Assembly: GCA_949840605.1 (NCBI GenBank)
Contig: CATKXN010000020.1
Location: 1 to 31,358, forward strand
Source: an uncultured Alistipes sp.
Lineage (GTDB): Bacteria; Bacteroidota; Bacteroidia; Bacteroidales; Rikenellaceae
Length of the DNA: 31,358 bases
Direction: 5' to 3'
The position numbers and the translations under genes were made by a program. How positions within the stretch are numbered: position 1 is the first letter of the stretch; every line of letters begins with the position of its first letter. The notes below the pieces were generated by a model, which was not told the DNA's origin, made no database searches, and worked only from the letters and a program-made list of their open reading frames with translations. Below are positions 1 through 31,358 of this stretch, one piece after another.

Positions 1-2
1 GA

Positions 3-2300
3 TCAATAAAACGTTCCCTTGGGGGCGAAAATCGCATAACCGAAATTGAAGGTCAGGTACATGTTCTTCCAGTTCTGCACCTCGTATTTCGTCAGGGCGA
101 GGCTCACGGGGCCGATCGGCGTGTGATAGACCAGCGACGCCTCGGCGACATAGTGCCAGCGCCGGTCGGGCTCCCCGAGCGGATTGAAATCGCGCTTGTC
201 GCGGTACATGGCGTAGAATCCCGTGCGGAAGAAGAAATTGGGCATCAGGTCGAAGGTCGGCATCAGCCCGCCGGCCACGAAGCGCCGGGCCCGGTAGTCG
301 GGCATGTAGACCATCTGCATATGCGAGACGGGCGCGTAGTCGGGCATCGACATCAGCGTCGCGGATGCGGTCCGGAACGTCGGATGGTTCGTCAGGACGG
401 CATCCACGTTGAAGCCGAACGAAAACCAGCTGACCCCCGGCACATCGAAGAACTTGTCCCACGTAAATCGTCCTCCGAACCACTGGCGGGTCTCGCGCGA
501 GATGAAGCGTCCCGAATCGTAAGGCTGGTACTTGTCGCGCCCGGTGACGAAGATGGCCGAGAGCTGCAGGTCCGAACCCCGCCGGGGATAGAGGAACTTG
601 TCGAGCGTATTGCGGGCGATCCCGGCCCGCAGGCCGAAGAACGAAAAGCGCGAATGGTCGGTGTCGTCGGCGAACAGCACGTCCGAATCGTACCGGTAGT
701 TGATGTGTCCGGCGTTGGCGCGCAGCGTCAGGACGCTGCGGTGGGTCAGAGGCATCCCCACGGCCGTCGAGAAGAAGCTCTCGCTGTTCTTGACCTGCTC
801 GGCATTGCGGACCTTGGTGACGTTGCCGAAATAGCCGTGGCGGAAATTGCGGACCGCGAAATTGTAGGAATAGTCGAGGAAAATCGGCTTCCAGGCATAG
901 AAATCCGTGCGGCCGCCGACCGCACCCCACGTATAGATGGGTCCCAGGTAGAGATCGGCCCCCAGCTGCTGCGACACGCGGCCGATCCAGTGGTGGTTGA
1001 CGCCGATGTAGGCCTGGTTGAAAGCCGTCGAGGAGATATTTCCGCCAATTGTGATCTGGAAATTGGGCCGCGTGCCGAACCGGGCTTCGAACGAATAGCC
1101 CTTCCGGACCGAATCGTAACGCACGACGGGGAAATCCATCGTGAAGTCACCGCCCGCAAGCACCTCGAAAAGATTGTCCTTCAGCTCTTCGAAGCCCATC
1201 GGTCGCTGAACGCCCGGCGTGCGGCGGTCCACCTGCACGAAATCGCGGATATACTCCCGCTGGGCACGTTTCAGCCCCTCGAGCTTGTAGTCGTTGAAGA
1301 CCAGCGGCGGGCATTTCCCGCGGAACGCCGCGCGCCGCGCCGCGTAGTAGGCCGAATCGCGTCGCTCGCCGATCTTTTCGAGCAGCTGCGGCATCGCCGC
1401 CATAGCGTCCTCGTAACCGGCATCCATGATCGCTTCGGCCTGGTCGAAGTCGAGCATGTTGACGTCCACGGCCCGGCGGATCGTAACGCTGCGATCGGCG
1501 GGCAGCGTGTAGTCGGTGTCGTGCATGGCCAGCATGAAGGCCTGGTCCATGATGTTGCTCCGCTCGCTGGGCGGGGTGTTGCCCTCGGTGCAGATCGACC
1601 CGACGATCAGATCGGGCCGGAAATCCCGGTCGAGGGGCTTCCAGGGGAAGTTGTCGTAGATGCCGCCGTCGTAGAGCAGCATCGAATCGACCTTCATGGG
1701 TTTGAAAACCAGCGGAATGGACATCGACGAACGGACCGCCTCGCTCAGGTCGCCGCGGCGCATCACCACCGGTCCGCGGTGGTTCATGTCGCTGGCCACG
1801 CAGAGGAAGGGGACCATCAGGCGGTCGAAATTTCCGTCCGCAGCAGCCGTCGCCGGGGCGAACAGCTCCGTGAGGGCCATGTCGATCTGCGTCGAGGAGA
1901 TCAGGTTCCGGGGGGCCCGCAGCCGTTTCCCGGCGGGTCCCTCGACGTCGATGCGCATGCTCAGGAAGCCGGGATTGTTCCCCAGCTGCCGGTAGTAGGC
2001 CATGTAGCGGTTGGGGTCGATGCGCCCCGACACCCACTCGCGGACCACGCCGGAACTGACGATCGAGCGCATCTCCGTCGGGGAATATCCGGCGGCATAC
2101 ATGGCCGCGATGATCGAACCCATCGAGGTGCCGGCCACGTAGTCGATCGGTACGCCGTTCTCCTCGAGCGCCTCCAGGACGCCGATATGGTAAAGCCCCT
2201 TCGCACCGCCGCCACTCATCACCACGCCGACCTTCTGGGCCGTGACGGGGAGCGCAGCCAGCAGGAGCATCCCGACAAATGAGCCGATTTTACGCAACAT
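3..2300 (-). CDS. Patatin-like phospholipase with C-terminal outer-membrane beta-barrel
   Basis: Predicted exported lipid acyl hydrolase of 765 aa tethered to or inserted in the outer membrane. A signal peptide covers about residues 1-21 (ends LPVTAQ). The patatin domain follows at once: oxyanion loop GGGAKG at 30-35, nucleophile elbow GTSMG at 57-61 (Ser59), and the dyad aspartate in DGG at 211-213. After about residue 330 there is a POTRA-like stretch, and from about 420 to the end an aromatic-rich, alternating region typical of a BamA/Omp85-type barrel, ending in a C-terminal aromatic residue (Tyr). This order matches the Bacteroidetes patatin-barrel family related to PlpD-like type Vd proteins. 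The ORF is complete, with its TGA stop only 2 bases from the window edge. It is transcribed divergently from pheS, with its own Bacteroidetes promoter at 2344-2374. The lipid substrate is unknown. Confidence 0.9.
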   Translation of the reverse strand: MLRKIGSFVGMLLLAALPVTAQKVGVVMSGGGAKGLYHIGVLEALEENGVPIDYVAGTSMGSIIAAMYAAGYSPTEMRSIVSSGVVREWVSGRIDPNRYMAYYRQLGNNPGFLSMRIDVEGPAGKRLRAPRNLISSTQIDMALTELFAPATAAADGNFDRLMVPFLCVASDMNHRGPVVMRRGDLSEAVRSSMSIPLVFKPMKVDSMLLYDGGIYDNFPWKPLDRDFRPDLIVGSICTEGNTPPSERSNIMDQAFMLAMHDTDYTLPADRSVTIRRAVDVNMLDFDQAEAIMDAGYEDAMAAMPQLLEKIGERRDSAYYAARRAAFRGKCPPLVFNDYKLEGLKRAQREYIRDFVQVDRRTPGVQRPMGFEELKDNLFEVLAGGDFTMDFPVVRYDSVRKGYSFEARFGTRPNFQITIGGNISSTAFNQAYIGVNHHWIGRVSQQLGADLYLGPIYTWGAVGGRTDFYAWKPIFLDYSYNFAVRNFRHGYFGNVTKVRNAEQVKNSESFFSTAVGMPLTHRSVLTLRANAGHINYRYDSDVLFADDTDHSRFSFFGLRAGIARNTLDKFLYPRRGSDLQLSAIFVTGRDKYQPYDSGRFISRETRQWFGGRFTWDKFFDVPGVSWFSFGFNVDAVLTNHPTFRTASATLMSMPDYAPVSHMQMVYMPDYRARRFVAGGLMPTFDLMPNFFFRTGFYAMYRDKRDFNPLGEPDRRWHYVAEASLVYHTPIGPVSLALTKYEVQNWKNMYLTFNFGYAIFAPKGTFY

Positions 2301-2315
2301 ATCTCAATTTTTTTA

Positions 2316-2323
2316 TAACTTTG
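2316..2323 (+). promoter_or_regulatory. Probable -7 box for the pheS cluster
   Basis: TAACTTTG on the plus strand matches the TAnnTTTG -7 consensus and lies 53 bp before the pheS start. No clean TTTG -33 box is found at the preferred distance; only a T-rich run at 2287-2290 lies in the area. This is therefore weaker than the opposite-strand promoter. Confidence 0.45.
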
Positions 2324-2343
2324 CACGTTACTACGATATCTCT

Positions 2344-2374
2344 CAAAAGTAGACAAAAAAGAAACACGAGCAAA
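2344..2374 (-). promoter_or_regulatory. Bacteroidetes-type promoter for the patatin gene
   Basis: On the minus strand a TTTG (-33) box at 2371-2374 is followed, after exactly 19 nt, by TACTTTTG at 2344-2351, matching the TAnnTTTG -7 consensus of Bacteroidetes sigma factors. Transcription would start about 7-10 nt further on, giving a leader of roughly 35 nt. The -33 box lies over the bases just before the pheS start codon. Confidence 0.7.
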
Positions 2375-2376
2375 AT

Positions 2377-3402
2377 ATGACCGACAAAATCAATGAACTC
2401 CTCCGACGAGTCGAGGAGTTTAAGCCCAAAGCCGCCGCCGAAATCGAGGAATTCCGCATCAAAATCCTCGGCAAGAAAGGCGAGCTGACCGCCCTGATGG
2501 AGGAGTTCAAGACGGTTGCCCCCGAACTCAAGCGCGAGTTGGGACAGCAGCTGAACCGCCTCAAAAACGAGGCCACGGAACGCATCAACACCCTGCGCGA
2601 GCAGTTGCAGAACGCCGCGGCGGACAACGCCGCCCGGACGGACGACCTGACGCGCCCCGGCTCGGCCGAACGCCTCGGATCGCGCCATCCGATCTCGTTG
2701 GTCAAGAACCAGATCGTCGAGGTCTTCTCCCGACTGGGCTATACCGTGGCCGACGGCCCGGAGATCGAGGACGACTGGCACGTCTTTTCGGCCCTGAACT
2801 TCCCGCCCGAACACCCGGCGCGCGACATGCAGGACACGTTCTTCATCGAGAAGGACCCCGATATCCTGCTGCGCACGCACACCTCGTCGATCCAGGTCCG
2901 CACGATGGAGCGCCAGAAGCCCCCCATCCGCGTCATATGCCCCGGCCGCGTGTTCCGCAACGAGGCCATCTCCTACCGCGCGCACTGCATCTTCCACCAG
3001 ATCGAGGGCCTCTACATCGACGAAGGCGTCTCGTTCGCCGACATGAAACAGTCGCTGTTGTACTTCGCCAAGGAGGTCTTCGGCGAGCAGACGGTGATCC
3101 GCATGCGCCCGTCGTATTTCCCCTTCACGGAGCCTTCGGCCGAGGTGGACGTCTCGTGCAACCTCTGCGGCGGCAAGGGATGTCCGGTCTGCAAGGGCAC
3201 GGGATGGCTGGAGATCATGGGCTGCGGCATGGTGGACCCGAATGTACTGAAAGCCAACGGTATCGATCCCGAAAAATATTCGGGATTCGCGTTCGGCATG
3301 GGTATTGAGCGTATCGCCATGCTCAAATACGGCGTGAAAGACCTGCGTCTCTATTTCGAAAACGACGTGCGGTTCCTCCACCAGTTCGACGAAGCGCTCT
3401 AA
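2377..3402 (+). CDS. pheS: Phenylalanine--tRNA ligase alpha subunit
   Basis: Charges tRNA-Phe as the alpha subunit of the cytoplasmic alpha2beta2 enzyme. The 341-aa length is normal. Residues 1-90 are a helical, charged coiled-coil arm that binds tRNA. The class II catalytic core follows, with motif 2 in the VFRNEAIS region and motif 3 in the C-terminal GFAFGMGIERIAM. The small Cys cluster (CNLCGGKGCPVCKGTGW) before the final strands is common in bacterial PheS and is not an anomaly. The beta-subunit gene pheT is not adjacent, as in many Bacteroidetes. It is the first gene of a rightward cluster, with the TPR gene starting 13 nt after its stop. Confidence 0.97.
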   Translation: MTDKINELLRRVEEFKPKAAAEIEEFRIKILGKKGELTALMEEFKTVAPELKRELGQQLNRLKNEATERINTLREQLQNAAADNAARTDDLTRPGSAERLGSRHPISLVKNQIVEVFSRLGYTVADGPEIEDDWHVFSALNFPPEHPARDMQDTFFIEKDPDILLRTHTSSIQVRTMERQKPPIRVICPGRVFRNEAISYRAHCIFHQIEGLYIDEGVSFADMKQSLLYFAKEVFGEQTVIRMRPSYFPFTEPSAEVDVSCNLCGGKGCPVCKGTGWLEIMGCGMVDPNVLKANGIDPEKYSGFAFGMGIERIAMLKYGVKDLRLYFENDVRFLHQFDEAL

Positions 3403-3415
3403 ACCCGCACCGCCC

Positions 3416-5206
3416 ATGAAACGCCTGACAGCGACAACGCTTTTCTGCCTGCTCTTCTTTTCGGCGTTCGTCGCCGGGAAGGGCCCTGCGGAAACGCCCG
3501 GGTATCCCGATTCGCTGCGCAGCGTATGGCTCTACACCGAGGGGATCAAGCAAAACGTCATCTCGGGCGACACGGCCCGGGCCCGGGAGTTGTTCCTCGA
3601 AGCGGTCCGCAACGATTCGACCTATGCCCCGGCCTGGTATGAACTGGCCGGGAACCTCCTGAACTCGTCGCCCGAAGAGGCCGTCGAAATGGCCCGCCGC
3701 GCCCATCGGCTCGACACCGCGAACAAGTGGTACCACCAGTTCTACGGGCAGGCGCTGATCATGTCCGACCGTCTCGACGAGGCGCTGAAAGTCTACCGCC
3801 GTCTGCTGGAGAACGATCCCAGGGACCCGGACAACTACCGCATCGTGGCGGCCCTCTACGAACAGAAACGGTCGCCGTTCATGGCCCTTGCGACGCTCGA
3901 TTCGGCGGAGCTGCGCTTCGGGCGCATCCCGCTGCTGAGCGACATGAAACGGCGGATGCTGATCGCCACGAACCAGATCGGCAAGGCCGTCGACGAAGCC
4001 CGTGCGATGGTCGAGGCCGCACCCTACGAAGCGCAGCACCACGTCGTGCTGGCCGATCTCTACGGCCTCGACGGCAAGGATTCGCTGGCCCTCGCCGAAT
4101 ACGGCCGTGCGTTGCGGATCGACTCCGCGAACGTACAGACGCTGATGTCGCTGGCCGATTTCCACACCGCGCGGCAGGACTACCGTTCGCTGCTGGCCGT
4201 CACGCGGAAACTCTTTCTCTCGGACGCCCTGCCTCTCGAAACGAAAGTCAAGCGTTTCGAACAGTTCACCTCCGACAGACGCTTCTACCGCGAATATTAC
4301 TACCTGCTCAACGACCTGGCCTCGATCCTGGCGATCCGCTATCCCGACGACAGGCGCGTCGTGGAACTCTACGCCAACCACCTGATCGCCTCGGGCGAAC
4401 TGGAACAGGCTCTCGCGCTCTACAAGAGCCGGCTCGGGGACCGGCCGCCCGCGGAGGATTTCTACCGGACGGTGATCGACATCGAGACCTATCTCCAACA
4501 CCCCGACTCGGTGGAAAAATACGTCGGCAGAGCCCTGGAGCTCTTCCCCGACAAGGTCGATTTCCACATCTCGAAAGGGCATGTGATGAACAGTTCGAAG
4601 CAGTACGGCCAGGCGGTCAAAGCCTACAGGGAATCGCTCCGCTATGCTGACACCGATTCGCTGCGGGGCGTGATCTGGGGCATGATCGGCGACACGTGGC
4701 ACCAGCAGGCCGCCGCGGAGGTCCCCGGACTGGACGAAAGCCGCACGGCGAAGGAGGGGCGTTCGGGTCCCTACCGCAAAGCCATGAAGGAGTGTTACAA
4801 AGCCTACGAGCGCAGCCTGGCGTACAGCCCCGACAACCCGATGGTGCTCAACAACTACGCCTATTTCCTTTCGCTGGAGGAGCGCGACCTCGAACGGGCG
4901 CTCTCGATGTCGAGCCGCGCGGTGGCGCTCACCGACAACAACCCGACCTTTCTGGACACCCATGCGTGGGTGCTCTTCAAGCTGGGGCGCACGGACGAAG
5001 CCAAGAAGGTCCTGCAAAAGGCCGTGGCGCTCGACGGGCAGAAAAGCCCCGAGCTGATGGTCCACTACGGCGACATCCTTCACGAACTGGGCGAACAGTT
5101 CATGGCCGAGGTCTACTGGAAACGCGCCCTCGAAAAGGGATACGACGCCCGGCAGATCGAGCTGCGGCTGGAACAGCCCGTCAAGCGTCCTGAAACCGCC
5201 GAATAA
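3416..5206 (+). CDS. Exported tetratricopeptide-repeat protein
   Basis: 596-aa protein with a signal peptide (MKRLTATTLF start, hydrophobic to about residue 20) and no lipobox, so probably periplasmic. The rest is almost wholly alpha-helical with repeated TPR-like units: for example, the blocks starting AWYELAGNLL and QALIMSDRLDEALKVYRRLL near the N-terminus, and the highly typical C-terminal pair NPMVLNNYAYFLSLEERDLE and FLDTHAWVLFKLGRTDEAKK. Such proteins are scaffolds and no catalytic motif is visible. It lies 13 nt after pheS and 7 nt before the envC-like gene, so co-transcription is likely. A role in cell-envelope assembly alongside the EnvC homologue is an inference from position only. 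Confidence 0.85.
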   Translation: MKRLTATTLFCLLFFSAFVAGKGPAETPGYPDSLRSVWLYTEGIKQNVISGDTARARELFLEAVRNDSTYAPAWYELAGNLLNSSPEEAVEMARRAHRLDTANKWYHQFYGQALIMSDRLDEALKVYRRLLENDPRDPDNYRIVAALYEQKRSPFMALATLDSAELRFGRIPLLSDMKRRMLIATNQIGKAVDEARAMVEAAPYEAQHHVVLADLYGLDGKDSLALAEYGRALRIDSANVQTLMSLADFHTARQDYRSLLAVTRKLFLSDALPLETKVKRFEQFTSDRRFYREYYYLLNDLASILAIRYPDDRRVVELYANHLIASGELEQALALYKSRLGDRPPAEDFYRTVIDIETYLQHPDSVEKYVGRALELFPDKVDFHISKGHVMNSSKQYGQAVKAYRESLRYADTDSLRGVIWGMIGDTWHQQAAAEVPGLDESRTAKEGRSGPYRKAMKECYKAYERSLAYSPDNPMVLNNYAYFLSLEERDLERALSMSSRAVALTDNNPTFLDTHAWVLFKLGRTDEAKKVLQKAVALDGQKSPELMVHYGDILHELGEQFMAEVYWKRALEKGYDARQIELRLEQPVKRPETAE

Positions 5207-5213
5207 TCCGCCC

Positions 5214-6338
5214 ATGAAACCTCTCCACACGCTGCCCCTCGTCTTCCTGCTCTTCGCCTTTGCGGCCGTGGCCCAGCAGACCATCGACAACCGCATCGAG
5301 GCGCAGAAGAAGGTCATCGCGTCCCTCGAAAAACGGATCGCCACCGAGGAACGGGAGATCTCCAAGCTCCAGAAAGGCCGTTCGGCCACCGAGGAGCGGG
5401 TCCGCCGCCTGGCGCGCCAGATCGACTCCCGGAACCAGCTGCTCGACGAGACCGAGAAGCAGGCCCGCCTGCTGCGCGAGGAGATCGCCCGCACGGACAG
5501 CGTGGCCGGCAACCTCTCGGCAACGCTCGAACGCGACCGCGCGCAGTACGGGGAGATGGTGCGCGAAGCCTACCGCAACTACCGGCACAACAATTACCTG
5601 ACTTTCCTTTTCTCGTCGCGCGACTTTACGGACGTAGCCCGCAAGATCACCGCCCTGCGCGAGGTCGCCTCGCTGCGCGAACGCAAACTGCGCGACATCG
5701 AGGAGCTTACGGTTCAGGTGCGTCGCGAAAAGGAGGAGCTCGACCTTCGCAAGCGTTCGCTCGATTCGGTGACGCAAAGCCTCTCGGCCCAGCGCGAAAA
5801 ACTCCAGCGCGACGCCCGCAACGCCAAAGCCAGCATCCGTACGCTGTCGCAGAAGGAGAAACAGGCCCTCCAGCGCAAGATGTCGCAGGAGCAGCAGCTG
5901 GATGTGGCGGTCAGCGAACTGCGCAAGCTCACGAAGGGAAACACCGAAGGCGCCTCGTTCTCGACGAAGACCTCGGGACTGCGGCTTCCCGTCACGGCCG
6001 GGCGCGTGAAACGCTACAAGGAGAACATGGCCGAAATCACGGGTCCGAAAGGCGCTCACGTGATCTCGATCTACGACGGAAAGGTCGTCGACGTCAAGCG
6101 CAACCGCATTACGAACAAATACGACGTTTACGTGGCCCACGGCGAATACATAACATCCTATGCCAACCTGGGGACGATCTGCGTCGAGAAAGGCCGTAAA
6201 GTGGCAAGAAACGAACAGTTGGGAACCATCGGCTCGTCGGTCAACGTGATGACGATGGAAACCGAATACAAACTCGTCTTCGGCATCTACCCGCCCAACC
6301 CCGGGCAGAAGATGCGCGCCGAGGACTGTTTCAAATAG
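5214..6338 (+). CDS. EnvC-like murein hydrolase activator (degenerate LytM/M23)
   Basis: 374-aa exported protein. A signal peptide (about residues 1-20, ending AVAQQ) is followed by a long charged coiled coil to about residue 250, then a linker and a LytM/M23-fold domain from about residue 265. This is the layout of EnvC, which recruits and activates cell-division amidases in the periplasm. The domain has lost the zinc ligands of active M23 peptidases: the usual HAxLS strand reads YANLG and the usual HLHFE strand reads EYKLVFGI. It should therefore activate an amidase rather than cut peptidoglycan itself. It follows the TPR gene by 7 nt. A 92-nt gap to ybeY holds no obvious gene or terminator. 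Confidence 0.88.
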   Translation: MKPLHTLPLVFLLFAFAAVAQQTIDNRIEAQKKVIASLEKRIATEEREISKLQKGRSATEERVRRLARQIDSRNQLLDETEKQARLLREEIARTDSVAGNLSATLERDRAQYGEMVREAYRNYRHNNYLTFLFSSRDFTDVARKITALREVASLRERKLRDIEELTVQVRREKEELDLRKRSLDSVTQSLSAQREKLQRDARNAKASIRTLSQKEKQALQRKMSQEQQLDVAVSELRKLTKGNTEGASFSTKTSGLRLPVTAGRVKRYKENMAEITGPKGAHVISIYDGKVVDVKRNRITNKYDVYVAHGEYITSYANLGTICVEKGRKVARNEQLGTIGSSVNVMTMETEYKLVFGIYPPNPGQKMRAEDCFK

Positions 6339-6430
6339 AACCGCCGGTCCCCGCGGGTCTGTCCGGCAACCGGCACGGCATCCGCCACCGCACCGAAGCC
6401 CCGGGACGGCACAACCGAACAACGACGAAA

Positions 6431-6868
6431 ATGGCTGTCAAATACTATACCGACGACTGCTCCTACCGCCTCCCTCAGAAACGCCTCACGGCCCGGTGGC
6501 TGCAGGGCGTGGCCGAAAAGGAAGGCTACACGCTGGGCGACGTCGCCTACATCTTCTGCTCGGCGCAGCGCCTGCTGGAGATGAACCGCCAATACCTCGG
6601 GCACGATTATTTCACGGATGTCATCACCTTCGATTACAGCGACCGCAAAGAGACGCGGATCGTCTCGGGCGATATCTTCATCGACGTCGAGACCGTGGCC
6701 GACAACGCCCGTCAATACGGCTTCACGACGCTGCAGGAGATGCGCAGGGTGGTGGTCCACGGAGTGCTGCACCTCTGCGGCCAGGGCGACAAAACCCCCC
6801 GCACCAATGCGCAGATGCACCGCAAGGAGGACAAATACCTGAAATTCTGGGAGAACACCGCAAAATAA
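6431..6868 (+). CDS. ybeY: Endoribonuclease YbeY (16S rRNA maturation)
   Basis: 145-aa metal-dependent RNase of the UPF0054 family, acting in 16S rRNA 3'-end maturation and late 70S quality control. The signature segment is VVVHGVLHLCGQGDKT. The first two metal-binding histidines (HGVLH) are present. The third ligand of the usual HGxLHLxGxDH motif is not a His at the standard spacing: an Asp occupies it. As far as I know this is typical of Bacteroidetes YbeY proteins, so it is unlikely to mean loss of function. The central segment DVITFDYS is also characteristic. It is located between envC and a lipoprotein gene that starts 10 nt after its stop. Confidence 0.92.
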   Translation: MAVKYYTDDCSYRLPQKRLTARWLQGVAEKEGYTLGDVAYIFCSAQRLLEMNRQYLGHDYFTDVITFDYSDRKETRIVSGDIFIDVETVADNARQYGFTTLQEMRRVVVHGVLHLCGQGDKTPRTNAQMHRKEDKYLKFWENTAK

Positions 6869-6878
6869 CGTCCCGTAC

Positions 6879-7775
6879 ATGAAAAAACTCATCCCGTTCA
6901 TTCTCGCCGTTTCACTTTCCGCCGGGTGTCTGGGCCGCCGCACGTCGGACACGGTCGCAAACGGGAGCGTCGATGCTCCTGAAATCGTGATTCCGGAACC
7001 GGCCACGGCAGAAGAGAAGCAGCCGGATGCCGAGCCCGGACCCTGGATTTACCGGGATGGAAGCCGCAAACGGTGGGGCCCCTTCGTGGAAAACGATACG
7101 ACGTTCCTTTTCGTCGAGGAATACCCGCTCGGCAGCGACACGAACCATTACAGGGTCTTCATCCGGAGAGCTCCCCAACCGGCCGACAATGTGAATTTCA
7201 CCGTCCTTTCGCCGCAGAACGAGAGGGAATGGAACGATTTCACCTCCCTGCTGCGCGGGATCAAAAAAAGCCATCCGGAGCCGCTTCCGCACCATGCCGC
7301 ACTGAAAGAACTGCCGCGCAGCTGGACGCCGGTCCGCTCCTTCGGGGGCCGTTATTACGTCGATGGCTTCACCCCCTATCCGGTGTGGATTTCCGATTCG
7401 CTGTTCGTCCGGCAATTCATGGACGGCCCCTGTCCGTCGCTGATCGGGGCGGCTGAACGCGTCACCCCCACGCATTACCGTCTCCGGACATCGGCCGGAT
7501 TTTCGGATATCGACCGGGTGGAGATCCACATCGTGGATACCGTACGCAAGATAGCCGTATTCGCCTTCTGCAACGATGAAAACACGACCTGTTTTCACGA
7601 ACTTTACGCCCCTTTCGAGACCGGGCTCGAAATGGATATGGTCGATTTCTACTCCCTGGAACTGCCCGCAGACGAAGTAAAATGGGACAAGATCGACTTC
7701 GAGGCGCTGATCGCCGGCAAGGCTTCGACCTCCGCCGGTGAAGCTCCGGAAAAGTATAAAATCGAAGAACAATGA
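6879..7775 (+). CDS. Hypothetical lipoprotein
   Basis: 298-aa protein of unknown function. It begins MKKLIPFILAVSLSAGCLG, a short positively charged start, hydrophobic core and lipobox (LSAGC, Cys17), so it should be a lipid-anchored envelope protein. A low-complexity acidic/proline linker occupies about residues 25-55. The remainder is a globular domain with many aromatic residues and beta character, and no motif I recognise. Its TGA stop overlaps the mnmG start codon (ATGA), so translation of the two is probably coupled, although their functions look unrelated. The ORF is long, in the operon frame and has codon use like its neighbours, so it is a real gene. Confidence 0.8.
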   Translation: MKKLIPFILAVSLSAGCLGRRTSDTVANGSVDAPEIVIPEPATAEEKQPDAEPGPWIYRDGSRKRWGPFVENDTTFLFVEEYPLGSDTNHYRVFIRRAPQPADNVNFTVLSPQNEREWNDFTSLLRGIKKSHPEPLPHHAALKELPRSWTPVRSFGGRYYVDGFTPYPVWISDSLFVRQFMDGPCPSLIGAAERVTPTHYRLRTSAGFSDIDRVEIHIVDTVRKIAVFAFCNDENTTCFHELYAPFETGLEMDMVDFYSLELPADEVKWDKIDFEALIAGKASTSAGEAPEKYKIEEQ

Positions 7776-9730
7776 CACTCGATTACGACATCATCGTCAT
7801 CGGCGGCGGACACGCCGGATGCGAAGCCGCCTCGGCCGCCGCACGATTGGGTTCGCGTACGCTGCTGCTCACGATGGACATGGGCAAAATGGCCTCCATG
7901 TCGTGCAATCCGGCAGTCGGCGGAGTAGCCAAAGGACAGATTGTCAGAGAGATAGATGCTCTTGGCGGCCAGATGGGCCGCATCACCGACTTGACGACCG
8001 TCCAGTTCCGGATGCTCAACCGGTCGAAAGGCGCCGCGATGTGGAGCCCCCGGGCGCAATGCGACAAGACCCGCTTCTCGGAAGAGTGGCGCCATACGCT
8101 GGAAAACACCTGGAACCTCTATATCTGGCAGGATGCGGCGACCGAACTGCTGTTCGATGACGCCTTGCACACGACCTCCGCACAACCGAACACCCCGGGC
8201 TCAGAAGCGGACCCGAACCGGGACAACCTCCGGTCCGCCGCGCAGATGCACCGTATCACGGGGGTCCGGACCCGCATGGGGGTCGAATTCACCTGCCGCG
8301 CCGTCGTGCTCACCGCGGGGACCTTCCTCGGGGGACTGATGCACTGCGGAACCTCGCACGCCGAAGGCGGCAGGGCGGGGGACGCCGCCTCGCACGGCAT
8401 CACCGAATGCCTCCGCCGAATCGGTTTCGAGACCGGACGCATGAAAACCGGCACCCCGGCGCGTCTCGACGCCCGGACCATCGATTTCGAACGGCTCGAA
8501 CCCCAGTACGGCGACGAGAAGCCTGCCAAGTTTTCATTCTCCACTGATACACAGCCGGTTAAAGACCAACTGCCGTGTTTTCTGGTCTATACCTCCGCCG
8601 AAGTTCACGACATCCTGCGCAGCGGTTTCGACCAGTCGCCCTTGTTCAACGGAACCATCTGCGGCATCGGTCCGCGCTACTGTCCCTCGATCGAGGACAA
8701 ACTACGGACCTTCGCCGACAAAGACCAGCATCAACTTTTCCTGGAACCCGAAGGCCGCACGACCAACGAATACTACCTCAACGGTTTTTCATCGTCGCTG
8801 CCCTGGGAGGTGCAATGGAAAGCGCTGCACAAGATCAAAGGATTCGAGGATCTGCATATCTATCGTCCCGGATATGCCATCGAATACGACTATTTCCCGC
8901 CTACGCAGCTGCATCATTCCCTCGAAACCAAGCTGGTTTCGGGACTCTATTTCGCCGGACAGGTCAACGGAACGACCGGGTACGAAGAGGCCGCAGCACA
9001 AGGTCTGATGGCCGGAATCAATGCACACCGGGCGCTGGCAGGGGAGGAACCCATCGTGCTGAAACGCGACGAAGCCTATATCGGCGTGCTGATCGACGAT
9101 CTGGTGACCAAGGGGGTCGACGAACCGTACCGCATGTTCACCTCGCGGGCCGAGTACCGCATCCTGCTCCGGCAGGACAATGCCGATATCCGGCTCACTC
9201 CGTTAGGATACGAAATCGGACTGATTTCGCAAAAAAGATACGATCATTTCGTCAAAAAAAATACGCTCGTAGAATCGCTTGTAGAGTATGCACGCCGGCA
9301 GAGTATCAAAGCAGCTGAAATAAACGACTATTTGAAATCGGTCGATTCGGAGCCTTTGACGCAGGGCAGGAAGCTGTACGACATCCTGATGCGCAACAAC
9401 GTCACCTTCGAATCCCTGCAAACGGTCCTTCCCAAACTGAAAAAATTCATCACCGAAAACGAGATGGATGCCGAGGTGATCGAGGAGGCAGAGATACAGA
9501 TCAAATATAAGGGTTACATCGAACGCGAGAAATTCATCGCCGAGAAGCTCCGCCGGCTCGAAAATATCTCTATTCCGAGCGATTTCGATTTCTATTCGAT
9601 GAATTCGCTGACTATCGAAGCCCGCCAAAAACTGTCGCGCATCCGGCCGACAACGATAGGGCAGGCGTCACGAATACCCGGCGTCTCTCCGGCCGACGTC
9701 AACGTCCTGCTGATAAAATTCGGACGATAA
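7772..9730 (+). CDS. mnmG: tRNA uridine 5-carboxymethylaminomethyl modification enzyme MnmG
   Basis: 652-aa FAD-dependent enzyme (GidA) that works with the GTPase MnmE to install the cmnm5 group on U34 of certain tRNAs. The FAD-binding GGGHAG loop is at residues 11-16. Other family blocks seen are MASMSCNPAVGG, PTQLHHSLETK, GLYFAGQVNGTTGYEEAAAQ and PYRMFTSRAEYR, with the helical C-terminal MnmE/tRNA-binding region ending ADVNVLLI. At 652 aa it is slightly longer than usual (about 620-630). The extra length seems to lie at about residues 130-155, a hydrophilic insert rich in Pro, Asn and Ser before AQMHRITGV. Its start overlaps the preceding lipoprotein gene. Two parS-like palindromes lie directly after its stop. 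In many bacteria mnmG sits near the replication origin. Confidence 0.97.
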   Translation: MTLDYDIIVIGGGHAGCEAASAAARLGSRTLLLTMDMGKMASMSCNPAVGGVAKGQIVREIDALGGQMGRITDLTTVQFRMLNRSKGAAMWSPRAQCDKTRFSEEWRHTLENTWNLYIWQDAATELLFDDALHTTSAQPNTPGSEADPNRDNLRSAAQMHRITGVRTRMGVEFTCRAVVLTAGTFLGGLMHCGTSHAEGGRAGDAASHGITECLRRIGFETGRMKTGTPARLDARTIDFERLEPQYGDEKPAKFSFSTDTQPVKDQLPCFLVYTSAEVHDILRSGFDQSPLFNGTICGIGPRYCPSIEDKLRTFADKDQHQLFLEPEGRTTNEYYLNGFSSSLPWEVQWKALHKIKGFEDLHIYRPGYAIEYDYFPPTQLHHSLETKLVSGLYFAGQVNGTTGYEEAAAQGLMAGINAHRALAGEEPIVLKRDEAYIGVLIDDLVTKGVDEPYRMFTSRAEYRILLRQDNADIRLTPLGYEIGLISQKRYDHFVKKNTLVESLVEYARRQSIKAAEINDYLKSVDSEPLTQGRKLYDILMRNNVTFESLQTVLPKLKKFITENEMDAEVIEEAEIQIKYKGYIEREKFIAEKLRRLENISIPSDFDFYSMNSLTIEARQKLSRIRPTTIGQASRIPGVSPADVNVLLIKFGR

Positions 9731-9732
9731 AA

Positions 9733-9746
9733 GTTCCACGTGGAAC
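9733..9746. promoter_or_regulatory. parS-like centromere site 1 (perfect palindrome)
   Basis: GTTCCACGTGGAAC, a perfect 14-bp palindrome located 2 bp after the mnmG stop codon. It matches the core of the chromosomal ParB-binding site (consensus tGTTtCACGTGAAACa; the variant with CC/GG flanking ACGT is found in, for example, Pseudomonas). ParB would load here and spread to organise the origin region. Neither parA nor parB is in the window. Confidence 0.75.
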
Positions 9747-9770
9747 CATTATATAACAAAGACAATAAAC

Positions 9771-9784
9771 GTTCCACGTGGAGC
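9771..9784. promoter_or_regulatory. parS-like centromere site 2
   Basis: GTTCCACGTGGAGC, one mismatch from the perfect palindrome, 38 bp after site 1 and just before the mnmG/ilvE terminator. With one flanking base on each side (CGTTCCACGTGGAGCA) it is identical over 16 bp to the site inside ilvE. Confidence 0.7.
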
Positions 9785-9785
9785 A

Positions 9786-9824
9786 AACAGATAAGGGCCG
9801 CCCGAAAGGCGGCCCTTATCTGTT
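9786..9824. terminator. Bidirectional terminator between mnmG and ilvE
   Basis: A perfect 17-bp inverted repeat (9786-9802 with 9808-9824) encloses a 5-nt loop (CGAAA). The stem has a GC-rich core (GGGCCGCC) and A/T-rich ends. It lies between convergent genes, 55 bp past the mnmG stop and 12 bp past the ilvE stop, so it can serve both. No long T tract follows on either strand; the AT-rich stem ends supply part of the usual signal. Confidence 0.85.
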
Positions 9825-9835
9825 ACATGGGTAGA

Positions 9836-10849
9836 TTACAATACAACCGTACACCAGTCGTACTTATCCTCAGCGCGACCATACTGAATATCCTGTAAAC
9901 GGGTATAAAGTTCAAGGCAATTTTTGCCGACTTCCTCGCCATATTTATATTCAGCCTTAGTCTGCATATCGTATACATAACCGATAGGGGAGATAACGGC
10001 AGCCGTTCCGCAGGCTCCGCATTCCTCGAAAGTAGCCAGCTCTTCGACCGGAATATGACGCTCTTCGACGATCAGACCCATATCCCGGGCAAGTTGACGA
10101 AGACTCATGTTGGTAATCGAGGGGAGCACCGAAGGTGATTTAGGAGTGATATACTTACCCTCTTTGATGCCGAAGAAATTAGCAGCGCCGCACTCTTCAA
10201 TGTACTTATGTTCGGCGGCATCGAGATACATAATATTGGAATACCCCATTTCGTGCCCCTTTTCTCCCGAAAGCAGGCTGGCCGCATAGTTGCCGCCGAC
10301 CTTAACGTCGCCCGTTCCACGTGGAGCAGCGCGGTCCTGTTCCCGGTCGACAGCGACACGGATCGGCTTGATACCGCCCTTGAAATAGGCGCCCACGGGC
10401 GAGCAGTAAACGATCAGCAGGGCTTCCTTGGCTGGTTTCACACCCAGACCGACCGTCGTTCCGAACATCACGGGACGCAGATAGAGCGAAGCACCCGTAC
10501 CGTAGGGAGGGATGAAACGCTCATTGCGCCGGACTACTTCGACGCAGGCATCGACGATCATTTCGATCGAAGGTACCGGCAGGCAAAGACGCTCGGCCGA
10601 CGATTGGAGACGCCGTGCATTGTCAGCGACGCGGAAAAGGCGGACCTTGCCGTCGATACCGCGGAAGGCTTTCAGACCCTCGAAGAGTTCGATGCCGTAA
10701 TGCAGGCACGAAGCCGACATATGCATCTTGATATATTCGTCCTGCGTAACCTCCATCGGGCTCCATTTCCCGTCGGTGTAAGCGTAGCGGACATTCCAAT
10801 CGGTCTTGCAATAGTCAAAACCCAAGGCGCTCCAATCTGTTGTTTCCAT
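9836..10849 (-). CDS. ilvE: Branched-chain amino acid aminotransferase
   Basis: 337-aa PLP-dependent fold-type IV aminotransferase that catalyses the last step of Leu, Ile and Val synthesis and the first step of their breakdown, with 2-oxoglutarate/glutamate as partner. The PLP-binding lysine is Lys183 in GDVKVGGNYAAS. Other family blocks are YGIELFEGLKAFR near the N-terminus, YLRPVMFG, and EECGAANFFGIK followed by the PSITNMSLRQLARD segment that binds the cofactor phosphate. The length is typical of the group with eukaryote-like BCATs. A parS-like site is embedded in its coding sequence at the codons for about residues 174-179. The start lies 48 nt after the metG stop, in the same orientation, so they may share a transcript. 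Confidence 0.96.
   Translation of the reverse strand: METTDWSALGFDYCKTDWNVRYAYTDGKWSPMEVTQDEYIKMHMSASCLHYGIELFEGLKAFRGIDGKVRLFRVADNARRLQSSAERLCLPVPSIEMIVDACVEVVRRNERFIPPYGTGASLYLRPVMFGTTVGLGVKPAKEALLIVYCSPVGAYFKGGIKPIRVAVDREQDRAAPRGTGDVKVGGNYAASLLSGEKGHEMGYSNIMYLDAAEHKYIEECGAANFFGIKEGKYITPKSPSVLPSITNMSLRQLARDMGLIVEERHIPVEELATFEECGACGTAAVISPIGYVYDMQTKAEYKYGEEVGKNCLELYTRLQDIQYGRAEDKYDWCTVVL
10314..10327. promoter_or_regulatory. parS-like centromere site 3, inside ilvE
   Basis: GTTCCACGTGGAGC in the ilvE coding region, about 540 bp from site 2 and identical to it over 16 bp including one flanking base each side. On the coding strand it encodes Ala-Pro-Arg-Gly-Thr, a segment just before the PLP lysine where the ilvE family tolerates variation at the Arg position. 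Confidence 0.65.
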
Positions 10850-10897
10850 ATCAATCAGTGTTAAAGAATTCCGAAATTCGTTCGATTCATTTTTCGT

Positions 10898-12940
10898 CTA
10901 TCCGACGACAGCCCCGTTATGGGTCGTTTCGGCGGGCTGCAGCAAACGTAATTTTCCCGAAGCATCTTCCGCCATCAGAATCATCCCGTTGGAGAGAATA
11001 CCCTTCAACTCGCGCGGTGCGAGGTTCACCAATACGAGCACCTGCTTGCCGACCAGTTCTTCGGGCGTGAAATGTTCTGCGATTCCCGATACGATCACCC
11101 GTTTGTCGATACCCGTATCAACCGTCAGTTTCAACAGTTTCTTGGTTTTAGCCACCTTTTCGGCCTCCAAAATCGTCGAAACGCGAATATCCATTTTCTG
11201 AAAATCGTCGAATTGAATCGTATCTTTCTGAGGTTCAACGGTTTGATTCTTTTCAATGGCTTCATTGGCAGCCTTCGTCGCGGCGAGTTTATCCAGCTGG
11301 CGCTGAATGACGTCGTCCTCGATCTTTTCGAACAGCAGGGCGGGCTCGCCGATCGCGTGTCCGGCAGGAATCAGGTCCATCGCTCCCAGACGCTCCCAGC
11401 TGAATTTCCCGACGGCAAGCATCCCGAGAATCTTCGCCGCCGAGAACGGCATGAAAGGTTCGATGGCGATGGCTGTATTCGCCGTGATCTGTAGGGCGAT
11501 ATTGAGGATGGTCTCCACCCGTTTCGGATCGCTCTTGATCACCTTCCACGGCTCGGTGTCGGCGAGGTATTTATTACCGATGCGCGAGATGTTCATGGCG
11601 TCTTTCAGCGCCTCGCGGAAGCGGTAATTCTCGATATTCGCCTCGAGCGAAGCCTTCACGGCGGCCACCTCGGCAACGGTCTGACGGTCGTAATCGTTCA
11701 GCTCGCCGCAGGCCGGTGTCCTGCCGCCGTAGTATTTCTGCGTCAGCACCAGCGCCCGGTTGACGAAATTGCCCAGCACGGCTACCAGTTCGTTGTTGTT
11801 GCGGGCCTGGAAATCCTTCCACGTAAAGTCGTTGTCCTTAGTCTCGGGAGCATTGGCGCACAGCACATAACGCAGTACGTCCTCCTTGCCGGAGAACTCC
11901 TCGAGGTATTCGTGCAACCACACGGCCCAGTTGCGCGAGGTCGAGATCTTGTCGCCCTCGAGATTCAGGAATTCGTTGGCCGGTACGTTCTCGGGCAGGA
12001 TATAATCCCCGTGCGCCTTCAGCATCGAGGGGAACACGATGCAGTGGAACACGATGTTGTCCTTGCCGATAAAGTGCACCATCTTGGTGTCCTCCGACTT
12101 CCAGTACTTCTCCCAATCAGGCGTAAGGTCCTTTGTAGCAGATATATATCCGATCGGAGCATCGAACCACACATAGAGCACCTTGCCTTCGGCGCCCTCC
12201 ACGGGAACCGGAATGCCCCAGTCGAGGTCGCGGCTCACGGCACGCGGCTGAAGCCCGCCGTCGAGCCAGCTCTTGCATTGCCCGTAAACGTTCGTTTTCC
12301 ACTCCTTGTGTCCCTCCAGAATCCATTCGCGGAGAAACTCCTCATAGCGGTCCAGAGGCAGGTACCAATGCTTCGTTTCGCGTTTCACGGGCACCGAACC
12401 CGACACGGCGCTGTGGGGTTCGATCAGTTCGTCGGGCGAGAGGGTAGAGCCGCACTTCTCGCACTGGTCGCCGTAGGCGCGGTCGTTGCCGCACTTGGGA
12501 CACGTACCGACGATGTAACGGTCGGCCAGGAAGGTCTGCGCCTCCTCGTCGTAATACTGCATCGAGGTCTTTTCGATGAACTTGCCCTCGTCGTAGAGTT
12601 TCCGGAAAAAGGCCGAAGCGGTTTCGGCGTGCGTCTCGGACGAGGTCCGCGAATAGATGTCGAACGACATGCCCAGCCCCTCGAACGATTTCTTGATCAG
12701 CGCGTGGTAGCGATCCACGATCTGCTGGGGCGTCACACCCTCCTTGCGGGCCTTGATGGTGATGGGCACGCCGTGTTCGTCCGATCCGCAGACCGAGATC
12801 ACGTCGCAGCCCTTGAGCCGCAGGTAACGGGTATAGATGTCCGAAGGTATGTAAACTCCCGCCAGGTGGCCGATATGCACGGGGCCGTTGGCGTAGGGGA
12901 GCGCGGATGTCACGAGGTAGCGTTTGAACTCTTTTGCCAT
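10898..12940 (-). CDS. metG: Methionine--tRNA ligase
   Basis: Class I aminoacyl-tRNA synthetase for methionine. The start chosen is the ATG at 12940, giving 680 aa beginning [20 protein letters not shown]. An in-frame ATG 111 nt upstream would add an unrelated, weakly hydrophobic extension that crosses the likely promoter. The HIGH motif is HIGHLAG just after the start. The KMSKS loop appears as KISTS in [11 protein letters not shown] zinc knuckle with two CxxC pairs (CPKCG, CEKCG) lies in the connective region. The C-terminal approximately 110 residues (from [20 protein letters not shown]) form the OB-fold tRNA-binding domain used for dimerisation. Stop is TAG. Upstream is the S46 peptidase gene, separated by a terminator, so metG probably has its own promoter. 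Confidence 0.96.
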
Positions 12941-12973
12941 ATGTAAAGTAGATACAGTATTACTAATTTCTGT

Positions 12974-12981
12974 CAAAATTA
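12974..12981 (-). promoter_or_regulatory. Probable -7 box for metG
   Basis: On the minus strand TAATTTTG matches TAnnTTTG, 33 nt upstream of the metG start codon and downstream of the S46 peptidase terminator. No clear TTTG -33 box is at the expected distance. It supports the shorter metG start. Confidence 0.45.
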
Positions 12982-13035
12982 CTAAATTTTGAGATATTCG
13001 AGCACTAAAAACCCTTATTTTGTGAAAGATCGTAC

Positions 13036-13073
13036 ATAAAAAGAGGCGCATCCCGAAAGGCGCGCCTCTTTTG
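13036..13073 (-). terminator. Rho-independent terminator of the S46 peptidase gene
   Basis: An 11-bp perfect stem (13039-13049 with 13062-13072) with a 12-nt loop, followed on the minus strand by a T-rich run (GCCTCTTTTTATG). It lies about 20 bp after the peptidase stop codon and before metG. Confidence 0.8.
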
Positions 13074-13093
13074 TTCCGCCGGAAAATCCGGAT

Positions 13094-15190
13094 TTACTCG
13101 AACCGCAGTTCATCCAACAGCCATCCGGCGCCGGCGAACTTGTCGATGACGAAGAGTACGTAACGCACGTCCACGGCGATCGTGCGCTGCAACTCGGGCT
13201 CGAAAGCCACGTCGCCCGACATCGCCTCCCAGTTGCCGTCGAAAGCCAGTCCGATGAGCGATCCCTTAGCGTTCAGCACCGGCGATCCCGAGTTGCCGCC
13301 CGTGATGTCGCAGTCGGCCAGGAAGCAGGTCGGAAGCTCGCCCCGGGCGTTGGCATAACGGCCGAAATCCTTCGCAGCGTAGAGTTCCTTGAGTTTCGCA
13401 GGTACGGTGAACTCCGTCGGATTGGCGGGATTCTCCTTTTCCATCACGCCTTTGAGCGTCGTGTAATAGTTGTAGCGGATACCGTCCGCGGGATTGTAGG
13501 GCAGCACACGCCCGTAGGTCAGACGGATCGTGAAATTGGCGTCCGAAGCCCACGCCTTCTTGGGCTGCATGCGCATCAGACCGGCGATGTAAAGCCGGTG
13601 GCCGTCGGCATATTTCTGACGCCCGGCCTGCTGGGCCTTACTCAGTTCGCGCATCTTCCCGACGATCGACTCGCTCAGCACCGCCGCCGGGTCCTCCTTA
13701 AGCTCTTTGCCCGACTTCACGGCCTCCAGCGCCCGCTGTTCGTCGGCAAAGACCGAATTGTCGTAGAGATAATCCACATAGGCATCCGTATCGCCGCCGA
13801 AACGCTTGTCGATCACCTCGGCGAACACCGAAGGCAGCTCCTTGCAGTTCTCCCGGACGATCCGGAACATCCGCTTGGCGACACGGCGGTCCGTGGGCAT
13901 GTTGTAATCCTTATAGAAACCTTTCAGGGCCTTCTCCAGCGCGTCGCCTTTCAGCGAACCCGAATAGCGCGCCGGGGTAAGGATCTCCACGGCCCGCAGG
14001 AACGCCTCCTGCAAATACTGCAACGACGCATAATAGGGAAGCGTCTCCTCCACCGATTCGCGGATCTTGTCCAAAGCATCCGCATACCCTTCGGTCGGCA
14101 GCGTGTTCCTGGCCGCCCACGCGCGGAATGCGGCTTCCTGCTCCTGCTTGCGGCTCTTCACGTCCAGCCTCCTGATACCGCGCGACATGCCGATCGAATT
14201 CTTCCAGTAGTTCGACGACTGGGCGTATTTCGACGCATACTGGATGCGGACCTTGTCGCTGGCGGCCATATCCTCCTTGAGGATCGCCTGCCGTTCGCCG
14301 CGGATGAAGATGCGCTGGGGATTCTCCACCTCCAGCATCCGGTCGATCTCGTAGGAGGTCATGTAACGCTGCGTCGACCCCGGGAAACCCATGATCATCG
14401 CGAAGTCCGCCTCGTCGTAACCGTTCAGCGAAACTTTCAGGAACTTATCGGCCTTGTAAGGGCGGTTTTCGGGCGCGTAGGCGGCCGGCTTGTTGTCGGG
14501 TCCGGCATAGACCCGAAAAACCGAGAAATCGCCCGTATGACGTGGCCACATCCAGTTGTCGGTGTCGCCGCCGAACTTGCCGATCGACGTCGGGGGCGTG
14601 CCGACCAGCCGCACGTCCGAAAAGACCTCGATCACGAAGGCGAAGAACTGGTTGCCCCCGAAGAAGGGTTTCACCGAAATCTCCATGCCGGGGTTCTCCG
14701 TCTCGAAGCGGTTCTTCACGGCCTCCGCATGTTCTGCGACCAGGCGCGAACGCTCCTCGCCGCCGGCGATGTCGGGCACGGCGCCCAGCACGTCGGACGT
14801 CACGTCGACGATCTTGCGGATAAAGCGCACCTTGAGCCCCGGAGCGGGAATCTCTTCGGCGCGCGACATGGCCCAGAAGCCGTTTTTCAGGTAGTCATGC
14901 TCCACCGACGACAGGGCCTGGATCGACCCGTAGCCGCAGTGGTGGTTGGTGAAGAGCAGTCCGTCGGGCGAGACGATCTCACCCGTGCAGCCGCCTCCGA
15001 AGATGACGATGGCGTCTTTCAGCGACGAATGGTTCATGCTGTAAATCTCCTCGGCCGAGAGTTTGCAGCCGCGGGCCTTCATATCCCGGGCATTCATCTT
15101 CTGGAGGTAGGGCAGCATCCACATGCCCTCGTCCGCCGCGGCCGAAAGAGCGACGCACACCGCAGCAAGCAGTAAAAAAATTCTTTTCAT
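13094..15190 (-). CDS. S46 family dipeptidyl-peptidase, DPP7-type
   Basis: 698-aa exported serine exopeptidase that removes dipeptides from the N-terminus of oligopeptides in the periplasm, feeding the peptide-based metabolism of Bacteroidales. A signal peptide (about 1-19, ending SAAAD) is followed by the chymotrypsin-like halves with the S46 helical insert. The catalytic His is in TNHHCGYG (His83/84), the Asp is in the region DNWMWPRHTGDFSVFR, and the nucleophile is Ser634 in GGNSGSPVLN. The residue 18 positions after the Ser is Gly (FDGNWEAM). In Porphyromonas enzymes that position is Gly673 in DPP7 and Arg673 in DPP11, so preference for hydrophobic rather than acidic P1 residues is inferred. 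It starts 30 nt after the trkH stop and has its own terminator. Confidence 0.93.
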   Translation of the reverse strand: MKRIFLLLAAVCVALSAAADEGMWMLPYLQKMNARDMKARGCKLSAEEIYSMNHSSLKDAIVIFGGGCTGEIVSPDGLLFTNHHCGYGSIQALSSVEHDYLKNGFWAMSRAEEIPAPGLKVRFIRKIVDVTSDVLGAVPDIAGGEERSRLVAEHAEAVKNRFETENPGMEISVKPFFGGNQFFAFVIEVFSDVRLVGTPPTSIGKFGGDTDNWMWPRHTGDFSVFRVYAGPDNKPAAYAPENRPYKADKFLKVSLNGYDEADFAMIMGFPGSTQRYMTSYEIDRMLEVENPQRIFIRGERQAILKEDMAASDKVRIQYASKYAQSSNYWKNSIGMSRGIRRLDVKSRKQEQEAAFRAWAARNTLPTEGYADALDKIRESVEETLPYYASLQYLQEAFLRAVEILTPARYSGSLKGDALEKALKGFYKDYNMPTDRRVAKRMFRIVRENCKELPSVFAEVIDKRFGGDTDAYVDYLYDNSVFADEQRALEAVKSGKELKEDPAAVLSESIVGKMRELSKAQQAGRQKYADGHRLYIAGLMRMQPKKAWASDANFTIRLTYGRVLPYNPADGIRYNYYTTLKGVMEKENPANPTEFTVPAKLKELYAAKDFGRYANARGELPTCFLADCDITGGNSGSPVLNAKGSLIGLAFDGNWEAMSGDVAFEPELQRTIAVDVRYVLFVIDKFAGAGWLLDELRFE

Positions 15191-15220
15191 AAAAAACAGT
15201 ATTTAATAATCAATGATTCA

Positions 15221-16633
15221 TCAAACAACCAAATCATCCTTTCGCCGGCCGCCCTCTTCCCGTTCCAGACGTATCAGCATCGCATTGCCGATCGTAAGCA
15301 CCCCGACGCGCCCGATAAACATCAGCACGATCAGGATCAGTTTTCCCCAGACGGAAAGGGTAGCGCAGACGCCGGAAGAGAGTCCCACGGTTCCCAGCGC
15401 CGATGCGGCTTCGAACATCAGATCGAGGAATTCGCTCCGCTCCGATTCGAAAAGCGTCAGCAGATAGGTTCCGAGAAAGAATATGAACGAATAAAAAATA
15501 AAGATGGTCAATGCGTCGTGAACACGGTAATCCGGAATCGTCCTCCGGGCGAGCGTCACCTCCCGGCGTTTTCCCAGGCGGCTCCTGATAAAGGCGAACA
15601 CGGCGGACACGGTGGTCGACTTCAGACCGCCGCCCGTTCCGGAGGGCGAAGCACCTATATACATGACGATCGTAAGCACGAAGAGCGAAACGGGCATCAG
15701 CAGACTCACGTCCACCGTATTGTACCCCACCGTGGTCATCGCCGACATAGTCTGGAACAGCGAAACCAGCAACCGTTCGCCCACCCCGTACCGGGCAAAC
15801 GAAGGTTCGAAAAAGAAAAGCTGCAACGTTCCCCAAAGCGTCACTCCCGCCGTGATCCACAGGATCACCCGGGTCGTAAACGTTATCGGATATTCCCGGC
15901 GGGTCAATTTGCGCCACAGATCCGAAATCACGATGAATCCCATGGCTCCGGCGTAACTCAGCGTCATGATGATCAGATTCACGGGAACATGCGTCCGAAA
16001 CTGCATCAGGTTATCCGAATAGATGCTGAAACCCGCCGTACAGAACGCCGAAACACTGTGGAAGACGGCGCTCCAGAGCGGCTGCCCGACCCCGTCGGAG
16101 CGGAAAAACAGGTAAAGCAGCAAGGCTCCGACGCTTTCGAAAATCAGCGTATAGCGGATAATATTGGTCACCATGCGCCCCGAGGTGATGCACTCGGGCA
16201 TGGCGAACTGCGTCTGAAACGCCTTTGCGCGCACCCCGACGAAATGGCGGGTCACCCGGTACATGACAAAGGTCGAGATCGTCATATAACCGATACCGCC
16301 GAGCTGGATCAGCAGCAGCAACAGCAGTTCCCCCCAGAAAGAATAGGAAACCGCCACATCCACGGTCGAAAGTCCCGTCGTGGAAACCGCAGACATCGCC
16401 GAGAAGAGGTTGTCGACGAACGAGACGGAACCGTTCGTCATGAAGGGCAGACAGAGCAGCAAAGCTCCGATCAAGGCATACGAAAGATAGCCGAACGTCA
16501 ACTGACGCTGGGGCATGGAGGAGATGTACCCGAAGGTAAAAAAGCGTTCTATGTCGAATTTCAGCAGCCAATGGCCGAAATTACGGCATAAAAAACGCCT
16601 GCAACGCGCTATTTGCACCAGCAGTTTTCTCAT
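15221..16633 (-). CDS. TrkH/KtrB-family potassium uptake protein
   Basis: Up to 470 aa; a polytopic inner-membrane K+ transporter subunit made of four M1-P-M2 repeats. The four selectivity-filter segments are visible in order: STTGLST (about residue 84), CTAGFSIYS (about 195), MTTVGYNTVD (about 300) and LGTVGLSSGV (about 420), each with the filter Gly. The start is uncertain. The ATG at 16633 gives a basic 39-residue N-terminal tail and has GGAG directly abutting it, while Met40 (MPQRQLTFGY) just before the first membrane segment is an alternative. No TrkA/KtrA regulatory subunit is adjacent. It lies 12 nt after the nadA stop, so the two are probably co-transcribed. Confidence 0.92.
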   Translation of the reverse strand: MRKLLVQIARCRRFLCRNFGHWLLKFDIERFFTFGYISSMPQRQLTFGYLSYALIGALLLCLPFMTNGSVSFVDNLFSAMSAVSTTGLSTVDVAVSYSFWGELLLLLLIQLGGIGYMTISTFVMYRVTRHFVGVRAKAFQTQFAMPECITSGRMVTNIIRYTLIFESVGALLLYLFFRSDGVGQPLWSAVFHSVSAFCTAGFSIYSDNLMQFRTHVPVNLIIMTLSYAGAMGFIVISDLWRKLTRREYPITFTTRVILWITAGVTLWGTLQLFFFEPSFARYGVGERLLVSLFQTMSAMTTVGYNTVDVSLLMPVSLFVLTIVMYIGASPSGTGGGLKSTTVSAVFAFIRSRLGKRREVTLARRTIPDYRVHDALTIFIFYSFIFFLGTYLLTLFESERSEFLDLMFEAASALGTVGLSSGVCATLSVWGKLILIVLMFIGRVGVLTIGNAMLIRLEREEGGRRKDDLVV

Positions 16634-16645
16634 CTCCGGATAGCG

Positions 16646-17587
16646 TTATTTAAGGGCGATCATATTCACGATCGACCGCTCCGCCGCCCGGCGCACCTCC
16701 TCGTCGAGCAGGATTTCGGGGGCTTCGTTCTCGAGACAGGCGCAGATATTCTCCAGGGTCACCATCTTCATATACCGGCAGTTGTTGCAGGCGCAGGTTT
16801 CGTCGTCGGGAGGCGCCGGGATGAAGGTCTTTCCGGGATGGCGTTTCCTCATCTCGGCCAGGATGCCCGACTCGGTCACGACGATAAACGCCTGCGCATC
16901 GCTCCGCCCGCAATACTCCAGAATGCCCGCCGTGGAACCCACGTAATCGGCCGCCTCGAGGATATAGGCGCGGCATTCGGGATGCGCGACGACTTTGGCT
17001 TCGGGATGTTCTCGCTTGAGTTTCAGAAGTTTCTCGAGCGAAAACTCTTCGTGGACATGGCAAGCGCCATTCCACAGCACCATGTTCCGCCGTCCGGTCA
17101 GCTTCTGGATATAGGAGCCCAGGTTGCGGTCCGGGGCGAAGATCACCGGCTGGTCGGCGGGGATGGACTCCACGACCTTCAAGGCGTTGGACGAGGTGCA
17201 GCAGATATCCGTCAGGGCCTTGACGCCGACCGTGGTGTTGACGTAGGAGACCACCGAATGGTCGGGATACCGGGCCTTGAAAGCCGCGAATTCCGCGGCA
17301 TCGCACGACTCGGCCAGCGAGCAGCCCGCCTCGGGACAAGGTATCAGCACCTTTTTTTCAGGGCAGAGGACCTTGGCGGTCTCGGCCATGAAGTGCACCC
17401 CGGCGAAGCAGATGATGTCAGCATCGACCGACTGCGCCCTCACCGACAGGGCGAGCGAGTCGCCCAGGAAGTCGGCTACGGCCTGCACCTCGGGGGTCGT
17501 ATAGTAGTGCGCCAGGATCACGGCGTTTTTCTCCCGCTTGAGTTCCTCGATGCGGCGGCGGAGTGCGGCGGAGTTTTCGGCGTTCAT
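16646..17587 (-). CDS. nadA: Quinolinate synthase A
   Basis: 313-aa [4Fe-4S] enzyme that condenses iminoaspartate with dihydroxyacetone phosphate to quinolinate in de novo NAD synthesis. Family blocks: AVILAHYYTTPEVQ near the N-terminus, ICFAGVHFMAETAK, IPCPEAGCSLAESC (first cluster Cys), WNGACHVHEEF (second Cys) and ACNNCRYMKM (third Cys near the C-terminus). The length fits the short bacterial type. The partner genes nadB and nadC are not in the window. The start codon borders the AT-rich candidate origin region, so its promoter must lie within that gap; I found no clean TAnnTTTG box for it. Confidence 0.96.
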   Translation of the reverse strand: MNAENSAALRRRIEELKREKNAVILAHYYTTPEVQAVADFLGDSLALSVRAQSVDADIICFAGVHFMAETAKVLCPEKKVLIPCPEAGCSLAESCDAAEFAAFKARYPDHSVVSYVNTTVGVKALTDICCTSSNALKVVESIPADQPVIFAPDRNLGSYIQKLTGRRNMVLWNGACHVHEEFSLEKLLKLKREHPEAKVVAHPECRAYILEAADYVGSTAGILEYCGRSDAQAFIVVTESGILAEMRKRHPGKTFIPAPPDDETCACNNCRYMKMVTLENICACLENEAPEILLDEEVRRAAERSIVNMIALK

Positions 17588-17654
17588 TTTTTATTTTTAT
17601 TCTTTTAATTAATTATAAATAATAAAGAAGAATAGATATAATAGCTGTTGATAT

Positions 17655-17666
17655 TGTTGACAACCG
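17655..17666 (-). repeat. DnaA-box-like repeat 1
   Basis: CGGTTGTCAACA on the minus strand. It shares the CGGTTRTCRACA pattern with the two plus-strand copies and resembles the DnaA box TTATCCACA at seven of nine positions (TTGTCAACA). Confidence 0.5.
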
Positions 17667-17773
17667 GAGGTGTTATTTCCCAATCAACACTTTTCTCTTT
17701 TTATGTTTTTTATTTTAAGTTTTATTTATTTGAAAATCAATATAAATAAAAAAAAGATAACAATTGTTGAAAA

Positions 17774-17785
17774 CGGTTGTCGACA
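17774..17785 (+). repeat. DnaA-box-like repeat 2
   Basis: CGGTTGTCGACA, preceded by AA as in repeat 3. The nonamer TTGTCGACA matches the DnaA box at seven of nine positions. Confidence 0.5.
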
Positions 17786-17947
17786 TACCGACAGTCATTT
17801 GTTTTTAACATTCCGTGCCGTTTCCGGCCCCGGCGGCCCCGGCATAACTTCTCATAAAAAAATTTGGTTTCGGCGAAAAGCTGATTATACGGTTTCTCAT
17901 TTTCAAAAAGCAAATTTTCGGCCCTCGACTTTTCACTATTTTTCCAA

Positions 17948-17959
17948 CGGTTATCGACA
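17948..17959 (+). repeat. DnaA-box-like repeat 3
   Basis: CGGTTATCGACA; the nonamer TTATCGACA differs from the DnaA consensus TTATCCACA at a single position, the best match in the gap. It lies 18 bp before the mrp stop codon. Confidence 0.55.
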
Positions 17960-17976
17960 GGTTGTTGGGGGAGTTA

Positions 17977-19029
17977 TCAACCGTTTTTCATCACTTTGGA
18001 AACCACCTTTTCGGCGATCGCCCGGTAGTACTCTTCGACGCGGGGATCGATCCCGGCCGCGGGGCGGCCCTCCTCCCCTCCGTCCATGATCGACTGCACG
18101 ATGGGGATTTCGCCCAGGAAATCCACCCCGCTCCGTTCGGCGAAAGCCCGGGCCCCGCCGTGCCCGAAAATGTAGTAGCGGTTTTCCGGGAGTTCGGCAG
18201 GGGTGAACCACGCCATGTTCTCGATGATGCCCGCCACGGGGATGTTAACGTTTTCGTTGCGGAACATCTCCACGCCGCGCACGACGTCCGCCACGGCGAT
18301 CTGCTGCGGCGTCGAGACGATCACTGCGGCATCGATCTTCAACTCCCCGATGATCGAGAGGTGCACGTCGCCCGTGCCGGGAGGCAGGTCCGCCAGCAGG
18401 AAGTCCAGCGTACCCCACCGGGTCTGGTGGATCATCTGTTTCAGGGCGCTGACGGCCATGGCCCCGCGCCACAGCAGGGCGTCGGTCGGTTTGATGAAGA
18501 AGCCGATCGACATCAGCCGGATGTCCATCGATTCGGCCGGGACGATGCGGTCCATCCCCTCTTCGGAAACGGCTTCGGGGGCATACCCCTCCACGCCGAA
18601 CATCTTGGGCTGCGAGGGACCGTAAATGTCGGCGTCGAGAATGCCCACGCGGAAACCCATGTTCCGCAGGGCTACGGCTAGGTTGGCCGTGACGGTGGAC
18701 TTGCCTACCCCGCCCTTGCCCGAAGCCACGGCGATCACTTTGGCGATGCCGCCCGTCGTGGTCTGCAGCTTGGGTTCGGGGCGCGGTGCGGCGCCGCCCT
18801 CCTTGACGACCACCAGCACCTCGGCGTCCGGAAACGCCTCGCGCAAAAGGGCTTCGGCCTGGTTCTTGATCTTCACCGCGAACGGATCGCGGGCTTTGGC
18901 GAAGCGCAGGACGACCGTGACTTTCCCGTTTGCGGCGGCCGTATGTTCGATGAATCCGCTCGTGACGATGTCCTGTCCCGTTTCGGGATGGACGACCGCA
19001 GCGAGCAGGTGTTTGATTTTTTCTTCCAT
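17977..19029 (-). CDS. Mrp/ApbC-family iron-sulfur cluster carrier ATPase
   Basis: P-loop NTPase thought to carry or deliver Fe-S clusters in the cytoplasm. I choose the start at 19029 (350 aa, MEEKIKHLLAAV): a start 27 nt upstream also exists, but a -7 promoter box at 19054-19061 overlaps it. An N-terminal MIP18-like domain (about residues 1-85, VVHPETGQDIVTSGFIEH) is followed by the ATPase with deviant Walker A VASGKGGVGKST, then DADIYGPSQPKMFG and LLADLPPGTGDVHLS. The CxxC pair that binds the bridging cluster in most Mrp proteins is missing: the segment reads ENMAWFTPAELPENRYYIFG. I recall this form from other Bacteroidetes, so it is probably lineage-typical. It is divergent from sppA. Confidence 0.93.
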   Translation of the reverse strand: MEEKIKHLLAAVVHPETGQDIVTSGFIEHTAAANGKVTVVLRFAKARDPFAVKIKNQAEALLREAFPDAEVLVVVKEGGAAPRPEPKLQTTTGGIAKVIAVASGKGGVGKSTVTANLAVALRNMGFRVGILDADIYGPSQPKMFGVEGYAPEAVSEEGMDRIVPAESMDIRLMSIGFFIKPTDALLWRGAMAVSALKQMIHQTRWGTLDFLLADLPPGTGDVHLSIIGELKIDAAVIVSTPQQIAVADVVRGVEMFRNENVNIPVAGIIENMAWFTPAELPENRYYIFGHGGARAFAERSGVDFLGEIPIVQSIMDGGEEGRPAAGIDPRVEEYYRAIAEKVVSKVMKNG

Positions 19030-19053
19030 GCAGTAAGAAAGGTTTGTCTTTGA

Positions 19054-19061
19054 CAAAGATA
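19054..19061 (-). promoter_or_regulatory. Probable -7 box for mrp
   Basis: TATCTTTG on the minus strand matches TAnnTTTG, 24 nt upstream of the chosen mrp start. Transcription would begin inside any longer version of the ORF, which favours the start at 19029. Confidence 0.5.
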
Positions 19062-19123
19062 ACGTATATTTATAGAATTAATGGTGCATGTCTTACTTTT
19101 TTATCGAAAAACGATAAATTTTA

Positions 19124-19153
19124 TTTGTTTTTCGTAAAATATCGTTATATTTG
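19124..19153 (+). promoter_or_regulatory. Bacteroidetes-type promoter for the sppA leader
   Basis: TTTG at 19124-19127 (-33 box), an 18-nt spacer, then TATATTTG at 19146-19153 (-7 box), both on the plus strand. The expected start of transcription is about 19158-19163. It lies in an AT-rich divergent region shared with mrp. Confidence 0.7.
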
Positions 19154-19159
19154 CGGACA

Positions 19160-19508
19160 AAGAAGGGATTTTTGATTGATAGTTTGACGTAATCTCGGGA
19201 GACAATCCGGTTGCGTTGCGACAACTGCGGCAGCAGGCGAGAGCAGGCAACTTGATGGTTGCCGAGCCGCCACAGCAGAAACGGCGCGTGTTTTTGCGCC
19301 GTAAGCCCCTGCCTGAGGGCCGGTTAAAAAACGGCTTTTAGATGAAGGGAGCGCAGAATGGAATCTGATGCGCAACAATTTGCGCATCGCTTTTAACACC
19401 CGGCTCTTAGCCGGGGTGGAACGGATTTGTAAACGCGGCTGAAAGCCGCGAATACACCCTTCGGAAATGGAAGGCAAACAACAAAGAATAAACAAAAATA
19501 GACGTATT
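19160..19508 (+). ncRNA. Hairpin-rich leader or independent structured RNA upstream of sppA
   Basis: About 350 nt between a good promoter and the sppA start, with no convincing ORF. Perfect stems: 19246-19251 with 19258-19263 (GGCAAC/GTTGCC); 19281-19287 with 19296-19302 (ACGGCGC/GCGCCGT); 19367-19375 with 19380-19388 (9 bp, CAAT loop); 19399-19405 with 19409-19415 (CCCGGCT/AGCCGGG); 19434-19440 with 19444-19450 (CGCGGCT/AGCCGCG). GCAGG at 19233-19237 can pair with CCTGC at 19308-19312, closing a multibranch loop over the first two stems. No T tract follows the last stem, so it probably runs on into sppA. I compared it by eye with RNase P, tmRNA, SRP, 6S and common riboswitch signatures and recognised none. 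Confidence 0.6.
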
Positions 19509-21275
19509 ATGAATTTTGTAAAGACTTTTCTGGCCGGGCTCCTTGCGGTCGTCGTGGGGACGTTCCTGGTGTTTTTCCTCTGGATCTTCATTCTGCTGGG
19601 TATCGCCGGGTCGATGGAGAAAAGCGTTGCGGTGCATCCCGAATCGGTCCTGAAGATCGATTTCTCGGAGGTGCTCACCGACGCCCCCTCGTCCGATCCG
19701 CTGGCCGGCATCGACCTGATGACGCTTCAAACCACGCGGCAGCTGCCGCTGTTCAAGGCGCTCCGGGCCATCGAGGCCGCCGGGGCCGACGACCGCATCA
19801 AGGGTATCTACCTGCGCATGAACGGCGAAGGCGGTGTCACGGGATCGGCCCTGCTGGAAGAGCTTCGCGAAGCGTTGCTCGAATTCAAGCAGAGCGGTAA
19901 GTTCATCGTCGCCTACAATGAGACCTATTCCCAAGGGCAGTATTACCTCGCTTCGGTCGCCGACAAGATCTACCTCCAACCCCAGGGCGGCATGGACTGG
20001 TCGGGTCTGGCTTCGAACGTGATGTTCTACAAGGGACTGCTGGACAAGCTCGATCTCCGCGCCGAGGTGTTCCGCCCCACGGCCTGCAAATACAAGAGCG
20101 CCGTGGAGCCGTTCATCCTCGACAAGATGTCGCCGGCGAACCGCGAGCAGATGCAGGCGCTGGTGAACTCGATGTGGGGAACCATTTCGGGCGCCGTGTG
20201 CGAATCCCGCGGCATCGACTCGGTGCAGATGCGCCGGATCACCGACAATCTGCAGGTGACGCTTCCCGAGGAGGCGCTCGAATACGGATTCATCGACAGC
20301 CTGCTTTATGAAGATCAGATGGAGGATGTCTTCACCGAACTCGGGCTTTCCGACGACTGCGATTTCATCACGCTGGGCGATTACGCCTCGCAGGTGGGCG
20401 CCGACCTGAAAAACATCTCCGCCGACCAGGTGGCCATCGTCTATGCCGACGGGCAGATCGTCGACGGCGAGGGATACGGCAAGGAGATCTACGGCAATAC
20501 GCTGGCCGCGAAGATCGCCGGCGTGCGTGAAGACGAGAAGGTCAAGGCCGTGGTCCTGCGCGTCAACTCCCCCGGCGGCAGCGCGCTGGCTTCGGACGTC
20601 ATCTGGCGGGAGGTCGAACTGCTCCGGGCAGAGAAACCCGTCGTCGTGTCGATGGGCTCCTATGCCGCCAGCGGGGGGTATTACATCTCCTGCCCGGCGG
20701 ACGTGATCGTGGCCGACAGGCTGACCCTCACGGGTTCGATCGGGGTCTTCGGCATGATCCTCGACACCCGCGAGGCGCTGAAGAACAAGCTCGGCATCAC
20801 CGTCGACGGTGTGGAGAGCAACACCTCGTCGAGCTTTATGGCCACGGAACCCCTCACCCCGGTCCAGCGGTCGATGATCATGCGCGGCGTGGACAAGGTT
20901 TACACCACTTTCACGAACGACGTGGCCGAAGGCCGCAACCTGCCTGTTGAAAAGGTCCTCGACATCGCCGGCGGACGTGTCTGGTCGGGAGCGGATGCGC
21001 TGGGCATCGGTCTGATCGACACCTACGGCGGTCTGAAGACGGCCATTGCGCTGGCGGTGGACAAGGCCGGTCTGGGCGACAGCTACCGCGTGACCGAGGT
21101 GACCGAGACCCCGACGGGATTCGCGGCATTCATCGCATCGCTCAACGTGAGTGTCCGCGAGGCCTTCACGCGTTCGGACCTGGGTCTGATGATGAAGGAT
21201 TACGACACGGTCCGCGAAGCCTTCCGCCAGCAGGGCGTGCTGATGTACTCGCCCTACAAGGTCGAGGTACGGTAG
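19509..21275 (+). CDS. sppA: Signal peptide peptidase SppA, 67-kDa type
   Basis: 588-aa inner-membrane serine protease with two tandem ClpP-like domains that degrades cleaved signal peptides. I choose the ATG at 19509 (MNFVKTFLAGLLAVV), directly before the single N-terminal membrane anchor (about residues 5-35). An in-frame ATG 42 nt upstream would only add a hydrophilic tail in the leader. The general-base lysine is Lys196 in KYKSAVEPF and the nucleophile is Ser388 in SMGSYAASGGYY. The second half also carries RVNSPGGSAL and TLTGSIGVFG. The two-domain length equals the E. coli SppA type. It sits behind a long structured leader and ends at a bidirectional terminator. Confidence 0.95.
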   Translation: MNFVKTFLAGLLAVVVGTFLVFFLWIFILLGIAGSMEKSVAVHPESVLKIDFSEVLTDAPSSDPLAGIDLMTLQTTRQLPLFKALRAIEAAGADDRIKGIYLRMNGEGGVTGSALLEELREALLEFKQSGKFIVAYNETYSQGQYYLASVADKIYLQPQGGMDWSGLASNVMFYKGLLDKLDLRAEVFRPTACKYKSAVEPFILDKMSPANREQMQALVNSMWGTISGAVCESRGIDSVQMRRITDNLQVTLPEEALEYGFIDSLLYEDQMEDVFTELGLSDDCDFITLGDYASQVGADLKNISADQVAIVYADGQIVDGEGYGKEIYGNTLAAKIAGVREDEKVKAVVLRVNSPGGSALASDVIWREVELLRAEKPVVVSMGSYAASGGYYISCPADVIVADRLTLTGSIGVFGMILDTREALKNKLGITVDGVESNTSSSFMATEPLTPVQRSMIMRGVDKVYTTFTNDVAEGRNLPVEKVLDIAGGRVWSGADALGIGLIDTYGGLKTAIALAVDKAGLGDSYRVTEVTETPTGFAAFIASLNVSVREAFTRSDLGLMMKDYDTVREAFRQQGVLMYSPYKVEVR

Positions 21276-21292
21276 TGTCGCTGCTGTTCAAT

Positions 21293-21329
21293 AAAAAAAG
21301 CTCTCTGATTTATTCAGAGAGCTTTTTTT
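21293..21329. terminator. Bidirectional terminator between sppA and sulfatase gene
   Basis: Ten-bp stem AGCTCTCTGA/TCAGAGAGCT (21299-21308 with 21314-21323), 5-nt loop, flanked by an A run on the left and a T run on the right, so both strands present a hairpin followed by a T tract. It serves the convergent sppA and sulfatase operon. Confidence 0.92.
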
Positions 21330-21349
21330 TATTGCTTCGATTTCGTTTG

Positions 21350-22747
21350 TCAGAACGGATTGTTAGGTTCTGCGAAGTCGTAGAAGGTACCGTAATTGCC
21401 TCGCCTGGGGGCTCCGGGCATGTCTGGGCGAAAATCGGGGCATTCGTCGACCCGAGCTTTCAGCTTGCGGTAGATCTTCTTCACCTCGTCGCTGCACGAA
21501 GCTATGTCGATCGGGTGTTCTTCCATGAAGTCCTCCCTGGTATTGTAGAAACGGCCGTCCCAATAGTATTTGTATTCGGTGGTACGGGCCGCCCGCGAAG
21601 CGTACGGCGCCGCCGCCGTCGGCCAAAGCGGATTGTAATGCATCAGTGAAATCTCTTTCTCCAACGGTTTCTGTCCCGTGATCTCGGGATAGAGGTTCAC
21701 GCCGTCGAGTTTCCACTCCGCGGGAATCCCGATCCGCATGGCGTCGGCGAATGTGGGGAAGAAATCCGTAAAATCGGCCAGCCGTTCGCTGACGCGCGGC
21801 GCGATGCGGTCGCCCCAGCAGACAATTAGCGGAACTGAAGTCCCCACACCCCGCGGATCGCCCTTGCCGCCGCGTCGCAGCGTACCGTCGGCCATTTGCG
21901 AAACGATACGCGTCGAGGTGCCGTTATCCGACGTGAAGATGAAGATCGTATTGTCCCACTGCCCGTTCTCCTTGAGCCGCCGCACCATGCGTCCGACCTT
22001 CTTGTCCAGATAGGCCACCATGTCGCGGAAATTGGAGGTGTCCTTCTCGAACCGCCCGTGGAAATCCATATCCCAGCTTTCGGAATCCGGAGTCGGCGTA
22101 TGGGGCGTATGCACGAGGGGCGTGGAGCAGTAGAGCAGGAAGGGCTTTGCGGACTCTTTCTGCCGGTCGAGGAATTCGAAGGCCGCCCCTTCGAACCCGT
22201 CGGGGCCGTAAGTTGAATATTCGTAATGACCGTGGTTGTCCATCATGCAGTTGGCGTAGCGGTCGGTGCCAGTCGGACCGTTGAATTCCTTATACACTTC
22301 GAGCTGGAAAAGACTCCACTCGTCCCACCCCAGGCGTGTGGGCATCTCGCGGTCGCGACCGAGCTGCCACTTGCCGAACATCCCGGTCGTATAGCCTGCC
22401 TGACGCGCCAGCTGCGCGAAGGTGGGTTCGTCGTCGTTCATATAGCCGAAGCAGACGTAGTTGCGGTCGTTGTACTGACCGGTCATCAGCTGCACGCGTG
22501 AAGGAGAGCTCAGCGGCTGCGCGTGCATGTTACGGTAGAACAGCCCGTGGCGCGCCAGCGAATCGATCGTGTGCGTGTCGTAGGAGACCCCGCCCATGCA
22601 GCCGAAACATTCGGCGCCGATGTCGTCCGCCAGAAACAGCACGATGTTGGGACGAGGATCGCTTTGTACCGAACCGTCCGTACAGGCTCCGGCCGCAAGC
22701 GACAACGCTGACAGACCGCTGAGACGAAGTGTGGCATTAGTAATCAT
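21350..22747 (-). CDS. S-type (anSME-dependent) sulfatase, probable lipoprotein
   Basis: 465-aa type I sulfatase of the alkaline phosphatase superfamily, removing sulfate esters from glycans or small molecules. The N-terminus has a hydrophobic signal and a weak lipobox (LAAGAC, Cys22). The metal site starts at NIVLFLADDIG (DD at 41-42). The modification motif is Ser80-x-Pro82-x-Arg84 (LSSPSRVQLMTG), the serine form that a radical-SAM anSME converts to formylglycine; no anSME gene is in the window. Other conserved parts are GKWQLG and the C-terminal metal Asp-Asn in FTSDNGTS. Substrate cannot be read from sequence. It is the last gene of the leftward operon, 21 nt after the esterase gene, and is followed by the terminator. 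Confidence 0.92.
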   Translation of the reverse strand: MITNATLRLSGLSALSLAAGACTDGSVQSDPRPNIVLFLADDIGAECFGCMGGVSYDTHTIDSLARHGLFYRNMHAQPLSSPSRVQLMTGQYNDRNYVCFGYMNDDEPTFAQLARQAGYTTGMFGKWQLGRDREMPTRLGWDEWSLFQLEVYKEFNGPTGTDRYANCMMDNHGHYEYSTYGPDGFEGAAFEFLDRQKESAKPFLLYCSTPLVHTPHTPTPDSESWDMDFHGRFEKDTSNFRDMVAYLDKKVGRMVRRLKENGQWDNTIFIFTSDNGTSTRIVSQMADGTLRRGGKGDPRGVGTSVPLIVCWGDRIAPRVSERLADFTDFFPTFADAMRIGIPAEWKLDGVNLYPEITGQKPLEKEISLMHYNPLWPTAAAPYASRAARTTEYKYYWDGRFYNTREDFMEEHPIDIASCSDEVKKIYRKLKARVDECPDFRPDMPGAPRRGNYGTFYDFAEPNNPF

Positions 22748-22768
22748 ACTTTACTGTGTTGAATGTTG

Positions 22769-23581
22769 TTATTTCTTGAAATCACGGATGTAACTAATCG
22801 TGAGATAATGTCCAGCCTGAGGCATGTTGCCGTGTTTGAATCCGTCGAATTCCCGGAGTTGTACGTCCGGATGTTTTGCAACCTGCATCATGCGCCAAAA
22901 ATAGGTAATTTCTTCATACCGCCCTTTTAATTCCAATTCGCGATCTCCCGAAAGTAGCAGGATCGGCGGACAGTCCGCACGTACATGATTCAGAGGCGCC
23001 ATATCGTCCACAATGACCTGTGTATTGGGAATTCCCAGTTCCTTTCTGCGGGCGAAATGGGTAACTACTTGTCCGCTATAAGGGATAAGCGCCGCAAAAG
23101 CCTCATCCGGATCGATTCCGTAAGGGGCTGTCCAGCGTTTATCGAGCCCGATCATCAAAGTAAGGTAACCTCCGGCGGAATGGCCTGCAATGAAGATCTG
23201 CGAAGGGTCCCCACCGTAAGAGGCTATATGTTTGATGGTCCACGCTGTTGCAGCCGCAGCGTCATCCAGACAATCGGCTACTTTTACATGTGGAGTCAGG
23301 CGATAATCCACCCCGACAATGGCGAATCCTTTTTCGCGCAAAGTCTTCGGGATATCGCGTTTGCCTCCGGTGAGACTGCCGCCATGAAACCAGACTACAG
23401 TAGGAAAATCTTTCTTGTTAGTCGGATAATAGAGATCGAGCCGGCATAGTGAATCGATGTAGGAGTCGCCTGCCGCATCCCGGTATGCGATATTTTTGAC
23501 AGTTCGGTATGTCGTTTCCTGGGCCGGAATTTTCGGTCCAGGAAGGACCAGAGCAAAGAATAGAAGGATAATTTTTTTCAT
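22769..23581 (-). CDS. Exported alpha/beta-hydrolase (HSL-like carboxylesterase)
   Basis: 270-aa secreted esterase. A signal peptide (about 1-20, ending KIPAQE) is followed by an alpha/beta-hydrolase domain of the BD-FAE/HSL-like group: oxyanion-hole HGGSL at 66-70, VDYRL at 91-95, and nucleophile elbow GHSAG at 133-137 (Ser135). The acid residue is probably the Asp in LLLSGDRELE and the base the His in DGFKHGNMP. It could remove acetyl or other acyl esters from sugars, which fits the neighbouring sulfatase and sialate O-acetylesterase-like genes; that substrate is an inference. It lies 35 nt after the sialidase-fold gene and 21 nt before the sulfatase gene. Confidence 0.88.
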   Translation of the reverse strand: MKKIILLFFALVLPGPKIPAQETTYRTVKNIAYRDAAGDSYIDSLCRLDLYYPTNKKDFPTVVWFHGGSLTGGKRDIPKTLREKGFAIVGVDYRLTPHVKVADCLDDAAAATAWTIKHIASYGGDPSQIFIAGHSAGGYLTLMIGLDKRWTAPYGIDPDEAFAALIPYSGQVVTHFARRKELGIPNTQVIVDDMAPLNHVRADCPPILLLSGDRELELKGRYEEITYFWRMMQVAKHPDVQLREFDGFKHGNMPQAGHYLTISYIRDFKK

Positions 23582-23616
23582 GATTGTAACTTAATCGGAA
23601 AGTAGGGAACGGTCTC

Positions 23617-25245
23617 TTAAAGTTGGTCGCAGTCGATACGTACGGTCTCGAATCCTGCATTCCGGAAATTCGAAATGCGGTGGAAGGTCAGGAAATTAGC
23701 GTCATGCTGGCGGTTAGGCAGTCCGCGGCTTTCGGAAAATGCCGTTCGGCTGACGGCAATGATGTCATCTCCGTCGAAAACCCAGTCGACATACTGGAAT
23801 CCGTGGAAAAAGCAGTTGTTGCTTGAAATCACTTCTCTTTCGACTGTCCATTTCCGCAGGTCGTGTGAAGAACACAGTACAAGCCGCGATCGCAGAAAAA
23901 GCGGATTGATCCGATCATGATACCATCCGGAATGGACTTGCCGCCGGTCTTCGTCGTAACAGGGATTGACAAGCGTCCAATATTTCCGGCTTTGTTCGTC
24001 GTAGTGGATGGTAAACTTTTTTCCTCCGCCCGGCATGTCGATAAAATCCGTGGTCGGATCGAAAGAGATTGTGTGTTCGTCAACGATACGGATTAAGGCA
24101 GCCACATCGCTCCGTTTCGATTCGTCGATGCGGGTTACAATCGTCAAACGGCCTTCCGGATCGGGAACGACGCATCCTTCCTGCCATTGGTTAAAACTAC
24201 GCTGTGTATTGTGCGTAACTCCCGAGCCTGCGAACCAGGAATTGGGGCCGCCTTCGAGGACGTTGGTCAGCGTCCAGTTTTCTTTGCGCATGGGGTCGGC
24301 GTCCTGGGCGATAGAGAGAACGACAATGCCCATTTTCCCCGTTTCGGGCGAAGTGCCCATGGCATGCCAGATACGGTTTCCGTATTCGACGTATGGGGTC
24401 GGGGCTCCGTGATAGTCTCCTTTGAAAAGCGTCGTCAGGGCTGACCACGAACGTCCTCTGTCCTCGGACTTGCGGATGACGATGTTACCGCACTTGGCTG
24501 CGGAAACTCCAACTTCGTAGAGCGTATGGCGATCGGAAGGGCGCGTGAAACATTTGCAGAAGTTCATGTAGTCCGGATTCGAGATCCTTTCCCATGTGTG
24601 GCCCTTGTCCGTCGACCGGAAATAGGTGTTGCCTTTGGGATTCGGACCGGAACTGCCTGCGAAATAGCTGCCGTCATCGAGAATTAGGATACTCGGATTG
24701 CTGATGTTGCGTTTGCGAAGTTCCATAGCTCGTGCAATAACCGTTCCCGGAGGATCGGGAACTCCGTTCACGGAGAATTTTTTTCCGAACACCAACGTCG
24801 CAGCAGCCCTTCCCGACGGGATTTCGAGCCACTCCCCAGGGGTGTCGTAGAGGAGGGAATAGAGCTGATAGTGAAACGATCCTATCTGAAATTTCGTTTT
24901 TTCAGCCGTCCATACCGGTCCGGGATCGGACCCCATTACCATTGCGATTTGCAGGGTTGTCGGATAGTCTGCACGAACCCGTTCTACTCCCCGGTATTCC
25001 CGGAGTGATGTGGCATAGAGCCGTCCCGTTCCGAGTACGGTTGCGCTTTGCGCTGAAAATGTGAATTCCTCGTTTTGAGGATAAACCATTTCACCTACCT
25101 GTACCTTCCTGATGTCGATCATCGGACCTTCGACGTATAGCAGGGCTTCCGGATTATAGACCGGATTGCCGGGCGCCTGTTCGACGGATTCCGTCGAACA
25201 GGCGCTCAGTAGCAGGATCGGAAGCATAAAGGCGCTGCGTTTCAT
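23617..25245 (-). CDS. Sialidase-fold (BNR/Asp-box) lipoprotein
   Basis: 542-aa surface or periplasmic lipoprotein with a clear lipobox (LLLSACST, Cys16). An N-terminal beta-rich domain (about 30-170) precedes a six-bladed beta-propeller of the sialidase superfamily, with Asp boxes STDKGHTW (about residue 215) and SEDRGRSW (about residue 265) and the typical opening NPSILILDDGSYFAG. I do not see the FRIP arginine motif of canonical GH33 neuraminidases, so it may be a related glycosidase or a binding protein rather than a true sialidase. It starts 12 nt after the restored stop of the upstream phosphodiesterase-like gene and is part of the leftward operon. Confidence 0.82.
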   Translation of the reverse strand: MKRSAFMLPILLLSACSTESVEQAPGNPVYNPEALLYVEGPMIDIRKVQVGEMVYPQNEEFTFSAQSATVLGTGRLYATSLREYRGVERVRADYPTTLQIAMVMGSDPGPVWTAEKTKFQIGSFHYQLYSLLYDTPGEWLEIPSGRAAATLVFGKKFSVNGVPDPPGTVIARAMELRKRNISNPSILILDDGSYFAGSSGPNPKGNTYFRSTDKGHTWERISNPDYMNFCKCFTRPSDRHTLYEVGVSAAKCGNIVIRKSEDRGRSWSALTTLFKGDYHGAPTPYVEYGNRIWHAMGTSPETGKMGIVVLSIAQDADPMRKENWTLTNVLEGGPNSWFAGSGVTHNTQRSFNQWQEGCVVPDPEGRLTIVTRIDESKRSDVAALIRIVDEHTISFDPTTDFIDMPGGGKKFTIHYDEQSRKYWTLVNPCYDEDRRQVHSGWYHDRINPLFLRSRLVLCSSHDLRKWTVEREVISSNNCFFHGFQYVDWVFDGDDIIAVSRTAFSESRGLPNRQHDANFLTFHRISNFRNAGFETVRIDCDQL

Positions 25246-25257
25246 GAATTGAACTGA

Positions 25258-26143
25258 TTATTCTGTCCGGGGTATCACGAAAAGTGCCTTTATCGGATAG
25301 TGGTCCGAAATGTAAGGGGCGCCGTAGTCCTGGGTCAGTGTTTTGAACCGATAGGCCAGGCAGTTTGAGAAGAAAATAATCCAATTTTCGGGTCGCTGTC
25401 TCCTTATAGCCGTTGAAAGTTGCCCGATCGTCTGTAACTGTGGCCAGTCTACGGGCGTCGTGCATGACTTTGAACAACGGCGCGAAAATGGTTTCGTCGG
25501 TATCGGAATTGAAATCGGCGGTCAAGAACATCGGATGAGCTTCCGGATTGAACTCCCGGGCCTTTTCGGCAATCAGTTGCAGCGAGAATTTGCGAGCCAT
25601 GGTACCTGAATTGTCCAGGTGGGTGTTGAAAAAATAGAAATTGCGACCCGAGGACTTGTGCTTGAAAAGTCCCCAGGTGCAAGAGCGGTTGTAACCGGCA
25701 TCCCAGCCTTTCGAGGGCACGTTGGGCATCGTTGAAAGCCAAAAAGTTCCCTTTTCAAGCAGTTCGACCTCCGATGTACGGTAGAAAATGACCATGCACT
25801 CCTCGGCGGCATAGGTGTCGGTTTCGGGCGGGCATTCTCCCGTGTCGCGTCCCAGTCCGTACCAGGCGTAGTCCGGACAGTTTTTGGCCAGGTAGGTAAT
25901 CTGGTGCGGCTGTGCTTCCTGCAATCCCAGAAGAGTCGGTTGTTCGTATTCGATCATAGCTGCGGCCGCCGCCTTGCGGTTCTCCCAGACGTTATCTCCG
26001 TCGACGGGATTGTCGACACGGATATTGAATGAAACGACGCTGATATTCGTCGATTTTTTGGGCTTGTCGTCGTCATCCGAGCAGGCTCCTGGGAGCAGTA
26101 GAGAGCAGCAGAGGAGTATTTTTATGTAAAGATTTGCTTTCAT
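25258..26143 (-). CDS. Endonuclease/exonuclease/phosphatase-family lipoprotein, frameshifted
   Basis: Lipoprotein (lipobox LLLPGACSD, Cys21, then an Asp-rich spacer) of the EEP superfamily, whose members cut phosphodiester or phosphate bonds. Seen in order: SVVSFNIRVDN, LLGLQEAQPHQ (metal Glu), NTHLDN, TADFNSDTDE and KLDY. As sequenced, the frame then reads a non-homologous tail to 25154, overlapping the next gene by 92 bp. Skipping one base in the AAAA run at 25373-25376 (TTTT on the coding strand) restores a family-like C-terminus reading RFKTLTQDYGAPYISDHYPI and ending at a TAA at 25258-25260. That part holds the catalytic SDH histidine. So the gene is either broken, length-variable at the run, or carries a sequencing or assembly error. 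Restored length is about 295 aa, and the gap to the next gene becomes a normal 12 nt. Confidence 0.85.
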
Positions 26144-26200
26144 TGTGTTGGGAATTGTGTTTTACATTTTGGGTGGGTGATTTTTACGTCCGAAAGGTTA

Positions 26201-26959
26201 CTATTCGCTGAAAATATCGTTCAGCAATCCCGCCAGGCGGTAAGAAGCCCGCAGCATTTGTTCTTCGGCCAGCGGATAAGCCTTGTTGATGAAAGGCCTT
26301 CCGAGAGCATCGCCTTCCTTTGCCCATTCGTAGATGATACGGCATCGTCCTGCATTCTCGCGAACCCAGCCGACAGGCGTCCCGGCAGCCATTTCAGCCA
26401 TTTGTTCCTCGGTGAAACGATCCAGTTGTTCCTGATATTCCCGGTAGGTCCACAAGTGGTTGTTGTCGAGCATCGCATCCCAGATCGGATGGTACTTCTG
26501 GGATCGCCCGTTGAGCGTTACCGGAAAAAAACGGGCGATCTTCGGGTAGACGATGTGTGCCGGACAATGAATGTCGGCGATCAAGTGGACGATGAATTTG
26601 ATGTCAAGAGCCACCGTATCTTTGGGATGGATGTTGCGGTTTTCGAGACGGTTGATCGACTTCATGATGGCATTCATGGCGTCGAGTTCCGGACGTTTCG
26701 ACGACGGAAGAGGTTCGTTGTCGGCATCTACTGCCACCGTGTGCTTGTAGGGGATGTGTTCGTGCTGCTGATCCATCCAAGCTGCATAGTAGACGATTGA
26801 ACGACCGTCGAGATACTTTTCGATGGCAGCTTTCGCCGAAGGGGCGAGATGCTGTTCGGCGATATAGGCAATCGCTTCATGTCCAGTGCGGTTCCATGCG
26901 CAAACCGACTGCACGGCATAACATGCGATGCATGCAAGAAGAAATAATTTCGTTCTCAT
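26201..26959 (-). CDS. S1/P1-type zinc nuclease, copy A
   Basis: 252-aa secreted trinuclear-zinc nuclease that degrades single-stranded DNA and RNA and may remove 3'-phosphate. The signal peptide ends so that Trp22 becomes the mature N-terminus (VCA before WNRTGH), as required because the N-terminal Trp is a zinc ligand. Other ligands are His27 in WNRTGH, Asp in AWMDQ, His in YKHTV, the HLIADIHCPAH block (H-x3-D-x5-H) and HPIWDAM (H-x3-D). All family ligands appear present. It is paired with a paralogue 9 nt upstream in transcription order; the two share the segment EKYLDGRSIVY. Position inside the hydrolase operon suggests nucleic-acid scavenging outside the cytoplasm. Confidence 0.92.
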   Translation of the reverse strand: MRTKLFLLACIACYAVQSVCAWNRTGHEAIAYIAEQHLAPSAKAAIEKYLDGRSIVYYAAWMDQQHEHIPYKHTVAVDADNEPLPSSKRPELDAMNAIMKSINRLENRNIHPKDTVALDIKFIVHLIADIHCPAHIVYPKIARFFPVTLNGRSQKYHPIWDAMLDNNHLWTYREYQEQLDRFTEEQMAEMAAGTPVGWVRENAGRCRIIYEWAKEGDALGRPFINKAYPLAEEQMLRASYRLAGLLNDIFSE

Positions 26960-26968
26960 ATGACTCCG

Positions 26969-27739
26969 TTAATCGAATAATTCGTTTAGAATACGTGCGA
27001 GACGATGGCCTGCTTTCAGAATTTGTTGCTCGGCCAACGGCTGCACTTTCAGCATGAAATCATGGGACTGCGCTTTCGTGAGATTGTCGCCGGATTTGAT
27101 CCAGTCGTAAATCATGCGGCAGTTGCGGGCATTTTCATCGGCCCACTCGCGGGGTGATCCGGCGGCAAGTGCCTTGCGTTCTGTTTTGGAACAACGGTCG
27201 AGCTGGTAGCGGTAGTCCTCATATCCCCAGGTGTGGATTATATCCGGAACGGCATCCCAAAAACTGTGTACTTGGTATTCGTGGCCATAAATTTTGAACA
27301 GGAATTTTTCGTACCAAGGATACCTGATGTGCACTGGACAATGCATGTCTCCCACCAGATGCACCAGGTAACGGATAGCCGTACAGACCGTGGAGTCGTT
27401 CTGGTGGCGGTAGTCACGAAGCGATGCCGTAGCCGCCTCGATGGCCAGTACGGCGTCTTCTCCGGGGCTGGGAACATATCTGGCTTCGGCGTCTGTGGCG
27501 AATCCGTGCCATTTCGAGGTGGCCCGATAGGATTTCGTAAAACGCACCTGGTCCATCCACGAGGCACAATAGACGATCGATCGTCCGTCGAGGTATTTCT
27601 CGATATTCTTTTTTGCACGGGATGTGAGGTTGCATTCGGCAATGTAGGCGATAGCGTCGTGGCCGGTCTTGCCCCAGCCGAAAGCCGGTCGGAAGGCACA
27701 GCATGCGATGCATGCGAGTAAGATCAATTTTACTTTCAT
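26969..27739 (-). CDS. S1/P1-type zinc nuclease, copy B
   Basis: 256-aa paralogue of the adjacent nuclease. The signal peptide again ends before Trp22 (AFG before WGKTGH), and the ligand set is complete: His27, Asp in SWMDQ, His in SKWHGF, the HLVGDMHCPVH block and HSFWDAV. The two proteins share the signal-peptide core LLACIAC, the segment EKYLDGRSIVY and the C-terminal LAEQQ/LAEEQ...AGHRLA/ASYRLA pattern, but differ in the loop between the Asp and His ligands. That divergence may give different substrate preference. It starts 7 nt after the SGNH esterase gene stop, so the genes are surely co-transcribed. Confidence 0.92.
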   Translation of the reverse strand: MKVKLILLACIACCAFRPAFGWGKTGHDAIAYIAECNLTSRAKKNIEKYLDGRSIVYCASWMDQVRFTKSYRATSKWHGFATDAEARYVPSPGEDAVLAIEAATASLRDYRHQNDSTVCTAIRYLVHLVGDMHCPVHIRYPWYEKFLFKIYGHEYQVHSFWDAVPDIIHTWGYEDYRYQLDRCSKTERKALAAGSPREWADENARNCRMIYDWIKSGDNLTKAQSHDFMLKVQPLAEQQILKAGHRLARILNELFD

Positions 27740-27746
27740 AGTCGGG

Positions 27747-29633
27747 TTATTCGTCTTCGTACTTAATGGTCGGGGCTATCGGTATGATTCCGCAAAAATC
27801 CTTGGTTCGGGGTAGTTCCACCTTTTTTCCTGCTTTGGCTTTCTTGCAGAATATTTTGAGCGAAACATCCCCTTTGGCGGTAGAATACGTTATTTCCGAA
27901 TCCCTTACTTCCCGCCAGCCATAAAGATCTTCGAGCGTCCGATCGTTCTTACGAGCAATGACGTAGAGCGTGCCGTCGGTTTTCGGAATGACCGAGCAAG
28001 GCAGGGTCAATTCTCCGGGAGTGGCTTCACGGATCAGCATGTCGAATTCCCGGAAACGTTCCGGAATGATGTTTATTGGATAGTTCCGGTTGAGGAAAAG
28101 TTTGCTTCCTTTTTTCAGTTTGCTGCGTTTGTAGTCGTATCCCGAAACCTCGATGTCGGTCAGGGCCATTTCCTGGGCGAGTTCTGCCGCAGCCCTGTCC
28201 GCAACGATGAACGGGGAGTCAGTTCTGAAAGGCGCAACGGGCAGCCCCGACATGTCTTTCAGGTTTCCTACACCGCCGTTGCTGAACATGTAACGCACGG
28301 CGACCGGCTTGCGTACGGCGTCACTCCAGACGATCAGCGACCCGTCCTTTTCGTCGATGATGGCCCGGGCCGGATGAAAAACTCCGGAAGCGTCGCATAT
28401 CTCGAGCGCTTCGACGGGTTTGTCGTCGCTGTGGATGCCGCCTTCGGCGTCGTTGAATCCGATCACGGCCTTCTGTCCTTTGATCTTCATCGAAGCGAAG
28501 CTCGCATGCCGGTATTTCCCCTGCGGTTTACCGTATGTTTCAGCCAATGCCCAATTCGCCAGGCGACGTCCGACCTCCTGTTTGCGACGCGGGTGGATGT
28601 CGTTGACGTTTTCCACCAGATCGGAAACGACGACCATACCTGTTTTTTCTTTCAAGGCTGCAACTCGTGTTTGTTGTTCGCGAATAGCCGCAGCGCTTCC
28701 CGGATTCTTGTATTTGGCATAAGGCGCGATCTGTACGAAATAGAAAGGCAGTTCGCGGCTGAATTTGGACCGCCATGAATCGATCAGCAGCGAAAATGCA
28801 TCGGCGTAACTCGTGTGTCCCATGTTGGCTTCCCCCTGATACCAGATGATCCCGGCCATTGGAAAACCGGTGATGGGGTGAATCATGGCGTTATACATCG
28901 ATCCGGGCGAATAGCAGTATGTACCTTTGCTTTTGCGGTTCTGGTTCCAGCATTTTTTGAGGTCGGGCTGTTTCTCTAATTCTGCTTTCGGAATCCACGG
29001 TTCGATCGGCGAACCTCCCCACGAGGCATTGATCAGTCCGACGGGCTGATTAAGCTTTTCGGCGATGGTCTTTCCAAAGAAATATCCTACGGCGCTGAAC
29101 CACTGTGCGCTTCGGGCGTCGCATACCTGCCACTGTCCCTCGCAATCCTCCTGATACCAGGGGGAGCTATTGCGCGTGACGGTAAAGAGCCGGATTGAAG
29201 GATTCATGGGCTTTTTGAGCTCTTCCTGCATGTCGGTAATGCCTTGAGCTGCGCTGTAATTCATGTTGGACTGGCCGCCGCACAGCCATACCTGACCTAC
29301 GAGTATGTCTTTGACGACGATAGTACGGCGTTGGGTCTTGATAGTCAGCGTATGCGCCTTGTCGTTTGCCGGAGGGGTCTGGATGCTTGCCAGCCATTTG
29401 GTATCGCCGGTCGATTTGGTCCGGATCGTGTCCTGCGACCATGATGGGATAATCTGCACCTCGTTGTCCGGTTCGGCCCATCCCCAAATCTTTGCATTCG
29501 TATTCTCCTGCAGGACCATATGGTCGCCGATGACCGACGGCAGTCGCAGAATCGGCTGTGCTGCCACTCCTCCGCATGTAAGGAGGAGCAGCAGCGCCGA
29601 AGCAAATAAGTTCGATTTTCGTATCGCAATCAT
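27747..29633 (-). CDS. Sialate O-acetylesterase-family SGNH hydrolase with extra C-terminal domain
   Basis: 628-aa exported esterase (signal peptide to about residue 25, ending GVAAQ). Residues about 26-470 match the sialate O-acetylesterase layout: an N-terminal beta-domain starting LRLPSVIGDHMVLQ, catalytic Ser122 in GGQSNM, INASWGGSPIEPWI, the IIWYQGEANMG block and the late DxxH-like segment DIHPRRKQEVGRRLANWAL with the catalytic His. It should remove O-acetyl groups from sialic acids or other sugars. About 150 further residues (from about 475, ALTDIEVSGYDYKRSK onward) form a beta-rich, lysine-rich domain that I do not recognise. Its ATG overlaps the stop of the upstream surface-protein gene (ATGA), indicating translational coupling. 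Confidence 0.9.
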   Translation of the reverse strand: MIAIRKSNLFASALLLLLTCGGVAAQPILRLPSVIGDHMVLQENTNAKIWGWAEPDNEVQIIPSWSQDTIRTKSTGDTKWLASIQTPPANDKAHTLTIKTQRRTIVVKDILVGQVWLCGGQSNMNYSAAQGITDMQEELKKPMNPSIRLFTVTRNSSPWYQEDCEGQWQVCDARSAQWFSAVGYFFGKTIAEKLNQPVGLINASWGGSPIEPWIPKAELEKQPDLKKCWNQNRKSKGTYCYSPGSMYNAMIHPITGFPMAGIIWYQGEANMGHTSYADAFSLLIDSWRSKFSRELPFYFVQIAPYAKYKNPGSAAAIREQQTRVAALKEKTGMVVVSDLVENVNDIHPRRKQEVGRRLANWALAETYGKPQGKYRHASFASMKIKGQKAVIGFNDAEGGIHSDDKPVEALEICDASGVFHPARAIIDEKDGSLIVWSDAVRKPVAVRYMFSNGGVGNLKDMSGLPVAPFRTDSPFIVADRAAAELAQEMALTDIEVSGYDYKRSKLKKGSKLFLNRNYPINIIPERFREFDMLIREATPGELTLPCSVIPKTDGTLYVIARKNDRTLEDLYGWREVRDSEITYSTAKGDVSLKIFCKKAKAGKKVELPRTKDFCGIIPIAPTIKYEDE

Positions 29634-31358
29634 TCCGTTACCGTGATTTCGAATCGTTTGACGACCTCCTCGTTGCCCGCGAGCGTGGGTACAGTGGCTA
29701 CGAAAGCGATATTATAGATACCGGGACTCGTGAAGACATAAGCGTACCCTTCGTCTGCCGCGGGCACCGTCACGCCCGTATCGGACGATATGATCTGCGC
29801 TGCAGGCCTATAGATGGCATGGGTGATGCAGTAGGCGTCGCGGTTGCCCGACGGCTTGTTGGCTTCCGTCATGCGGATAACTTTCTTGCCGGCCGCAGTC
29901 GTATTTTTGGTGCATGGATTCGAGGCGTTCCACGAGGCGGGCATCACCAATTCCATCGAAGCTTGGTCGGCTCCTTCGAACCGGAAGAAGACGGACGGTT
30001 CACTGTCGCCGGGATAGGATTTCGATACCCGGCAGTAGTAAAGGTCCCACATGGTCCTGTTGTTGGGTTTGCCGGTTTTTTCATCCACGAAATTCGCATC
30101 GGATTTGTCCACATGGTAGAAGAAAGCGAAATAAACGGGAGTTTCGTAGTCACGGAACCACGATGTGATATCCACCTTTCCCGAATCGTAAGGCGTTCCG
30201 TAGGCATTGGCCTCGGGATCGGTGACGTTCGGAGCCGATGTTCCGGTGATCCAGGGCGGCAGGATGAACTGACTGCTGACATCGGTCCATGTGGCGGCTT
30301 TCACCGATGCTTCTTCGTAGATTCCGTTGAAGTCGGTCGAATATCTGACCGAACCGCAGTTTCGCTGACAGCCGTTGACATACAGTGAACCGAAGTCGAG
30401 GAATACCGATGCTTCGAGCGTGCCGCCTATGTCTGATTTTTCATAATCATGGCCTTCTTCTCCCGACCAGAAGACAATGTCTTTGGCATTTCCCGAGAAG
30501 TCGAATTGCAGTGTCTCGCCCGCCTTGACGATCCGGGACGAAGGGGTTACGTCAAACTGTTCCTTCTGCTTGAATCCGTCGAGTGCCAATTCGACGCTCT
30601 TCGTGTAGTGGCGGTTCGAACGGAACTCTACATCACCGGGCAGTACTACCGTATTGACCGAATTATCGATGGCTGTTACTTCCAATGTAATGTCACCGGC
30701 GGGATGGTTTCCGGGGAGTACGACGAAATAGAAACTGCCGTCCTGTTTGGTCAGTTGAGCCATTTCGTCGAAATTCAGGTTGACCGATCTTTCACCCTCT
30801 TTGACGGTGACGGGAAGGACGGAGTAATCCGTTTCGACGGGGGTTGTGAGATCGATTTCGGCCTTCGGAGCAACCAGGTCGGCTGATGAAGAACTCATGC
30901 GGATGCTCCGGATAGGCACACTGTTCATGGACGATGCGGCGTTCATGCGGAGTTTGAGTTCGATGATGGCGAAGACGTTGTGGAATTCGAAATTGACACC
31001 CGCTGCGGGGTCCGCAACTGCCGTAGGAACGGCTTTCATGAAACCCAGATTAGACGGATTTTCCGTACTGCCTGCCGCGCTTTGGTATTGCTCAGGGGGG
31101 AGCGTAAGGGCTACGGTCCCGGGCGAAGTTCCGGCATCCTCGTTGTAAGGATAATAGGCATAGTAGACATTGTCCCGAGCCGGATTCTGAAATGCTTGTC
31201 CCGGATTCAGATAGCGGAAAATACAGGCTCCGCCCTCTTCGTTGATTTCCTGAACCTCATAGGGGAAATTGTCTCCCAGACTCCGGGCTTCGGCCGATCC
31301 GTAAATACCGACCAAATCGCCGGCATTCCACGCCACGGTCAAGGCGTCGCCATCGTTT
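29630..31358 (-). CDS. Fimbrillin-like/DUF5017 surface protein (5' end outside window)
   Basis: At least 575 aa; the frame is open to the window edge, so the N-terminus with its signal is missing. The TTG at 31342 is not the true start. The first approximately 235 residues look like a Bacteroidetes fimbrillin/Mfa-like domain: WNAGDLVGIY, YYAYYPYNED, LPPEQYQSA, FEFHNVFAIIELKL and YFVVLPGNHPAG. From about 250 a DUF5017-like domain follows (SSRIVKAGETLQFDFSGNA, VFWSGEEGHDYEKSD) with a closing PKD-like strand pattern (YVFTSPGIYNIAFVAT). DUF5017 proteins commonly follow SusC/SusD pairs and are thought to bind glycans at the surface. It overlaps the esterase gene by 4 nt and heads the part of the operon visible here. 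Confidence 0.8.
   Translation of the reverse strand, partial: NDGDALTVAWNAGDLVGIYGSAEARSLGDNFPYEVQEINEEGGACIFRYLNPGQAFQNPARDNVYYAYYPYNEDAGTSPGTVALTLPPEQYQSAAGSTENPSNLGFMKAVPTAVADPAAGVNFEFHNVFAIIELKLRMNAASSMNSVPIRSIRMSSSSADLVAPKAEIDLTTPVETDYSVLPVTVKEGERSVNLNFDEMAQLTKQDGSFYFVVLPGNHPAGDITLEVTAIDNSVNTVVLPGDVEFRSNRHYTKSVELALDGFKQKEQFDVTPSSRIVKAGETLQFDFSGNAKDIVFWSGEEGHDYEKSDIGGTLEASVFLDFGSLYVNGCQRNCGSVRYSTDFNGIYEEASVKAATWTDVSSQFILPPWITGTSAPNVTDPEANAYGTPYDSGKVDITSWFRDYETPVYFAFFYHVDKSDANFVDEKTGKPNNRTMWDLYYCRVSKSYPGDSEPSVFFRFEGADQASMELVMPASWNASNPCTKNTTAAGKKVIRMTEANKPSGNRDAYCITHAIYRPAAQIISSDTGVTVPAADEGYAYVFTSPGIYNIAFVATVPTLAGNEEVVKRFEITVTE

Follow-up and report, generated by a model that had tools for sequence, protein, structure and literature searches.

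What are the short inverted repeats that lie around mnmG and ilvE in the genome of an uncultured Alistipes species? The window, by which we mean the whole stretch of 31,358 nucleotides that was analysed, carries three of them within a total span of 595 bp. A first-pass annotation had taken them for parS-like centromere sites and the region for the ParB loading zone of the chromosome, and had described a perfect palindrome and two other copies, identical over 16 bp, all within 600 bp and without a further copy in the window. This description holds. As listed in Table 1, core 1 is the perfect palindrome; cores 2 and 3 have a single arm mismatch each, the identity between them extends over exactly 16 bp, and beyond cores 1-3 no position in the window comes within two mismatches of the palindrome. 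All are of the form that marks chromosomal parS sites, an inverted repeat of 14-16 bp with a CACGTG centre and GTT/AAC arms. A first-order Markov model predicts 0.00015 exact copies and 0.0067 copies with at most one mismatch in the whole window, compared with the three observed. When up to three mismatches were allowed, 11 strand-wise matches were found, 6 of them being cores 1-3, since the palindrome is identical on both strands and each site counts twice in such a tally; the mean for shuffled sequences was 5.2, and because 5 of 100 shuffles reached 11, this loose count alone is weak evidence.

Table 1. Coordinates of the features of the window discussed in the text
Feature	Position	Strand	Description
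parS core 1	9733..9746	.	perfect palindrome GTTCCACGTGGAAC, intergenic
parS core 2	9771..9784	.	GTTCCACGTGGAGC, 1 mismatch to palindrome, intergenic, 38 bp from core 1
parS core 3	10314..10327	.	GTTCCACGTGGAGC; reads GCTCCACGTGGAAC on the ilvE strand, inside ilvE
mnmG (gidA)	7772..9730	+	TIGR00136 above cut-off
ilvE, branched-chain aminotransferase	9836..10849	-	TIGR01123 above cut-off; contains core 3
17-bp hairpin	9786..9824	.	fold of + strand, between convergent mnmG and ilvE
nadA	16646..17587	-	TIGR00550 above cut-off; left neighbour of candidate oriC
Candidate oriC	17588..17976	.	AT-rich spacer, DnaA-box-like words; core 1 is 7.8 kb away
Mrp/ApbC-like P-loop ATPase	17977..19056	-	best match ApbC 2.5e-73, below that model's cut-off; right neighbour of candidate oriC

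The coordinates of mnmG and ilvE place cores 1 and 2 between two convergent genes and core 3 in the ilvE reading frame. The window also contains metG, recognised by its family model above cut-off, and its IlvE is 91% identical to the IlvE proteins of A. montrealensis and Alistipes sp. Zagget8, grouping with the latter in a protein tree. One alternative is that the cores are RNA hairpins or transcription terminators and bind no protein. Cores 1 and 2 were both folded and do form 5-bp hairpins of about -6 kcal/mol each, and a terminator scan has a match at core 1, in the minus direction, but one scan match is about the level obtained with shuffled sequence (0.7), a terminator makes little sense within the codons of ilvE, and a far stronger hairpin adjoins the cores. 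That structure folds at -33.3 kcal/mol on the plus strand and -34.6 kcal/mol on the minus strand, with none of 200 shuffles equally stable, and is a probable two-way terminator; the scan, which requires a T run, does not report it. We therefore consider a terminator function of the cores extremely improbable.

All statements on copy number, origin and parB in whole genomes concern relatives, and are extended to the window's own species by inference. Copies of the core with at most one mismatch were found in each of the 61 genomes of the genus, at 1-5 per genome and 140 in total. The reversed pattern, searched as a control in the same genomes, gave 46 matches, or about 0.75 one-mismatch matches per genome, with 30 of the 61 genomes positive, so that a single copy with one mismatch says little when taken alone. 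Of the 35 genomes whose matches were listed in full, 34 had all copies inside a stretch of about 1.3 kb (a single copy in six of these 34), and the exception (G022) had one more copy, with one mismatch, on a different contig. A separate scan of eight Alistipes genomes showed one short cluster in seven, and an extra copy 13.7 kb off in the remaining one (G004). A handful of copies confined to one small arc is what the first-pass annotation had anticipated, and the even scatter round the genome that would have spoken against a centromere was absent in the relatives examined. The same picture emerged from 80 related ilvE loci (1.36 Mb), in which every copy with at most one mismatch fell between a point 100 bp ahead of ilvE and one 2.5 kb past it. 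At least one such core was present within 2.5 kb past the 3' end of ilvE in 72 of these loci; the other eight had no core beyond ilvE, and five loci end early there.

Several relatives carry a changed version of the core. Three genomes (G030, G035 and G059) have only an altered, non-palindromic core, and the altered core GTTCCACGGGGAAC is present in the spacer of four loci (L024, L051, L063 and L068) and, in the opposite orientation, of two others (L065 and L066). In one further locus, L038, the ilvE copy and the intergenic copy have acquired the identical base change (GTTCCACGGGGAAC), as if the site and its reader drift together. A comparison by eye of the DNA-binding helices of ParB in five genomes revealed no obvious change matching this altered core. 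Separately, the surroundings are rearranged in three loci (L021, L023 and L028), with pheS and an ApbC-like gene on the metG side and the metG-ilvE-parS-mnmG block intact, and a 3.5-kb contig titled Ruminococcus flavefaciens (L034) contains Alistipes-like metG, ilvE and parS cores and is probably mis-binned.

The proximity to mnmG extends well beyond the genus. A degenerate core, GYTYCACGTGRARC, was detected in 103 of 119 genomes of the order and in 185 of 198 genomes of the phylum, leaving 16 and 13 genomes, respectively, without a match, while the reversed control matched 9 and 38 genomes, as tallied by eye. One locus of about 3 kb was inspected for each of 30 of the 103 order genomes and for 29 further genomes of the 185, and mnmG was located beside the core in 26 of the 30 Bacteroidales loci and 23 of the 29 Bacteroidota loci, on either side of it. 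Such constant company could also mean that the CACGTG palindrome is a transcription-factor site controlling mnmG or ilvE, and its palindromic shape is indeed operator-like. However, the cores of the window are situated at the 3' ends of convergent genes and in the middle of ilvE, not at a promoter, they occur on both sides of mnmG across the order and phylum loci, and genomes have 1-5 copies, gathered at a single place in 34 of the 35 that were listed in full, which makes regulation of these genes a very unlikely explanation. The gene gidA (mnmG) is among those often found at origins, as described in the accessible part of PMC2099444, and the mnmG-parS link therefore looks like an old association that has survived rather than a new one. 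Neither a parS-mnmG linkage in Bacteroidota nor a codon-conserved parS is described in the titles and abstract openings from partial listings of the literature. The main survey of parS sites is that of Livny 2007, and it is quite possible that these parS positions have been reported before. The remark in the first-pass annotation that little has been published on chromosome segregation in this group of Bacteroidales proved a matter of degree, given that predicted parS clusters exist for Bacteroides caecimuris and Muribaculum intestinale in the available part of PMC10197239.

Chromosomal parS sites near the origin should lie close to the minimum of the GC skew, a location that had been proposed for the cluster. 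In the two relatives in which the distance was measured, this was the case. A 752,845-bp contig of A. montrealensis has its cumulative GC-skew minimum at 391,102 and an exact parS at 398,782, 7.7 kb apart. The second relative, G054, belongs to the same genus and is assembled as a single contig of 3,377,718 bp; 60 evenly spaced 20-kb samples, covering 1.2 of its 3.38 Mb, placed the skew minimum at about 1.13-1.18 Mb and the sampled maximum at about 2.87-3.04 Mb, and a fine scan put the minimum at 1,153,807, which is 7.0-7.6 kb from the cores at 1,160,833 and 1,161,378.

Within the window, the likely candidate for oriC itself is the AT-rich spacer between nadA and the ApbC-like gene, which has a GC content of 0.32; in two relatives, the corresponding spacer and the GC-skew minimum are 0.4-1.3 kb apart. 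The two flanking genes have the same arrangement in 22 of the 80 loci; in the other 58 they are not both within the fetched stretch. The length of the spacer is 385-422 bp in 21 of these 22 loci and 520 bp in one, and conservation is confined to scattered blocks. The DnaA-box-like word TGTNGAHAA is found 88 times in 23 spacer sequences against an expectation of 2.55, an enrichment that is partly post hoc, because the word was picked after viewing the alignment; the window has nine of them, four being in the spacer. The canonical DnaA box, TTATNCACA, was not enriched in the window when one mismatch was allowed (15 found versus 10.8 expected), and one of the matches is inside the candidate oriC. 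As an origin marker, dnaA failed in G054. It is located at C1:3167533, 2.0 Mb along the contig from parS (1.37 Mb in the other direction, should the contig be a closed circle), on the terminus side and 0.13-0.3 Mb past the sampled GC-skew maximum. This agrees with the statement, in the part of PMC4755523 consulted, that a large distance between oriC and dnaA is common in Bacteroidetes.

A centromere of this type requires a ParB protein, and the absence of any parB homologue had been named as an observation that would count against the reading. All 23 Alistipes genomes searched contain parB. The Alistipes protein matches the ParB of PDB entry 6t1f with an E value of 2.2e-52, and the best ParB matches in all 23 genomes contain the GERRWRA motif as well as R173 and G201 (Caulobacter numbering), residues that are absolutely conserved in ParB orthologues according to the section of PMC7383237 available. 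Longer ParB-family open frames of 664-686 aa, which were excluded from this residue count, are present in G005, G040, G049, G054 and G056 (two in G056), and perhaps belong to mobile elements. The ParB gene is near parS in many chromosomes. Such an arrangement was not seen in the relatives examined: parB and parS were on different contigs in eight of eight and are 764 kb apart in G054. In the latter, the only genome viewed for parA, the 290-aa ParB adjoins a 256-aa ParA-like ATPase, which scores below the cut-offs of the ParA models.

The cores might also be sites of the nucleoid-occlusion protein Noc, a descendant of ParB. The NCBIfam Noc model does give the Alistipes protein a higher score than the ParB domain model (218 versus 185 bits), although this is below its own cut-off of 315. 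Yet the contact residues are the R and G of the parS-reading pair, where Noc has Q and R (PMC7383237, in the same section), and the core itself carries the bases of parS, G at position 1 and A at position 6. Sites of Noc are spread over the chromosome. The core sites, in contrast, are clustered near the skew minimum, and we consider a Noc function hardly credible. Taken together, the clustering in relatives, the short distance to the skew minimum and a ParB with parS-type contacts argue for an ordinary centromere of the chromosomal ParABS type. On sequence grounds, we regard cores 1-3 as almost certainly the chromosomal parS centromere of this Alistipes species, so that the reading as a ParB loading zone is supported by way of the relatives (core type, clustering, skew minimum and ParB), with binding as its predicted consequence.

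Compared with known systems, this centromere shows both common and divergent features. The parS of Caulobacter and Bacillus subtilis, GTTTCACGTGAAAC, is the same palindrome except for one base pair per half-site, the fourth base of both halves being C in the core of the window and T in GTTTCACGTGAAAC, and the ParB proteins are homologous across the CTP-binding and DNA-binding parts. For Pseudomonas aeruginosa, a comparison is possible with the available part of PMC4368675. The parS2 and parS3 sites of that organism have the identical 14-bp core TGTTCCACGTGGAACA, its parS cluster is close to oriC, like the Alistipes cluster near the skew minimum, and nine of its ten parS sites are inside coding sequences, a placement that Alistipes shares for one, in ilvE. 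P. aeruginosa differs in the location of parB, which in Alistipes is remote from parS as described above, and in having six diverged, dispersed sites; a search for such sites in one relative, G054, gave 8 scattered one-mismatch matches to GYTYCACGTGRARC versus 27 for the reversed control.

The Alistipes system also appears to differ from that of Caulobacter and B. subtilis in its condensin. Smc was not found above cut-off in any of nine Alistipes relatives, all of which gave weak partial matches (best 1.2e-8), and ScpA was found in none of the nine; among 14 control genomes, Smc was above cut-off in 10 and ScpA was detected in 9. The parS cluster is therefore more likely to act in the ParA-driven movement of the origin than in Smc loading, unless the latter task falls to a condensin that was not recognised. 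B. caecimuris and M. intestinale, members of the same order, agree with this result. The predicted parS clusters of these species come from a Hi-C paper that predicted 1-10 sites per genome in 12 species; they are near the origin and were also used to place it, and no known condensin is reported for the two species in the accessible part of that paper (PMC10197239), which is likewise silent on mnmG and on an ilvE site.

The third of the sites lies inside ilvE. A core with at most one mismatch was present in this gene in 67 of the 80 related loci, always aligned to the same codons, and 12 of the 13 loci without it have 1-2 cores beyond ilvE. The loci had been retrieved with other IlvE peptides, outside the site, and the site itself was therefore not selected for. 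In a codon alignment of 81 sequences, consisting of the 80 loci and the window, the six codons of the ilvE 16-mer rank 1, 2, 4, 6, 7 and 8 among 86 fourfold columns, with a hypergeometric probability of 6e-8 that was calculated after the ranking was known and ignores the linkage of neighbouring codons. It has to be considered whether a conserved protein and a biased choice of codons are enough to produce this pattern, with the site itself non-functional. The residues A, A, P, R, G and T are invariant in all 81 sequences, the Arg is retained by the loci without the site, and one unlinked ilvE gene from another Bacteroidales genome (L312) is two mismatches short of the palindrome. Against this stand the rank of the site's codons among the most conserved fourfold sites of ilvE, and the lack of the core in all 29 other Bacteroidales ilvE genes compared (the best 29 of 56 matches outside G001), all of them without mnmG in the stretch that was fetched. 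Of these 29 genes, 22 encode Leu at the position where this reading of CACGTG requires Arg, and the others Gln (3), Arg (2), His (1) or Lys (1); in the Alistipes set, the position is Arg in all 81 sequences. A by-product therefore seems very improbable, and most likely the ilvE copy is a real site, kept by selection on codons, and one of at least two partly redundant sites. In P. aeruginosa, any one of the four origin-near parS sites suffices (PMC4368675, in the part available).

In a protein tree that retained the site's own residues and excluded the truncated row L048, the presence of the site requires nine changes and fits one gain and about eight losses, with the root not fixed. A tentative scenario, which we consider possible but somewhat less probable than its alternatives together, is that a centromere site arose inside the ilvE of Rikenellaceae, next to a parS linked to mnmG, perhaps when one codon changed from Leu to Arg (CTT to CGT) and so completed CACGTG. 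This would have tied codons of ilvE, and possibly one residue, to chromosome segregation, in a system that lacks Smc-ScpAB and has its parAB and dnaA genes at a great distance from the origin, where the mnmG-parS pair may be the remnant of an old origin cluster in the phylum.

From what is established for ParABS systems, the way in which the locus would work can be outlined. Each core would bind one dimer of an ordinary chromosomal ParB, which is predicted to take up CTP, slide over the flanking mnmG-ilvE DNA and build a partition complex. The newly copied origin regions would then be separated by ParA, whose gene lies with parB at another place on the chromosome. The cluster would be a few kb from the replication origin, which is probably the AT-rich spacer at 17588-17976. 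This kind of site is well known. What the locus appears to add is the codon-bound copy in ilvE, the link to mnmG, the distance that separates the cluster from parAB and dnaA, and a candidate origin. A likely centromere and an origin candidate have been located in common gut anaerobes from sequence alone. One DNA stretch serves an enzyme and, very probably, a centromere, and the resulting constraint can be measured at the level of codons. With no Smc or ScpA detected in the relatives, these bacteria may also provide a natural system in which to ask what ParB and parS do without their usual condensin partner.
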